From positions 2,604,001-2,668,000 of the forward strand of contig NZ_QGEH01000001.1 in NCBI RefSeq assembly GCF_003258515.1: a stretch of 64,000 nt of DNA. Direction: 5' to 3'. The first letter of the stretch is position 1. Each line of letters begins with the position of its first letter. A program made the translations under genes and the position numbers. Under the pieces are notes generated by a model. It worked only from the letters and a program-made list of their open reading frames with translations. It ran no database searches and had not been told where the DNA came from. Below, piece by piece: positions 1 through 64,000 of this stretch. The DNA is from Marinobacter bohaiensis. Lineage in GTDB: Bacteria > Pseudomonadota > Gammaproteobacteria > Pseudomonadales > Oleiphilaceae.

Positions 1-1
1 G

Positions 2-1312
2 GGGTTGGCCACCGACGCCCTGGAACAGGAGGCTCGCTTTCTGCCCACGTCCAAGGTGGCCGCCGCGTCGGTGATGGGCGAAGCTCTGTTCGTCGAAGGC
101 CACCTCAAGGAAGCCCTGGCGCGAATGCAGGAAACCGAAACCCTGGCGCGCGCCCACGGCGCCCACCAGAACGTGATCTGGGCCTTGTGCCAGCAGTCGG
201 AAATCAGCGTTGCCATGGGCCTGCTGCAGAAAGCCTATAACGTCCAGGAGCGCGCGTTCCAGTATGCTGAAGAGCATCACCTGCACCACCTCCCGATTCT
301 GGAATTCCTGTTCCGCATCCGCAGCCAGGTCATGTGGGAATGGCATCATCTTGAGAACGCCGAGCGCTGCGCCCTGCAGGGCATCGAGATCCTCGAAGCC
401 CAGGGCGAGCGCTGGCACCTGCAGAGCTACACCACCCTGGCCAAGGTGGCCCAGGCCCGTGGGCGCCAGACCCTGTGCGCCGACTACGTGCAGAAGATCC
501 AGAAGATGCTGGCCTCCGGCGAATACCACATCGACTGGGTCGCCAACTCGCACGCCACCATGCTCTCTTTCTGGGATGCGGTGCGTGACCGCGATGCCAT
601 CCAGCGCTGGCTGACGGCGGCGCCGGAGTACACCATCGACGACGCCACCAACCACTTCCTGCAATGCAATGCCCGCAACTGGGCTCGCGCCTACCTCAGC
701 CTGGAGCAGCCGGAGAAGGCCCGCCCGATTCTCGAGGGATTGCAGCAGGTGGCCGAGCGCACCGGCCTGCAGACGGACCTCAACCGCAACCACATCGCCC
801 TGTCGCATCTCTACTGGCAGCTGGAGAACCGCGACCAGGCCCTGCACCACATGCGCGAGGCGCTGACCCTGGCCAGCACCACCGGCGCCGTGGGCAGCTT
901 CCTGCGCCTGGGCAAGGTGCTGATCAATGTCCTCAAGGGCCTGATCAGCGACCAGTTGATCGACGGTATGGAACTGCAGCGGGCGGAGCGTCTGATCCAG
1001 CTTTCCCAGCAGCAGCGTGATTTCAGCCGGGCCATCCGCATTACCCTGGACGAAGCCATCATTCAGGACATCATCGACCGTCCGGACGTGCCCGAACTGA
1101 TCCGCACCTCGCCGCTGACCCGGCGTGAGTGGCAGATTCTCAGCCTGATCCACGCCGGCCTGTCCAACGACCAGATTGCCGAACATCTGAAAGTGGCGGC
1201 GACCACCGTCAAGACGCACATCCGTAGCCTCTATCAGAAACAGAACATCACGCACCGCTCGGAAGCCATCGAACTGGCCCGCGACCTGCTCAGCAAGATA
1301 CAGGGGGAGTGA
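2..1312 (+). CDS. malT: MalT-type LuxR-family transcriptional activator, 3' part only
   Basis: C-terminal part of a large ATP-dependent LuxR-family regulator; the reading frame is open at the left edge, so the start and the nucleotide-binding domain lie outside the window. About 436 residues are visible. They form a long alpha-helical, TPR-like solenoid (the sugar-sensing part in MalT proteins) followed by a LuxR helix-turn-helix in the last 65 residues, beginning LTRREWQIL and containing the typical IAEHLKVAATTVKTHI segment. The name MalT rests on this architecture and on the maltose genes that follow directly; other LuxR regulators of the LAL class look similar in this part. It would activate mal promoters when maltotriose is bound. 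MalT-box-like sites lie just downstream, before the alpha-glucosidase gene. Confidence 0.85.
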   Translation, partial: GLATDALEQEARFLPTSKVAAASVMGEALFVEGHLKEALARMQETETLARAHGAHQNVIWALCQQSEISVAMGLLQKAYNVQERAFQYAEEHHLHHLPILEFLFRIRSQVMWEWHHLENAERCALQGIEILEAQGERWHLQSYTTLAKVAQARGRQTLCADYVQKIQKMLASGEYHIDWVANSHATMLSFWDAVRDRDAIQRWLTAAPEYTIDDATNHFLQCNARNWARAYLSLEQPEKARPILEGLQQVAERTGLQTDLNRNHIALSHLYWQLENRDQALHHMREALTLASTTGAVGSFLRLGKVLINVLKGLISDQLIDGMELQRAERLIQLSQQQRDFSRAIRITLDEAIIQDIIDRPDVPELIRTSPLTRREWQILSLIHAGLSNDQIAEHLKVAATTVKTHIRSLYQKQNITHRSEAIELARDLLSKIQGE

Positions 1313-1366
1313 TGCGAAAGCCGACGGGGACGGACTCCGGGGCGCCGGCCCGCCCAACGCCGGGAA

Positions 1367-1408
1367 GCTCCTCCGCCCCTCTCCTCCCCCGGACTACGCC
1401 ACCATAAT
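1367..1408. promoter_or_regulatory. Candidate MalT-dependent promoter of the alpha-glucosidase-malK unit
   Basis: Two sites on the minus strand resemble the MalT box GGGGAKGAGG known from enterobacteria: 1380-1389 matches 9 of 10 and 1367-1376 matches 8 of 10, with starts 13 bp apart. A CATAAT hexamer at 1403-1408 is a good -10, which would put the boxes near -30 and -43, where MalT binds when it replaces a -35 element. Between them lies GGCGTAGTC (minus strand, 1392-1400), which recurs exactly between malE and malS. The MalT consensus is taken from E. coli, so its use here is inference. Confidence 0.55.
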
Positions 1409-1509
1409 TACCGCCGGGAGGATGCCCGGGCCAGCACAAGCGCGCACCATAAAGCGATGACAAGAACAAGGGACTCCTTCCCCCCAACCGACTTTGTAGT
1501 GAGTGAGGC

Positions 1510-3126
1510 ATGACAAGAACCGATTCCGACTGGTGGCGCGGCGCCGTCATCTACCAGGTCTATCCACGCAGCTTCTTCGATTCCAACGGCGACGGTATCG
1601 GCGATCTGCCGGGCGTGACCGCCAAACTGGATTACATCGCCGACCTGAACGTGGACGCCATCTGGCTGTCCCCTTTCTTCACCTCCCCGATGAAAGATTT
1701 CGGCTATGACGTATCCGACTACCGCGGCGTGGATCCTATCTTCGGGACACTGGACGACCTGGACAAGCTGATCGCCGAAGCGCACCAGCGCGGCCTGAAA
1801 ATCATGATCGACCAAGTGCTCAGCCATTCCTCCGACCAGCATGCCTGGTTCAAGGAAAGCCGCGCCAGCCGCGACAATCCCAAGGCGGACTGGTACGTCT
1901 GGGCGGACGCCCGCGAGGACGGCACGCCGCCCAACAACTGGCTGTCCGTCTTCGGCGGCTCCGCCTGGGCCTGGGACAGCCGTCGCCGCCAGTACTACCT
2001 GCACAACTTCCTGGCCAGCCAGCCGGACCTGAACTTCCATAACCCGGAGCTGCAGGACCAGATGCTCGAGGAAGTGCGCTTCTGGCTGGAGCGCGGCGTG
2101 GACGGGTTCCGCCTGGACGCCATCAACTTCTGCTTCCACGATCCCGAGCTGCGTGACAACCCGCCCAGCCAGGCGGTTCAGGAAGCCTCTATCGGCGTGC
2201 GCAAGGAAAACCCCTACGCCTACCAGTACCACAAGTACGACAAGACACAGCCGGAGAACCTCGTGTTCCTGCAGCGTCTGCGCGCGCTGCTCGACGAGTA
2301 TCCGGGCACGACCACGGTCGGCGAGATCGGCGACGACAATTCACTGCAGACCATGGCGGATTACACCGGCAACGGCGACAAGCTGCACATGGCCTACTCG
2401 TTCGACCTGCTCACCGAGCAGACCGGCGCCGATTTTATCCGCCACACGGTGGAGACCATCGAATCCAACCTGACCGACGGCTGGCCCTGCTGGGCGATCG
2501 GTAACCACGATGTGGCCCGCGTCGCCAGCCGCTGGCGCGCCCAGTCGCCGGAGCAGCTCAAGCTGTTCATGATCGCCCTGCTGACCCTGCGTGGCAGCGT
2601 CTGCCTGTACCAGGGCGAGGAACTGGGGCTGACCGAAGCCGAGCTGGCGTTCGAGGATCTGGTGGATCCCTACGGCATCAGTTTCTGGCCGGAGTACAAG
2701 GGCCGCGATGGCTGCCGCACGCCCATGCCGTGGCAGCACGATGCGGACCAGGCGGGCTTCTCGTCCGGCAAGCCCTGGCTTCCGGTGGCCGCGGATCACA
2801 AGGCGGCCGCCATTGACGTCCAGGGCGCGGCTCCGGACTCGGTGCTCAACGCCTACCGGGCCTTCCTGGGCTGGCGCCGTGAGCAGGACGTGTTGCTGGC
2901 CGGCGCCATCGAATTCCACGACAGCCCGGCCGACACCCTGCTGTTCAGCCGCCGCGACGGCGACCGGCACCTGCTGGTCGCGCTGAACTTCGGCAGCGAA
3001 AGCGTCACACTGGATTTGCCGGCCTCCGCGCAGCCGATCACCGGCACACCGGGTTGCCTGAAAGGCGACTGGCAGGGAACCCAGGTGACCCTGCCGGCTT
3101 ATGGCGCCGGTGTCGCCGAAGTATAA
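1510..3126 (+). CDS. malA: GH13 family alpha-glucosidase (cytoplasmic, maltose/maltodextrin)
   Basis: Oligosaccharide-hydrolysing GH13 enzyme of 538 residues, closest in pattern to the GH13_23 alpha-glucosidases of marine bacteria such as the Halomonas enzyme. It begins with the family hallmark WWRGAVIYQVYPRSF. The three catalytic acids are visible: nucleophile D203 in GFRLDAINF, acid/base E272 in VGEIGD, and D334 in NHDVAR. There is no signal peptide, so it should act in the cytoplasm on maltose or short maltodextrins brought in by MalEFGK, releasing glucose. It follows malT and precedes malK by 63 nt, probably in one transcript. A GAGG motif sits almost directly before the ATG. The symbol malA is a convenience for alpha-glucosidase; the exact substrate range (maltose, sucrose or isomaltose) cannot be read from sequence. 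Confidence 0.92.
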   Translation: MTRTDSDWWRGAVIYQVYPRSFFDSNGDGIGDLPGVTAKLDYIADLNVDAIWLSPFFTSPMKDFGYDVSDYRGVDPIFGTLDDLDKLIAEAHQRGLKIMIDQVLSHSSDQHAWFKESRASRDNPKADWYVWADAREDGTPPNNWLSVFGGSAWAWDSRRRQYYLHNFLASQPDLNFHNPELQDQMLEEVRFWLERGVDGFRLDAINFCFHDPELRDNPPSQAVQEASIGVRKENPYAYQYHKYDKTQPENLVFLQRLRALLDEYPGTTTVGEIGDDNSLQTMADYTGNGDKLHMAYSFDLLTEQTGADFIRHTVETIESNLTDGWPCWAIGNHDVARVASRWRAQSPEQLKLFMIALLTLRGSVCLYQGEELGLTEAELAFEDLVDPYGISFWPEYKGRDGCRTPMPWQHDADQAGFSSGKPWLPVAADHKAAAIDVQGAAPDSVLNAYRAFLGWRREQDVLLAGAIEFHDSPADTLLFSRRDGDRHLLVALNFGSESVTLDLPASAQPITGTPGCLKGDWQGTQVTLPAYGAGVAEV

Positions 3127-3137
3127 GCCGTACGGTA

Positions 3138-3156
3138 CCGGGGCCCTGTGCCCCGG
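3138..3156 (+). other. Hairpin between alpha-glucosidase and malK
   Basis: Perfect 7-bp stem CCGGGGC/GCCCCGG with a 5-nt loop, directly after the glucosidase stop codon. There is no T-run, so it is not a normal terminator; it may protect or attenuate the transcript. Confidence 0.45.
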
Positions 3157-3189
3157 ACGAATCAAGACCGACAACGAAGAATCAGGACT

Positions 3190-4305
<1,116 letters not shown>

Positions 4306-4349
4306 TCGACGATCTCCTCACACTCTTTTTGACCATTTGTCACGTTATC

Positions 4350-4374
4350 GCCCGCCTCGCCGCGGGCTTTTTTT
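4350..4374 (+). terminator. Rho-independent terminator after malK
   Basis: Stem GCCCGC (4350-4355) with GCGGGC (4362-4367), 6-nt loop, then seven T residues. Confidence 0.88.
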
Positions 4375-4403
4375 CGCCTGCTCCCCCGGTACCTCCCCCA
4401 CAA

Positions 4404-4433
4404 CATGCCGCCGAAGCATAAGCTCCGGAGGGC
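4404..4433 (+). repeat. REP-like element, left copy of an inverted pair
   Basis: 30-bp element that matches the reverse complement of 4861-4890 at 27 of 30 positions. Its core CCGAAGCATAAGCTCCGG (4411-4428) is a slightly decayed copy of the perfect palindrome at 4866-4883. Confidence 0.75.
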
Positions 4434-4505
4434 CCTCTAAAGGGCCCCTTGCTTCATCCTGCAAGCAACCAAGAGCCAACGGCGGTAAAACTCCCAAGCC
4501 TGAAA

Positions 4506-4612
4506 GAAGCGAAGGGATACCCTCGCCGAAGGAAGGACAGGGACGTCCTGGTCGCTATTACGGCCAGGGACGGCCGTTAATAGCAGCGTAGGCGAGGGTA
4601 TCCCTTCGCTTC
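4506..4612. repeat. 107-nt nested palindromic element
   Basis: Perfect 22-bp terminal inverted repeats at 4506-4527 and 4591-4612. Inside is a second hairpin in which GCTATTACGGCC faces GGCCGTTAATAGC with one extra T, and a small CAGG/CCTG repeat near 4538-4549. The shape is that of a BIME or small MITE-like element; no reading frame of interest and no target duplication was recognised. Confidence 0.8.
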
Positions 4613-4860
4613 CCACTGGAGCCCGAATTCCTTAGCTGATGAGATCCGGAGTACGCGAGCCGCCTATCGCAAGACGGCCAACTGGATAAAGAAGCCCATA
4701 CCCCCCGCCTATGCCGTAACACACCTCCCTCCATGGCCTTCTATCCCGGCCAGGGCCTACCTGCCCCTTCTTCAGCAAGGGTTTCCATGAGCTTCAATCG
4801 ATCTTTTGAGGCGTCGCAGGAGGGGCTTTCCAATCCGAGGGAGGGAATCGGGCCCTTCAC

Positions 4861-4890
4861 GCCCTCCGAAGCTTAAGCTTCGGCGACATG
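4861..4890 (-). repeat. REP-like element, right copy of an inverted pair
   Basis: Inverted copy of 4404-4433 (27/30). It contains the perfect 18-bp palindrome CCGAAGCTTAAGCTTCGG at 4866-4883, which differs at only 3 of 18 positions from the palindrome next to the REP-associated transposase at 44271. Confidence 0.75.
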
Positions 4891-4918
4891 TTTGCGGGAA
4901 CGCATGGGGCCATAACGC

Positions 4919-4949
4919 AAAAAGCCCCGGAACAGCCTATATCCGGGGT
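4919..4949 (-). terminator. Rho-independent terminator of malEFG
   Basis: Read on the minus strand: stem CCCCGGA/TCCGGGG (7 bp, 4943-4949 with 4926-4932), 10-nt loop, then a run of five to six T residues. Confidence 0.82.
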
Positions 4950-5038
4950 CGCGTAGGAGGAGGAGCAAAGGTGGAAGACGCAACAACGTCCGCGCAAGCA
5001 GGCGGACGGGCCACCAGGCAGCCCGCCCGCGGGGATCG

Positions 5039-5929
5039 CTAGCCCTTGACGCCACCGGCGGTGAGCCCGCCGACGATCCATTTCTGGCAATACAGGAAGA
5101 TCAACGTGATCGGCAGCCCCGACAGCACCGCCGCGGCGGCGAAATCGCCCCACAGGTAGTTCTGCTCGTAAAGGTACTGCTGAGCCCCGACCGCCAGCGT
5201 GAGCTTGTCGGTGTCCACCAGCAGGATCGAGGCCATCGGGTATTCCATAATGGTCATGATGAACGCCAGGATGAACACCACCATCAAGATCGGCACCGAC
5301 AGCGGCAGCAGGATGTAGCGGAACGCCTGCCAGGTGGTGGCACCGTCGACGATGGCCGCCTCCTCCAGGGATCGATCGATGGAGTCGAAGTAGCCCTTGA
5401 TCGTCCAGATGTGTAGCGCCATACCGCCCAGCGACGCCACGATTACCGCGCCGTGGGTATTCAGCCCCAGCCAGCTGACGTGGTTGCCGATTTCATCGAA
5501 AAGCGCGTACAGCGCCACCAGCGACAGCACCGGCGGGAACATCTGGAAAATCAGCATCGACTTCAGGACAAAGCCCTTACCGGCAAAACGCATGCGCGCG
5601 AAGGCGTAGGCCGCCGTGGTGGACAAGGCCAGGATCAGCACGGACGAGATCACCGCCACCTTGATGGAGTTCCACAGCCACAGCAGCACCGGGAACGGCG
5701 GCTGGGTCACGTTACCCGCCGCATCGGTGTACGGGATACCCAGCGCCAGGGACCAGTGTTCCAGCGAGGGCGTTTCCGGCAGCAGACTGCCGGTGGCAAA
5801 GTTACCGCTGCGGAAGGAGATGGAAATCACCATCAGCAGCGGGAACAGGATCAGTGCGATAAAGCACAGCAGGCCCAGGTGTGAGGCCAGCACCCGGTAT
5901 TTCGTCGAACGCGGTTCTACCATCGCCAT
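5039..5929 (-). CDS. malG: Maltose ABC transporter permease MalG
   Basis: Inner-membrane permease of 296 residues with six predicted hydrophobic segments. The EAA loop that contacts MalK is visible around residues 187-206 ([12 protein letters not shown]). The C-terminus ends [10 protein letters not shown], as in enterobacterial MalG, where this tail reaches into the MalK interface. The start ATG is preceded by AGGAGG at 5-nt spacing, and that Shine-Dalgarno overlaps the malF stop codon, so MalF and MalG are made from one transcript with close coupling. A second ATG two codons in is less well placed. Confidence 0.95.
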
Positions 5930-5938
5930 AGCCGCCTC

Positions 5939-7474
5939 CTAGACCTTGACTTTGGACAGTTTGAGGTTGATCAGGGACAACGCCCCCACCACCAGGAAGA
6001 TGACCGTCGCGATCGCCGCCGCCAGACCAAAGTTCTGGCCGGAATCCTGGAAGGCAATGCGGTAGGTGTAGCTCACCAGCAGGTCGGTCGTGCCCGCCGG
6101 GGTGCTAGCACCGATGATGTCGGGCGCGCCGCCGGTCAACAGGGCAATCAATACGAAGTTGTTGAAGTTGAAGGCGAAGCTGGCGATCAGCAACGGTGCC
6201 AGGGGCTTGAGGATCAACGGGAACGTGATGTTCATCAGGTTGTTGATCGGGCCCGCGCCGTCCATGGCCGAAGCCTCATACAGGTCCCTCGGGATCGCCT
6301 GCAGCAGCCCCATGCACAGCAGCATCATGTAGGGGTAGCCGAGCCAGGTGTTGACGATCAGAATCATCGTCCGCGCCATGGCCGGGTCGCTGAACCAGTC
6401 CGGGCGCATGCCAAACAGGTTCTCAAGCACCAGGTTGATCTCACCGAAGTTCTGGTTGAACAGGCCCTTGAAAACGAGAATCGAGATAAACGCCGGCACC
6501 GCGTATGGCAGGATCAGCATGGTGCGGTAGAAGCCTTTGGCGCGGATCTGGTCCCACTGCAGCAGGTTGGCCAGCAGCAGCCCCAGCACCAGCGTGAAGA
6601 CCACCGTGCCCACCGAGAACAGCAGTGTCCAGATGAAAATCTGCACGAACGGGCCGCTGATCGACGGATCGGTGATGACCTTCAGGTAGTTGTCCCAGCC
6701 GGTGTTGACGGTCCAGCCCGGCACCAGTCGCTCGCCCTCGGCAGTCTCGTAGAAACCGGCGTCGTTATTGGGGAAATAGACCTCCCCGGTGCGAGTGTTG
6801 GTCAGGGTGTCGTTGCCGCTCTTCTCGTACAGCGGCTGGATCGCCGCGAACGCGCGCAGGCTCGCCATGGTCAGCTCGCGCCCGTCCTCCAGCGTCAGGC
6901 TCAGGGATTTGAGTGCGTCCCGCTGCTGGATGATGTCGCGAATCTGCAGCGGCTCGCCGGCCGGCGCCACGCCTGGCTCGACGCCCACGGTGGTTTCGCC
7001 GTCCAGTTGGAAAGGAGCGGAACGCAGGGACCGGCCCTGCCCTTCCAGCACCATCACGTAGCCCTCGCCAGTCTGATACAGCTCGTAGGGATAGCGCGCC
7101 GACTCGGACTGGTAGGAGCGGCCCAGCAGGTTTTCCTGCACCCGCTCGAAGCTCAGCAGGTTACTGGCACTGTAGTTGGTGAAGCCGATGCCTACGGTGT
7201 AGAGCAGCGGGAACACGACGAAAACCGCCATGCCGGCCACCGCCGGGTAAATGTAGCGATGGGCGTACATGCGGCGGTTGACGAAGACAAAGACCGCCGA
7301 GGCGGTCAGCACCAGGAACAGCATCGCGAACACGAATTCGCGCTGGGCGTAGAGGGCAAAGATCAGGTAGAGCGCCATGCCGACCACGGCGGCCAGGACG
7401 CCCCACTTAAGAAGATTTCGGCTCATGAAAGGTCTGTTGGCTGTGCGCGGGTAGGACAGCGTGTCACTTAGCAT
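5939..7474 (-). CDS. malF: Maltose ABC transporter permease MalF
   Basis: Inner-membrane permease, 511 residues, collinear with E. coli MalF (514). Two N-terminal membrane segments and one at about 75-95 are followed by the large periplasmic P2 loop (about 95-275) typical of enteric-type MalF, then five more membrane segments. The EAA loop YEASAMDGAGP is near residue 398. The P2 loop is what touches MalE, so this is a full enteric-type importer. An alternative ATG 16 codons in (MSRNLLKWG) would also fit the family start; neither has a strong Shine-Dalgarno. It is separated from malE by an 89-nt spacer with a very stable hairpin. Confidence 0.95.
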   Translation of the reverse strand: MLSDTLSYPRTANRPFMSRNLLKWGVLAAVVGMALYLIFALYAQREFVFAMLFLVLTASAVFVFVNRRMYAHRYIYPAVAGMAVFVVFPLLYTVGIGFTNYSASNLLSFERVQENLLGRSYQSESARYPYELYQTGEGYVMVLEGQGRSLRSAPFQLDGETTVGVEPGVAPAGEPLQIRDIIQQRDALKSLSLTLEDGRELTMASLRAFAAIQPLYEKSGNDTLTNTRTGEVYFPNNDAGFYETAEGERLVPGWTVNTGWDNYLKVITDPSISGPFVQIFIWTLLFSVGTVVFTLVLGLLLANLLQWDQIRAKGFYRTMLILPYAVPAFISILVFKGLFNQNFGEINLVLENLFGMRPDWFSDPAMARTMILIVNTWLGYPYMMLLCMGLLQAIPRDLYEASAMDGAGPINNLMNITFPLILKPLAPLLIASFAFNFNNFVLIALLTGGAPDIIGASTPAGTTDLLVSYTYRIAFQDSGQNFGLAAAIATVIFLVVGALSLINLKLSKVKV

Positions 7475-7526
7475 TGTAGTCAGCCCCGTCGATTGTCGCC
7501 TGCGGGTCGTTCACGCACGACCGCAT

Positions 7527-7552
7527 CCGGCAGCGGCCGAAGCCGCCGCCGG
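7527..7552 (-). other. UUCG-tetraloop hairpin between malE and malF
   Basis: On the minus strand an 11-bp stem (one G-U pair) CCGGCGGCGGC/GCCGCTGCCGG closes a C(UUCG)G tetraloop. No T-run follows, so transcription should continue into malF. It lies where E. coli has REP sequences that stabilise malE mRNA, so the same role is inferred. Confidence 0.7.
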
Positions 7553-7563
7553 TCAGAGGCTTT

Positions 7564-8760
<1,197 letters not shown>

Positions 8761-8927
8761 TGTGTCAGTACCTCTTCTGTTCTCTGCCTTATTGTTTTTG
8801 TCCGGTGACACCGGAAGGGCATCGGCACCGGATACTTAATGTTTGTATTTATTCCGATCATCGTCATCGTCCGTAAAAACCGCAATGCGGGCATCAGCCC
8901 TGATTTCAATCGCCGAGGCGTAGAACG

Positions 8928-8947
8928 GGGGAGTAGGGGGCGTAGTC
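8928..8947 (+). promoter_or_regulatory. Candidate MalT sites in the malE/malS divergent region
   Basis: 8928-8937 matches GGGGAKGAGG at 9 of 10 positions; directly after it GGCGTAGTC (8939-8947) is identical to a motif beside the MalT-box-like sites upstream of the alpha-glucosidase gene. A TATAAC hexamer at 8993-8998 could serve as -10 for the amylase gene. Confidence 0.5.
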
Positions 8948-9049
8948 GTTTCCGTCTACCCAAGCGGCTTCGGCTTTGCTTACATGCGGCGTTATAACAA
9001 GCGGCGGCAGCCTTTCCCGCCCAACAACAACCCACAGCCGGAGTTCCAG

Positions 9050-10870
9050 ATGGCCACGAAACCACTCCCCCTCCTGGCGGCAACCTGCGCGCTATTGACA
9101 GGCTGCGCCGGACACGCTGCCAACGGCGCTCTCGACAGCACCGCCCAGCCCAGCAATCAACGCGCGATGCAGTCCGATATCTGCCCCGCCGCGACAAAGC
9201 CGGTCAGCATACCGGTCGGCTCCACCTTCCGCGAGGGCGAATGGCTGCGCGACGCCTACTCCGGCGCCAGGGTCCAGGTCAGCGACGGCCAGGTTACCCT
9301 CGCCCCGGCGCCCAACGCCGAGGGCCTGATCCTGCTGGAGGCCGCCGACCCACAACCGCAAAGCTTCGAGTGGGCCGGCGCCACGGTCTATTTCGCCATC
9401 ACCGACCGCTTTGCCAACGGCCGCACGGACAACGACCACGCCTACGGTCGTCACGACGACGGCGAGCAGGACATCGGCACCTTTCATGGCGGAGACTTCG
9501 CCGGCCTCGCCGACCGCCTGGATTACCTGGCCGAGCTGGGCGTGGAGGCCCTGTGGATCTCACCGCCGGTGGAGCAGATCCACGGCTGGGTCGGTGGCGG
9601 GGATCAGGGCGACTTCCGCCACTACGGCTACCACGGCTACTACGCCCTGGATTTCACGCGGCCGGACGCCGCCTTCGGCACGGAGGCAGAGTTCCGGGAA
9701 CTGGTGGACCAGGCCCATCAGCGCGGCATCCGCGTGGTCATGGACATCGTCATGAACCACCCGGGCTACAGCACCCTGCAGGACATGCAGGATTTCGGTT
9801 TCGGCGGTCTGTTCGAGGGCTTCGAAAAATACCTGCCCGAGCGCTGGGGCGACTGGCAGCCGGAATCCTGGGAGAACCTGCACGCCTACCACGCCCTGAT
9901 CGATTACGATCATCCGGCCTGGTCACGCTGGTGGGGTAAGGACTGGGTCCGTGCCGGCATTGCCGACTATCCGGATGCGCCCAGCGTGACGCTCGATCCG
10001 GTCAAGGGCTCCCTGTCCTTCCTGCCGGATTTCCGCACCGATTCGAAGGAACCGGTGGACCTGCCCGTCTTCCTGGCTGAAAAAGACGATAGCCGAGCCC
10101 GCAACCTGCCCAACGCGACGGTGCGCGACTACCTGATCCAGTGGCACAGCGACTGGGTGCGCCGCTTCGGCATCGACGGCTTCCGGGTGGACACGGTCAA
10201 GCACGTGGAGCCCGAAGCCTGGGCCGAGCTCAAAGTCGCCGCCCAGGCAGCGCTGGACGACTACCGGGCCGACCATCCGGACGCCGTCCTGCCCGCCGAA
10301 GATTTCTGGATGGTGGGCGAGGTCTTCCCGCATTCGGTGACCCGCAGCCACTATTACGACAACGGCTTCGACGCGATCATCAACTTTGACCTGCAGGACG
10401 ACGCCCTGGCCGGCGCCGAGTGCCTGCCGGACATGGACAGCATCTACGCCGAGTACAGCGACGCCCTGCACGGTGACACGCCCTTCAACGTGATGAGCTA
10501 CATTTCCTCCCACGACACGCGGCTGTTCAGCAGCGAGGCCCACCAGGACCCGCAGCTGCAAAAGCGCGTGGCCGCCGCCCTGCTCTTTTCACCCGGAACC
10601 GTGCAGGTCTTCTACGGGGACGAGAGCGGCCGCGCGGACGGGCCCAACGGCTCGGACCCGCACCAGGGCACCCGCTCGGACATGAACTGGAACGCGCTTG
10701 AAGATCCGCAAACCGCCGCTATCCTGGCGCACTGGCGTCAACTCGGCCAGTTCCGGCAACGGCACCCGGCGATCGGCGCCGGACGGCACCAGAAGCTGTC
10801 CGAATCGCCCTACACCTTTTCCCGCGTCAGCGACGACGACCGCGTGGTCATCGCCTTCGCGCGACGCTAG
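9050..10870 (+). CDS. malS: MalS-type alpha-amylase, predicted lipoprotein
   Basis: GH13 alpha-amylase of 606 residues that follows E. coli MalS closely (YFAITDRFANG, GTFHGGDFAGL, the QIHGWVGGG loop, SSHDTRLF). Catalytic residues: nucleophile D381 in GFRVDTVKH, acid/base E424 in VGEVFP, transition-state D489 in SSHDTR. Unlike periplasmic MalS, the N-terminus carries a lipobox LLTGC with the lipidated cysteine at 19, so it should be membrane-anchored outside the cytoplasm and cut maltodextrins into pieces for MalE. The ATG at 9050 has GGAG 6 nt upstream; the longer frame from 8984 lacks a site and would bury the signal peptide. Divergent from malE; an aldo/keto reductase follows after 30 nt. 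Confidence 0.92.
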   Translation: MATKPLPLLAATCALLTGCAGHAANGALDSTAQPSNQRAMQSDICPAATKPVSIPVGSTFREGEWLRDAYSGARVQVSDGQVTLAPAPNAEGLILLEAADPQPQSFEWAGATVYFAITDRFANGRTDNDHAYGRHDDGEQDIGTFHGGDFAGLADRLDYLAELGVEALWISPPVEQIHGWVGGGDQGDFRHYGYHGYYALDFTRPDAAFGTEAEFRELVDQAHQRGIRVVMDIVMNHPGYSTLQDMQDFGFGGLFEGFEKYLPERWGDWQPESWENLHAYHALIDYDHPAWSRWWGKDWVRAGIADYPDAPSVTLDPVKGSLSFLPDFRTDSKEPVDLPVFLAEKDDSRARNLPNATVRDYLIQWHSDWVRRFGIDGFRVDTVKHVEPEAWAELKVAAQAALDDYRADHPDAVLPAEDFWMVGEVFPHSVTRSHYYDNGFDAIINFDLQDDALAGAECLPDMDSIYAEYSDALHGDTPFNVMSYISSHDTRLFSSEAHQDPQLQKRVAAALLFSPGTVQVFYGDESGRADGPNGSDPHQGTRSDMNWNALEDPQTAAILAHWRQLGQFRQRHPAIGAGRHQKLSESPYTFSRVSDDDRVVIAFARR

Positions 10871-10900
10871 CGTGATACCAGAACAACAGGAGTCCTCTTG

Positions 10901-11755
10901 ATGACATCGCCCTACCCCGACCTGATCCTTGGTTTCATGCGCCTGTCGGATTACCCCGACCTGGCCAGCCCAACGGCCCTGGCCGACTGGATCGAGGCCC
11001 GCCTGGACCAGGGCCTGGACACCTTCGACCACGCCGACATCTACGGCGACACCCGGTGCGAGTCGGCGTTCGGCGAGGCCCTGCGAGCCCGTCCGGCACT
11101 GCGCCAGCGCCTGCGGGTCATCACCAAGACTGACATCGTCCACGCCCGGGACGGCGTGGTGAAGCACTATCGTGCCGAGGGTGGCTACGTCGCCAGCGCT
11201 ATCGACGCTTCCCTGCAACGCCTGGCCATGGAGCAGATCGACACCTTCCTGATCCATCGACCCGACCCGCTGATGGACTCGGCGTCCGTGGCGCGGGCGC
11301 TGGAGGACGCGGTGCGGGCCGGCAAGGTCGCGCGTATCGGCGTCTCCAACTTCCTGCCGGAACAGTGGCGCTGGCTGCAGGCCAATACCGAGCTGCCGCT
11401 GGTGTGCAACCAGAGCGAACTGTCCCTGCGCGCCAACGCCGCGCTGTCCGACGGCACGCTCGAAGCGCACCTGCGCGACAACCTGCACTGGCTGGCCTGG
11501 TCACCGCTGGGCGGCGGCGCCTTGCAGGAAGGCGCGCTGGCCGAAACGCTAAAACGCCTGCAGGAGGACACCGGACTGTCCGCCACCGCACTGGCCGTGG
11601 CCTGGCTGCGGATGATTCCGGGCCAGCCGACGCCGGTGCTGGGCTCGATGAAGCCGGGTCGCATTGAGGAAGCCCTGGCGGGCCTGAACGCGGAATTGAA
11701 ACGGACGGACTGGTTTGCGCTGCTCGAAGCGGCGCGGGGACAGGAAGTGCCTTAG
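10901..11755 (+). CDS. Aldo/keto reductase (YdhF-like)
   Basis: NADPH-dependent oxidoreductase of the aldo/keto reductase superfamily, 284 residues, (beta/alpha)8 barrel. The catalytic tetrad is visible in order: Asp and Tyr in HADIYGD (near 45-48), Lys in ITKTD (near 75) and His in LIHRPD (near 118). Similar in style to E. coli YdhF. Start ATG has GGAG 8 nt upstream; a TTG one codon earlier is also possible. It is 30 nt after malS and likely cotranscribed, which hints at a sugar or sugar-derived carbonyl substrate, but the substrate is not known. Ends at a bidirectional terminator shared with the fumarase gene. Confidence 0.85.
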   Translation: MTSPYPDLILGFMRLSDYPDLASPTALADWIEARLDQGLDTFDHADIYGDTRCESAFGEALRARPALRQRLRVITKTDIVHARDGVVKHYRAEGGYVASAIDASLQRLAMEQIDTFLIHRPDPLMDSASVARALEDAVRAGKVARIGVSNFLPEQWRWLQANTELPLVCNQSELSLRANAALSDGTLEAHLRDNLHWLAWSPLGGGALQEGALAETLKRLQEDTGLSATALAVAWLRMIPGQPTPVLGSMKPGRIEEALAGLNAELKRTDWFALLEAARGQEVP

Positions 11756-11827
11756 GCTGGGCTGGCCGCTGTCAGAGCGACAATCGCCGCTCTCATCGTC
11801 TCGCTGGAACGGTTGTCTTTCTGCCAT

Positions 11828-11860
11828 AAAAAAACGGGGCCTCAGCAAGGCCCCGTTTTT
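11828..11860. terminator. Bidirectional terminator between aldo/keto reductase and fumarase genes
   Basis: Stem ACGGGGCC (11834-11841) with GGCCCCGT (11849-11856), 7-nt loop, T-run on the right and A-run on the left, so it works for both convergent genes. Confidence 0.9.
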
Positions 11861-11881
11861 GTTACCGGAACGTCCCGGCGA

Positions 11882-13396
11882 TCACACCGCCTTGGCGGCA
11901 ATGATCTTCTCGTGCCACTCGACCGGGCCGGTCTGGTGCACAGAGCTGCCCTTGGAATCGACGGCAACCGTCACCGGCATGTCTTCCACCTCGAACTCGT
12001 AGATGGCTTCCATACCCAGTTCCTCGAAGGCCACCACTTCGGCGTTCTTGATCGCCTTGGACACCAGGTAGGCCGAACCGCCGACGGCCATCAGGTAGAC
12101 CGCGCCGAACTCCTTGATGGCGTCAATGGCCACCTGGCCTCGCTCGGCCTTGCCGATCATGCCGGTCAGGCCGGTCTTCTCGAGCATGGTGTGGGTGAAC
12201 TTGTCCATGCGGGTCGCGGTGGTCGGACCCGCGGGGCCCACCACTTCCTCGCGCACCGGATCGACCGGGCCCACGTAGTAGATGAAGCGGCCCTTCAGAT
12301 CGACCGGCAGCTTCTCGCCCTTCTCGATCATGTCGACCATCTTCTTGTGGGCCGCGTCACGGCCGGTCAGCATCTTGCCGGACAGCAGGACGGTCTCGCC
12401 CGGCTTCCAGTCGCGCACGTCTTCCGGCGTCACCGTGTCCAGGTTGACGCGACGCACGTTGTCGCCCACTTCCCAGGTAATCTCCGGCCAGTCGTCCAGG
12501 CTCGGCGGCGTCTGCAGTGACGCGCCGGAGCCGTCCAGCACGAAGTGGGCGTGGCGGGTCGCCGCGCAGTTCGGGATGATCGCCACCGGCTTGTTGGCCG
12601 CGTGGGTCGGGTAATCCTTGACCTTCACGTCCAGCACGGTGGTCAGGCCGCCCAGGCCCTGGGCACCGATGCCCAGATCGTTCACCTTGTCGAACAGCTC
12701 CAGACGCAGTTCCTCGGAACGATCAGAAGCGCCGCGAGCTTTCAGGTCATGGATATCGATCGGGTCCAGCAGGGATTCCTTGGCCAGCTCCATCGCCTTT
12801 TCAGCGGTGCCGCCGATACCGATGCCCAGCATGCCCGGCGGACACCAGCCCGCGCCCATCTGCGGAACCATTTTCAGGACCCAGTCGACCACCGAATCGG
12901 ACGGGTTCAGCATGGCGAACTTGGACTTGGCCTCAGAGCCACCGCCCTTCGCCGCCACGTGCACCTCAACCTTGTCGCCCGGCACCAGCTTGTGGTGAAT
13001 CACCGCCGGCGTGTTGTCCTTGGTGTTCTGGCGCTTGCCGTCCGGATCCGCCAGGACCGAGGCGCGCAGCACGTTGTCCGGATGGGTATAGGCGCGACGC
13101 ACGCCTTCGTTGACCATGTCGTCCAGGGACATCTGCGCGTCCCACTGCACGTCCATGCCGACTTCAACAAAGACCGTGACGATGCCGGTGTCCTGACAGA
13201 TCGGACGCTTGCCCTGGGCGCACATGCGGGAGTTGATCAGGATCTGGGCCATGGCGTCCTTGGCCGCCTGGGATTCTTCCCGCAGGTAGGCCTCGTGGAC
13301 GGCCTGGATAAAATCCTTCGGGTGATAGTAGGAAATGAACTGCAGCGCATCGGCAACGCTTTCGATCAGGTCGTCCTGGCGAATCACGGTGGTCAT
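11882..13396 (-). CDS. fumA: Fumarate hydratase, class I (4Fe-4S, single chain)
   Basis: TCA-cycle enzyme converting fumarate to malate; single-chain class I type with alpha and beta domains fused, 504 residues. Three cysteines that hold the oxygen-sensitive 4Fe-4S cluster are seen in ICQDTG (about 67), GWCPPG (about 182) and PNCAATRHAH (about 276), with the same spacing as in E. coli FumA. The start is the ATG giving MTTVIRQDDLIESVADALQF, which is the usual N-terminus of the marine proteins; in-frame starts at 13408 and 13531 add a tail without a ribosome-binding site. Transcribed alone toward the shared terminator. A TACAAT hexamer on the minus strand at 13481-13486 is a weak -10 candidate. 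Confidence 0.93.
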   Translation of the reverse strand: MTTVIRQDDLIESVADALQFISYYHPKDFIQAVHEAYLREESQAAKDAMAQILINSRMCAQGKRPICQDTGIVTVFVEVGMDVQWDAQMSLDDMVNEGVRRAYTHPDNVLRASVLADPDGKRQNTKDNTPAVIHHKLVPGDKVEVHVAAKGGGSEAKSKFAMLNPSDSVVDWVLKMVPQMGAGWCPPGMLGIGIGGTAEKAMELAKESLLDPIDIHDLKARGASDRSEELRLELFDKVNDLGIGAQGLGGLTTVLDVKVKDYPTHAANKPVAIIPNCAATRHAHFVLDGSGASLQTPPSLDDWPEITWEVGDNVRRVNLDTVTPEDVRDWKPGETVLLSGKMLTGRDAAHKKMVDMIEKGEKLPVDLKGRFIYYVGPVDPVREEVVGPAGPTTATRMDKFTHTMLEKTGLTGMIGKAERGQVAIDAIKEFGAVYLMAVGGSAYLVSKAIKNAEVVAFEELGMEAIYEFEVEDMPVTVAVDSKGSSVHQTGPVEWHEKIIAAKAV

Positions 13397-13711
13397 ATTG
13401 GCTCTCATCGGTTGTGGTTTTTTCCGTTTGCCGGTGAGCCGGCGCTGGCGCCCCGGGCAAACGATCAAAAATTGCGCCACATTGTACCCGATCTGACGGG
13501 CCGAATCAGCGTGTGGCCTGCTTTGGCTCACGCGGTGACGTGCAAGGGTCCGTTACCGAAAGCGTACAACTGAATCTGGTTGCAAAAGGGGACCACATAC
13601 CGCTTTAATGGTCGGACGCGATCGCGCACCCACACCAATACAATGACATGCCGCGATCCGATTCAGACACCCGCAAGGTTTTCGACCACCGGATCATCAA
13701 CGGAGAGCCCC
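13397..13711. other. Divergent fumarase / enoyl-CoA hydratase interval
   Basis: 315 bp with no gene. It must hold both divergent promoters; only a weak -10 for the fumarase gene (13481-13486) was recognised. The open frame running through it from 13580 is the upstream extension of the hydratase frame and has no start signal. Confidence 0.6.
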
Positions 13712-14485
13712 GTGACCGACTTCATCCAGACCGACATTCAGGACCGTATCCTGCGTGTCAGGATCAACCGCCCCGAGCGCAAGAACGCCCTGAACCACGC
13801 CATGTACACCGGTCTTGCCGAAGCCCTGGAGCAGGCCGAAGCCGATCCCGCCATCCGCTGCACGCTGCTTGCCGGGCACAGCGACTGTTTCACTGCCGGC
13901 AACGACCTGTCGGATTTCGCCGAAGGACTGCCCGGCGAATTCGCATCCACCCCGGTCGGGCGCTTCCTGTTTGCCCTGGCGAACGCCGAGAAACCCGTCG
14001 TCGCGGCCGTGAATGGGCCCGCCGTGGGCATCGGCACAACCATGCTGTTGCATTGCGACCTGGTCTACGCCGGCCGCAACACCCGCTTCCAGATGCCGTT
14101 CGCCAACCTGGGGCTTTGCCCCGAGGGCGCTTCCAGTCTGCTGCTGCCCATGTGGCTGGGCCGCGTTCGCGCCGCCGAACTCCTGATGCTGGGTGATGCG
14201 TTCGAAGTGGAGCATGCCGACCGGCTGGGCCTGATCAACCGCATCTGCGACCCGGAACAGACCGAGACGGACGCCCTGCAAGCCTGTCAGCGCCTCGCGG
14301 CGCAGCCACCGGCGGCGATCCGCGCCACCAAGGCACTGCTTAACCGGCCCAACAAGGACGATCTCAAGGCCGCGCTGCTCGCCGAGGGCGAGTTGTTCGG
14401 CGAGCGCCTGAAATCCGACGAAGCCGCCGAAGCCTTCCGCGCCTTCCAGGAAAAGCGCAAGCCGGATTTCAGCCACTTCGGCTGA
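13712..14485 (+). CDS. Enoyl-CoA hydratase/isomerase family protein
   Basis: Crotonase-fold protein of 257 residues, GTG start with GGAG 6 nt upstream. The oxyanion-hole segments are TAGNDLSDF and GPAVGIGTTMLLHCD, and the second half has LGLCPEGASSLLLP, where one glutamate is kept. This pattern is nearer to the enoyl-CoA isomerase/PaaG-like branch (NDL-x-DF) than to the classic two-glutamate hydratase, so isomerisation of a 3-enoyl-CoA is a possible role in fatty-acid breakdown. The C-terminus KRKPDFSHFG is typical of this branch. Single gene ending at a strong terminator. Confidence 0.85.
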   Translation: MTDFIQTDIQDRILRVRINRPERKNALNHAMYTGLAEALEQAEADPAIRCTLLAGHSDCFTAGNDLSDFAEGLPGEFASTPVGRFLFALANAEKPVVAAVNGPAVGIGTTMLLHCDLVYAGRNTRFQMPFANLGLCPEGASSLLLPMWLGRVRAAELLMLGDAFEVEHADRLGLINRICDPEQTETDALQACQRLAAQPPAAIRATKALLNRPNKDDLKAALLAEGELFGERLKSDEAAEAFRAFQEKRKPDFSHFG

Positions 14486-14528
14486 AATCACGCCATCCTC
14501 GCTCGTCCCGCCTCGCCAATCCTCACAA

Positions 14529-14571
14529 GGGGTTTGACCATTCGACAGACGTCAAACCCCGATCTATTTTT
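14529..14571 (+). terminator. Rho-independent terminator after the enoyl-CoA hydratase gene
   Basis: Perfect 10-bp stem GGGGTTTGAC/GTCAAACCCC with a 12-nt loop, followed by a T-rich tail ending in five T residues. Confidence 0.82.
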
Positions 14572-14731
14572 CATACAGGTTGACCGCTCTCAATCGACGA
14601 ACGTCGAAGAATCACACTTTAGAGCGATCAACAGCTTTCGGTGGCTTTCGATATAGTCAGGATGACAAGAAACTGCCGGTGTTGCGCACCGGAGCGCTGA
14701 CTGGAGCCCGGCTGAATCGTCCGCTCCCTGA

Positions 14732-14784
14732 TTTCAGATCGGTTTTCAGAGATCGGTTTCCAGAGAACAGTTTTCAGACGACGC
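14732..14784 (+). repeat. Degenerate tandem repeats upstream of the lipase gene
   Basis: Nearly four head-to-tail copies of a 14-nt unit of the form TTTTCAGAGATCGG (14732, 14743, 14757, 14771; the first copy is shortened). Could be a binding-site array about 100 bp before the lipase start, or chance slippage. Confidence 0.5.
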
Positions 14785-14876
14785 TTTCTCGATAAAAAGG
14801 CAACTGTACGACACCGGGGCACCCCGCTCGCGCAGCGCCCACAATAACGATACAACAACAGGAAAAGGTTCCACCC

Positions 14877-17714
14877 ATGTTGAGAAAAACACTAATAAGT
14901 CTCGCCGTGGCATCATCCGTTGGACTCACCGGCTGTCTGGATGACGGCTCCTCTGACAAGAACGCGAATCCGGATTATCAGATCAACGACACCAATCTGG
15001 ACCCCAGTGTCGTGCGGCCGCTGTACAACCCGAACCCGATCGCACGTAATCCCCAGTTCCCGATCAACTCGGACCTGGTTCTGCTGCTCGGCGCCAGTCA
15101 GAGCGCCGACTACGACTTTACGGGGCTGTCCACCGGCGACACGCCAGCCGACGATGCCGTGAACCGGCTGCTTGGCTTCTCAACCTCTGGCGCCTTCACA
15201 CTCAAATTTAACGGCTCGCTAACACCGGCCTCGGTGGTGGCTAACGCGACCGTTTTCCTGGTGCCGATGAATGTCGCGGATGCCATTGACGGCAGCCCCG
15301 GCGCACTGCCCAACACCAATCCGTCGGGCATTGATCAGACCGCCCCCTTCGACATGTCGGTCGAGCAACCGAATTTCCGCGTTGACGTGGTCAGCGTCGA
15401 CGGCGGGACGAACAACGCCATTCGTGTCGTCCCACTGGAACCGCTGTTGGAAGATCAGAAGTACATGATCATTGCCACCAATGATATTCTGGGGGCCAAC
15501 AGCAAGCCCATCGGCCGTTCCGCCGAGGACCTGGATCTGTCCGACGGCACCCGGGTCAGCGCGCTCGAGACGGTCCAGGACCTGCTCAAGGCCAACGACA
15601 CGCTGGCGACCGCGTTCCTCGCCTCGACCATCCCCAGCGATACACCGGATTCAGCGCTGGCCTACACCTTCACGACCAACTACGGCACCGACGTGCTCAA
15701 GGCCATGATGGCACCGGCGGCCTACACCACAGCCCTCGGCCAGAAAATCGGTTTCACCGCCCAGTTGAAAGCGGTCCGCGACAACTACCCGGACCTGAAC
15801 TTCTCCGAGCTCACGGCCCAGCTCTCTGAATTGGCGGAACTGGCCGCAGGCCTGGGCGACGGTTCCGTCGATCCCAACGACCTGAGCGCCGAAGAACTGA
15901 ATGCCATCACCGCCCTGGGCGCCGCCCAGGACATCCAGGCGGATATTCCGGCGGCCATCACCGCCGAGTTTGGCGCCGGTGGCAACCTGCACCTGCCTCA
16001 GCCTCGCCCTAACTTCATCCTGTCCACCGGTGCAGCATCCGACCTCGCCACAATTGCGGCTCTGGATGTCGGCACCAACCCGATCGCACAGGCGGCAACG
16101 CAGGTGAGCGTCTCCCAGGGCGCCATCACCCTGCCCTACTTCCAGCATTTACCGGGCTCGGACGGTAGCGGCCTCGTCGAAGGCTACTGGACCGGCAACA
16201 CCGATCTGGAAGATAGCCTGAACGAGTCCCTGACTGGTAGCACCTCCCAGGAGATCTTCAAGTTCCTGCGCGACGGCGATGGGCAATTGAACGTCAACGG
16301 CTACTTCCCGTTCCCGCAGCAGCAGGCGACGGTGACGGTTCCGACTACGATTTTCTTCCCGGATCCAGACAGCCTTCCCGCTAACTGTGGCGGAAGCACC
16401 GAACCGCTGGGCGTAACCATCTACCAGCATGGTATTACCACGGACCGGAGCACCGCCATGCTCCCGGCCATCCTGATGGCGAATCAGGCCTGCCAAGCGG
16501 TGATTGCCATCGATCTGCCGCTGCATGGACTGGGTGGTTCCAATGCCGCGCCGGGGACCGTAGCCGGCCTAACACCGCTTGACGAAGCGACACTGGATCC
16601 CGCACTCGATGCAACAATCGCGGCCCTGAATTCGGCCGGTGATGCGAACTCGCTGGCCCTGGCTGCCCAGCTCACCGCGATGAAGAACGCCGATTACACC
16701 GGCGAACGTCACTTCGACTACACAGCGGACGATTCGCTGAACCCGGTTGCCGCGGGCAGTCTGGCCGATGTGAGTTCCGGCAGCCTGTTCATCAACCCGC
16801 TGAACATGCTGGGCAGCAGCGATAACCTGCGCCAGGCCATCGTCGACCTGCTGAATGTGACCGCGACCGTCCAGACGATGGACATCGACGGCAACCTGTC
16901 TCCCGACCTGGCCGGACTGCCGGTCAATTTCGCCGGGAACTCCCTGGGCGCCATCGTCGGGGCGAGTTATGCCGGGCTGAACAACGACCCCACGCTCAAC
17001 GCCACCGCAGCGGGCACGCTCAGTTCCTCGGGCTTCACGTACCCGACGTTGGCGTCCGTCACCCTGCACAACGGCGGCAGCCAGGTGACCCGCCTGCTGG
17101 AGAACTCGCCGCGCTTCTCGCCAACGCTGCTGGGAGGTCTGGCGGCCGAGGGGGTCTCTCAGGGTTCGTCTGACTTCGAGAGCTTCTTCTACGTCTTCCA
17201 GTCCGTCGTGGACGGCGGCGATCCGGTGTCCTACGCGAAAGACCTGGGTGGCTCGACCCCCAATGTCCTCTTCACGGAAGTCACCGGCGACAGCGTTGTT
17301 CCCAACGAAGCCAATGTGAACCCGCTGGGCGATGCTTTCCCGGCGCCACTGGCGGGTACGGAGCCGATGCTGGCGCTGTTTGATCTGGGCGCCGGTGGCG
17401 GTACCCTGGCCGATGGCACTGGCCTGGGCATTATGGACACCGACACACCGAACTCGGCCGCCATGCCGCTGGCCAGCTTCTTCGACGGCACGGACCCGTG
17501 CAACGGCGCCAACCACGGCACGGTCGTCGCCCCGGTCCAGCCTTCGGAAGACTGTGGCGGCACCTCGGACACATCGGTGGCCTTTACCGCCATGGTCACC
17601 CAGATGATCACGGCAATCAGCGGTGGCCCGATTGCCGGCGCCGATGCAGAAGCCTCTGTTGCCGCGTCGCTCGGCAAGAGCGACACCCTGCCCCAGGCAC
17701 TGGATCAGAACTGA
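14877..17714 (+). CDS. Pla-1/cef (VolA) family extracellular lipase, lipoprotein
   Basis: Large surface or periplasmic lipase of 945 residues. The N-terminus is a lipoprotein signal with lipobox LTGC, cysteine at 20. A beta-rich N-terminal half (Ig-like, FNGSLTPASVVANATVF) precedes an alpha/beta-hydrolase part with the nucleophile elbow GNSLG (687-691, Ser 689). This layout matches the bacterial lipase family Pla-1/cef, which includes the lysophospholipase VolA of Vibrio. It would free fatty acids from external lipids. GGAAAAGG lies 8 nt before the ATG. It faces a second lipoprotein hydrolase gene on the other strand. The exact substrate is unknown. Confidence 0.88.
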   Translation: MLRKTLISLAVASSVGLTGCLDDGSSDKNANPDYQINDTNLDPSVVRPLYNPNPIARNPQFPINSDLVLLLGASQSADYDFTGLSTGDTPADDAVNRLLGFSTSGAFTLKFNGSLTPASVVANATVFLVPMNVADAIDGSPGALPNTNPSGIDQTAPFDMSVEQPNFRVDVVSVDGGTNNAIRVVPLEPLLEDQKYMIIATNDILGANSKPIGRSAEDLDLSDGTRVSALETVQDLLKANDTLATAFLASTIPSDTPDSALAYTFTTNYGTDVLKAMMAPAAYTTALGQKIGFTAQLKAVRDNYPDLNFSELTAQLSELAELAAGLGDGSVDPNDLSAEELNAITALGAAQDIQADIPAAITAEFGAGGNLHLPQPRPNFILSTGAASDLATIAALDVGTNPIAQAATQVSVSQGAITLPYFQHLPGSDGSGLVEGYWTGNTDLEDSLNESLTGSTSQEIFKFLRDGDGQLNVNGYFPFPQQQATVTVPTTIFFPDPDSLPANCGGSTEPLGVTIYQHGITTDRSTAMLPAILMANQACQAVIAIDLPLHGLGGSNAAPGTVAGLTPLDEATLDPALDATIAALNSAGDANSLALAAQLTAMKNADYTGERHFDYTADDSLNPVAAGSLADVSSGSLFINPLNMLGSSDNLRQAIVDLLNVTATVQTMDIDGNLSPDLAGLPVNFAGNSLGAIVGASYAGLNNDPTLNATAAGTLSSSGFTYPTLASVTLHNGGSQVTRLLENSPRFSPTLLGGLAAEGVSQGSSDFESFFYVFQSVVDGGDPVSYAKDLGGSTPNVLFTEVTGDSVVPNEANVNPLGDAFPAPLAGTEPMLALFDLGAGGGTLADGTGLGIMDTDTPNSAAMPLASFFDGTDPCNGANHGTVVAPVQPSEDCGGTSDTSVAFTAMVTQMITAISGGPIAGADAEASVAASLGKSDTLPQALDQN

Positions 17715-17737
17715 TCCGAACCCGGGCACGCAGTACC

Positions 17738-17764
17738 AAAACCCCGGCCCAGGCCGGGGTTTTT
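17738..17764 (+). terminator. Rho-independent terminator after the lipase gene
   Basis: Stem AAAACCCCGGCC facing GGCCGGGGTTTT, then T residues; the inner pairs open to make the loop. Confidence 0.88.
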
Positions 17765-18025
17765 CGTTTCGGGCCATGAACCGACTCAGCGCGATCCCCT
17801 CCGAGTTACCTGCCCACTTGCTCCGGCTAAGGACAACGGCCAGCCGCCAAGGAATAACCAGCAATCCAGCTCCCTCTTTGCACCGCGCGACTGGCGATCA
17901 TCGAATGCCCTGGCCTCAACTCCCGGCGGTCTGGAATCACCACAGGCCAGCAGCTTGTGAGCGCTCTCGCCTGACAGCTCCACGCCAGCGATGGGCAGTC
18001 GACTCATTGACCAGCCCATCAGCCA

Positions 18026-18053
18026 CAAAAAAGGGCACCCCGAAGGGTGCCCT
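18026..18053 (-). terminator. Terminator of the acylase gene
   Basis: On the minus strand a 9-bp stem AGGGCACCC/GGGTGCCCT closed by a UUCG tetraloop and followed by T residues. Confidence 0.9.
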
Positions 18054-18070
18054 GTCTGCACGGTTATCCG

Positions 18071-20713
18071 TTAAAGCGATGCGTTAATGGTCTCTTCGCC
18101 ATTCGGCAGAAGGTTCTGCTGAATCTCCTGCTCCGTGAACAGCAGCTTACGGTATTGCTTGTCGCTGTAGTTCTGACTCTGGTCCAGGAAGAAGTCAGAC
18201 ATGGCGTCTGACGACTGGCTGTAGCTGACCAGACCGTAGGCCTCAGGGCCCGTATCGGTGAACTCGAGACCATAGTGCCAGCTCGTGCCCCGAGCCATAA
18301 GCCAGCCCTCGGTTCCAGCCACGGCGCCATCCGACAGACCACCGGTATTGTCCACGACACTCGGCGCAATCCGCGGGAACCGCGTGTCTTCGGCGTACTC
18401 ATCCGTCACCACGCCGATGGCGTTGAAGGCGCCGTCGACGTTACCGTCACCGCCATGCCAGGGAATACCCGGGCTTTGGAAGATCGGCGTACCGCCAGGC
18501 GGGACGTCCCCGGACGGGCGGATATACTGCACCGATCCCAGGGTGGCATTGAGGGCAATGCCCTGCGCATTGAGTGCCTGCACGCCCTGGGAAAGGGCCA
18601 ACAGCATCGGATCGGAGGCCGTGCCCTTGTCCGTTTCGGACGGCGCACCTGGCGTGTAAACCGGATCGTCCGGCGTGAAGGCCTCGGTCAGGTCCGTCTC
18701 GAAGCTGTCCGCATAGTTGGCGATGAACACGCGGAAGACATGAGCGCCGACGCTGTCGAGGTTGTAGACGCTGTCCCAACTGTCCAGAACGCCACAGGCG
18801 GTGCTCAGATCCACGCCATCCACCGTCGTCGCACCAATCAGGCCGCACCGTTCACGCAGCTCGGGCAGGAACTGCTCGGCGTACCAGGCGCGGTTGTTCC
18901 AGATCACATTGATCAGGTCCTCGGCGCCGAACTTGCCGTCCTGACCGGCCGGCGGTGTGACACCCGGCATGCCGGCAGCATTCGGATTCTGCAGCATCTT
19001 GATGCCCAGCCGGGTGCGAGGGTTGATCGGAGTCCTCTCGGTGCCGAACATCGGTGAGAAGCCCTCCAGGAACTCATCCGGATTGGTGGCCCAGTAACTG
19101 CTGTTGGAGTTCTGGACCCAGTCCGAACGCAGCAGCTTGGGCTTGCTTTCATACGGCACAAGGCCGTCACAATCGCCTTCGACCCAGTCGTCAAAACTTT
19201 CGGAGCCATCCAGCAGGGTCAGACCGGCATCAAAGAGATCGGCGTAGTCGCTGCTGACCGAGCGTTTGAAGTTGATCAACGCAATGGATTTCTCGGACAA
19301 GTTCGGCACCGAGCTGCTGTCGATGTAGAACGCATTGCCGTCCTTGTCCGCATAGGTTGAGTTGGTCCAGAGCGTCGAGCCGCAATCGCGGAAAACCTGC
19401 TGGAATTCATCCAGGTTACTGGCACGGCTCATCCCAAGCCAGGTATCCAGCAGTCCACCGGTATCGGCATTGGCGTCGCGATAGCTGTATGCCTTACCGC
19501 TGGCGTCACTCCAGACCGGCAAACCACCACCGGTGATTGCGCTGCCGGACACCATCGGCCCGTACTCGGAAAAATAGAAGGTGCGCTCAACCACGGCGGG
19601 GCTCGTCCCACCGATGTCGACCTCAATCTGGAAGGTTTCAGAAGTAATGGGCTTTTCGACGCCGTCCTTGATGTAGGTCAGCGGATCGCCGGCCTTCAGC
19701 GTCAGCTCGTACAGGGCGAAACGCCGGCTCGTCGTGACCGTGTGGGACCAGCTCAGGCTCTCGTTGAAACTGATCAGGGGGATGGCGGTCCCCAAAAGTC
19801 CCGCACCATTGATGTTCAGGTATCCCGGCACGGTCATTTGGCTCTGGTATAGACGGCGATGCCCAGTATACGGGAAGTGGGGGTTGGCCAAGAGCGCGCC
19901 GCGGCCCTGTTCGGTCATGTCTGCGCCGATACCCCAGGCGTTGCTGGCCAGACCCAGGTCACTATAACTGGCCCGCTGTCCCGCACCATGGACGGCATTG
20001 TCAGCGATTTGCTTCGTGTTCAGCAACGTCCCGGTGGACGCCATAACCGGTGTCGGCTGGATATCGACCAACTGCTCACCCGGGACGGCAGAAAACACGG
20101 CACCCGTCGCGAAGAGCGCACCGGAGGCATACTGTCCCACAATACGATAGTGCGCCAGCAGATCCTGCGGGCGAATCTCCTTGACCCAGGGTTGATCGCG
20201 GCACTCAGCGGGCAAATCGCCGGCGGGCGTCTCGGTCACATACTTGTTGTAACCCGCCGTAAACCCGTCAATCATGGCCCGGCTCTGCTCGGACAGGTCG
20301 TCGTATTCGTCTTCAGCACCACTCAGAATGTGCTGGGCCTTGTAGCTTAAGTCGTTGATAATATTGATATCGTCCTGGCCGGCACCGAAGTACTTGGCGC
20401 GCTCGCTACGAGCCTTGACGATCGCTTCCGCCAACAAGCAGACGTTGTCCCGGGTTTGGGCGTACCCCAAACCGAATGAGGCGGACGCCAGATCATCGGC
20501 CTTGATGTGGGGCACGCCGCCCGTGGTAAGCCGGATCGTCGCCTCCAGTTGGCCGTCGGAAGGTGTCAGTGGCTCGTTACTGGCGGAATCGCCTCCGGAA
20601 CCACCATCCCCGTCAAAACACCCGCCAAGCAGGATACTTCCGGCAACAGCCACTCCGAGGGCACGCCACGGCGTCCGTCGGGCAGCGCCCGATCCCTTTT
20701 TGAAATGCTTCAT
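18071..20713 (-). CDS. Penicillin acylase family (Ntn-hydrolase) lipoprotein
   Basis: Self-cleaving amidohydrolase precursor of 880 residues, of the family that contains penicillin acylases and acyl-homoserine-lactone acylases such as PvdQ. A lipoprotein signal with lipobox LLGGC (cysteine 32) is followed by the alpha chain (GGVPHIKADD, GLGYAQTRDN) and a spacer. The beta chain should start at Ser 257 in LAS-NAWGIG, the N-terminal nucleophile seen in the family as S-N. Acylase-type features further on are LLANPHFPY and FNESLSWSHTV. It may hydrolyse N-acyl amides, possibly quorum-sensing lactones, but that is inference. It is a single gene facing the lipase gene, and both products are lipid-anchored hydrolases of acyl compounds. 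Confidence 0.88.
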   Translation of the reverse strand: MKHFKKGSGAARRTPWRALGVAVAGSILLGGCFDGDGGSGGDSASNEPLTPSDGQLEATIRLTTGGVPHIKADDLASASFGLGYAQTRDNVCLLAEAIVKARSERAKYFGAGQDDINIINDLSYKAQHILSGAEDEYDDLSEQSRAMIDGFTAGYNKYVTETPAGDLPAECRDQPWVKEIRPQDLLAHYRIVGQYASGALFATGAVFSAVPGEQLVDIQPTPVMASTGTLLNTKQIADNAVHGAGQRASYSDLGLASNAWGIGADMTEQGRGALLANPHFPYTGHRRLYQSQMTVPGYLNINGAGLLGTAIPLISFNESLSWSHTVTTSRRFALYELTLKAGDPLTYIKDGVEKPITSETFQIEVDIGGTSPAVVERTFYFSEYGPMVSGSAITGGGLPVWSDASGKAYSYRDANADTGGLLDTWLGMSRASNLDEFQQVFRDCGSTLWTNSTYADKDGNAFYIDSSSVPNLSEKSIALINFKRSVSSDYADLFDAGLTLLDGSESFDDWVEGDCDGLVPYESKPKLLRSDWVQNSNSSYWATNPDEFLEGFSPMFGTERTPINPRTRLGIKMLQNPNAAGMPGVTPPAGQDGKFGAEDLINVIWNNRAWYAEQFLPELRERCGLIGATTVDGVDLSTACGVLDSWDSVYNLDSVGAHVFRVFIANYADSFETDLTEAFTPDDPVYTPGAPSETDKGTASDPMLLALSQGVQALNAQGIALNATLGSVQYIRPSGDVPPGGTPIFQSPGIPWHGGDGNVDGAFNAIGVVTDEYAEDTRFPRIAPSVVDNTGGLSDGAVAGTEGWLMARGTSWHYGLEFTDTGPEAYGLVSYSQSSDAMSDFFLDQSQNYSDKQYRKLLFTEQEIQQNLLPNGEETINASL

Positions 20714-20950
20714 GGTTGTTTTTCCGTCTTATTGGAATTGTTGGAAATGAGAAAGAGTCGAAAAACGACTCATCAACCAATCTAGCAGAAGGCAACAGCC
20801 CCTCCCAGCAAAAACTGAGTCACAATTCACCTTTTAAACGAGGACTTTTCCAGACGGCCAGAAGACGATGAAAACCGCTCCCGGCGCGGGTCGGTAAGCA
20901 GTGGCAGATCTGGATTCAGGGGGCAACAGGCTATGGAAGAACAGGGCGGG

Positions 20951-20988
20951 AAAAGAAGAACAGGAGACCGCCGGGCGGCGGCCTCCTG
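20951..20988 (-). terminator. Terminator of argG
   Basis: On the minus strand a 13-bp stem with one G-U pair (20976-20988 with 20961-20973) and a T-rich tail TTCTTCTTTT. Confidence 0.82.
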
Positions 20989-20994
20989 GCAGGA

Positions 20995-22209
20995 TCAGCT
21001 CAGCTTGCGACCTTTGCTGGCCGCAATCCGCAGACGCAGGGCGTTCAGCTTGATGAAGCCTTCCGCGTCTTTCTGATCGTAGGCACCCTGGTCTTCCTCG
21101 AAGGTGGCGATCTTCTCGTCGAACAGGGAATCGTCGGACTTGCGGCCGACCACTTCGACGTTGCCCTTGTAGAGCTTCAGACGCACGGTACCGTTGACGT
21201 AGCTCTGGGTCTGGTCGATCAGGGCCTGCAGCGCCTCACGCTCCGGTGACCACCAGTAACCGTTGTAGATGACCTCAGCGTAGCGCGGCATGATGCTGTC
21301 TTTCAGGTGCGCGACTTCGCGGTCCAGAGTGATGGACTCGATGGCGCGGTGGCCACGCAGCATGATGGTGCCGCCCGGGGTTTCGTAGCAGCCGCGGGAC
21401 TTCATGCCCACATAGCGGTTCTCGACGATGTCGATGCGGCCGATGCCGTTGTCGCCGCCCACCTTGTTCAGGTGGCTCAGCACTTCGTGCGGCTTCAGAC
21501 GCTCGCCGTCGATGGCGACGATGTCGCCCTTCTCGTAGGTCAGCTCGATGTAGGTCGGCTGGTCCGGCGCCTGCTCGGGAGCCACGCTCCAGCGCCACAT
21601 TTCCTCTTCCGCCTCGGCCCACGGATCTTCCAGCACCATGCCTTCATAGGAGATGTGCAGCAGGTTGGCGTCCATGGAGTAAGGAGACTTGCCCTTCTTC
21701 TTCTCGACCGGGATGTTGCGCTCTTCACAGTAGGCCAGCAGCTTCTCGCGGGAGTTCAGGTCCCACTCGCGCCAGGGGGCGATCACATGAACGCCCGGCT
21801 TCAGGGCGTAGGCGCCCAGTTCGAAGCGGACCTGGTCGTTGCCCTTGCCGGTCGCGCCGTGGGAGATGGCGTCGGCGCCGGTCTCGTTGGCAATGTCGAT
21901 CAGGCGCTTGGAAATCAGCGGTCGGGCGATGGACGTGCCCAGCAGGTACTCACCTTCGTAGATGGTGTTGGCGCGGAACATCGGGAACACGAAATCGCGC
22001 ACGAACTCTTCGCGCAGGTCCTCGATGTAGATTTCCTTGACGCCCAGCGCTTCGGCCTTGGCTCGTGCCGGCTCGACTTCCTCGCCCTGCCCCAGGTCCG
22101 CTGTGAAGGTTACGACTTCACAGTTGTAGGTGTCCTGGAGCCAGCGCACGATGACCGACGTGTCCAGGCCACCGGAATAGGCCAGCACCACCTTATTGAT
22201 ATTTGACAT
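20995..22209 (-). CDS. argG: Argininosuccinate synthase
   Basis: Arginine biosynthesis enzyme joining citrulline and aspartate with ATP; 404 residues. The PP-loop AYSGGLDTS is at residues 10-18, and further family blocks are [13 protein letters not shown] and [12 protein letters not shown]. Of two ATG codons two apart, the second (22209) has GGAG at 7-nt spacing, while the first is only 1 nt from it, so I use the second. Gene order argG-motY-pyrC-rnt is the same as in Pseudomonas aeruginosa. Confidence 0.96.
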
Positions 22210-22406
22210 GTCCATGCTCCGACTCGATCAGAATAGGAACACCAGCGGCCGCCCCGAGGCGGTTCGCCAGCCGTTCCTACAATGGATGAACGACGCCCCG
22301 GCGTGTCAGCACCGGTGCGACCGATTCAGAATGAAGGCGCATATTGTACGGCAGCGCCGCCGCGCTTCCAATTGCAGCGTGCAAATGGTTGCCCGGACGG
22401 GCATGG

Positions 22407-23312
22407 TCAGCCGTTGCTGCGAGGGTCGATGTCCGCCTCGGCCTGCTGCAACGAGCGGCGCTCGCCCTCTCGCTCCAGGCGAACCGTGGTGCGGCGGTTG
22501 TCGGCCGGGTTACCGGAGGCCGGGTAGCGCTCGCCGTGGTAACGGGTGACGATCTTGTCGGCCGCGATGCCATTGGCCTTGAGATACTCCGCCACCGCAT
22601 TGGCGCGGTTCTCGGACAGGGTGCGGTTGTGGATGCGGGTGCCGCTGCGATCGGTGTGGCCATCCACGAAGATCCGCGCAATGCTGCTGTCGGCGTGGAT
22701 GAACTGGACGATCAGGTCGAGGCGATCCAGATCGGCATCGCTGAGCCGGGCGCTGTCGAGCTTGAAGTGAATCCGCGAGCGCTTGATCTGGTCGAAGTTC
22801 ACCGGGAGCAGCCCGGCGACGCAGGTCTGGTAGTCCTGGTAGGTGCCGGCGAAGTTGATGTTCGACAGCTGGACCCGGACCGGCTCGCTGGAATAGCGGG
22901 CTTCGCTGGTCACCGTCGGCGCCATGCCCTTGAGCAGACCGTGAACCATGGCCATCGCCCGCGGCGTATCCACTTCCACCGAACGCTGCTCGGTGGTCAC
23001 CTGTACCCGCCCCAGACGCGTCGGCGCGACGCCGGGCCGCCAGCTCGGCGCTTCGACGTTCAGGTAACCGGCGCCCACTTTCATCAGGCGGATGTCCGAC
23101 TCCAGGTAAAAGCGCAGCTCATCGCCGGCCCGATGCTGGAACACCGCTCGACCGTACCCGGGCACCTCATGGGTGAGCGAACAGCTGAAAACCGAGGAGG
23201 CCAGATACCATTGGCTGTTTTCGATGCCGGCGCCGTAACTGGCCGCTTCGGTCCCCGTCAGGGGGAACGCCAGTAAAGGAACGACCAGCAGGGGGCGCAG
23301 AGAACGTCGCAT
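22407..23312 (-). CDS. motY: MotY-like flagellar stator/T-ring protein
   Basis: Periplasmic protein of 301 residues with a signal peptide, an N-terminal MotY-type domain starting near YGAGIENSQWYLA, and a C-terminal OmpA-like peptidoglycan-binding domain (about 180-285; FVDGHTDRSGTRIHNRTLSENRA, here broken for reading as GHTD and LSENRA motifs). MotY forms the T-ring of polar flagella and helps hold the stator. It was named from its own sequence and from its place between argG and pyrC, as in Pseudomonas. It is transcribed toward argG and could be its own unit; a general OmpA-family protein is the alternative. Confidence 0.88.
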   Translation of the reverse strand: MRRSLRPLLVVPLLAFPLTGTEAASYGAGIENSQWYLASSVFSCSLTHEVPGYGRAVFQHRAGDELRFYLESDIRLMKVGAGYLNVEAPSWRPGVAPTRLGRVQVTTEQRSVEVDTPRAMAMVHGLLKGMAPTVTSEARYSSEPVRVQLSNINFAGTYQDYQTCVAGLLPVNFDQIKRSRIHFKLDSARLSDADLDRLDLIVQFIHADSSIARIFVDGHTDRSGTRIHNRTLSENRANAVAEYLKANGIAADKIVTRYHGERYPASGNPADNRRTTVRLEREGERRSLQQAEADIDPRSNG

Positions 23313-23434
23313 CGCCGATAACCCGTGGTGACTGCGTGAAAAAGTTGCGTTGACTCTTCACCTATCGGCCAACGGGGGCGAACCTTTAGCCGTTCGCCGG
23401 AAATTTCCCGGCCGTCCATCCAAACGCCGGGTCT

Positions 23435-23442
23435 GGTATACT
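23435..23442 (+). promoter_or_regulatory. Extended -10 candidate for pyrC
   Basis: TATACT at 23437-23442 preceded by a TG-type extension, 42 nt before the pyrC start. No good -35 was seen. Confidence 0.45.
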
Positions 23443-23483
23443 CCGCAGCAAATTCTGTTCACCGGATTGGAAGATTGACGCCC

Positions 23484-24518
23484 ATGACCACGACCCTGAC
23501 GCTGACCCGCCCCGATGACTGGCACCTGCACGTACGCGATGGCGAGGTATTGGCCGATGTCGTTCCGGCCACGGCGCGCTGCTTCCGGCGGGCGATCATC
23601 ATGCCCAACCTGGTGCCACCGGTGGTCAACGCCAGCGACGCCCTGGCCTATCGCCAGCGCATCATGGCCGTGCTGCCCGAGGGCGCGGATTTCGACCCGC
23701 TGATGACCCTTTACCTGACCGAGCAGACCACCGCCGAGGACATCCGCCAGGCGCGCGAGGCGGGCGTGATCGCCGCCAAGCTCTACCCGGCCGGCGCCAC
23801 CACCAACTCATCCTCCGGCGTGACCGATATCCGCAACATCGATGCGGTGCTGGAAGCCATGAGCGAGTGCGGCATGCTGTTGCTGGTGCACGGCGAGGTG
23901 ACCGACAGCGACATCGACATCTTCGATCGCGAGAAGATTTTCCTGGAGCGCGTGCTGGCGCCGACCCGGGAGCGCTTCCCGGACCTGAAAGTGGTGCTCG
24001 AACACATCACCACCGAGGATTCCGCCCAGTTCGTGCTGGAAAGCGACCGTAACCTGGCCGCCACCATCACCCCGCAGCACCTGCTCTACAACCGCAACCA
24101 CATGCTGGTCGGCGGCATGCGCCCGCACCTGTATTGCCTGCCCATCCTCAAACGCCAGCGCCACCAGCAGGCCCTGCAGGACGTGGTGGTTGGCGGCGAT
24201 CGCCGTTTCTTCCTGGGCACCGATTCGGCGCCCCACGACACCAGCCGCAAGGAAAGCGCTTGCGGCTGCGCCGGCTGCTTCTCCGCGCCGGCGGCGATCG
24301 AACTCTACGCCGAAGCCTTCGACGACCTGGGCGCGCTCGACAACCTGGAAGCCTTCGCCAGTTTCAACGGCCCGGACTTCTACGGCCTGCCGCGCAACAC
24401 GGACACCATCACCCTGGTGCGCGAGCCCTGGACCCAGGCTGAGAGTCTGCCGCTGGGCAGCGGTCGTATCACACCGCTGCGGGCGGGCGAGCAGATCCGC
24501 TGGCGTCTGCAGGCCTGA
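23484..24518 (+). CDS. pyrC: Dihydroorotase
   Basis: Pyrimidine biosynthesis enzyme (class II dihydroorotase, E. coli PyrC type), 344 residues. Zinc ligands H14 and H16 are in WHLHVRD, the carbamylated lysine is K99 in AAKLYPAG, later histidines are in LVHGEV and LEHITT, and the catalytic Asp is in LGTDSAPHD. The ATG at 23484 is preferred to an in-frame TTG three codons upstream; GGAAG lies about 10 nt before. It is followed after 48 nt by rnt, likely in one transcript, and is divergent from motY. Confidence 0.95.
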
Positions 24519-24566
24519 AGCCGGCGGGCCGCAACCGAATCAAGTCATTAACAGTAAGGGTACTCA

Positions 24567-25232
24567 GTGATCGAGGAAGACAAACCAACCTCCCCCATGG
24601 CCGCCCGTTTTCGCGGCTTTCTGCCTGTCGTCGTGGATGTGGAAACCGGCGGATTCAATGCCGACACGGACGCCCTGCTGGAGGTGGCTGCGGTCCTGAT
24701 CGAAATCGACGATGACGGCTGGCTGCAGCGCGGCGAAACGATCGCCTACTCGGTGCATCCGTTCGACAACGCCAACCTGGAACAGTCGGCCCTGGACTTC
24801 ACCGGCATCGACCCCTGGGATCCGGAGCGCGACGCGGTGCACGAGCGCGATGCCCTGAGCGACGTTTTCGGCCCGATCCGCAAGGCGGTGAAGCGCAACG
24901 AGTGCAAGCGCGCGGTGCTGGTCGGCCACAACGCCACCTTCGACCACAACTTCCTGTTCGCCGCGTCCGACCGCTGCGGCATCAAGCGCAACCCGTTCCA
25001 CCCCTTCTCCACGTTCGACACCGCCACCCTGGCGGGCCTGGCGTACGGGCACACTGTGCTGGCGAAGGCCTGCAAACTCGCCGGCATCCCGTTCAGCAAT
25101 CGCGAAGCGCACTCCGCGGCCTACGACGCGGAGAAAACCGCCGACCTGTTCTGCGGCATCGTCAATCGCTGGAAGGAATTGGGCGGCTTCCCGCCGCCGC
25201 AGGTGGAAGAAGCGTCCGACGAGGCCGAGTAA
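24567..25232 (+). CDS. rnt: Ribonuclease T
   Basis: 3'-5' exoribonuclease that trims tRNA and other stable RNA 3' ends, 221 residues, DEDDh exonuclease fold. The catalytic set is visible: D24 and E26 in DVETGGF, D126 in HNATFDHNF, H182 and D187 in HSAAYDAEKT. GTG start with AAGGG 6 nt upstream. Second gene after pyrC, as in Pseudomonas; ends before a two-way terminator. Confidence 0.94.
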   Translation: MIEEDKPTSPMAARFRGFLPVVVDVETGGFNADTDALLEVAAVLIEIDDDGWLQRGETIAYSVHPFDNANLEQSALDFTGIDPWDPERDAVHERDALSDVFGPIRKAVKRNECKRAVLVGHNATFDHNFLFAASDRCGIKRNPFHPFSTFDTATLAGLAYGHTVLAKACKLAGIPFSNREAHSAAYDAEKTADLFCGIVNRWKELGGFPPPQVEEASDEAE

Positions 25233-25242
25233 CCCGGCCAAC

Positions 25243-25278
25243 CCGGTTTTCAGACATAAACCGGTTTTCAGACGTAAA
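25243..25278 (+). repeat. 18-bp tandem repeat after rnt
   Basis: Two head-to-tail copies of CCGGTTTTCAGACATAAA (25243-25260, 25261-25278), 17 of 18 identical. Confidence 0.7.
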
Positions 25279-25306
25279 AAGGGCCAGTCAGCGACTGGCC
25301 CTTTTT
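25276..25306. terminator. Bidirectional terminator between rnt and the acyl-CoA reductase gene
   Basis: Stem GGGCCAGTC/GACTGGCCC, 3-nt loop, with an A-run on the left and a T-run on the right. Confidence 0.92.
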
Positions 25307-25322
25307 CGTTCCGGACGACGAC

Positions 25323-27308
25323 TTACCAGTAAATCCCCCGCATGATCGCCGCAAAGGCCACTTGCTCGGTGGAGACTTTCGGCTTGTCCCGGCTACGGCT
25401 GCCCGCGGCGGCGGGCGAGTCCGGGAACATGCGGTAGCCGGTGTTCATCACGATCTCGCCCATCTTCGGCGCCAGGGCGTGCAGCACCTGCGCGAAGACG
25501 CCCAGCCGGGTGGCGATGCGCTTGGGCCGGTGGATGATGGCTTCGGCCACCATGTCCGCGGCCTCGTCCGGCGTCAGCGTCGGCACCTGGTCGTAGATCT
25601 TGGTGGGTGCGATCATCGGCGTCTTCACCAGCGGCATGTTGATGGTGGTGAAGGTGACGTTGCGGTCGGACCACTCGGCGGCGGCACAGCGGCTGAACGC
25701 ATCCAGCGCCGACTTGGACGCCACGTACGCGGAGAACCGCGGGGCGTTGGTCAGCACGCCAATGGACGAGATGTTGACGATGTGGCCGCGCCGCTGCTCC
25801 AGCATCGACGGGGCGAAGCCCATGATCAGGCGCACCGAGCCGAAGTAGTTCAGTTGCATGGTGCGTTCGAAATCGTGGAAACGGTCAAACGACAGATCCA
25901 GCGAGCGGCGGATGGACCGGCCGGCGTTGTTGACCAGCACGTCCACATGGCCGTGGTTGTCGAGCACCGTCCGCACGAACTCGTCGCACTGGTCCATTTC
26001 CGAGAAGTCGCAGCGGTAGGCGTGAACGCTGGCGCCGCGAGCCTCCAACTGTTCCGCTACTTCCTTCAGGCGCTCCGGCTTGCGCGCACCGATCACCAGG
26101 ATCGCGCCGGCATCCGCCAGCTTCTGGGCGGTGGCCAGGCCAATGCCCGAGGTCGCGCCAGTAATCACGCAGACCCGCCCTTCGACGGTGCCGCGCAGGG
26201 TGCGGTCCTTGAACAGATCCGGGTCCAGGTGGCGCTCCCAGTAGTCCCAGATCACCGGCGCATAGTCGGCCAGGCGTGGCACCTCGATGCCCGTATCCTT
26301 GAGCACGCGTTCGGTCTCGCGGGCGTCGAAGCGCGTCGGGTAATTGAGGAAGGACAGTACCGACGGCGGGATGCCCATGTCGTCCAGTACCGCGGTGGTC
26401 AGGCGTTTGACCGGGGGCAGGTTCTTCAGGCTCTGGCGGATGAATGGCGGCACGAAACCGAACATGCGGCTGTCCACGCGCATGGCCATGCGCGGCGCGT
26501 GGCCGGCCTCGCAGAAGATATTGAGGATCTCGCCCATCTTGTGGGGATCGCTGTCCACCAGGTGGAAGCAGTTACCGTCCTCCCCCTCAAGGTGAGCAAT
26601 ATGATCCAGGGCCGCCACCACGTAATCCACCGGCACAATGTTGAGGCGCCCGCCTTCCAGACCGATGGTGGGCACCCACTGGGGCAGCGCCGCACGAATC
26701 TTCTGGATCATTTTGAAGAAGTAATAAGGCCCGTCCACCTTGTCCATCTCGCCGGTCCCGGAATGGCCGATCACCATCCCCGGACGGTAGATGCGGAACG
26801 GAATCGTGCACTCGTAACGCACCACCCGCTCGGCGTCGTGTTTGGTCTGCAGATAGGGATGCTCCAGATGCTCCGCCTCTTCGAACATGTCCTCGCGGAA
26901 GGTGCCCTTGAACATCCCAGCGGCGGCGATGGACGAGACGTGATGGAAGCAGCCCGCTCCCATGGCGGCGGCAGCAGCGACCGCCTGGTGGGTGCCATCG
27001 ATGTTGGCGGCGCGCTGGGCGTCGTCGTCAGCGCCCATGTCGTACAGCGCGGCCAGGTGGAAGAAATGGTCGATACGGCCCTTGAGGCTTTTCATCATCT
27101 CGGGTGCGATGCCCAGCTCCGGCGACGTGAGATCCCCCACCACGGCCTGCAGACGGGAATCGTCCACCTTGAGGCGCTCGCGCAGCCGGTCGATCTTGTC
27201 GAGGGACTGCTCCCGCACCAACAGGTGCACCGTGCCGCCCCGCTGCAGCAGTTTCTCTACCAGAAACCGGCCGATGAAACCGGTTCCCCCCGTCAGGAAG
27301 TACTCCAT
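25323..27308 (-). CDS. Fatty acyl-CoA reductase (alcohol-forming), two-domain SDR
   Basis: Reduces long-chain fatty acyl-CoA through the aldehyde to the fatty alcohol with NADPH, the first step in wax-ester synthesis in Marinobacter. From the chosen ATG it has 661 residues, the same length as the characterised M. aquaeolei enzyme (Maqu_2507). Two Rossmann/SDR halves are seen: the N-terminal extended SDR with TGGTGFIG at 6-13 and Y152-x3-K156, and the C-terminal classical SDR with GATSGIG near 385 and Y528-x3-K532. The longer start at 27323 has no better site. Transcribed alone; its upstream region holds a striking AT-rich operator-like segment. A wax synthase gene is not in this window. Confidence 0.9.
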   Translation of the reverse strand: MEYFLTGGTGFIGRFLVEKLLQRGGTVHLLVREQSLDKIDRLRERLKVDDSRLQAVVGDLTSPELGIAPEMMKSLKGRIDHFFHLAALYDMGADDDAQRAANIDGTHQAVAAAAAMGAGCFHHVSSIAAAGMFKGTFREDMFEEAEHLEHPYLQTKHDAERVVRYECTIPFRIYRPGMVIGHSGTGEMDKVDGPYYFFKMIQKIRAALPQWVPTIGLEGGRLNIVPVDYVVAALDHIAHLEGEDGNCFHLVDSDPHKMGEILNIFCEAGHAPRMAMRVDSRMFGFVPPFIRQSLKNLPPVKRLTTAVLDDMGIPPSVLSFLNYPTRFDARETERVLKDTGIEVPRLADYAPVIWDYWERHLDPDLFKDRTLRGTVEGRVCVITGATSGIGLATAQKLADAGAILVIGARKPERLKEVAEQLEARGASVHAYRCDFSEMDQCDEFVRTVLDNHGHVDVLVNNAGRSIRRSLDLSFDRFHDFERTMQLNYFGSVRLIMGFAPSMLEQRRGHIVNISSIGVLTNAPRFSAYVASKSALDAFSRCAAAEWSDRNVTFTTINMPLVKTPMIAPTKIYDQVPTLTPDEAADMVAEAIIHRPKRIATRLGVFAQVLHALAPKMGEIVMNTGYRMFPDSPAAAGSRSRDKPKVSTEQVAFAAIMRGIYW

Positions 27309-27712
27309 AGGTTGCCCATCCATTCTTGTGGTGCTTATTGTCCGGAGCCAGGGCGCGAGCCGACCGGCTCCCTTTGTTTGTGTCTGCTCACCCGGCTACA
27401 GGACACCGGGTTGATCGCAGTTTACGCAATGCCGGGTTGAGAGTAATGTGATTTATTAGAGCTTTTACTCCGTAGTTAACTGTTTTTATTAGAATCTTAA
27501 CTCTAATAGCAGAAAGGAAAACCGCGTTACCTGAGCGGTCGGAGACGGGGCCCCGAAGCTCTCAGGCGGCTCAGAACAAGCCTAGCACAGGCCTTGCCAC
27601 CTGCCCGCTCGAGGATGATCCGGCGGTGCTGTCCCGATTTTTCCGGACGGGCATAGGCAGCGTCGGAATGCGGTGAGATAATCCGCCCCTTTGAACTTTT
27701 CAGGAGTACCCC
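27309..27712. other. Divergent interval upstream of the acyl-CoA reductase gene
   Basis: 404 bp without a gene. The part from 27437 to 27520 is strongly AT-rich against a GC-rich background and carries the repeats listed separately. A GATAAT hexamer near 27677 may serve the small gene at 27713. Confidence 0.6.
27452..27508. promoter_or_regulatory. Operator-like repeats upstream of the fatty acyl-CoA reductase gene
   Basis: TTTATTAGA occurs at 27452-27460 and 27485-27493, exactly 33 bp apart (about three helix turns), inside longer 19-nt copies that agree at 15 positions. The second copy forms a perfect inverted repeat TATTAGA-N8-TCTAATA (27487-27508). About 150-200 bp upstream of the reductase start. 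Likely a regulator-binding site with promoter; the regulator is unknown. Confidence 0.55.
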
Positions 27713-28012
27713 ATGTCAGAGCATGACGCCAATTCCGAGCGCTACATCAAGATTGCCCGGGCCTGCCTGCGCGCCATCAATGACGCCGGTACCAGCAGCG
27801 ACGATCGCGAGCAGAAGATCCAGCAGGTGTACCAGGCCATTGATGAAGCCTTCCAGGCGGAGCTGACCGAGTACCAGCAATCCCTGGCTGTCATGGGCTC
27901 GGTACTGGAACGCATTGCCTCCGGCGAACTCAGTGCCGACGCGGCGGCCGAGCTGGCCCGCAAAACCATCGCAGGCTCCGGCCACAACGTCACCAGCCGC
28001 CCCATCCACTGA
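27713..28012 (+). CDS. Small helical protein of unknown function
   Basis: 99 residues, acidic, with no signal peptide or membrane segment. Predicted mostly helical (ERYIKIARACLRAIND, QKIQQVYQAIDEAFQAEL), with a C-terminal stretch DAAAELARKTIAGSG. AGGAG lies 6 nt before the ATG, so translation is well supported. 79 nt downstream begins the M16 protease gene on the same strand, so they may be cotranscribed. I do not recognise the family. Confidence 0.7.
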   Translation: MSEHDANSERYIKIARACLRAINDAGTSSDDREQKIQQVYQAIDEAFQAELTEYQQSLAVMGSVLERIASGELSADAAAELARKTIAGSGHNVTSRPIH

Positions 28013-28091
28013 GACACCGGGGTTCCAACCAGACCCGCGCGGGCGCTTCGGCGCTCGCCCGTGGACTACTGCACCCAAGAAAAGGAGTATC

Positions 28092-30911
28092 GTGTTGATC
28101 GGTCACAGGTCCCTGTTCCGTCACCTGGTCATCCTGTCCCTGTTACTGCCCGCGCTGGCCCTGGCCGCAACGGCACCCGTCAAGAGTCCCAACGACGACA
28201 ACCAATATCGCTATCTGGAGCTCGAAAACGGCCTGAACGTACTGCTGATTTCCGATCCGGACGCCGACAAGGCGGCCGCCGCCATGAACGTGTCGGTGGG
28301 CAGCGGTGACGATCCCGATGATCGCCAGGGACTGGCGCACTTCCTCGAACACATGCTGTTCCTGGGCACGGAGAAATACCCGGAGCCCGGCGAATACCAG
28401 CAGTTCATCGCCAGTCACGGTGGGTCCCACAACGCGTTTACGGCGTTCCAGGACACCAACTACTTCTTCGATATCCAGGCCGACGAGCTGGAACCGGCGC
28501 TGGACCGTTTCGCCCAGCAGTTCGCCGCACCCCTGTTCACCGCCGAGTTGGTGGACCGGGAGAAGAACGCCGTCAATTCCGAATACTCCTCCAAGCTGAA
28601 GGAGGACGGCCGCCGCTTCCATTCCGCCGAGGAAGCCGTCATGAACCCGGAACACGCCATGAGCCGGTTTGCGGTGGGCGATCTGGACACCCTGGCCGAC
28701 CGTCCGGGCGATCCGATCCGTGACGATCTGGTGCAGTTCTGGAAATCGCACTATTCGTCAAACCTGATGAGCCTGGTGGTGCTGGGCAAACAGTCACTGG
28801 ATCAACTGGAGGCGATGGTCAAGCCCCGCTTCTCGGCGATCGAGAACCGCCAGCTGGCGCCCCATGAGCACACGGCCCCCATCTTCAAGCCGGGCTTCCT
28901 GCCGTCGTTCCTGCAGGTGCAGTCCCTCAAGGACGTGCGCCGTCTGGAGCTGACCTTCCCGCTGCCGTCCCAGCAGGACGAATACGCCGACAAACCGGTG
29001 GGTTACATCGCCAACCTGCTCGGCCACGAAGGTCAGGGCAGCCTGCTCAACGTGCTCAAGCAGGCGGGTCTGGCCAACAGCCTGGCCGCCGGCCAGGGTC
29101 AGGACACCGGCCACGAGAGCAGCCTGAACATCAGCCTGTCACTGACGCCCCAGGGGGTGGAGAACTGGCGCAACGTCATCGCCCTCACCTTCGACTACAT
29201 CGACCGGATCCGTCAGGACGGCATCCAGGAAACCTACTTCGACGAGCTGCGGCAGCTGTCAGAGACCGGCTTCCGTTTCCAGGAGAAGCGTTCGCCGATC
29301 CACACCGTCAGCTCGCTGGCCATGCAGATGCAACGGGTCAAACCCGCCGACGTCCTGCGCGCGCCCTGGATGATGGAGGATTACACGCCGGCAAAATACC
29401 GCGCCGTGCTGGATCGCCTCACCCCGGACAACGTGCTGATCTCCCTGATGACGCCGCAGGCCCTGCCCAAGGACGCCCCGCGCACCGAATGGTACGACAC
29501 GCCCTACCAGGTGACCGACTTCGACCCGGCCCAACTGGACGACGCGCCCGAAGCCCTCGCGGCCCAGCTTGGCCTGCCGGAGCGCAACCCGTTTATCCCG
29601 GAGGATTTCAGCATGGTGCCGGGCCAGACCATGGCTCACCCGATCAAGCTGGACGCGCCGGGTGCACCGACGGTCTGGTACGCGCGCGACAAGCATTTCG
29701 GCACCCCCAAGGCCAACGTCTATCTGAGTCTGCGCTCGCCCCTGACCCGGGATTCCGCCCACGGCCAGGTGCTCACCGAGCTGCTGGTAGACAGCATCCG
29801 CGACAACCTCAACGCCTACGCCTATCCCGCCCAGCTGGCCGGGCTGGACTATCGGGTGTACTCGCACCTGCGCGGCATCACCCTCCGCGTGGGCGGCTAC
29901 AACGACAAGCTGCACGTGCTGCTGCGCCGGATCATGACCCAGGTGGCAAATGGCGAGATCGACCCCGCCCGTTTCGAGATCAACCGCAAGCGCATGATCG
30001 ACGAGCTGCGCAACCAGGCGAAGAGCAAGCCGGTCAGTCAGGTCATGTCGGAAATGCAGAGCGCGCTGATCGAGGGCGCCTGGCCAACCGGGGACAAGCT
30101 GGCGGAAGCGGAATCGGTCACGCTTGGCGAGCTGCGTGAGTTCGCCCGTGACTACCTGAAGGAAGTGGATCCGGTGATGCTCGTCCACGGCAACCTGACG
30201 GAAGCCGCCGCCATCAACCTGCAGCGTCAGGCCAACGCCCTGCTGTTCGACGACAGCGACATCAAGTCGGTGCCGCGCAGCGGCGTACGCAAGCTGCCGG
30301 AGGGCGAGACCGATATCGGGTTGCAGGTGGATCATCCGGACACCGGCTATGCCCTCTACGTGCAGGGCGATTCCACCGAATTCGACGAACGCGCCCGCTT
30401 TGCGGTGCTGGCGCAAATCATCAGCAGCCCATTCTACGAGAGTCTGCGCACGCACCAGCAGCTGGGCTATATCGTGCAATCCTCGTCGTTCGAGATGCTG
30501 GAAGTGCCAGCCCTGGGCTTCATGATCCAGTCACCCAACAGCGGTGCGGACAAGCTGGACCAGGCGGTTGGCGAGTTCCTGACAAACTTCGAAGGCAAGC
30601 TGGCCGACATGAGCCCGGCCGAAGTAGCGCGGGAGAAGCAGGCGGTGCTCAGCCAGTTGCTGGCGCAGGACCGCCAGCTCGGCGAGGTTTCCGAGCGCTA
30701 CTGGCGCGAGATTGACCGCCAGGCGTTTGACTTCGACAGCCGCCAGAAGATGGCCGAGGCGATTCGCAAAGTGTCCCTCGACGACCTGACCCACACCTAC
30801 CGCGAAGAGATCGAGCCGCGCCTGCGGTCCCTGAAAGTCACCGCTGGCCAGCAGGTCACCGATGACCGGGCCGCCCTGGACACGCTGCGCAGCGCGTCCT
30901 TCGTGTACTGA
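28092..30911 (+). CDS. M16 family zinc metallopeptidase (protease III / pitrilysin-like)
   Basis: Periplasmic insulinase-type protease of 939 residues. A signal peptide precedes the mature part. The inverted zinc motif HxxEH is HFLEH at 83-87, with the third ligand E164 in NSEYSSK. Four pitrilysin-type domains can be followed, with the inactive C-terminal half starting near TVWYARDKHFG and the R-THQQLGYIVQ block near the end, as in E. coli PtrA. Such proteases degrade small peptides. AAAGGAG is placed 4 nt before GTG 28092 and 7 nt before TTG 28095; either may be the start. The frame extends upstream into the previous gene but without a start signal. Confidence 0.9.
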   Translation: MLIGHRSLFRHLVILSLLLPALALAATAPVKSPNDDNQYRYLELENGLNVLLISDPDADKAAAAMNVSVGSGDDPDDRQGLAHFLEHMLFLGTEKYPEPGEYQQFIASHGGSHNAFTAFQDTNYFFDIQADELEPALDRFAQQFAAPLFTAELVDREKNAVNSEYSSKLKEDGRRFHSAEEAVMNPEHAMSRFAVGDLDTLADRPGDPIRDDLVQFWKSHYSSNLMSLVVLGKQSLDQLEAMVKPRFSAIENRQLAPHEHTAPIFKPGFLPSFLQVQSLKDVRRLELTFPLPSQQDEYADKPVGYIANLLGHEGQGSLLNVLKQAGLANSLAAGQGQDTGHESSLNISLSLTPQGVENWRNVIALTFDYIDRIRQDGIQETYFDELRQLSETGFRFQEKRSPIHTVSSLAMQMQRVKPADVLRAPWMMEDYTPAKYRAVLDRLTPDNVLISLMTPQALPKDAPRTEWYDTPYQVTDFDPAQLDDAPEALAAQLGLPERNPFIPEDFSMVPGQTMAHPIKLDAPGAPTVWYARDKHFGTPKANVYLSLRSPLTRDSAHGQVLTELLVDSIRDNLNAYAYPAQLAGLDYRVYSHLRGITLRVGGYNDKLHVLLRRIMTQVANGEIDPARFEINRKRMIDELRNQAKSKPVSQVMSEMQSALIEGAWPTGDKLAEAESVTLGELREFARDYLKEVDPVMLVHGNLTEAAAINLQRQANALLFDDSDIKSVPRSGVRKLPEGETDIGLQVDHPDTGYALYVQGDSTEFDERARFAVLAQIISSPFYESLRTHQQLGYIVQSSSFEMLEVPALGFMIQSPNSGADKLDQAVGEFLTNFEGKLADMSPAEVAREKQAVLSQLLAQDRQLGEVSERYWREIDRQAFDFDSRQKMAEAIRKVSLDDLTHTYREEIEPRLRSLKVTAGQQVTDDRAALDTLRSASFVY

Positions 30912-30923
30912 TCCCGCCAACCT

Positions 30924-30955
30924 GGCGGGGCGGCTCTGCCACAAGCCGCCCCGCC
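30924..30955. terminator. Strong hairpin between the convergent M16 protease and mtnA genes
   Basis: Perfect 12-bp stem GGCGGGGCGGCT/AGCCGCCCCGCC with an 8-nt loop. There is no clear T-run on either side, so termination may be Rho-assisted. Confidence 0.6.
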
Positions 30956-31016
30956 CTCTCTATCCGTTTCGTTTCAATCTGAAGCTTACTGCCCACTGAA
31001 TCACTGACCACGCAGG

Positions 31017-32081
31017 TCAGAATACGGCGCGCATGGCCTCGAGGCTGGGCCTTTCGATGACGCCCTTCTCGGTGACGATGGCATCGATCAGTTCCGCCGG
31101 CGTCACGTCGAACACGGGGTTATAGACGCTCACACCGTCCGGCGCCACGGACACGCCGCGTACCGCCCTGACCTCACTGCCATCCCGCTCTTCGATGGGA
31201 ATGTCCGCGCCGGACTGCAGCGCCATGTCGACGGTGCTGGACGGCGCCACCACCATGAATTTCACCCCGTGATGCCGGGCCAGCACCGCCAGGCTGTAGG
31301 TGCCGATCTTGTTGGCCACATCGCCGTTGGCGGTGATCCTATCCGCTCCCACGATGACCCAGCGCACCTCGCCCTGACGCAGGATCTGGGCGGCGGCGCT
31401 GTCCGCGTTCAGAGTCACCGGAATGCCTTCCTGCTGAAGTTCCCAGGCGGTCAGGCGGCTGCCCTGCAGCCAGGGGCGGGTTTCGTCGGCGTAGACCCGC
31501 GTCAGCCGACCGGCGCGCCACAGGCTGCGCACCACACCCAGCGCCGTGCCGTAACCGCCGGTGGCCAGGGCGCCGGTGTTGCAGTGGGTCAGCACCGCGA
31601 ATGGGCTGTCCGGCATGATGCCCAGGGCGTGTTGCCCCATCAGCCGGTTGGCGGCCACATCCTCGGCGTGAATGGCTTCCGCCTCACCGGTCAGGCTGGC
31701 GACCGCATCCGCAGCGCTGGCGCAGGTCTGCAGCCGTGTGCGCATCCGCTCCAGCGCCCAGAACAGGTTCACCGCCGTGGGCCGGGAGGCCGCCAGGCGA
31801 TCGATGGCATCGCCCACCGCCATTTTCCAGTCAGCGTCCCGGCCGGCTCGCTGGGCCGCCAGCACCACACCGTAAGCGGCCGTGATGCCGATGGCCGGCG
31901 CGCCGCGAACGACCATATCGCGGATGGCGTCGGCCACGCCCTGAGCGTCGTTGTAGGTCAGCCAGATTTCGTCATCCGGCAGCAGGCGCTGGTCGAGCAG
32001 CGCCAGGTGGTCGCCATGCCAGAGGATGGCCAGGGTGCCGAGGCTGTCGGAGGTAGAGTTGGCGGCGGGTGAATCGGTCAT
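31017..32081 (-). CDS. mtnA: Methylthioribose-1-phosphate isomerase
   Basis: Methionine-salvage enzyme converting 5-methylthioribose-1-phosphate to methylthioribulose-1-phosphate, 354 residues. The catalytic pair is Cys 167 in [10 protein letters not shown] and Asp 247 in [15 protein letters not shown] and [10 protein letters not shown] are family blocks. It is divergent from the deaminase gene that acts on methylthioadenosine, the same arrangement as in Pseudomonas (PA3169/PA3170). Confidence 0.94.
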
Positions 32082-32119
32082 GGAAAAGCGTCCTGAAACT
32101 GAGGAGTTACTGGCCCCCG

Positions 32120-32187
32120 ATTATAGCCCGTCCGGACGACTCCGGGCACCCGATCCGCTGGTTCCGTCCGGTCCGTATCGCTATACT
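32120..32187. promoter_or_regulatory. Divergent promoter elements of mtnA and the deaminase gene
   Basis: A perfect TATAAT for mtnA on the minus strand (32125 down to 32120), 39 nt before its start, and TATACT on the plus strand (32182-32187) for the deaminase gene. The -35 elements are weak on both sides. Confidence 0.5.
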
Positions 32188-32250
32188 GGCGGACACGCCG
32201 ACGCCGCCCGTTCACGGCGTCAGAACCGGATTCTCCCAACCAGGACTGGC

Positions 32251-33582
32251 ATGACCGCAGACACCATCACCGCTGTCGACACCCGCATCAACGCGCGCTG
32301 GATCATCCCCGTCGTTCCCTCGGGCACGGTCCTCAATCACCACGCCCTGCTGATCCAGGGCGACCGCATCGAAGCCATCGTGCCCCAGGCCGACGCCGAC
32401 CGCGATTACCGCGCCCGCGAAACCCTGGACCTGGGCGACCACGTGCTGCTGCCGGGGCTGGTCAATGCCCACGGTCACGCCGCCATGTCGTTGATGCGGG
32501 GCCTGGCGGACGACCTGCCGCTGATGACCTGGTTGAACGACCACATCTGGCCGGCGGAGGCCAAGTTCGTCAGCGACGACTTCATCGCCGACGGCACCCG
32601 GCTGGCCATTGCCGAGATGCTACGCACCGGCACCACCTGCTTCTCGGACATGTACTTCTTTCCCGAGATCGCGGCCCAGACCGCCACCGACGTGGGCATC
32701 CGCAGCCAGATCTGTTTCCCGGTGATGGACTTTCCCACCGCCTGGGGCAGCGGGCCGGACGACTACCTGAGCAAAGGCGCCGACCTGATCGATCAGTGGG
32801 GCCAGCACAGCCACGCCCGCATCGCCATCGGCCCGCACGCGCCCTACACCGTCTCCGACGGCCCGCTGAAAGCCATCGTCGAGCTGGCGCAGGACAAGCA
32901 GGCCGCCATCCAGATTCACCTGCATGAAACCGCATTCGAGGTGGCCGACGCCCTGGAGAAATCCGGCATCCGCCCGACCCAGCGGCTGGCCGACCTGGGC
33001 CTGCTGACGCCCAACACCCAGTGCGTGCACATGACCCAGGTGGATCCCGGCGACCTGATGCGCATGGCCGAGAGCGGCGCCCACGTGGTGCACTGCCCGG
33101 AATCCAACCTGAAACTGGCCAGCGGCTTCTGCCCGGTGGACAAGCTGCAGAAGGCCGGCGTCAACGTCGCCATCGGCACCGACGGGGCCGCCAGCAACAA
33201 CGATCTGGACCTGTTCGGTGAAGTCTCCACCGCCGCCATGCTGGCCAAGGCCGTGGCGGAAGACGCCGCCGCCCTCTCCGCCCACGATGCGCTGGCCATG
33301 GCCACCCTCAACGGCGCACGGGCACTGGGTCGCGACCACGAGATCGGCTCGCTGGAAGCAGGCAAACTGGCCGACGTGATCGCCATCGACCTGAGCGACC
33401 CGTTCAACCAGCCGATCTACGACCCGGCCTCGCACCTGGTCTACAGCCGTCACGGACGCCAGTTGAGCCACAGCTGGATCGGCGGCGTACCCCAGGTACA
33501 GGACGGACGACTGACGCGGATCGACGTGCCGGACCTGATGCTTCGCGTAGATCAATGGGCACAACGCATCCGCCAGGGCTGA
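32251..33582 (+). CDS. mtaD: TRZ/ATZ family hydrolase, probable 5-methylthioadenosine deaminase
   Basis: Metal-dependent amidohydrolase of 443 residues. Metal ligands are H74 and H76 in [13 protein letters not shown], a histidine in HLHETAFE (about 225) and D311 in [13 protein letters not shown]. The close homologue by position in P. aeruginosa (PA3170) deaminates methylthioadenosine to methylthioinosine, which then feeds mtnA. S-adenosylhomocysteine is the usual second substrate in this family. AGGA is placed 5 nt before the ATG. ubiG follows after 53 nt, so SAH or MTA removal is linked to a SAM-dependent methyltransferase. Confidence 0.88.
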
Positions 33583-33635
33583 AGAGCCGCCCGGCGTCGA
33601 TGCCGACAGACTTGCTGACAGGAAACCTGAGAATC

Positions 33636-34394
33636 ATGACCGGTAACAACACAAGCGGTAACAACGTGAGCGGTAGCAACGTAGACCAGAACGAAATCGC
33701 CAAATTCGAGGCCCTCGCCAGCCGCTGGTGGGACCCCAACAGCGAGTTCAAGCCCCTGCACGAGATCAACCCGCTGCGCCTGAACTACATCGACGAGCGC
33801 GCCCCTCTGCCCGGCCGCAAGACGCTCGACGTCGGCTGCGGCGGCGGCCTGCTCAGCGAGGGCATGGCCCAGCGCGGCGCTCACGTCACCGGCATCGATA
33901 TGGGCGAAGCGCCACTGTCGGTGGCCAAGCTGCACGGGCTGGAGTCCGGCATCAAGGTGGATTATCGCCGGGTCAGCGTCGAAGAGCTGGCCGAGGATCC
34001 GGAGCACGCCGGCCAGTACGACGTGGTCACCTGCCTGGAGATGCTGGAACATGTGCCGGATCCTGGCTCGGTGATCCGCGCCTGCGCCAAACTGCTGCGC
34101 CCCGGCGGCGACCTGTTCGTCTCCACCATTAACCGCAACCCCAAGTCGTTCCTGTTCGCCATCGTCGGCGCCGAGTACGTGCTCAACATGCTGCCCAAGG
34201 GCACCCACGAGTGGCGCAAGTTCATCCGGCCTTCGGAGATGTCGAACTTCCTGCGTGACGCGGGCTTCGAAGTGAACGACCTGACCGGCATGACCTATAA
34301 CCCGATTACCCGCATCTACAAACTGGGCCGGGACGTGGACGTGAACTACCTGATGCACGCCAAACGGCACGACGACCGGAGCGACACGGTTTGA
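33636..34394 (+). CDS. ubiG: Ubiquinone biosynthesis O-methyltransferase UbiG
   Basis: SAM-dependent enzyme that makes both O-methylations in ubiquinone synthesis, 252 residues. Class I methyltransferase motif [13 protein letters not shown] is at about 65-76, with family blocks [20 protein letters not shown] and [12 protein letters not shown]. The first 15 residues are an odd low-complexity Asn/Ser/Gly run ([14 protein letters not shown]), whose DNA holds three near-repeats of a 15-nt unit, and is probably disordered. The ATG after AGGAAAC is chosen; the frame upstream overlaps the deaminase gene. Its stop overlaps the start of mupP by 4 nt. Confidence 0.94.
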
Positions 34395-35053
34395 ACCGCC
34401 CGCGCGCCGTCCTCTTCGACCTCGACGGCACACTGATCGACACGGCGCCGGATTTCGTCCGCTGCCTGAATGCCGTGCGCACCCGTTACCGGCTGCCTCA
34501 CCTGCCGGAAGACGTGATCCGCGAAGCCGTATCCGACGGCGCCCGGGCGATGATCCAGGTGGGCTTCGACCTGACGCCGGACGACGACGATTACTTCGAC
34601 CGGCACAGCGAATTCCTCGACATGTACGAGAGCGAGATCGCCGTCGATACCCGCCTTTTCCCGGGTATGGAGGACGTGCTGGGCTGGCTCGAGGACAACG
34701 GCATCGCCTGGGGCATCGTCACCAACAAACCGCGCCGCTTCAGCGTGCCGCTGCTGCACGCCCTGGACCTGCACGACCGCTGCGATGCCCTGGTGTGCCC
34801 GGACGACGTGGATCAGCGCAAGCCGCATCCCGAATCCCTGTTCCTGGCCAGCGAACTGCTCCAGGTGCCGCCGCCGCAATGCATCTACGTGGGTGACCAC
34901 ATCCGCGATATCGAAGCCGGACGACGCGCCGGCATGACTACCATTGCCGCCCGTTACGGCTACGTCCGCCACCCGGGAGAAATCGGCGAGTGGCAGGCCG
35001 ACTACATCATTGATTCCGCCGCCCAGCTGCTGAGCCTGTTACAGAGCCGCTAG
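34391..35053 (+). CDS. mupP: HAD-family phosphatase, N-acetylmuramic acid 6-phosphate phosphatase type
   Basis: Haloacid-dehalogenase phosphatase of 220 residues. The DxD motif is [11 protein letters not shown] (D10, D12), with K in VTNKPRR and the acidic pair in [11 protein letters not shown]. In Pseudomonas the gene directly after ubiG is MupP, a peptidoglycan-recycling phosphatase formerly called gph; synteny supports that name, though a phosphoglycolate phosphatase cannot be excluded. It starts with TTG, overlapping the ubiG stop (TTGA), with GGAG 9 nt upstream, so the two are translationally coupled. Confidence 0.85.
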
Positions 35054-35214
35054 TGGCACGGGCACAGGCACGCAGCACGCTGTTATCCAATCGTTTTTCG
35101 AATCAGACAGTGATCGATCCCGGTAAATCGGGCAGGCTACAATCAGAGATGACGGATCGCTCCCATCGGGCGATTCATGCACCGCCCCGCCGGGCCGAGT
35201 AAGGAGACCGAACC

Positions 35215-35958
35215 ATGCAAGACTACCAAGCACCGGCCGACCTGCTTAAAGATCGCATTATCCTCGTCACTGGCGCCGGAGACGGCATCGGCCGCTGCGC
35301 CGCCATGACCTACGCCGCCCACGGCGCGACGGTCATCCTGCTGGGGCGCACCATCAGCAAGCTGGAGTCGGTTTACGACGAGATCGAGGCCGCCGGCCAT
35401 CCCAAGCCCGCCATCGTACCGATGAACCTGGAAGGCGCCGCGGTCAAGGACTACGAAGAGATGGCCATGACCATCGAGGAACAGTTCGGCCAGGTGGACG
35501 GCATCCTGCACAACGCTGGCCTGCTGGGGCAGCGCACGCCGATCGAGCTCTACGACCCGGAAGTGTGGGACCAGGTCATGCGGGTGAACGTCACCGCGCC
35601 CTTCCTGCTCACCCGGGCGCTGATTCCGGCCATGCGCAAATCCAGCGACGCCTCGATCGTGTTCGTATCCTCCAGCGTGGGGCGCAAGGCGCGCGCCCAC
35701 TGGGGCGCCTACTCGGTGTCCAAGTTCGCCCTGGAGGGCCTGAGCCAGCTGCTGGCCGACGAGCTGGACGACGAGCGCCACAACGTACGGGCCAACAGCC
35801 TCAACCCCGGCGCTACCCGTACCAACATGCGCGCTCACGCCTACCCGGCGGAAAACCCGGACAGCAACCCGACGCCGGAGGACATCATGCCGATGTTCCT
35901 CTACCTGATGGGCCAGGACAGCCACGGCGTCACCGGCCAACAGTTCGACGCGCGCTGA
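35215..35958 (+). CDS. yciK: YciK family short-chain oxidoreductase
   Basis: Classical SDR of 247 residues: TGAGDGIGR cofactor motif near 20-28, NAG in LHNAGLLG, catalytic serine in VSSSVG and Y-x3-K in YSVSK. The ending GVTGQQFDAR is typical of YciK. The substrate is unknown. TAAGGAG lies 9 nt before the ATG. It closes the conserved mtaD-ubiG-mupP-yciK block. Confidence 0.9.
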   Translation: MQDYQAPADLLKDRIILVTGAGDGIGRCAAMTYAAHGATVILLGRTISKLESVYDEIEAAGHPKPAIVPMNLEGAAVKDYEEMAMTIEEQFGQVDGILHNAGLLGQRTPIELYDPEVWDQVMRVNVTAPFLLTRALIPAMRKSSDASIVFVSSSVGRKARAHWGAYSVSKFALEGLSQLLADELDDERHNVRANSLNPGATRTNMRAHAYPAENPDSNPTPEDIMPMFLYLMGQDSHGVTGQQFDAR

Positions 35959-35962
35959 TCCC

Positions 35963-36226
35963 ATGAGCCGGGACAACCTTCATCCGATGCAGTTGGTGTT
36001 CTACACCACCGACCACTGCCAGCTTTGTGAACTGGCCGAGGCGCTGCTCGTACAAACGCCCATGGATCCGCCGATTCCCGTGGACGCGGTGGACATTGCC
36101 CAGTCCGAGGCCCTGGTGGCGCGCTATGGCGAGCGTATCCCGGTACTGCGGCGCGCCGACAACGGCCAGGAGCTGGACTGGCCGTTCACCCGGGATGATC
36201 TGCTCTCGTTTCTGGGCAAAACCTGA
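35963..36226 (+). CDS. Glutaredoxin-like family protein
   Basis: Small thioredoxin-fold protein of 87 residues with the CxxC motif CQLC in FYTTDHCQLCELAE and the cis-proline IPVL block. It belongs to the glutaredoxin-like DUF836 group. It begins 5 nt after yciK and is probably cotranscribed. A second ATG eight codons in (MQLVFYTT) would give the more usual length of about 79. Confidence 0.85.
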   Translation: MSRDNLHPMQLVFYTTDHCQLCELAEALLVQTPMDPPIPVDAVDIAQSEALVARYGERIPVLRRADNGQELDWPFTRDDLLSFLGKT

Positions 36227-36270
36227 AGCGATGCATTAGATAGAAATACTCAATTTAAACAGCAATAGGT

Positions 36271-36300
36271 TATAATTTATTATTATCAAAAGTTGATAAT
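36271..36300. promoter_or_regulatory. AT-rich promoter and palindrome upstream of yaaA
   Basis: A perfect TATAAT at 36271-36276 lies next to the inverted repeat ATTATCAA-AAG-TTGATAAT (36282-36300), just where a repressor would sit, about 60-75 bp before yaaA. No known consensus was matched. Confidence 0.55.
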
Positions 36301-36356
36301 CGATTGCTGCGACAGACCCGATTCCGAAGATCCGATCCGACAGTGAGGAACCAATC

Positions 36357-37130
36357 ATGCTGATGGTCATTTCCCCGGCCAAAAACCTGGACTACGAGAG
36401 CCCCCTGGCGACGCAGAAATACTCCCAGCCGGCCTTCCTGGACGACGCCTGCGAACTGATCGACCAGCTCAAGCCGCTGGAGCCGCACCAGGTGAGCAAC
36501 CTGATGGGCATCAGTGAGAAGCTCGGCGAGCTCAACGCCCAGCGCTACCAGGACTGGCACACACCGTTCACCCCGGACAACGCCCGCCCGGCCGTGCTGG
36601 CTTTCAACGGTGACGTCTACACCGGCCTGGATGCGCCGTCCTTCAGCGACGCCGACTTCGAGTTCGCCCAGGATCACCTACGCATCCTGTCCGGCCTCTA
36701 CGGCATACTGCGCCCGCTGGACCTGATGCAGCCCTACCGCCTGGAGATGGGCACCAGGTTCGAGAATACCCGCGGCAAGGACCTGTACGCGTTCTGGGGC
36801 AACAAGCTGACCATGGCCCTGAACGACGAACTGGCGGACGAGGGTCAGGTGCTGATCAACCTGGCCTCCAACGAGTACTTCAAGAGCGTCAAGAAGAAGG
36901 AGCTGGACGCGCGGGTCATCACGCCCCAGTTCAAGGACTGGAAGAACGGCCAGTACAAGATGATCAGCTTTTACGCCAAGAAGGCCCGCGGTCTGATGTG
37001 CGCCTACGCCATCAAGAACCGCATCAACTCGGCGGAAGACCTGAAAAAGTTCGATGTGGCGGGCTATTACTTCAGTGAGGAACAATCCAGCGGCGACAAC
37101 TGGGTGTTCCTGCGTGACGAACCGGCCTGA
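36357..37130 (+). CDS. yaaA: Peroxide stress protein YaaA (DUF328/UPF0246)
   Basis: 257-residue cytoplasmic protein of the YaaA family, which limits Fenton damage under hydrogen peroxide and binds DNA in E. coli. Family blocks seen: [16 protein letters not shown] at the start, [28 protein letters not shown] and [14 protein letters not shown] is about 7 nt before the ATG. It has its own AT-rich promoter region with a palindrome, and a small membrane protein gene follows after 9 nt. Confidence 0.93.
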
Positions 37131-37139
37131 ACCTGACCC

Positions 37140-37340
37140 ATGAATGAAGCCCTGTTCTCGGAAATCGCACTTTACGTCCTGCTGACGGGGCTGATTGTGT
37201 GGATGGGCTTCATCGTCTGGGATCTGGCGAAGAAGTCCAAAGCCGGCCGCTTCGGCACGATGGCGCTGTTCATCGTGCTGGGCGCCGGTGTCCTGGGTTT
37301 CGTGATCAAGACGATCCTGGTGGAAGTGATGGGGATCTGA
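37140..37340 (+). CDS. DUF2788 small membrane protein
   Basis: 66 residues with two hydrophobic segments (about 8-28 and 41-60) joined by a basic loop (KKSKAGR), so a two-pass inner-membrane protein with the loop inside. It resembles the DUF2788 proteins often found after yaaA in Pseudomonas-type genomes. The function is unknown. Confidence 0.82.
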   Translation: MNEALFSEIALYVLLTGLIVWMGFIVWDLAKKSKAGRFGTMALFIVLGAGVLGFVIKTILVEVMGI

Positions 37341-37375
37341 ATCGCCCCTTCCTCTCCTCCCCCGCCTCAACCCGC

Positions 37376-37888
37376 CTACAACAACCGTCGCGCCAGCAGC
37401 CTGGCACTCTCAACGGCACACTCGCCCGTCAGTGGCCAGGTCTGCGTCAGCCCTTCGTGCAGCAGCATGAACTCGTCGCGGCACGCCTCCAGTCCCGTGG
37501 CGCGCACCATGCCGTCAGCGACTTCGCCCTTGTGACGTTGCAGCATCTCCCGTAGCGCCGGCTTGTCCGGATGCGCGGCAACGGCGCTGTGGAACAGGCA
37601 GCCGTAGGACGCGTTCTCCGCCATCCACCGACCAACCCGCTCGAACATCTCGCCCAGCACCTGTTCCGGTCCGCCGGACAGATCCCCGAACAAATGCGCC
37701 AGATACCGGGTATGCCGGTGTTCCAGGGCCGTCAGCACCATGTCCTCACGTGACGGGCAGTACTTGTAGAGCGTGCGCAGACTGACCTGCGTGGCGTCCC
37801 GCAGGCCATCCACGCCGATCTCCGCAAAGCCGTGTTCGGCAAAGGCGCGCTCCAGCCCCGCCGCAATTTTCTCTTGTGTCGTTTCCAT
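37376..37888 (-). CDS. TetR family transcriptional regulator
   Basis: 170-residue repressor with an N-terminal TetR helix-turn-helix (AFAEHGFAEIGVDGLRDATQVSLRTLYKYC) seen as the usual F-x-E-x-G and SLRTLYKY pattern, and a C-terminal ligand-binding part containing AENASYGCLFHSA. It is divergent from an EamA-type exporter gene. Two 19-bp sites between them are the likely operators, so it probably represses both itself and the exporter. The inducer is unknown. Confidence 0.9.
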   Translation of the reverse strand: METTQEKIAAGLERAFAEHGFAEIGVDGLRDATQVSLRTLYKYCPSREDMVLTALEHRHTRYLAHLFGDLSGGPEQVLGEMFERVGRWMAENASYGCLFHSAVAAHPDKPALREMLQRHKGEVADGMVRATGLEACRDEFMLLHEGLTQTWPLTGECAVESARLLARRLL

Positions 37889-37890
37889 GG

Positions 37891-37943
37891 TTGACAGAGT
37901 AAAACGATCGCTCTACCTTCGCAAGTAGAACGATCACTTTACC
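37891..37943. promoter_or_regulatory. EamA gene promoter with two TetR operators
   Basis: GTAAAACGATCGCTCTACC (37899-37917) and GTAGAACGATCACTTTACC (37925-37943) agree at 16 of 19 positions, lie 26 bp apart, and each is itself a partial palindrome around CGATCG or CGATCA. A TTGACA at 37891-37896 with TACCTT 17 nt later forms a promoter overlapping the first site. Confidence 0.82.
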
Positions 37944-37960
37944 GATCAGTGGGAGGCCTC

Positions 37961-38890
37961 ATGAAAGCGACGACAACCACGAACCTGTTGCACCGTATGG
38001 CCGCAACGCCCGTGCTGGAGGCCGGACTGGTCATCGCCTGGAGCTCCGGCTTTATCGGCGGGACCCTGGCCTCCATGACCGCGTCGATCTTCCTGGTGCT
38101 GTTCTGGCGCTTCCTGCTGACGGCGCTGATCCTCCTACCGCTGGCCCTGCCGCAGTTGCGGCGGATGCCGGCACGCGACATCGGCCTGCAGGCACTGATT
38201 GGCAGCTTCGCCATGTTCGGCTACCTGGCCACCATGATCGCGTCCATCGACATGGGCGTGCCGCCTGGCACCGCGGCGCTGATTGCCGCACTGCAGCCGC
38301 TGGCGACCGCGGCGTTGTCGGGCGTCATTCTGGGAGAGAGCGTTGTTCTACGCCAGTGGGCGGGACTGGCCCTGGGCTTTCTCGGGGTAGCGGTATCCGT
38401 TGTCGGCGGGCTGAACGACGCCCCCCTGCTGGGTTACGGCCTGGCGCTGGTGAGCATGGCCTGCATAGTCACCGCCACACTGATCACCAAAGCCAAAGCC
38501 CGGGCGACGCCGATCGTCCCCACGCTGGCGGTTCAATGCGCGGCCTCCGCCGCTCTGTTCGCGCCACTGGCGATGATGGACGGCGGCTTGACCCCGGAAC
38601 TGACTCCCGCGTTCGGTTACGCCGTCGTCTGGTTCATCCTGTTCTCGACACTGGGGGCTTACGGGCTCTACTGGGTCAACCTGGCGCGCACGTCCGCCAC
38701 GCGCGTCTCCAGCCTGATCTACCTGACACCGCCGGTGACGACCGTTTGGGCCTTTGCGATGTTCGGCGAGCCGATCACGCTGCCGGCGGTTGCCGGTTTC
38801 CTGCTCAGTCTGGCGGGCGTCTGGCTGGCGCGGAATCGGCAGCCGGATGGGGAACTCACGCTACCGCGAGAGAGCCGCGGGATGGGATAG
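37961..38890 (+). CDS. EamA (DMT superfamily) transporter
   Basis: Inner-membrane exporter of 309 residues with ten hydrophobic segments in two EamA repeats. Typical elements are LVIAWSSGFIGG at the start of the first repeat, PGTAALIAALQPLATA and the end repeat YLTPPVTTVWAFAMFGE. Such proteins export metabolites or drugs. The ATG has GGGAGG 5 nt upstream; a GTG four codons earlier has none. Under control of the divergent TetR gene. Confidence 0.9.
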   Translation: MKATTTTNLLHRMAATPVLEAGLVIAWSSGFIGGTLASMTASIFLVLFWRFLLTALILLPLALPQLRRMPARDIGLQALIGSFAMFGYLATMIASIDMGVPPGTAALIAALQPLATAALSGVILGESVVLRQWAGLALGFLGVAVSVVGGLNDAPLLGYGLALVSMACIVTATLITKAKARATPIVPTLAVQCAASAALFAPLAMMDGGLTPELTPAFGYAVVWFILFSTLGAYGLYWVNLARTSATRVSSLIYLTPPVTTVWAFAMFGEPITLPAVAGFLLSLAGVWLARNRQPDGELTLPRESRGMG

Positions 38891-38941
38891 CGGCTGGAAG
38901 GAGACAGCCCGGCGCTGCGTCCGGGCTGTCGCGCCTGAGTT

Positions 38942-41164
38942 TCAGGCGCCCTGCGTTTTCTTCAGACTCTCCTGTTCACCCTGAGCGTGACGCGCGGCGC
39001 GGGCCGCATGCAGTTTCTTGTAGCTCTCGATCAGGCGCAGGTGCTTGTCCAGGCCCTCCAGCTGCATGTTGGTCGGGGTCAGGCCGTGGAAACGCACGCT
39101 GCCGTCGACGGTGCCGACCACGGCGTCCATGGTCTGCTCGCCGAACATGCGGCGGAAGTTGTAGAGGTAGTCGTCCAGTTCCAGCTCGTCGTCGAGCACC
39201 ACTTCCAGTACGGCGCACACGGCGCGGTAGAACAGCCCACGCTCGACGGTGTTGTCGTTGAACTGCAGAAACGCCTCGACGAACTCCAGCGCCTCTTCGT
39301 GCCACTGCAGCGCCAGACAGATCAGCGCCTTAAGCTCGAGAATGGTCAGTTGGCCCCATTCGGTGTTCTCGTCGAATTCCACACCGATCAGGGTGATGAT
39401 CGTCATGTAGTCGTCAAGCTGGCTGGCTTCCAGGCGCTCCACCAGGTCCGCCAGCTGTTCGTCGCTGAGGCGGTGCAGGTTTAGGATATCCTCGCGGTAG
39501 TCCAGCGCCATGTTGGTGTTATCCATGATGAGGTCCTCGACCGGATACACCTCGGAATAGCCCGGCACCAGGATGCGGCAGGCCGGCGCGCCCAGTTCCT
39601 CATAGACCGCAACGTAAACCTCCCTGCCCAGCTCGGCGAGGATGCCAAACAGGCGCTCGGCCTCCTCGTCATTGGTACCGGAGAAATCCCACTCGACAAA
39701 CTCGTAGTCGTGCTTCGCGCTGAAGAAACGCCAGGAGACCACGCCGGTGGAGTCGATGAAGTGCTCCACGAAGTTGTTGGGCTCGGACACTGCCTGGCTG
39801 TTGAACGTCGGCGGCGGCACATCGTTCAGCCCCTCGAAGCTGCGGCCCTGCAGCAATTCGGTCAGGCTGCGTTCCAGCGCCACCTCGAGGCTCGGGTGCG
39901 CGCCGAAGGAGGCAAACACGCCGCCAGTACGCGGGTTCATCAGGGTGACGCACATCACCGGGAACTGGCCACCCAGGGACGCGTCCTTCACCAGCACCGG
40001 GAAGCCCTGCGCTTCCAGCGCTTCCAGGCCTTCGACGATGTCCGGGTACTTGGCCAGCACGGCCTGCGGCACGTCCGGCAGGACAATCTCATCCTCGATG
40101 ATCTGCTTCTTCACCGCCCGCTCGAAAATCTCGGACAGGCACTGCACCTGCGCCTCGTTACGGGTGTTGCCGGCGCTCATGCCGTTGCTCAGGAACAGGT
40201 TCTCGATCAGGTTGGACGGGAAATACACCGTCTCGCCGTCGGACTGGCGCACGAACGGCAGCGAGCAGACACCCCGGTCACTGCGGCCGGAGTTCGTGTC
40301 GATCAGGTTGGACCCACGCAGGTCCCCCTCCGGGTCGTAGATGGCGCGGCAGTGCTCGTCCAGGATGCTCTCGGGCAGCTCGTCGTTCGGGCCGGGCTGG
40401 AACCACCGCTCGTTCGGGTAATGCACGAAATCGCTGTGGGCGATCTCCTGGCCGAAGAACTGGTCGTTGTAGAAGAAGTTGCAGTTCAACCGCTCGATGA
40501 ATTCACCCAGCGCGGAGCACAGGGCACTTTCCTTGGTGGCCCCCTTGCCGTTGGTGAAGCACGCCGGCGACGCCGCGTCGCGGATGTGCAGCGACCACAC
40601 GTGCGGCACGATGTTGCGCCAGGAGGCAATCTCGATCTTCATGCCCAGGTCTTCGAGGATGCCCGTCATGTTGGCGATGGTTTCTTCCAGCGGCAGGTCC
40701 TTGCCCTCGATAAAGGTGCGGTCGGCGCTGTCGGTGTCCACCATCAGCAGGGCCTGGGCGTCCTCGTCCAGATTGTCGACCGTCTCGATCTGGAACTCCG
40801 GCCCGGTCTGCACCACCTTTTTCACGGTACAGCGGTCAATAGCGCGCAGGATGCCCTGGCGGTCCTTGTCCGACAGGTCCTCCGGAAGCTCCACCTGGAT
40901 GCGGAAGATCTGGTTGTAGCGGTTCTCCGGGTCGACCACGTTGTTCTGCGACAGCCGGATGTTGTGGGTCGGGATATCCCGCGCCTTGCAGTAGACCCGC
41001 ACGAAATACGCCGCGCACAGGGCCGACGACGCCAGGAAATAGTCGAACGGGCTGGGAGCGGACCCGTCGCCCTTGTAACGCAGGGGCTGGTCCGTGACGA
41101 CGGTGAAGTCGTCGAACTTGGCTTCCAGTCGAAGGTTTTCGAGAAAGTTGACTTTGATTTCCAT
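38942..41164 (-). CDS. ycaO: OsmC-YcaO fusion protein
   Basis: 740 residues with two domains. Residues 1-135 form an OsmC-like domain with the two conserved cysteines (SSALCAAYFV and DRCTVKK), a fold known for thiol-dependent peroxide reduction. From about 165 to the end the sequence follows E. coli YcaO block by block (HIRD, CFTNGKGATK, HYPNE, SNGMSAGNTRNEAQVQ, SFGAHPSLEVALERSLTELLQGR), an ATP-dependent protein linked there to RimO-dependent methylthiolation of ribosomal protein S12. The C-terminus lacks a PxPxP end, so azoline peptide synthesis is unlikely. The start giving MEIKVNFLEN is the natural OsmC beginning; the frame from 41299 adds an unrelated tail. No precursor peptide gene was seen near it. 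Confidence 0.9.
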   Translation of the reverse strand: MEIKVNFLENLRLEAKFDDFTVVTDQPLRYKGDGSAPSPFDYFLASSALCAAYFVRVYCKARDIPTHNIRLSQNNVVDPENRYNQIFRIQVELPEDLSDKDRQGILRAIDRCTVKKVVQTGPEFQIETVDNLDEDAQALLMVDTDSADRTFIEGKDLPLEETIANMTGILEDLGMKIEIASWRNIVPHVWSLHIRDAASPACFTNGKGATKESALCSALGEFIERLNCNFFYNDQFFGQEIAHSDFVHYPNERWFQPGPNDELPESILDEHCRAIYDPEGDLRGSNLIDTNSGRSDRGVCSLPFVRQSDGETVYFPSNLIENLFLSNGMSAGNTRNEAQVQCLSEIFERAVKKQIIEDEIVLPDVPQAVLAKYPDIVEGLEALEAQGFPVLVKDASLGGQFPVMCVTLMNPRTGGVFASFGAHPSLEVALERSLTELLQGRSFEGLNDVPPPTFNSQAVSEPNNFVEHFIDSTGVVSWRFFSAKHDYEFVEWDFSGTNDEEAERLFGILAELGREVYVAVYEELGAPACRILVPGYSEVYPVEDLIMDNTNMALDYREDILNLHRLSDEQLADLVERLEASQLDDYMTIITLIGVEFDENTEWGQLTILELKALICLALQWHEEALEFVEAFLQFNDNTVERGLFYRAVCAVLEVVLDDELELDDYLYNFRRMFGEQTMDAVVGTVDGSVRFHGLTPTNMQLEGLDKHLRLIESYKKLHAARAARHAQGEQESLKKTQGA

Positions 41165-41307
41165 TGCGGGGATTACCAGGTTCGGAGAATTTGACGGGCT
41201 CAACGATCGAGCCACCGCCATTATCCAGTTTTGCGGGGGCGGCGTCTGCACCGATTGCGCAGCGAACCGTACGCGTTGCTGCGTACCGGGCCGGCTCACC
41301 GGACACG

Positions 41308-41337
41308 AAAAAGCGCCCCGCCGGCGGGCGGAGCGCT
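41308..41337 (-). terminator. Terminator of the Sco/PCuAC cluster
   Basis: On the minus strand an 11-bp stem with one G-U pair (41327-41337 with 41312-41322), 4-nt loop and five T residues. Confidence 0.85.
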
Positions 41338-41368
41338 CTCAAGATGAAGGCTGCCTGCGACGGAGCCG

Positions 41369-41953
41369 TTATCCCCGGCTGGCGTCGATCAGGTGTTCCA
41401 GATCGGCCTTCACGGCCTCGACCGGATCGCTGTCGCGGGTCAGGAACTGGGCGTTGCCCCGGGCATCGAACGCGATGACGGCCGCGGCGTGGGAGACGTC
41501 GTAATTGCCGTCCGCGTCCGGCTCGCCGTAGCTGTAGGAAACGCGGAAACGATTGGTCACGTCGTCCAGCTGCTCTTTATCGCCGGTCAGACCGATGAAC
41601 TGCGGGCCGAAGGCGTTGGTGTAGGTGGTCAGGGTTTGCGGCGTGTCCCGCTTCGGGTCCACCGACACGAACAGCACCCGGAACGCCTCCCGATCAGACG
41701 CATCCAGCTGCCGGGTGATCTGCATCAGCCGCGCCAGTGTGGTCGGGCAGACGTCCGGGCAATGGGTGTAGCCAAAGAAGACCAGGGCCGGCTTGCCGGC
41801 GTAGTCCTGCTCGGTCACCGTCCGGCCATTCTCGTCGACCAGCTCAAAGTCGAGCGACGGCAGCTTGTCGGAAATATCCGCCGTGCGCCAGTCATCGGCT
41901 TTGCAGCCAACGAGCATCACGGCGATCAGCAGCAGGAAAAGGTGTCTCAACAT
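41369..41953 (-). CDS. SCO1/SenC family copper chaperone, lipoprotein
   Basis: 194-residue thioredoxin-fold protein that delivers copper to the CuA site of cytochrome oxidase. N-terminal lipobox LVGC; copper-binding CxxxC motif in HCPDVCP (C65, C69) and the third ligand H155 in DVSHAA. VSVDPKRDTPQTL is a family block. It lies 38 nt after a PCuAC gene on the same strand, a pair often seen together because PCuAC and Sco cooperate in CuA maturation. Confidence 0.93.
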   Translation of the reverse strand: MLRHLFLLLIAVMLVGCKADDWRTADISDKLPSLDFELVDENGRTVTEQDYAGKPALVFFGYTHCPDVCPTTLARLMQITRQLDASDREAFRVLFVSVDPKRDTPQTLTTYTNAFGPQFIGLTGDKEQLDDVTNRFRVSYSYGEPDADGNYDVSHAAAVIAFDARGNAQFLTRDSDPVEAVKADLEHLIDASRG

Positions 41954-41991
41954 CGTGTATCCAGATTATCAGCTTGTTCGGGTATCGGGCG

Positions 41992-42432
41992 TCACATATC
42001 CGCCGGCGATACCACGTCGAAGGTCACCGGCAGAGGGTCGTGCCCTTCGAATTCCAGTGTGACCTCCACGTCGTCGCCCAGTTCCAGCGGCACCGAGCGC
42101 TGCATCAGCATCAGGTGGTAGCCGGACGGCGCCAACTCGAAGCTCTCACCGGCCTTGATTTCGATCGCGGGCACGGCGTGCATGTGCATCATGCCGTCTT
42201 TTTCCATGCTCTGGTGGATCTCCACCTTGCCGTAGGCATCGCTGTGGGCCCCCACCAGCTTGATGGTCTCGTCACTGCCGTTGTGCAGGTGGAAGTAACC
42301 CGCCCCAGGGATATCACCGGGGAGCAGGCGCACGCGCGCATCCGACACCTCAACGTCGCCGGCGAAGGCCATTCCGGTGGACAGCACGAACGCCGTGGCG
42401 CCCATCAACAAAGCGTTGGCAAGGTTACGCAT
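41992..42432 (-). CDS. Periplasmic copper chaperone PCu(A)C
   Basis: 146-residue periplasmic protein with a cleavable signal peptide (cut after AFA). The Cu(I)-binding motif H(M)x10Mx21HxM can be followed in VEIHQSMEKDGMMHM and GYHLMLMQ. It passes copper to the oxidase subunit together with the Sco protein encoded next. The first gene of the cluster may be the small unknown gene upstream. Confidence 0.9.
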   Translation of the reverse strand: MRNLANALLMGATAFVLSTGMAFAGDVEVSDARVRLLPGDIPGAGYFHLHNGSDETIKLVGAHSDAYGKVEIHQSMEKDGMMHMHAVPAIEIKAGESFELAPSGYHLMLMQRSVPLELGDDVEVTLEFEGHDPLPVTFDVVSPADM

Positions 42433-42500
42433 GGAGTCATCCTTATCTCGAATGTTGCTGTGGTCTGAGAGCGCGTGCTGACGATCGGCACCGACGATCT

Positions 42501-42848
42501 CTAACAGAAGGCCGCCAGGCCGCAGTTGGAGGTAAACTGGCGGGAATTAACATCCAGCACGATCTGATGTTTGGCGGTGTCGTAGAAGAAAGACTTGAAG
42601 CCCTTATCACTGTCCGCCACCCGATAAGTCCCGCAGATGCCGTAACCGACCCGCACTTCCTCAAGGTTGGCCAGCTCCACCATACTCGCGCTGGCCGACG
42701 GCATGGTCTTGGCAATGGCCCGCTGGATCTCGAACCCTTCCTTGGTCTCCGACAACGCCTGCCCCCCGAAAATCGTCGCGCCCAACAGCGCGCAGCCCAG
42801 CAGGGGAATGGCGAAGACAAAATAGAAAGGACGCGGCAGTTTCTTCAT
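42501..42848 (-). CDS. Small membrane-anchored or exported protein of unknown function
   Basis: About 115 residues from the ATG giving MKKLPRPFYFVFAIPLLGC. One hydrophobic N-terminal segment with a lipobox-like LLGC is followed by a soluble part with three further cysteines, two of them as C-x5-C at the extreme C-terminus (NCGLAAFC) and one in GYGICGTYRV. Longer in-frame starts at 42881 and 42929 exist; none has a clear Shine-Dalgarno. It precedes the PCuAC gene by 68 nt on the same strand, so a role in copper or thiol chemistry is possible but only inferred. Confidence 0.6.
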   Translation of the reverse strand: MKKLPRPFYFVFAIPLLGCALLGATIFGGQALSETKEGFEIQRAIAKTMPSASASMVELANLEEVRVGYGICGTYRVADSDKGFKSFFYDTAKHQIVLDVNSRQFTSNCGLAAFC

Positions 42849-43195
42849 CTCAATCAATCGCTTTGGTGTATGTGGAGACATTACGAGCGCACGGACACCG
42901 TGGATGCCCTGGCGGCGTTTGATGGTCACGGATTATGCAATAGGTGGGCACGCGGTGGGAAGTTCGGGGATGCCGCAGGACTCGTGGGAGTGATGAAGGA
43001 TCGCTGAACACCGATATCGCCCTTCCCCCACCATCCGTCTTTGCCGACACTGTCTTTTCCCGCGGGTATTTGCTTCAATGCCCGGTCTCCGTTTTCGAGA
43101 GTGTCCGCCGTCGTTTCTGGCCTTTATCCGGCCCGGTCTGTGCCGGCTCCGGCGGGCGCTCTGCTCAGTAACCACGTAACTCAGGGAACATCCGA
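42849..43195. other. Divergent interval before rdgC
   Basis: 347 bp with no gene recognised and no convincing promoter hexamers, although both flanking genes must be transcribed from it. Confidence 0.5.
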
Positions 43196-44131
43196 ATGCT
43201 GTTTCGTAACGCCCGAATCTATCGGTTCACCAAGCCGTTTGATGTCGCTCTTGATGAGCTGGAACGCCAGTTGGAAGCGGACGCTTTCAAACCCTGCGGT
43301 CCGCAGGAGTCTTTCCGCCAGGGCTGGGTTCCGCCGCTGGGGCGTCATGGCCAGCAGCTGGTGCACAGCGCCAACGGCTATCACCTGATCGCCCTGCGCA
43401 AGGAAGAGCGCGTGCTGCCGGCGGCTGTGATCAAGGAGGCGGTCACAGAGCGTGTCGAGATGATCGAGGCCGAGCAGATGCGCAAAGTACCGCGCAAGGA
43501 GAAAGACGAGATCAAGGAGCAGTTGACCCAGGAGCTGCTGCCCCGCGCCTTCACCAAGTCCAAGCGCACCTTTGCCTACCTGGCGCCCAAAGACGGCTTC
43601 ATGGTGGTGGACGCCGGCTCCGACAAGCAGGCGGAAGAGATCGCCACCACCCTGCGTAAGGCCATCGGCTCCCTGCCGGTGCGTCCGCCCGCGCTGGAAC
43701 AGGCGCCGACGTTCACCTTCTCCGGCTGGCTCAGCGAGACCGTGGATCTTGCGCCGGCGTTCGAGCTCGGTAACGAGTGCGAGCTGAAGGACACAGGAGA
43801 GGAAGGCGGCGTGGTGCGCTGCAAGGGCCTCGACCTGCTGGGCGACGAGATCCGTAATCACCTCAACGCCGGCATGCAGGTGACCAAGCTGTCACTGAGC
43901 TGGGAGGACAACATCTCCTTCGTGCTGGACGAGGAACTGACTCTGCGCCGCCTGAAATTCGGCGAGGACTTCCAGGAAAAGCTGGACGACATCGACGCCG
44001 ACGATGCGGTCGCCAAGTTCGATGCCTCCTTCAGCCTGATGACCCTGGAATTGGCGCGCCTGTTCCCGGCGATGCTGGAAGCGCTGGGCGGCGAGGACCG
44101 TTCGGCGATTGTCGAGGAAGACGCGGCGTAG
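43196..44131 (+). CDS. rdgC: Recombination-associated protein RdgC
   Basis: Nucleoid-associated DNA-binding protein of 311 residues that forms a ring around duplex DNA and limits RecA action. The start MLFRNARIYRFTKPFD and the blocks GWVPPLG, LPRAFTKSKRTFAY and EDNISFVLDEELTLRRLKF are family hallmarks. A single gene. A REP element begins 28 nt after its stop, and a REP-associated transposase lies next to it. Confidence 0.94.
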   Translation: MLFRNARIYRFTKPFDVALDELERQLEADAFKPCGPQESFRQGWVPPLGRHGQQLVHSANGYHLIALRKEERVLPAAVIKEAVTERVEMIEAEQMRKVPRKEKDEIKEQLTQELLPRAFTKSKRTFAYLAPKDGFMVVDAGSDKQAEEIATTLRKAIGSLPVRPPALEQAPTFTFSGWLSETVDLAPAFELGNECELKDTGEEGGVVRCKGLDLLGDEIRNHLNAGMQVTKLSLSWEDNISFVLDEELTLRRLKFGEDFQEKLDDIDADDAVAKFDASFSLMTLELARLFPAMLEALGGEDRSAIVEEDAA

Positions 44132-44158
44132 GTCGCCGCTGGGGCGGCCCGCGGGGCC

Positions 44159-44248
44159 GCTCCGAAACTGAAGTTTCGGCTACACTCTGGGGCACCTGCC
44201 AGGCAATGTAGCGGGAGCTTTAGCTTCCGAGGCGCCTAACAGGCGCCC
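44159..44248 (+). repeat. REP doublet upstream of the RAYT gene
   Basis: 90-nt unit made of a palindrome CCGAAACTGAAGTTTCGG (44162-44179), a conserved CTACACTCTGGGG segment, and a second hairpin GGGAGCTTTAGCTTCC with GGCGCC pairs. A nearly identical copy in the same orientation lies downstream of the transposase gene. Confidence 0.88.
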
Positions 44249-44270
44249 AGATTCCATGGATGGAATTCAC

Positions 44271-44705
44271 ATGTCGTACAAAGAAGCCGTTCGGCACCGT
44301 CAATCGGTGATCGGCCAAGAGTACCTCATCACGATCTGCCTTCAGGATCGACAGCCCCTCTTCCAGCACTTTGATTTAGCCCGCGCTGTTGTCCATGCCT
44401 TCCGAAAAATGGAAGCCCAAGCTCAGGCATCCGTTCTTGCCTGGGTTGTGATGCCGGACCATCTGCATGCTCTGATTTCACTGTCGAACCCTAAAGGGCT
44501 AGGCAATACGGTCGCTCACTTCAAGATCGATGTGTCCCGATGTGCCAGCCGCCGAATTCCGTGGCAAAAGGGATTTCATGAGCGAACATTGCGGAAAGCG
44601 GATGATCGAAAGGATATTGCCCGGTATATCATTCTGAATCCCGTGCGAGCGGGTCTTGTTGCCTCCGTGCGGGAGTATCCACATTGGGACTCGGTTTATC
44701 TTTGA
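44271..44705 (+). CDS. REP-associated tyrosine transposase (RAYT, TnpA-REP)
   Basis: Single-copy transposase-like endonuclease of the Y1/HUH class, about 144 residues. The HUH motif is HLH in MPDHLHALIS, and the catalytic tyrosine is in IARYIILNPVRAGLV. RAYTs recognise and cut REP hairpins and are thought to spread them. The ATG at 44271 has GGA 6 nt upstream; an ATG at 44256 would add five residues. It lies exactly between two direct copies of a 90-nt REP doublet, the expected arrangement. Its base composition (about half GC) is lower than that of its neighbours, which fits acquired DNA. Confidence 0.9.
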   Translation: MSYKEAVRHRQSVIGQEYLITICLQDRQPLFQHFDLARAVVHAFRKMEAQAQASVLAWVVMPDHLHALISLSNPKGLGNTVAHFKIDVSRCASRRIPWQKGFHERTLRKADDRKDIARYIILNPVRAGLVASVREYPHWDSVYL

Positions 44706-44730
44706 CGTGCATTCGGCAGCCTTGGCGACT

Positions 44731-44821
44731 GCTCCGAAACTGAAATTTCGGCTACACTCTGGGGGCTTCTCCCAGGCAATGTAGCGGGAGCTTTAGCTTC
44801 CGAGGCGCCAGAAAGGCGCCC
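44731..44821 (+). repeat. REP doublet downstream of the RAYT gene
   Basis: Direct copy of 44159-44248, with palindrome CCGAAACTGAAATTTCGG at 44734-44751. It ends 3 nt before the stop codon of the acetyltransferase gene on the other strand, so it sits in that gene's 3' end of transcription. Confidence 0.88.
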
Positions 44822-44823
44822 TA

Positions 44824-47559
44824 CTACCCCCTCAATTTCTCCCGCTGCCAATCCGTCTCCGGCTCGTTGAGCGGCAGGCGCAGGTCCATGACGTCTTCTT
44901 CCATGTTGTAGGTGAGCTGGAAGCCCAGGCTGCGGGCGAGGTTGAGCATGGGCTGGTTGTCCGGCAGGACGTTGCCGATCATTTCCACCGTGCCCCGCGA
45001 GCGGCAATAGTCGATCATCTTGCGCATGAGGATGTAGCCCAGCCCTTCCCCTTTCAGGTGGTCGCGCACCATCACGGCGAATTCGCACTGCAGGTTGTCG
45101 GCGTCGGTCCAGACGCGCACGGTGCCGAGAGTTTCCTCACCCTTGCCGTCTTCCCGTTCGGCGTTGGCGATAAAGACCATTTCCCGGTCGTAGTCGATCT
45201 GGACCATCTGGGCCACGTCTTCGTGGGAGAAATGCTTGCGGTACTGGAAGAAGCGATAGCGGATGCTTTCCGGCGACTGGCGCTGGTGGAATTCCAGGTG
45301 CGCCGGTTCGTCCTCCGCCAGCACCGGGCGGACGATGACCTTGCGGCCGGACTTGGGCAGCACCACCCACTCTTCGAGCTCGCGCGGGTATGGCTGGATG
45401 ATCGGCCGGCCCGGTTCCCTGGCCAGATCGATGGCCACGTCCACCGCGACGGCACCATCACGATCGAACAGAAGCGGCAGGATTTCCAGCCCCTTGATCT
45501 GGGGAATGTCGATGACGATCTGCGACAGGGTCACCAGGGTCTCGCAGATCGCACGGATGTCGTCTTCCGGCTGCAGGCTGTATTCCCGCAGCAGGCGGTA
45601 CATGTAGGTGCGGCGCAGCAACTCCTTGGCCAGGACCATGTTCAGCGGCGGCAGGGCGATCTGGCGGTCGGTCATGACGTTGACGCTGGCGCCGGCGGCA
45701 CCACAGACCACCAAAGGCCCGAACAGGGCGTCGCGGGTGATGCCGGTACTGAAGGCGATGCCCCCCAGGTGCTGATAGGTGCGCTGGACGGCAAACCCGA
45801 GGAAGCCGCTGCGCGGGAAGTGGGCGCGGTACTCTTCCATCAGGACGTTACAGGATTCGATGATGGCGGATTCGCTGTTGAGCCCCTGGATCGTCGACTT
45901 GTAGCGGCCGCGGCCGGTCTGCTCCTCCAGGAACGGGTGGCAGCCGCGCTCGTGGATCAGGGTGACGTCGATGGGGCGACGCTCCACCTGGAAGCTCTCC
46001 ACCACGCCGTCCACATCGTCGCAATACACCGTGTCGACGGTGCGGATGCCGTAATCGGCAATGACCGCCCTCGCCTCGCTGTTGGACAGGTGGTTGCGCC
46101 CGGAGCGGTGCGCCTTCATGACGATCTTGCGCGCCAGGGCCCGGTCGGCGTAGTGGTCGGTGAAGGACTCGGGGGTCTCCCGCAGCAGCCTCTGCACGCG
46201 CTGGTGATGGACGTGCTGCATGAAGGCCTTGACCGCCTTCTCCGGCGAGAAGAAGGAGGGGATGCCGGCACGATAGAACTCGTCGCGGGCATCCAGCACG
46301 GTGGCCTGTCCCAGCCAGCAGGTGAAGATATTGAGCCGCGTGCCCTTGGCGGCCTGTACCACGGCGTCTGCGATCTGCAGGCTGTCTTCGGTGAGGCTGG
46401 GCGCGTACATCACCAGCACATTGGAGACGTTGGAATCCTTGGCCAGGATGCGGATGGCCTCGGCGTACAGTTCAGGCGAGGCGTCGTAGTTCAGGTCAAT
46501 CGGGTTCTTGCGGGTCCAGTAGGACGGCAGATGATTGGCCAGGGCGTCGATGGTGTCGTTGGAGAGGCTGGCCAGTTCGCCATCCAGCGCCGCCAGGCGG
46601 TCCACCGCCAGCACGCCGGGGCCAACGCCATTGGCCATGATCACCAGTTCCTCGCGCCGCACCGGACGCATACGGGTCAGCGATTCCAGGGCGTCGAACA
46701 TCTGGCTCAGGCCATCCACCCGCAACACACCGGCCCGGCGCAACACGGCGTTATAGATCGGATCGGTGCGGGTGACACCGATCGGTCGCTCCGCCGGCAT
46801 CCACTCGGATTCCGGCACCCGGCCGCTCTTGACCGCAATCACCGGCTTGGTGCGGGAGGCCACCCGCACCGCCGACATGAAGCGGCGCGGGTTGGGAATA
46901 TTTTCGATGTGCAACAGGATCGCGCGGCAGCGGGTGTCCTGGGCGAGGTAGTCGATGAGGTCATCGTGACCGATGTCCATGCCGTCGCCGAGGGTCAGGA
47001 AATGTGAGAAGCCCACGCCCCGGGCAAAGGCCCAGTCGATGATGCTGCTGGCCACGGTGCCGGACTGACCGACGAACGCCACCTTGCCGGGAATGGCGCC
47101 CATGTGGGCGTAGGTGGCGTTGAGGGAGCGGAACGGCACCATCAGACCGATGGTGTTCGGTCCCAGCACCCGGATGCCGGCCTCGCGGGCGGCGTCGCGT
47201 ACCGAGTACATCAGTGGCTGGCCGGTCTTGCTGTGGGCCCGGGACATGCCGCCGGTCATGACGATGGCGGTGCGCACGCCCGCCTCACCCAGTTGGCGCA
47301 CCATACGCGGCACGGTGTCCGGCGGCGTACAGACAATCGCCAGATCCGGCTTGAAGGGCATCTTGGCGACCTTGGGCACACAGGGCACACCGTGGACGGT
47401 CTGGTACTCGTTGCGGTTGATCACCAGCAGCTTGCCGGGAAACCCGCCGCCCATCAGGTTGCGCAGAACCATACCGCCCAGGCTGTCGGTGCGCTCCGAC
47501 GCCCCGGCGATGACGATGGAATCCGGATTGAACAGGCTTTCCAGATAACGCGTACCCAC
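44824..47559 (-). CDS. pat: Pat/YfiQ-type protein lysine acetyltransferase
   Basis: 911-residue fusion of an NDP-forming acyl-CoA synthetase-like region (about 1-700; LFNPDSIVIAGAS, VLGPNTIGLM, FVGQSGTVASSI) and a C-terminal GNAT acetyltransferase domain (about 740-895; RVWTDADNLQCEFAVMV then GEGLGYILMRKMID). This is the architecture of E. coli PatZ/YfiQ and Salmonella Pat, which acetylate acetyl-CoA synthetase and other proteins. The synthetase part in Pat is not catalytic but senses ligand. The start is GTG with GGGGGAG upstream at 9-nt spacing. It is divergent from an HDAC-family deacetylase gene. Confidence 0.92.
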   Translation of the reverse strand: MGTRYLESLFNPDSIVIAGASERTDSLGGMVLRNLMGGGFPGKLLVINRNEYQTVHGVPCVPKVAKMPFKPDLAIVCTPPDTVPRMVRQLGEAGVRTAIVMTGGMSRAHSKTGQPLMYSVRDAAREAGIRVLGPNTIGLMVPFRSLNATYAHMGAIPGKVAFVGQSGTVASSIIDWAFARGVGFSHFLTLGDGMDIGHDDLIDYLAQDTRCRAILLHIENIPNPRRFMSAVRVASRTKPVIAVKSGRVPESEWMPAERPIGVTRTDPIYNAVLRRAGVLRVDGLSQMFDALESLTRMRPVRREELVIMANGVGPGVLAVDRLAALDGELASLSNDTIDALANHLPSYWTRKNPIDLNYDASPELYAEAIRILAKDSNVSNVLVMYAPSLTEDSLQIADAVVQAAKGTRLNIFTCWLGQATVLDARDEFYRAGIPSFFSPEKAVKAFMQHVHHQRVQRLLRETPESFTDHYADRALARKIVMKAHRSGRNHLSNSEARAVIADYGIRTVDTVYCDDVDGVVESFQVERRPIDVTLIHERGCHPFLEEQTGRGRYKSTIQGLNSESAIIESCNVLMEEYRAHFPRSGFLGFAVQRTYQHLGGIAFSTGITRDALFGPLVVCGAAGASVNVMTDRQIALPPLNMVLAKELLRRTYMYRLLREYSLQPEDDIRAICETLVTLSQIVIDIPQIKGLEILPLLFDRDGAVAVDVAIDLAREPGRPIIQPYPRELEEWVVLPKSGRKVIVRPVLAEDEPAHLEFHQRQSPESIRYRFFQYRKHFSHEDVAQMVQIDYDREMVFIANAEREDGKGEETLGTVRVWTDADNLQCEFAVMVRDHLKGEGLGYILMRKMIDYCRSRGTVEMIGNVLPDNQPMLNLARSLGFQLTYNMEEDVMDLRLPLNEPETDWQREKLRG

Positions 47560-47781
47560 GGTTTCTTCTCCCCCTTTGGCCTGCTCTCATGGTAGGCGGT
47601 CGACGGCCGGTTGAAAACGAAACTTTTGCGTTTCCAAGGCAAATTCCGGCCCGGCGTGCCGCCCCGGAACCCACTGGCCCGCCTACAAAAATCCAGCAAA
47701 GAAAAAAAGCGGCCCCGGGGCATCCCTGTTAATATGGCTATAAAAGACGCACTCCAGTGATACAGCACCACGGGATCAATA

Positions 47782-48711
47782 ATGACAACAGCGTTCTTCT
47801 ATCATGAGGATTTCCTCAAACACGACATGGGGCCGGAGCACCCCGAGTCGCCGGACCGCCTGACGAACCTGATCAGCTATCTGGCCGACAACGGCCTGGA
47901 CCAGGCACTGGATTGGGTGCGCCCGGAAGAAGTCACCCGTGACCAACTGCTGCAGGTGCATCCCGACACCTACCTGCGCCAGCTGGACATGATGCAGCCG
48001 ACCCGCGGCCGTGTGTTCACCGATCCCGACACCGCGATGATGCCCCACACCCTGCGCGCCGCCCGACTGGCCGCCGGGGCCAACGTGCAGGCAGTCGACA
48101 TGGTGGTCTCCGGCCAGGCCACCAACGCGTTCATCGCCGCCCGCCCGCCGGGCCATCACGCCGAGCGCGGACGTTCCATGGGCTTCTGCTTCTACAACAA
48201 CATTGCACTGGCGGCGCGTCATGCCCTGAACTTCCATGGGCTGGAACGGGTCGCCATCGTCGATTTCGACGTGCACCAGGGAAACGGCACAGTGGACATC
48301 GTGCAGGGCGACGAGCGGGTGCTGATGTGCTCCAGCTTCCAGCATCCGTTCTACCCGCATTCCCACGTCTATCGCTGCGCGGAAAACATCGTGAACACGC
48401 CGGTTTCCGCCGGCACCACCGGCTCCGATTATCGTCGGCTGGTGGAGGACGCGTGGCTGCAGAAACTGCAGGACTTCAAGCCACAGATGGTGCTGGTGTC
48501 CGCCGGGTTCGACGCCCATGCCGCGGACCCCATGGCGGAGCTGCAACTGCAAGTGGACGACTACCGCTGGCTGACAGACCTGATCACCAGCGTGGCCGCC
48601 GATTCAGCCGACAACCGGGTGGTGTCGACACTGGAGGGTGGCTATCACCTGAAAGCGCTGTCCGAGGGTGTTACGGCGCATCTTGAGGGGCTAACCGCCA
48701 TCAAGGATTGA
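47782..48711 (+). CDS. Histone deacetylase family protein (class II-like)
   Basis: Zinc-dependent deacetylase of 309 residues. The active-site histidine pair is in RPPGHHAE, and the zinc ligands are Asp and His in VDFDVHQGNGT and Asp in SAGFDAH. The end has STLEGGYHL, with the usual GGY. Bacterial relatives act on acetylpolyamines, acetoin-type or acetyl-lysine substrates. It is divergent from the Pat acetyltransferase, and its 3' end overlaps the next gene, on the opposite strand, by 11 nt. A TATAAA at 47739-47744 may be part of its promoter. Confidence 0.92.
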   Translation: MTTAFFYHEDFLKHDMGPEHPESPDRLTNLISYLADNGLDQALDWVRPEEVTRDQLLQVHPDTYLRQLDMMQPTRGRVFTDPDTAMMPHTLRAARLAAGANVQAVDMVVSGQATNAFIAARPPGHHAERGRSMGFCFYNNIALAARHALNFHGLERVAIVDFDVHQGNGTVDIVQGDERVLMCSSFQHPFYPHSHVYRCAENIVNTPVSAGTTGSDYRRLVEDAWLQKLQDFKPQMVLVSAGFDAHAADPMAELQLQVDDYRWLTDLITSVAADSADNRVVSTLEGGYHLKALSEGVTAHLEGLTAIKD

Positions 48712-49480
48712 GCGGCGAGGTGTTGCCGGGTAACGCGAAGATACTGTCCAGAGTGCCGTCCTGACGCAGACTTTCCAGGGCCGCCCTCATCTCGTCTTCC
48801 AGTTCGGGGTGTAGAGCTCGACGGGACATATACAGATGCCCCTCCTGCCCGGCCCGAAAGTTGCGCATGCGGAAATCCTCCGGTGACAGATCGAGAGACG
48901 CCAGGGTGTGATAGATCGCCTGGTCACTGCACAGAATGGCACTGACACGCCCCAGCTTGAGCATCTCCAGCGCCTGAAAGATATCCCGCACGGCAAACTT
49001 GTGGATGCCCTGTGCCCGGGCGAACGCCTCGCCGTAATAGGTTCCGTGAACGAAGGCGACGGGTTTGCCCCGCAACCCTTCCAGGGTCAACACGACGTCC
49101 GATGATCTCAGGCCTGTCATGATCGCGCGCGTCGTGACAACCGGCCCGAGATCAATAGCCTCGTCCGCCAGCCGGGGACTTTCAAAAAGCACCACGAAAT
49201 CCACCTCGCCGCGCAACAGCTCGGTGATGGCCCGGCGGTGGGGACGCAGTTCGTACTTGACGGGAAGGTCGGCCCGGGTGACCAGTTGGTGGGCCAGGTC
49301 GACCAGGGAGCCCTCGGGGGAGCCGTAGCGGCCGGCGTAACCCCAGGGCCAGACTTCGGGGATGGCAAAGATGGCGGGCTCATCGGCATCGGTCGCGTAG
49401 ACCGATGCGCTCCCCAGCACGAGAGCCAGGGCAGCCAATCGCAGCAAGGCGGTCAGGTTCAAACTCGTGCTCTCAGGCAA
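48701..49480 (-). CDS. Periplasmic substrate-binding protein (SBP_bac_3 family)
   Basis: 259 residues with a signal peptide ending ASVYA and a type-3 extracellular solute-binding fold (PEVWPWGYAGRYGSPEGSLVDLAHQL, ELLRGEVDFVVLF, GVSAILCSDQA in related form). There are no ABC transporter subunits nearby, so it may be an orphan sensor-type binding protein. The listed start is TTG and poorly supported; a second TTG at 49462 gives a shorter signal peptide. It overlaps the deacetylase gene tail to tail by 11 nt. Confidence 0.8.
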   Translation of the reverse strand: MPESTSLNLTALLRLAALALVLGSASVYATDADEPAIFAIPEVWPWGYAGRYGSPEGSLVDLAHQLVTRADLPVKYELRPHRRAITELLRGEVDFVVLFESPRLADEAIDLGPVVTTRAIMTGLRSSDVVLTLEGLRGKPVAFVHGTYYGEAFARAQGIHKFAVRDIFQALEMLKLGRVSAILCSDQAIYHTLASLDLSPEDFRMRNFRAGQEGHLYMSRRALHPELEDEMRAALESLRQDGTLDSIFALPGNTSPLNP

Positions 49481-49543
49481 TCATCGAAGCTGCCAATCTA
49501 GCACGGTCTGACCCACCTTGCCGCTTTTACCGGACCGCAGACG

Positions 49544-49951
49544 TCAGACCGCCGCCTGCTGACCCGAGGAGGTCATAACCTCCTCGCGAATGCCGTCCCA
49601 GCCGTCCTTGATCTGGCGCAGCAGGCTGGACACTTCGTCCAGCTTGGCCACGTCGTTGTGCCGGTTGGCTTCGAACAGGGTGCGCTCCATATACTCATAG
49701 AGCGATTCCAGCCGCTCGGCCAGTTCGCCGCCCTGCTCGAAATTCAGGAAGCCGCGCAGGCCGCCGATGATCTCGATCGCCTTGCTGATCAACTGCCCTT
49801 TGCCAGCGATGTCATTGGCCTGCATGCGCGCTTTGGCCATGTTGATCCGCTCCAGGGCACCGTTGTACAGAAGCTGGATCAGCTTGTGCGGATCCGCATC
49901 GGTGATGCTGGTCTGGGTGTTGACGCGCTGATAAGCCTGTAAACCGTTCAT
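49544..49951 (-). CDS. fliS: Flagellar export chaperone FliS
   Basis: 135-residue helical-bundle protein that holds flagellin before export. The start NGLQAYQRVNTQTSITDADPHKLIQLLYNGAL is the family hallmark, seen here in the AYQ and PHKLIQLLYNGAL segments. Last gene of the unit fliC-flaG-fliD-fliS, 36 nt after fliD. Confidence 0.95.
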   Translation of the reverse strand: MNGLQAYQRVNTQTSITDADPHKLIQLLYNGALERINMAKARMQANDIAGKGQLISKAIEIIGGLRGFLNFEQGGELAERLESLYEYMERTLFEANRHNDVAKLDEVSSLLRQIKDGWDGIREEVMTSSGQQAAV

Positions 49952-49987
49952 GATGAACCTCTCACTTCTCCTGCAAGCCAGCGATGA

Positions 49988-51967
49988 TTAGCTGTCATTG
50001 CTGTTGTTGGGTGCCAGCGCGGCCAGTTGCTGGCTGATGTATTCCTGGGTGTTATTGAGCTGCGCAATCAGCGAATCGGCCGCCGTGAACTGACTGACCA
50101 GCCGCTCCCGGTATCGGGTCATGCGATCTTCCAGTTCGAGACGCTCTTCCTCGATCTCGGCCAGGTCGTCCTGAAGGTTGTCGGTCCGGTTCTCCAGGGT
50201 GCCATCGGAGCCCAGGATATCGGTGACCATATTGACCGTCTGCTCACCGATCCCCTCGATGAAGGACACGGTGCCGCGGGGACCGGTCTGGTCCCCGGTG
50301 ATGCGAACCTGCATGCCGGCGGCGCCGACAGAGCCTTCCACGAACAGGATTTGACCTTCCCCGGTCGCACGCTGGCCGTTAATGGTGCCCGCCACGTCCT
50401 TGCCCACCGTACCGGTGGCCACGCTCAGCCCCAGGTCCGCCGCGGAATTGGTGTCTACAGATGCGATGCTGACGTTGGATTCGCTACCGAACGCGCCGGA
50501 CTTGAACGACAGGGCACCGCTGGTGCTGTCGAAATCCACCTGCACGGACTTGCCGGAGCTGCTCAGCGCCGTATTGGTGTTGAGCTGCTCCTGGATCTGG
50601 GCGGCCAGTTCCTCACGGGTGTAGGTGCCCGCATCCAGGGTAATGCTGACGGAGGTTTCGCCATCCACCTTGAACGTCAGGTTGTCATTGTCGCCGTCGA
50701 TGGTGACTGATCCTGCGCCCACGTTGGTGCCGGTCAGCGAGCCCTGGGTCGCCGCCTGGGTGATGTTGATGCTGTACTCACCCGGCTCGGTATTGATACC
50801 GCTGCTGACGAACTCCACCTGGGCATCGCTGGTCCGCCCCTGCTCGGCAAACAGGGCTGTGACGTCGTCCGGGTTCGCCTCAAGCTGCTCAACGAACTTC
50901 TCCTGGTCGAACTCAAGCTTACCGGTCTCGTAGTCAGTGGTGATGCCCACGTCCGCCAGGGTGCGCACCGCAGAATCTTCCAGCCCCGGCACGATGCGGG
51001 TCAGCATGTTACGCAACCCGTTCTGGATACCGCGCACCGTGGAATCGCCGGACAGAACGCCGGCCGTCTGCGTCTCGGAGTTATAACCCGCCAGACCGGA
51101 AATGGTGTCCTGCAGCGCGTTGAATTTTTCAACAAAACTCGCCACACGATCCGTCACCGCGCCGGTGTCCTGCTCGACCTTGACCGTGGACGTGACACCC
51201 TCAGCCTTCACCTCGAAGGTCAGCCCGTCGATGACGTTGTCGATGGTATTGCTGGAACGGGTGATGCTGATCCCGTTGACCTGGACCACTGCGTCCTTGG
51301 CCTCAACCGTCTCGGTCAGGTTCTGGGCGGTGCCGTTGAAGACGAACTGGGACAGGCCGGCGGCGTCGGTGTTGTTGCCGTCGCTGTCATTAACGCCGAT
51401 GCGAATGGCGTTGTCGGTACCGGTTTCGTCCGAGGACATGACCAGACGATAACCGTCGCCGGTGTCGATCACGCCGGCGGACACGGCCAGGCCGGAATCG
51501 TTGATCTCGTCGGCAATGCCCTGCAGCGTGTTGTTGGAGCTGTCGATATCGATCAGCTTGGTTTCACCGCCGACGCTGATGCTGAGGGTACCGGTGCCGA
51601 CCGGGGTGGCGTCACGATCCTCGAAGGTGCCGGACGCGAGAGACTGGGCCTGGGCCAGGCTGTCCACCTGCACGGTGTAGCTGCCGCGGCTGGCTTCGGT
51701 GCTGTCGACGGTGACTGCCACATCCTCGTTGGAGGAGGAGGCGGAGAAGGATTTGAGATTGTCGGCTGCACTCAGCTGACGCATTGGCAGGCGCAATTCC
51801 GTAATCGCGCTGCGCAGCGTGCCGTAGGCTGAGATCAGCGTCTCCGCCTTTTGCTGTTTGCTGTCCAGCCGGTTGGTGACCGGCTCTTTCTCCGCAGCCA
51901 CCAGCTGATCGACGAGATCCGAATTCAGGACCCCGGAACCGATACCCAGTGATGAAATGCCTGCCAT
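49988..51967 (-). CDS. fliD: Flagellar hook-associated protein 2 (filament cap) FliD
   Basis: 659-residue filament cap protein. N-terminal FliD domain begins AGISSLGIGSGVL, and the C-terminal FliD domain has a heptad-rich tail (DDLAEIEEERLELEDRMTRYRERL region) that forms the coiled coil, ending with FTAADSLIAQLNNTQEYISQQL. Flagellin-hook IN motif-like repeats are seen in the middle (GEYSINITQAAT). It is longer than the E. coli protein (468), mainly through the variable middle. A near-perfect sigma28 promoter lies 42 nt upstream. Confidence 0.95.
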   Translation of the reverse strand: MAGISSLGIGSGVLNSDLVDQLVAAEKEPVTNRLDSKQQKAETLISAYGTLRSAITELRLPMRQLSAADNLKSFSASSSNEDVAVTVDSTEASRGSYTVQVDSLAQAQSLASGTFEDRDATPVGTGTLSISVGGETKLIDIDSSNNTLQGIADEINDSGLAVSAGVIDTGDGYRLVMSSDETGTDNAIRIGVNDSDGNNTDAAGLSQFVFNGTAQNLTETVEAKDAVVQVNGISITRSSNTIDNVIDGLTFEVKAEGVTSTVKVEQDTGAVTDRVASFVEKFNALQDTISGLAGYNSETQTAGVLSGDSTVRGIQNGLRNMLTRIVPGLEDSAVRTLADVGITTDYETGKLEFDQEKFVEQLEANPDDVTALFAEQGRTSDAQVEFVSSGINTEPGEYSINITQAATQGSLTGTNVGAGSVTIDGDNDNLTFKVDGETSVSITLDAGTYTREELAAQIQEQLNTNTALSSSGKSVQVDFDSTSGALSFKSGAFGSESNVSIASVDTNSAADLGLSVATGTVGKDVAGTINGQRATGEGQILFVEGSVGAAGMQVRITGDQTGPRGTVSFIEGIGEQTVNMVTDILGSDGTLENRTDNLQDDLAEIEEERLELEDRMTRYRERLVSQFTAADSLIAQLNNTQEYISQQLAALAPNNSNDS

Positions 51968-52008
51968 AGTTTCAGCCCCTCAAGAAGGCAACCTATCCCT
52001 TTGTACGC

Positions 52009-52035
52009 TTATCGGCCAAAAGCGGCAAAACTTTG
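52009..52035 (-). promoter_or_regulatory. Sigma28 (FliA) promoter of fliD
   Basis: Read on the minus strand: CAAAGTTT, 11 nt, GCCGATAA. This matches the consensus TAAAGTTT-N11-GCCGATAA at 15 of 16 positions with the right spacing. Confidence 0.9.
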
Positions 52036-52171
52036 CCCTTTGCCCCGATCGCTTTGTAACAATATGTATCCAGACTGCGAGATCTCACAGTACGCTTACG
52101 ACACTCCGCCGCAACCGCGCCAGCCATTGAAGCCTCCAGAAAAGCACTGCCATTTCAGGTCCCTGGATGCA

Positions 52172-52204
52172 AAACACCGCCGACCCCATAGGAGCCGGCG
52201 GTGC
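52172..52204 (-). terminator. Terminator-like hairpin after flaG
   Basis: On the minus strand stem CACCGCCG/CGGCGGTG with a 13-nt loop, followed by four T residues. fliD then has its own promoter. Confidence 0.7.
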
Positions 52205-52246
52205 TGAAATACCGCTATTTGGGCCCGGCATGACACCGGCAAGACC

Positions 52247-52678
52247 CTACACTTCGATATTGAATAGCGTCAGCGGTTCGTCCTGCTGCAAGTTTTCGGC
52301 CAACCTCAAAGCCACGTCGTCCGGAATCTGCCGAATGACCTCATCGGTCTGCTGGTCCACCACCCTCACGATTGTCTTGCCGGAGTCGTTGTCGACCTCA
52401 AACTGGAGGTCGCGCTGAACCGTCTGCACGAAGTCGTTGAGTTGGGAGACCGCCTTATCCAGAGATTCTTTCTGGGCTTCCTGCTGATTCTCAAGACGCT
52501 GCACACGGGACTGGTCAGAAGCCTGTCGCAGTGCCACCACCCTGGAATCGGAAGCCGCCTGGGCTCGAGCGGAAGGCGTGTTTCCTTCAGCCTGAGGTGA
52601 CGCAGACGCCCGAGCCGGAGGCTGATCACTGGAGCGAACCAGCTTCAAATCCGGGCCATTCAGGTTTACGTCAGTCAT
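52247..52678 (-). CDS. flaG: Flagellar protein FlaG
   Basis: 143-residue FlaG-family protein: a disordered N-terminal half rich in Ala, Ser and Gln, then a conserved C-terminal domain (LQFEVDNDSGKTIVRVVD, then EVIRQIPDDVALRLAENL). FlaG affects filament length in polar flagella. It lies between flagellin and fliD, its usual place. Confidence 0.92.
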   Translation of the reverse strand: MTDVNLNGPDLKLVRSSDQPPARASASPQAEGNTPSARAQAASDSRVVALRQASDQSRVQRLENQQEAQKESLDKAVSQLNDFVQTVQRDLQFEVDNDSGKTIVRVVDQQTDEVIRQIPDDVALRLAENLQQDEPLTLFNIEV

Positions 52679-52707
52679 AGCTCACCCCACTATCCTGATA
52701 CGGCGGA

Positions 52708-52733
52708 AAGCCGGCCCCCGAAAGGGCCGGCTT
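52708..52733 (-). terminator. Partial terminator after the first flagellin gene
   Basis: 10-bp stem AAGCCGGCCC/GGGCCGGCTT with a 6-nt loop but only three T residues on the minus strand; some read-through into flaG is likely. Confidence 0.65.
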
Positions 52734-52750
52734 TTACCGTGCTATCCCTG

Positions 52751-54190
52751 TTACTGCAGGAGGGACAGAACCTGCTGCGGACGGGCATTGGCCTGAGCCA
52801 GGACCGAGATACCGGCCTGCTGCAGAACCTGGGACTTGGACAGCTTCGCGGTTTCGGATGCGAAGTCGGCGTCCAGGATCCGGCCCTGGGCAGCGGACAG
52901 GTTCTCAGAGGTGGTCGCGATCGCTTCGATGGTGGACTCGAAGCGGTTCTGGATCGCACCCAGGTCCGCACGCTGGCTGTTAATCGAGGACAGCGCGGCA
53001 TCGATCGTTTCGATAGCGGCGTTCGCGCCATCAGTGGTCGTGATGTCAATCTCAGCTACGGAGCTCAACGTACCACCCCCGTCAGCGATTGCTGTTGTTC
53101 CGCCAGAAACACTGAAGGCGCTACTAGAGGAAAGGTCAACAGTGCCCGTCACAGTACCTGCGGTCGCAGAGCTGAAATCGACACTACCACCTTCACTACC
53201 AGCCATGGTGGCTGCGGCCGTTCCGGTGTTTGCGTAGCTCGAGATACTGATGTCAGCACCACTCTCGCTAGTCAGCTTCAGTTGCTCAGTACCGGATTCC
53301 GTAACAACCTGAGCCGTAATACCGGTTACCGCGGAGTTATCATTGATCGCATCTGCAAGTGAGGAATAGTCGCCGCCAGTAACGGTCGCGGAAATCGAGA
53401 CCTCTTCCCCAGTTCCATCGTTCTCACCGGCCAAATCAAAGCTAACTGTACCGTCAGCAATACCGCTCAGAGTTGCCTCAGTTCTTGCACTCGCTGTTAC
53501 ACCAGTATCGGCACTGAAAGCGTTAATACCCGCAGCAATGTCCTGCGCTGAATCTCCGGCCACTGTCGTGTAGGTGCCGCTGGCACCATTACCAGAAACC
53601 TCTATCGCCTCACTTCCGGCAACAGCGTTAGATGCAGCCGCTTGACCAAGCGCGGTACCGCTTGCACCAAAGGTATAGTTGCCAATATCCGTTCCACGCG
53701 CGCTGCCCATGGTGACATTGATAGTCTGGTTGGCATTGGCGCCGACCTGGAACTGGGCGTTAGTAAAGTCGCCGTTCAACAGGGTCTGGCCGTTGAAGTT
53801 GGTGGTGTCGGCGACGCGGTTCAGTTCCGCCTGCAACTGGCTTACTTCGGCCTGCAGCGACTTCCGGTCAGAAGAGGAATTGGTGTCGTTGGCCGACTGG
53901 ACCGACAGCTCACGAATCCGCTGCAGCAGGTCACCGGCCTGCCCCAGCGCGCCTTCAGCGGTCTGTGCCAGGGAGATACCGTCGTTGGCGTTGCGCTGGG
54001 CAACGTTCAGGCCGCGGATCTGTGAATCGAAACGAGAGGAAATCGCCAGACCAGCCGCATCGTCTTTAGCCGAGTTGATGCGCAGACCGGAGGACAGACG
54101 CTCAAGAGCCTGGTCCGAGAGAGACTGGGACTTGTTCAGGTTGTTCTGAGCGCTTAAGGACGCAACGTTAGTGTTGATACCGAGAGCCAT
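52751..54190 (-). CDS. fliC: Flagellin (sigma28-controlled copy)
   Basis: 479-residue flagellin. The conserved N-terminal D0/D1 ([37 protein letters not shown]) and C-terminal D1/D0 ([33 protein letters not shown]) are intact, so it should polymerise. The middle (about 170-370) is variable, richer in Ser, Thr and Gly, and has lower GC, as is normal. Its closest partner in the window is the second flagellin at 54730. It has its own sigma28 promoter and heads fliC-flaG-fliD-fliS. Confidence 0.95.
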
Positions 54191-54278
54191 GATGCTTCTC
54201 CTTGAAACCGTCAGTTTTGACTGGAAAGAGGTCTGGCGCCCGTTTTCATCAGTTGGGTGCGCCGCCCTGCTGTAATGC

Positions 54279-54305
54279 TTAGCGGCGAGGGTTAAGAATC
54301 CTTTA
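54279..54305 (-). promoter_or_regulatory. Sigma28 promoter of the first flagellin gene
   Basis: Minus strand TAAAGGAT, 11 nt, GCCGCTAA: 13 of 16 consensus positions with correct spacing, about 90 nt before the ATG. Confidence 0.78.
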
Positions 54306-54613
54306 GAAAGAATTTCGGATTTTCTTGTTAACTAATGTAAATCACTATCACGCTTTCAGTTTTATTTTACTTTTCATAAAGATAGGTCGATAAAAAATCC
54401 TTCCTCATATCGCCTCAACGCCTAAAGCGGGTGCAAGACCCGGCCATCCCATCGAGTGCGTCTGCCGCTCGTGACTTCCCCACACTCGGTTGAAAAAGCG
54501 GCAATTCCCTTCCTGCCGGTCAGTCAAAATATCGGCGCCCGCAAGCCGACCCGTCTCGCGACAAATTATTTTTTACAATCATTATCAGTGACTTATAAAT
54601 AAAAACAAGAAAC

Positions 54614-54629
54614 TGGCACACACTTCGCT
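54614..54629 (+). promoter_or_regulatory. Sigma54 promoter of the second flagellin gene
   Basis: TGGCACACACTTCGCT fits TGGCACG-N4-TTGCW with the required GG and GC doublets 12 nt apart, 100 nt before the start codon. Confidence 0.78.
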
Positions 54630-54729
54630 TCTGGCACGGCAACGCTTGCATTTTAACGAACGTTTGCCGGTAGGGCGTCCTTTTGATCGGGCACTTGGGT
54701 TCCGGCTTTTCCTGGCAAGGAGAAACAGC

Positions 54730-56241
54730 ATGCCTCAGATCATTAATACGAACCTTGCGTCGCTGAATGCGCAGCGCAACCTGAACACGACCCAACGGGA
54801 CTCGGACACCGCGATGCAGCGTCTGTCCTCCGGCCTGCGCATCAACTCGGCCAAAGACGACGCCGCCGGCCTGGCCATCTCGGAGCGATTCACCTCCCAG
54901 ATCGATGGTCTGAACCAGGCGATTCGGAACGCCAACGACGGCATCTCCCTGGCACAGACTGCCGAAGGCGCGCTGGGACAATCCGGCGATATCCTGCAAC
55001 GGATTCGCGAACTGTCGGTCCAGTCCGCCAACGCCACCAACTCCGCCTCCGACCGCCGGGCCCTGCAATCCGAGGTCAACCAGCTCAAGCAGGAGCTGGA
55101 GCGGGTGGCTACCACCACCGAATTCAACGGCCTCAAGCTGCTCGACGGCTCTTTCCAGGCCCAGCAGTTCCAGGCCGGCGCCAACGAGAACCAGACCATT
55201 GCCGTCTCTATTCAAGGCGCACGAACCACGGATCTGGCCAACAACAGTGTGAGCGCCTCAAACACCACTGCCGGACAAGGCAGTGGATCTGTTTACGCCG
55301 CAGCGGCTGGCGATGCGTCAGCGGCAAACACCATTGCTGCTCAGACGCTGACCGTCTCCAGCTCACTGGGTGAGGCCACTGTGGATGTTGAGAGCGGCGA
55401 TACCGCCGAAGACATCGCTGCGGCGATCAACCAACAGGTGGATGCCACGGGGGTCGAAGCACAAGCCCGAACCACGGCTGACTTATTCGGCCTTGGCGGT
55501 ACAGGCACTGTTTCCATGACGATATCGAGTGGAGGCGAAAAATCGACGATCTCCGCCCAGATTGACGACGTCGACGATCTGCGTCCCTTGGCGCGCGAGA
55601 TCAACTCCGCGTCAGGTACCACAGGTATTACCGCTGAAGTGGAGGATGGCCGACTGACGCTTGTGCAAGCGGAAGGTAAAGACATCCTGGTTGAGGATTT
55701 CACATCCAACGCCACAACACCTACCGCCAGCTTCCGCGGTGGCGCTGAAGTGGACGGAGACGCCATCACTCTTGATGGGTCAGACGACACCGCCGATAGC
55801 GCGCGTGCTTCAGGCGAAATCACTTTCGACTCGTCTTCGAGCTTTGCCGTATCATCCAGTATTGACGACACCGCCGGCAGCATTTTGGATGAGGCCGGTG
55901 GCACCGCCGTCGGTTCCACCACAGAGGATGTCTCCAGCATCGACATCAGCACCGTGGAAGGCGCCAACAGCGCCATTGCCGTGATCGACGCCGCCCTGGA
56001 GAAAATCAGTGGCATCCGCGCCGACCTGGGTGCCGCCCAGAACCGGCTGGATTCCACCATCTCCAACCTGAGCACCACGTCCGAGAACCTGTCAGCCGCC
56101 CGCTCCCGTATTCGCGATGCGGATTTCGCGGCGGAAACCGCGGAACTGGCGCGGACCCAGGTGCTGCAACAGGCGGGTCTTTCGGTCCTGTCCCAGGCCA
56201 ACGCCCAGCCGCAGCAGGTCTTGCAGCTGCTGCAGGGCTAA
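54730..56241 (+). CDS. fliC: Flagellin (sigma54-controlled copy)
   Basis: 503-residue flagellin with intact terminal domains ([69 protein letters not shown]). AAGGAG lies 8 nt before the ATG; the longer frame from 54646 runs through the promoter. The middle third differs fully from the other flagellin and is rich in Asp, Ser and Thr. In Vibrio the core flagellin FlaA is sigma54-dependent while the others use sigma28; the two promoters here suggest the same split. It ends at a strong terminator. Confidence 0.95.
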
Positions 56242-56259
56242 GCCTCAGCGGAACCCGAA

Positions 56260-56286
56260 AAGGCCGGCAACTTGCCGGCCTTTTTT
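56260..56286 (+). terminator. Rho-independent terminator after the second flagellin gene
   Basis: Stem AAGGCCGGCA/TGCCGGCCTT, 3-nt loop, followed by T residues. Confidence 0.92.
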
Positions 56287-56356
56287 ACGCCCGTCTTTTG
56301 CACCAACTTTGAAAATCCGCACGTTCCGCCTGCCGACACCGACCATGTCGTAAAAC

Positions 56357-56372
56357 TGGCACGCCTTTCGCT
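56357..56372 (+). promoter_or_regulatory. Sigma54 promoter of the TPR/methyltransferase gene
   Basis: TGGCACGCCTTTCGCT: all seven bases of TGGCACG, N4, then TCGCT for TTGCW; only one mismatch, GG and GC 12 nt apart, 91 nt before the start codon. Confidence 0.8.
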
Positions 56373-56462
56373 CTACCTCTCCCAAAGGCCCATTCCCGGC
56401 CCAAAGCTGCAGATTATTGCCGGTGCCACCCTGCCGGCGGCAAGGAACAGACGAGGTGATCC

Positions 56463-58463
56463 ATGCACGCACAGCACCACCCGCAAGTTGGTCAGAACGA
56501 TAGAGTCGCGATTGCGCGCCTGTTGCTCGCCGCCAATTCGACCTACAACCAGTCGAACGATCCCGGCAACAGCTATGCGGCCCGGCTGGAAGCTCGTGAG
56601 GACAGCCGCCACTATCTGGCTCAGGTAATGGAGCGGACCCACGACAACGCGGCAGCCTGGGGACTGCTGGGCCGTCTGGAAATGGACGACGGCAACCTGG
56701 ACACCGCCCAGGCGCTGTTTGAGCGCAGCCTGTCCATCGACCCGGATCAGCCCCAGCAATACACCAACCTGGGTTACTGGGCGCTGGCCTCGGAACGCCC
56801 GGCCCTGGCCGAGCAGTATTTCCAGGAAGCGCTGAACCGGGATCGCCAGTCGGCCTCGGCTTTCTGCGGTATGGCCCACGCCAAGCGCCAACTCGGTCAG
56901 TTCGATGTCGCCTACCTGCACTACCGCAAACTGCTGCAGCTCAACCTGGAATGGCCGTCGATCTACAGCGGCATGGTGGCCTGTGCCGCCCAGCTCAGCG
57001 TTGATCAGGCGGACCAGGAACTGGCCTACGACGCCATCACCCTGCTCTCGCGCGACGACATTCCGCACCAGGACCTGGGACGCTTCGTGGCGGCGATCCT
57101 GCGCCACCAGTACGACCTGGACAACCCCGATGCCCGGGTGCTGCTTGAAGCCGCGGCTGACGACGAGCTCCTGCTGCTGGCCCTGGAAAAGACCCTGATG
57201 CCGGACCCGGCCGTGGAATCCTTCGTGACGCTGCTGCGTAACGCCATCCTGAGCGAAGTGGCGACCACCGCCACCCTGCGGGACGGGCTGCACCGGCTGG
57301 CCATCGGCATTGCCCTCTACGCGGACCGCACCGGCTACGCCCTGCCCGCCGGCGACAACGAGGCTCGGGTGATCGACGCCATCAACAGCAGCGTCTGCGC
57401 GCAATTCGCGTTGGGCGAAAGCATGGAGGCCATTGCCGGTTCCCTGATGATCAGCGCTCTTTATGGCGCCCTGTTCCACCAGCCGTTCGCAACGCAACTG
57501 GGCCGCTGGGGACTGACCGAGTGGCCGACAGGCCTGCAACCGCTGTTGGCAGCCAGCTACTATCACCGCGCCACCGAGGAAGCCATCAAACAGGGTTTTG
57601 AGGAAAAGCAGGATGAGCTGGCGCTGGCGCCAGAAGATGTGCCCCAGGCCTGGCCGCACTGGCAGACGTTGAGTCAACATCCCCAAACCAGCCTCAAGGC
57701 CATCATGCGCTCGCGCCTGCGCCTGGATACCGACAACCTGCCGGACACCCTGCGTCTGATGGTATGCGGTGCGGATTCCGGCCAGCGAGCCCTGGAGCTG
57801 GCGCGCAGCCTGAGCGATGTGGAAATCATCGCCGTGGACGAGAACCTGTCCAACATTGCCCGCGCCAGTCGCACGGCCCAGGATATGGGCCTCGAACAGA
57901 TCGTGTTCTGGCCATGGTCTCTGGCGAGCCGGTTCATTGCCGACGGCAACCGGGTCGACTGGATCGAGCTGGGCCGACCGCCCTCTACCCACGCCAGCCA
58001 CGTGTCGCTCGCCGGAGTGGTCAACCAGGCGTGCCAGCAAGGCAGCATCGTGCACCTGCGGACCAGCATGGCCGGCGATTCCACCGCCGACGCCCAGATC
58101 CGCCAGCTGATTGCCCGGCACCAACTACCGGAAACCAACGATTCCCTGCGTCAACTGCGTAATCTGATTACAGAGAACGCCCAGGACCCGGCCCTGGCGG
58201 CGCTGCTCGAAGAAGAGGATTTCTACGGTCTGGGCGGCTGCCACAACCGCTGGTTCCGGCCGCAGGATCCGCACCAGCTTCGCTCGCTGCTGGCACTGAT
58301 GTGCAACGAGGTGGACTGGAAGCTGGTCCGTGCCCAGGACAGCGACGGTCACGGCCTGGCCCTGTCACCGGTACAGCGGCAACTGCGCGCCGAGGCCAGC
58401 GGCAGCGATGTGCAGAGCGTCTGGGGCCAGCCTCTGGGCCTCTATTTCATGCGTCGTCGTTAA
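56463..58463 (+). CDS. TPR protein with a C-terminal methyltransferase-like domain
   Basis: 666 residues. About 60-175 form TPR repeats (AAAWGLLGRLEMDDGNLDTAQ and ALAEQYFQEALNRDRQSAS are repeat signatures). A long helical middle follows. From about 430 a Rossmann-like part begins with LRLMVCGADSGQRALELA, a degenerate SAM-binding motif I, then an acidic strand end in IIAVDEN, as in class I methyltransferases. The rest of the domain is divergent, so activity is uncertain. It has a good sigma54 promoter and AGGTGA before the ATG, and sits next to flagellin and before two glycosyltransferase genes, so a role in flagellin modification or filament assembly is inferred. I do not know a named family for it. 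Confidence 0.75.
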   Translation: MHAQHHPQVGQNDRVAIARLLLAANSTYNQSNDPGNSYAARLEAREDSRHYLAQVMERTHDNAAAWGLLGRLEMDDGNLDTAQALFERSLSIDPDQPQQYTNLGYWALASERPALAEQYFQEALNRDRQSASAFCGMAHAKRQLGQFDVAYLHYRKLLQLNLEWPSIYSGMVACAAQLSVDQADQELAYDAITLLSRDDIPHQDLGRFVAAILRHQYDLDNPDARVLLEAAADDELLLLALEKTLMPDPAVESFVTLLRNAILSEVATTATLRDGLHRLAIGIALYADRTGYALPAGDNEARVIDAINSSVCAQFALGESMEAIAGSLMISALYGALFHQPFATQLGRWGLTEWPTGLQPLLAASYYHRATEEAIKQGFEEKQDELALAPEDVPQAWPHWQTLSQHPQTSLKAIMRSRLRLDTDNLPDTLRLMVCGADSGQRALELARSLSDVEIIAVDENLSNIARASRTAQDMGLEQIVFWPWSLASRFIADGNRVDWIELGRPPSTHASHVSLAGVVNQACQQGSIVHLRTSMAGDSTADAQIRQLIARHQLPETNDSLRQLRNLITENAQDPALAALLEEEDFYGLGGCHNRWFRPQDPHQLRSLLALMCNEVDWKLVRAQDSDGHGLALSPVQRQLRAEASGSDVQSVWGQPLGLYFMRRR

Positions 58464-58476
58464 GACCTCTCGGAAC

Positions 58477-58506
58477 GGCGGCCCTTTGGCTGATGTCAGG
58501 GCCGCC
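58477..58506. terminator. Hairpin between the convergent TPR and glycosyltransferase genes
   Basis: Perfect 9-bp stem GGCGGCCCT/AGGGCCGCC with a 12-nt loop that covers the stop of the minus-strand gene. No T-run; possible shared transcription end. Confidence 0.4.
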
Positions 58507-59143
58507 GCGAGTCCAGGAAACGCTGCCAGTCGGCCAACGTATCCACGTCCCAGCGGGCCGGCAGGCAATGCACGCGGCAGCCGGCCTCGACCAACGCATC
58601 CCGGGTTTGCTCAAGCGCCTTGTCGGTGCCCCAGGCTATGCCATTCAGAACAGGACCCAACGGCCGCCGGGCGCCTATGAGAACAAAGCCGCCGTCATCC
58701 GACGGTCCCAGCACCACGTCATCATCAGCCAATGCCCGGATGGCCTCAGCGATGTAGGCCGCATCCACCGACGGACAATCACTGCCTACGATGACCGCCG
58801 CCCCGGCCTGTTTCAGTTCGGCATCCAGCGCTCCTGACATACGCGCTCCCAGATCCTTCCCCGCCTGGATGCGCTGCGCTACATCGGCAGCTTGCAGGCG
58901 GTCGAGAATCGACGTGGCGTGGCCCGGGTCGTCAGGCCGTGCACGATCCCACCAGAACGACACGGGCAGCCCTGTCGATAGCAGATTGTCGAGCACAGCA
59001 CCCGTGAGGCGGATATGGGCGTCAAGCGCACCGCGCTCGCCGAGGTCCGCCGCCAGCCGCGTCTTGACGCGGCCGGGTTCCGGCCACTTGGCAAACTGGA
59101 TCAGGCGAACGCCGTCAAAATCACTTGGTTTTGGTCGCGGCAT
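58496..59143 (-). CDS. TIGR04282-type arsenosugar-like glycosyltransferase (CofC fold)
   Basis: 215-residue nucleotidyl/glycosyl-transferase-like protein with the opening LIQFAKWPEPGRVKTRLA, an acidic GSDCPSVDA motif and GPSDDGGFVLIG, all typical of the TIGR04282 group. It overlaps the upstream TIGR04283 gene by 23 nt; these two are regularly adjacent. The ATG at 59143 gives the family N-terminus, while the frame from 59215 lies inside the other gene. The product sugar and acceptor are not known. Confidence 0.82.
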   Translation of the reverse strand: MPRPKPSDFDGVRLIQFAKWPEPGRVKTRLAADLGERGALDAHIRLTGAVLDNLLSTGLPVSFWWDRARPDDPGHATSILDRLQAADVAQRIQAGKDLGARMSGALDAELKQAGAAVIVGSDCPSVDAAYIAEAIRALADDDVVLGPSDDGGFVLIGARRPLGPVLNGIAWGTDKALEQTRDALVEAGCRVHCLPARWDVDTLADWQRFLDSRRP

Positions 59144-59861
59144 TGGGGGACGCAGCCTTGGAGGGTGTGACGTTGGGATAGTAGAGGCGAGCGAGGTGGA
59201 CGGGGTCCTCACCACGCCAGTAACGGAAACGCAGCTGCCACATCAGCAGGATGGTCCGCAGAATGCCGTGCTTTTCCCAGCGACGGCTGTCCGTCACCGC
59301 CCGGGAGCTGACGCAAAAGGGCTTGGAGAGTGGCAGCAGACGCCGGCTCAGGGCAATGTCCTCCATCAGCGGCACGGTCTCGAAACCGCCCACTTCCTCG
59401 AAGATGGCGCGTCGCACGAACATCGCCTGGTCGCCCGTGGCTATGCCGGTGATGCGCGATCGCAGGTTCATGGCGTGACCGATCACCCGCAGCAGGACAC
59501 GATCGCCGGACAGACGCACGTCGAACCGCCCCCAGGCTGCCGGGCTGTCGACGAAGCGCTGCAGGTGCTCGAGGGCGTCCAGCGGCAGGCGCGTGTCGGC
59601 ATGCAGGAACACCAGCACCTCACCGCCAGCAACGGCGGCACCGGCATTCATCTGGTGTGAACGGCCACGCGGCGACTCCACCAGTCGATCGCAGAGTGAG
59701 CGCGCCTGCTCGACGGTGGCGTCGTCGCTGCCGCCATCCACCACGATCACCTCGTGCCCTTCCTCACGCCATCCCTGCAGGTCGTTCAACGCCATTCGGA
59801 CGCTCTCCGCCTCGTTGAGTACGGGAACGATAAACGACACATGCAGTGGCACGGTAACCAA
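59121..59861 (-). CDS. TIGR04283-type glycosyltransferase family 2 protein
   Basis: 246-residue GT-A glycosyltransferase. The nucleotide-sugar fold begins SFIVPVLNEAESV, with the acidic motif VVDGGSDDAT, then FLHADTRLP as the metal-binding DxD, and MEDIALSRRL near the end. GGAG stands 6 nt before a TTG start at 59861; a GTG three codons later is possible. First gene of a two-gene unit with the TIGR04282 gene. Confidence 0.85.
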   Translation of the reverse strand: MVTVPLHVSFIVPVLNEAESVRMALNDLQGWREEGHEVIVVDGGSDDATVEQARSLCDRLVESPRGRSHQMNAGAAVAGGEVLVFLHADTRLPLDALEHLQRFVDSPAAWGRFDVRLSGDRVLLRVIGHAMNLRSRITGIATGDQAMFVRRAIFEEVGGFETVPLMEDIALSRRLLPLSKPFCVSSRAVTDSRRWEKHGILRTILLMWQLRFRYWRGEDPVHLARLYYPNVTPSKAASPNAATKTK

Positions 59862-59954
59862 GAAGGACTCCAGAACTTTCGAATGACGGTGGGACCGTTA
59901 AATTAACAGGACAGCGGCTCCAACACCAAGGTTCCCGTCCAACCCGCAGCGCGG

Positions 59955-59983
59955 TTGAGCCGTGGCAACCCGATGGGTATGAT
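59955..59983 (+). promoter_or_regulatory. Sigma70 promoter of tRNA-Arg
   Basis: TTGAGC (59955-59960), 17 nt, TATGAT (59978-59983); the tRNA begins 12 nt later. Confidence 0.72.
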
Positions 59984-59994
59984 ACCCGTCCTTC

Positions 59995-60071
59995 GCCCCC
60001 GTAGCTCATCTGGATAGAGCGGTCCCCTCCTAAGGGACAGGTAGCAGGTTCGAGTCCTGCCGGGGGTACCA
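59995..60071 (+). tRNA. tRNA-Arg (anticodon CCU)
   Basis: 77-nt cloverleaf including encoded CCA. Acceptor stem GCCCCCG/CGGGGGT, D stem GCTC/GAGC, anticodon stem GTCCC/GGGAC with loop CTCCTAA (anticodon CCT, reading AGG), T stem GCAGG/CCTGC with TTCGAGT loop. The single tRNA of the window. No integrase or attachment repeat is seen beside it. Confidence 0.95.
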
Positions 60072-60266
60072 CTCCTATTGCATCCCCACAGCTTAAGCGC
60101 CCGCAATGCCACCTCTCGTCAGATTTCCGGCACCCGACAGGGCACACGTTGACGACGCCCCCGCTGGCCAACGCAACGCCCCAGCCCCGCCCCCTCGCCA
60201 TTCTGGCCCACTTTGTGCAAAGGCCAAGGCAGAGTAAATCACTTTGCCGATCAGGGGCGTACCACC

Positions 60267-60911
60267 ATGTCACTGCTGTCATCGCTGGCCCGGGCCAGTG
60301 CCAGTTTCCAACAGGCCGCGGAAAATCGCGCCGCGGCGAAACAGAACGCCGCCCAGGCCGCTGCAAAGGCGACGCCGGCCAAGCAGGAAACCGGTTCCGA
60401 CGACAGCGTCACCCTGACCGGCGACACCCCATCATCCTCGAAAAACCGCCTGTCGGTGACATCCTACAAGCAGAATGTGGGGCAGGATCATGCCTTTGTG
60501 CAGGATACCCTGCGGCATAAACTTGCCGAATATAACCTGAATCCGGCAACGCGCATTGCGGTGGAAAAAAACGAGAGCGGCGGTTTTGCAGTGAAGGCGA
60601 TGATGCCGGAAAGCACCCGCCAGCAGATCGAGAAAGATCTGGACAACAACAAGGCGTTCCGGGAGGCATTCAACCGGCTCAGCGTCAACGAACCGACCGT
60701 TTCCTTCGTCGACACGGCCCTGCGCCTGAATCAGGCCTACGGCGTCAACAACGCGGTTCTGGACCAGATGGTGAGCGAGAATCAGCAGTTCAACGGCCTG
60801 CAGGATCTCGCCCACCGCTACGACAGCCTGCGTCGGAATGTAGGCTCGACCACGGCTGAAGCGGCCGGCCAGGCCAGACAGTATGCGTTCAGCCTGAACG
60901 CACGCGCCTGA
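60267..60911 (+). CDS. Hypothetical protein
   Basis: 214 residues, hydrophilic, with no signal peptide or membrane segment. The first 80 residues are low-complexity, rich in Ala, Gln, Lys and Ser, and probably disordered; the rest looks helical (TRQQIEKDLDNNKAFREAFN, VDTALRLNQAYGVNN) and ends in ARQYAFSLNARA. VTLTGD and NRLSVTSYKQ occur at the junction. The start at 60267 is chosen over an upstream in-frame codon at 60213 because it gives a more natural N-terminus (MSLLSSLARASAS); the ribosome-binding site is weak. I do not recognise a family. It stands alone after tRNA-Arg and faces the YciO-type gene. Confidence 0.7.
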   Translation: MSLLSSLARASASFQQAAENRAAAKQNAAQAAAKATPAKQETGSDDSVTLTGDTPSSSKNRLSVTSYKQNVGQDHAFVQDTLRHKLAEYNLNPATRIAVEKNESGGFAVKAMMPESTRQQIEKDLDNNKAFREAFNRLSVNEPTVSFVDTALRLNQAYGVNNAVLDQMVSENQQFNGLQDLAHRYDSLRRNVGSTTAEAAGQARQYAFSLNARA

Positions 60912-60932
60912 TCCGACCGCCCTGAGGCGCCG

Positions 60933-61553
60933 TTACCGGAACGGCGTCGGGTCGCCCTTGCCTTCCCTGACCAACTCTGGCACTTCCCCACAGAAGTTAA
61001 CCACCGTCGTCGCCTCGAGTCCGCAGAAACCGCCGTCGATGATCAGGTCCAACTCATGCTCGAGGGTTTCACGAATGTCGTAGGGGTCGGTCATCGGGTC
61101 GGTTTCCCCGGGCAGGATCAGGGTACTGCTCATGATTGGTTCCCCCAGCTCAGCCAGCAACGCCTGGACAATGGGGTTGTCCGGCACCCGCAGGCCGATG
61201 GTGCGACGCTTGGGGTGCAGCAGCCGCCGCGGTACTTCGCTGGTGGCATCCAGGATGAAGGTGTACGGCCCCGGCGTGTAGGTTTTCAGCAGCCGGTACT
61301 GGGTATTGTCCACCTTCGCGTATTGCCCGATGTCGGACAGGTCCCGGCAGACCAGCGTAAAGTTATGCTTGTCGTCCAGTTGCCGGATCCGCTTGATGCG
61401 GTCCGTCGCCTGCTTGTCTTCCAGCTGGCAGCCGATGGCATAGGCGGAGTCGGTGGGATACACCACCACGCCACCGTTGCGGAGAATGTCCACCGCCTGC
61501 TTGATCAGCCGTAGCTGGGGCGTTTCGGGATGAATCTGGAAAAACTGGCTCAT
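60933..61553 (-). CDS. yciO: YciO-type L-threonylcarbamoyladenylate synthase family protein
   Basis: 206-residue Sua5/YrdC-fold protein. It begins SQFFQIHPETPQLRLIKQA, with VVYPTDSAYAIGC, KRIRQLDDKHNFTLVCRDLSDI and LRVPDN, which match YciO rather than TsaC. The family makes threonylcarbamoyl-AMP for tRNA t6A, but the YciO branch is less active and its physiological role is less clear. It lies 44 nt after bolA on the same strand. Confidence 0.9.
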   Translation of the reverse strand: MSQFFQIHPETPQLRLIKQAVDILRNGGVVVYPTDSAYAIGCQLEDKQATDRIKRIRQLDDKHNFTLVCRDLSDIGQYAKVDNTQYRLLKTYTPGPYTFILDATSEVPRRLLHPKRRTIGLRVPDNPIVQALLAELGEPIMSSTLILPGETDPMTDPYDIRETLEHELDLIIDGGFCGLEATTVVNFCGEVPELVREGKGDPTPFR

Positions 61554-61597
61554 TGTGCATCCTTACTTGGTTGACAACCGGACGGGGCCCGGGGCAC

Positions 61598-61936
61598 TCA
61601 GTGTTTGTCGTGCTTCGAGCCGCCCATGCACTGTGGCGATGAGGGCGCAACGCCATTGCGGGTTTGCCATTCCTCCGGGGTATAAAGGTGCAGGGCCAAC
61701 GCGTGGACGCCGGCCTGCAGCTCAGCGCCCAGCACGCCGTAGATGGCCTGATGACGCTTGACCCGATTCTTGCCTTCGAAGTCGCCACTGACCAGGGTGA
61801 CCTTGAAGTGGGTTTCGGAGTTGGGCGGCACGCTGTGCATGTGGCTTTCGTTTTCCACCCGCAGGTGGTCGGCCTGGAATCCGTCAGTCAGTTTCTTCTC
61901 GATGGCCGACTGAATGGGTGCGGCTGTTTCGGGCAT
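61598..61936 (-). CDS. bolA: BolA family transcriptional/iron-sulfur regulator
   Basis: 112-residue protein with the BolA fold: PIQSAIEKKLTDGFQADHLRVENESHMH, then HFKVTLVSGDFEGKNRVKRHQAIYGVL, with the usual histidines. BolA proteins work with monothiol glutaredoxins and affect cell shape. The ATG at 61936 has GGGAGGA 5 nt upstream; the frame from 61999 has no such site. A short Lys/His-rich tail (GGSKHDKH) follows the domain. Likely cotranscribed with the YciO gene. Confidence 0.92.
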   Translation of the reverse strand: MPETAAPIQSAIEKKLTDGFQADHLRVENESHMHSVPPNSETHFKVTLVSGDFEGKNRVKRHQAIYGVLGAELQAGVHALALHLYTPEEWQTRNGVAPSSPQCMGGSKHDKH

Positions 61937-62050
61937 AATAGTCCTCCCTTTGCTGGATGCCGTTATTGTAACGTAATCCGGGGGTCCCCGGCTTGACACT
62001 CAACAGCGGCTTCGCCATCTTCCATCGCCTGTTTTAACCGCGGTCGTGCC

Positions 62051-64000
62051 ATGCGTCTTTTTATTGCCGAAAAACCCAGCCTCGGACGGGCCATTGCCAG
62101 CGCCCTGCCCGGCGAAATCCAGAGAGGCCGCGGCTGGCTCCGCTGCGGCGAACGCGACGTGGTGACCTGGTGTATCGGCCATCTTCTGGAGCCGGCAGAG
62201 CCCGGCCACTACGATCCACGCTGGCTCAAGTGGCGCCTGCATGAGTTGCCGATTTTCCCGGAACATTGGGAACTCGCGCCCAAGAACAGCGTGCGCGACC
62301 AGCTCAGGATCGTCGAAGGCATGCTGGCCAAGGCCGACACCGTGATCCACGCTGGCGATCCGGACCGCGAGGGCCAGTTGCTGGTGGACGAAGTCCTGCG
62401 ATACTGCCGCTATGGCCGACCGGTCGAACGCCTGCTGATCCAGGACCTGACGCCGGCGGCGGTGTCCCGGGCGCTCAACCAGATGCGCGACAACCGCGAT
62501 TTTCGGCGTCTGTCCCATTCCGCCCTGGCCCGCCAGCGCGCCGACTGGCTCTACGGCATCAACCTGACCCGCGCCTACACCCTGCGTTACCAGCAGCAGG
62601 GTCAGCAAGGGGTCTATTCCGTCGGCCGCGTCCAGACCCCGGTTCTGGGGCTGGTGGTGGAGCGGGACCAGACCATCGCCGATTTCGAACCGAAGCCATT
62701 CTTCACCCTGACCATCAACTGCGACACCCCGTCGGAGACACCGCAGTCGTTCGAGGCACGCTGGCGCCCGGACGAACGTTTCCGCTCGGCCATGGATGAG
62801 GAAGACCGCGTCCTCGATCGCAAGGTCGTCGAATCGGTTGCCGAGGCCGTCCAGGATCAGAGCGGCACTATCACAGACGCCCGCTTCCGCGAACGCCAGG
62901 AAGCCCCGCCATTGCCACTGTCGCTATCGATACTTCAGATCGAAGCCGGCCGACTGTTCGGCATGAACGCCAAGGCGGTACTGGACTCGGCCCAGAACCT
63001 GTACGAGAAACATCAACTGATCACCTATCCACGTTCCGACTGCCGCTACCTGCCGGAAGAGCACTTCAGTCAGCGACACGATGTGATCCGCGGGCTGTGC
63101 GGTGTCGCGCCCGGGCTGACCGAATTCGCCGACCGCGCCGAACTGAACCGCCATTCACGGGCGTGGGACGACGAAAAGGTGGACGCCCACCACGCCATCA
63201 TCCCCACCATGCGGCAGCGGCCGGCCGGTAACCTGAGCCGTAACGAGCGCCGCGTCTACGAGCTGGTGGCCCGCTATTACCTGATGCAGTTCTTCCCGGA
63301 GGCGATCCATCGTGAGGGTCGCCTGGATCTGACCATCGAGAGCCATGCGTTCCGCGCCACCGAAACCGGCGTTGTGGCACCAGGCTGGAAAGAACTGGAA
63401 CTGCGCAAGAAGGAAGCGTCGGAAAAACCGTCCAGGGCCCTGCCCCGCCTGGATAAGGGCAACGAAGTGCAGTGCCGGTCGTCCGAGATAAAAGACAGGA
63501 TGACCCAGCCGCCGTCGCACTTCACCGACGCGACACTGTTGTCGGCGATGACCAACATCGCCCGTTTCGTTGCCGACAGCGAGCTGCGCAAGACCCTGCG
63601 CGACACCGACGGACTGGGCACCGAGGCCACCCGCGCCAGCATCATCGAGACCCTGTTCAAGCGCGAGTACCTGTATCGTGAAGGGCGCTATATCAAGGCC
63701 ACTGACAAGGGACTGGACCTAATCGCCGCCCTGCCATCGGCGGTGGCCAAACCGGACATGACCGCCGTCTGGGAGGCCACGCTGGAGCGGATCCGTCAGG
63801 GCGAAGGCGATCCGCGCGCCTTCCTCGGCTCCCTCGAGGACCAGATCCGCGAATTGCTGGCCCCGTTGCGTGACGGCACTACAATGGGGGGTACAACGCA
63901 TTGGGCGCCCGAGCAGACCGGCGTCCACTGCCCCCAGTGCCGCTCGCCCATGCGCGAGCGGGAAGGCAAGTTCGGGCGCTTCTGGGCCTGTTCACGCTAT
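62051..64000 (+). CDS. topB: DNA topoisomerase III, 3' end outside window
   Basis: Type IA topoisomerase of at least 650 residues, still open at the right edge. The toprim domain starts MRLFIAEKPS (E7) and has D103-x-D105-x-E107 in GDPDREG; the active-site tyrosine is Y326 in LITYPRSDCRY. Both positions match E. coli TopB closely. Near the edge a CPQC zinc-ribbon begins (CPQCRSPMREREGKFGRFWAC), showing a topoisomerase zinc finger at the C-terminus, which E. coli TopB lacks. It relaxes and decatenates DNA. Confidence 0.94.
   Translation, partial: MRLFIAEKPSLGRAIASALPGEIQRGRGWLRCGERDVVTWCIGHLLEPAEPGHYDPRWLKWRLHELPIFPEHWELAPKNSVRDQLRIVEGMLAKADTVIHAGDPDREGQLLVDEVLRYCRYGRPVERLLIQDLTPAAVSRALNQMRDNRDFRRLSHSALARQRADWLYGINLTRAYTLRYQQQGQQGVYSVGRVQTPVLGLVVERDQTIADFEPKPFFTLTINCDTPSETPQSFEARWRPDERFRSAMDEEDRVLDRKVVESVAEAVQDQSGTITDARFRERQEAPPLPLSLSILQIEAGRLFGMNAKAVLDSAQNLYEKHQLITYPRSDCRYLPEEHFSQRHDVIRGLCGVAPGLTEFADRAELNRHSRAWDDEKVDAHHAIIPTMRQRPAGNLSRNERRVYELVARYYLMQFFPEAIHREGRLDLTIESHAFRATETGVVAPGWKELELRKKEASEKPSRALPRLDKGNEVQCRSSEIKDRMTQPPSHFTDATLLSAMTNIARFVADSELRKTLRDTDGLGTEATRASIIETLFKREYLYREGRYIKATDKGLDLIAALPSAVAKPDMTAVWEATLERIRQGEGDPRAFLGSLEDQIRELLAPLRDGTTMGGTTHWAPEQTGVHCPQCRSPMREREGKFGRFWACSRY

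Follow-up and report, generated by a model that had tools for sequence, protein, structure and literature searches.

An OsmC-YcaO fusion in Marinobacter bohaiensis as a candidate uL16 thioamidase carrying a proposed thiol module

In Escherichia coli, YcaO installs a thioamide at Met82 of ribosomal protein uL16, and the Klebsiella pneumoniae and Pseudomonas aeruginosa enzymes thioamidate uL16 when co-expressed with their own uL16 (Rice et al., 2026, PMC13063428). The same report describes an acidic YcaO surface that binds uL16, identifies low pI as a predictor of the uL16-thioamidating group, and states as open the route by which sulfur reaches these enzymes: E. coli has no TfuA, and Na2S serves its YcaO as the sulfur source in vitro. 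This function has overtaken the view that YcaO assists RimO in the methylthiolation of uS12, a link that rests on a ycaO deletion strain in which uS12 modification still reached 84%, against 99% with the gene; in vitro, RimO modifies a peptide without any helper (PMC13063428). The second half of the story presented here concerns the OsmC/Ohr thiol peroxidases, from which the YhfA branch is excepted (PMC4069020). In Ohr, Glu51 and Arg19 contribute to reactivity, and the protein is reduced by lipoylated proteins (PMC5962072); OsmC-like selenoproteins, with the motif UXXT, also exist (PMC1088965).

The window, a stretch of 64,000 nucleotides from Marinobacter bohaiensis, encodes both halves in one polypeptide. 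A single uninterrupted reading frame at 38942-41164 on the minus strand (ATG at 41164; the stop codon ends at 38942) specifies a 740-residue OsmC-YcaO protein, the sole YcaO match in the host genome. Why would an enzyme that probably modifies a ribosomal protein carry a thiol domain in cis?

A fused relative of the uL16-modifying YcaO proteins

Three Pfam domains score above their cut-offs in the window protein: OsmC at residues 32-127 (40784-41071; 40.3 bits, cut-off 27.5), YcaO at 205-536 (39557-40552; 226.3 bits), which alignment with PDB 4Q84 also identifies as the ATP/Mg domain, and YcaO_C at 553-723 (38996-39508; 245.5 bits). The OsmC domain as a whole can be taken as residues 1-130 (40775-41164) and is followed by a variable linker, residues 131-152 (40709-40774). 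The fusion is therefore real, as a reading of the letters alone had claimed, and it is also not new: the protein matches positions 1-722 of the 723 in NCBIfam TIGR03549 (OsmC domain/YcaO domain-containing protein; 1497.3 bits, curated cut-off 900), from which it does not differ in architecture. The name of that family states two domains and no function.

The YcaO portion resembles the E. coli enzyme (4Q84-4Q86) in its YcaO and YcaO_C halves, its acidic pI and its fold: residues 149-725 align with 4Q84 at E 4e-185, E. coli copies are about 49% identical over residues 149-718, and the protein groups with E. coli YcaO both by its match to NF040716 (892.6 bits, cut-off 700) and by a shared branch (support 92/89). 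Unlike the window protein, E. coli YcaO has no OsmC domain, and it sits on a branch separate from the long-stemmed fused clade. AlphaFold2 models match 4Q84-4Q86 and OsmC/Ohr structures, with mean pLDDT of 68 and 73; the OsmC part is weak in the full model, and neither model is good enough to position the OsmC cysteines next to the YcaO site.

Is uL16 the substrate? The YcaO part (residues 149-740) has a pI of 4.46, against 4.40 in E. coli, and thus fits the low-pI predictor; the corresponding ranges are 4.32-4.77 in 31 fused and 4.40-5.39 in 26 unfused proteins. The uL16 of the host contains PLEVRMGKGKGSVE, with the loop VRMGKGKG, and RMG is found in 27/27 uL16 proteins examined, all of them from YcaO hosts, which makes the loop a weak test of the substrate. 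Judged by these likenesses, the host's copy probably acts on uL16. Moreover, a fused enzyme may already be among those assayed. P. aeruginosa YcaO (Q9I2H8), which thioamidates its own uL16 (PMC13063428), is probably itself a fusion and an ortholog of the window protein, an assignment made from other Pseudomonas loci and a peptide mass in place of the Q9I2H8 sequence. All 18 Pseudomonas-labelled loci among the matches listed (the best 80 of 589, a set biased by its fused query) are fused, and the published 1118-Da GluC fragment from P. aeruginosa corresponds to VRMGKGKGGVE (computed 1117.61), a loop present in three fused genomes of family f141 and shared by genome G122. The word OsmC does not occur in the main text of PMC13063428.

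The name of NF040716, S12 methylthiotransferase accessory factor YcaO, points elsewhere, and the sequence-only reading followed the same path in tying the gene to RimO and S12; in this respect the fusion was misread. The host genome (99.99% complete) shows no rimO: its best match to TIGR01125 reaches 250.4 bits, below the cut-off of 356.95, and is MiaB (571.5 bits). With miaB alone and no rimO match, a role as RimO accessory was rejected for this host. Across a class sample of 370 genomes, 207 of which have a rimO match at E <= 1e-95, rimO does not track the fusion: 8/12 fused and 23/29 unfused YcaO genomes have such a match (Fisher p 0.44, on small numbers). This is the outcome that the sequence-only reading had itself named as its refutation. 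Four of the 12 fused genomes in this sample show no match, and of the eight positive ones the poorest E-value is that of G187, probably the sole match to fall under the cut-off. What speaks for a RimO connection, besides the database name, is that rimO is commoner in YcaO carriers (31/41 versus 176/329 others; p 0.007, relatedness not controlled). This is offset by the 10/41 YcaO genomes with no rimO match, including single-contig G241 and G317 (same order as the host), by the sufficiency of RimO in vitro, and by uL16 being the demonstrated substrate (PMC13063428). An accessory function in uS12 methylthiolation is thus highly improbable, and with 10/41 such genomes having no rimO match the name is misleading.

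One fusion and its exchange with the unfused enzyme

Fusions of the TIGR03549 type are common in Pseudomonadota, in the class and phylum samples and in named genomes alike. The best 80 of 589 relatives in named genomes, ranked by closeness to the fused query, are all full-length fusions; the genera among these listed matches are Marinobacter, Microbulbifer, Halomonas and kin, Alcanivorax, Idiomarina and kin, Pseudoalteromonas, Pseudomonas, Marinomonas, Shewanella, Acinetobacter, Colwellia, Nitrosomonas, Dechloromonas and a few others, and a plasmid collection adds Azoarcus, Caballeronia and Cupriavidus. In the class sample, 41 of the 370 genomes have a uL16-type YcaO, 12 fused and 29 unfused, and an OsmC profile finds the same 12. 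The phylum sample of 299 genomes contributes 56, divided by frame length into 38 fused and 18 unfused, and the union of the two samples comes to 91 genomes, of which 45 have the fused form and 46 the unfused one.

Each of these 91 genomes has one match, so that the two forms are never found together (0/91 at E <= 1e-50). Under naive independence, about 0.9 and 2.3 genomes in the two samples would be expected to hold both; taken alone, the absence of coexistence is evidence of modest strength. Replacement within genera is stronger evidence. Three genera are mixed: g65 (fused in G064, unfused in G340), g292 (fused in G526 and G587, unfused in G494) and g301 (fused in G534 and G625, unfused in G585); family f138 also holds both forms. 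Secondary loss of OsmC within the fused clade was considered for G494 and G585 and rejected: their copies, 41% and 46% identical to the window protein, are of the unfused type, and gene replacement is thus the explanation. The lack of coexistence in 91 genomes, together with replacement within three genera, argues that fused and unfused YcaO probably serve the same function.

In a tree of 57 YcaO halves, one branch (support 100/100) separates the 31 fused proteins from all others. Because the fused side of this branch spans many genera, the fusion is not a matter of chance. A larger branch of 34 rows takes in E. coli, Aeromonas and G222 as well; its support is the 92/89 given above, below the starred level. 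With the root outside, the tree is most simply read as one fusion event and subsequent swapping with an unfused equivalent. The stem of the fused clade is long (1.28 changes per column), which could mean a shifted role; several unfused rows are also long. Finally, within one genus of family f141, that of G416, 15/25 genomes carry the fusion and 10/25 have no uL16-type YcaO, and the modification thus seems readily lost there.

The OsmC domain and a possible route of sulfur

The OsmC domain is strongly conserved. Among 85 fused proteins, selected for their closeness, mean pairwise identity is 0.870 in OsmC, 0.804 in YcaO, 0.719 in YcaO_C and 0.574 in the linker; the conservation of OsmC at least equals that of the catalytic domain, which argues that it is in use and under strong constraint. 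Three cysteines are invariant in 85/85 of these proteins. Cys50 (codon 41015-41017) and Cys112 (40829-40831, in the motif CTVKK) occupy the positions of the peroxidatic and resolving cysteines when aligned with the Ohr of the host, and they are the two redox cysteines that had been noticed from the letters; the third, Cys59 (40988-40990), had gone unmentioned and is absent from the host's own Ohr, its own YhfA and one hydrolase/OsmC protein. Selenocysteine at position 50 was also considered and rejected: the match to the nearest NCBI model, NF041052, reaches 43.9 bits against a cut-off of 95, and the motif differs from UXXT.

What is the domain used for? The same fold and the same two cysteines invite comparison with the Ohr/OsmC thiol peroxidases and, with them, the earlier proposal that an Ohr-like peroxidase protects the YcaO step from peroxide. 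Beyond the extra Cys59, the window domain differs in having CTVKK where Ohr has CPYSNA and, above all, Phe40 in place of XfOhr Glu51 in 85/85 proteins, within a gapless segment from a conserved Pro to Cys50; ordinary peroxidase activity, and thus a guard against peroxide, is therefore unlikely. The counterpart of Arg19 is less clear: R12 is Arg in 84/85 and Lys in 1/85 fused proteins, and Lys in three Pseudoalteromonas relatives, and its match to XfOhr Arg19 is uncertain because of gaps before Cys50. With a separate Ohr in the host as well, a peroxide guard is improbable. The other half of that proposal, thiol or sulfur handling, is the better one.

We favor, tentatively and as one possibility among several, a uL16 thioamidase equipped with a cis-acting thiol module that supplies or handles sulfur. 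Using ATP, the YcaO half would replace the backbone amide oxygen of Met with sulfur in the uL16 loop EVRMGKGKG. The OsmC cysteines (C50, C112 and C59) would most likely take up sulfur, held as a persulfide on C50 or C112 and perhaps relayed through C59, or else act as reductant of a sulfur donor; either way, HS- would be set free next to the YcaO active site in cells where free sulfide is scarce and TfuA is missing. That the OsmC domain handles the sulfur at all is a tentative proposition in itself, and to see in it the fused partner that transfers sulfur during ribosomal thioamidation, functionally comparable to TfuA/ThiS, is somewhat more doubtful. The fusion would resemble a TfuA-YcaO thioamidation pair if OsmC hands over sulfur; it differs from such pairs in that the window protein has no TfuA domain and its host no TfuA. 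Indeed, TfuA is absent from 79/80 uL16-type YcaO hosts searched, the host included; the single exception is a gene in another genome (G605:C1:4475796-4476152, locus L257).

Several observations count in favor of sulfur handling: (i) the cysteines are invariant; (ii) the Glu of Ohr is missing; (iii) the domain sits in cis on an enzyme in need of a sulfur-donating partner; and (iv) the YcaO half carries a cysteine specific to the fused clade, Cys342 (codon 40139-40141), next to the conserved Q341, found in 30/31 fused and 0/25 unfused proteins, the wider enrichment of Cys among fused-specific residues (3/5 versus 54/275) being weak. Others count against it. Na2S supports the reaction of E. coli YcaO in vitro (PMC13063428), and 46/91 uL16-type hosts have no fusion, so that the thioamidation chemistry does not need OsmC. 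A literature search showed, in titles and abstract openings, no sulfur transfer by an OsmC protein, and the searches made returned no paper linking the OsmC-YcaO fusion to the sulfur step of ribosomal thioamidation.

The close stand-alone relatives of the domain cut both ways. In favor of a thiol module, C50, C59 and C112 are kept in four such relatives that were aligned (about 37-43% identity). Against it, within the class sample, close stand-alone copies (>140 bits) occur in 4/370 genomes, all without any YcaO match; the OsmC subfamily must therefore have some other job too. Conversely, none of the 29 unfused hosts in this sample has a close stand-alone copy at the same threshold, the weaker OsmC matches in such hosts being 55 bits in G340 and 44 bits in G129. 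This dismisses the idea of a split partner, in which unfused hosts would encode the same OsmC as a separate gene (the Rosetta stone argument), and means that the OsmC domain is not generally required.

If the cysteines do not carry sulfur, they might sense the state of the cell: oxidation of the C50/C112 pair could act as an on or off switch for uL16 thioamidation during thiol stress. The conserved pair in Ohr positions suits such a redox switch, as does the neighbor of one stand-alone relative, given that Ohr is reduced by lipoylated proteins (PMC5962072); since unfused YcaO works without OsmC, however, a switch of this kind is quite unlikely. The neighbor in question is a dihydrolipoyl-dehydrogenase-like gene (NF004939, 516.8 bits), 8 bp after which a three-cysteine OsmC gene starts in an apparent operon (L247:5440-7108). 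This arrangement hints that the thiol chemistry may be linked to lipoamide, as it is in Ohr; no dihydrolipoyl-dehydrogenase-like gene appears among the typed neighbors of the other three stand-alone class copies.

The main rival to sulfur handling, though still unlikely, dispenses with thiol chemistry altogether. OsmC could be an acidic docking domain whose surface binds the basic uL16 or fixes the dimer, its cysteines being inherited or structural. OsmC and the linker together have a low pI (4.38-5.13 across 31 fused proteins), an acidity shared with the uL16-binding surface of YcaO (PMC13063428), and the lack of close stand-alone copies in the 29 unfused hosts is in keeping with docking. But three cysteines that are invariant in 85/85 fused proteins and persist in the stand-alone relatives at 37-43% identity are more than docking needs.

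The sulfur-handling reading makes the fusion a concrete, testable candidate for the sulfur-supply step that PMC13063428 states as open. About half of the sampled uL16-type YcaO genomes (45/91) carry the thiol domain in cis, so the question can be approached by point mutants of an enzyme that E. coli can express; if the reading is true, the three-cysteine OsmC is a natural clue to the uL16 sulfur route in part of Pseudomonadota.

A stand-alone three-cysteine OsmC protein, 41-44% identical, is also encoded on three large Pseudoalteromonas plasmids, between cytochrome b562 and a gene for the type B form of L36, with type B L31 coming next in two of them (L148-L150). Type B ribosomal proteins are the zinc-free forms.

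Genomic neighborhood

Membership in the YcaO superfamily raises one more possibility, an enzyme of RiPP (thiopeptide or azoline) biosynthesis, and genome-mining software has indeed placed such a fusion gene in a predicted thiopeptide cluster of Massilia, where it is listed as a core gene (PMC7988111). Among 81 fusion loci, surveyed for ATG-started frames of at least 70 codons in flanks of up to about 4 kb, with other-frame and antisense frames inside the fusion gene set aside, no neighbor family occurs in more than 10; the commonest, in 10/81, is a LysR-type regulator by sequence. No conserved precursor or partner family emerged within this range, and a RiPP cluster was rejected; the earlier remark that no precursor or partner lies nearby holds to the same extent. 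Since the protein also has the YcaO_C domain and acidic pI of the uL16 enzymes, and its host no TfuA, a RiPP enzyme is the least probable of the explanations weighed here, and the Massilia assignment is a warning for annotation.

On the strand of the fusion and upstream of it, the window holds genes for SCO1/SenC (41369-41953) and a PCuAC copper chaperone (the pair spanning 41369-42432). These copper genes were considered as operon partners and dropped because they are set apart from the fusion by 204 bp that include a terminator-like hairpin (41314-41330, minus strand, predicted by consensus scan alone) and because no neighbor is widely conserved. On the other side, 1.8 kb from the fusion, lies a gene of the YaaA peroxide-stress family (36357-37130; H2O2_YaaD, 323.5 bits). 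A SCO gene is also found about 3 kb from the fusion on an Azoarcus plasmid.
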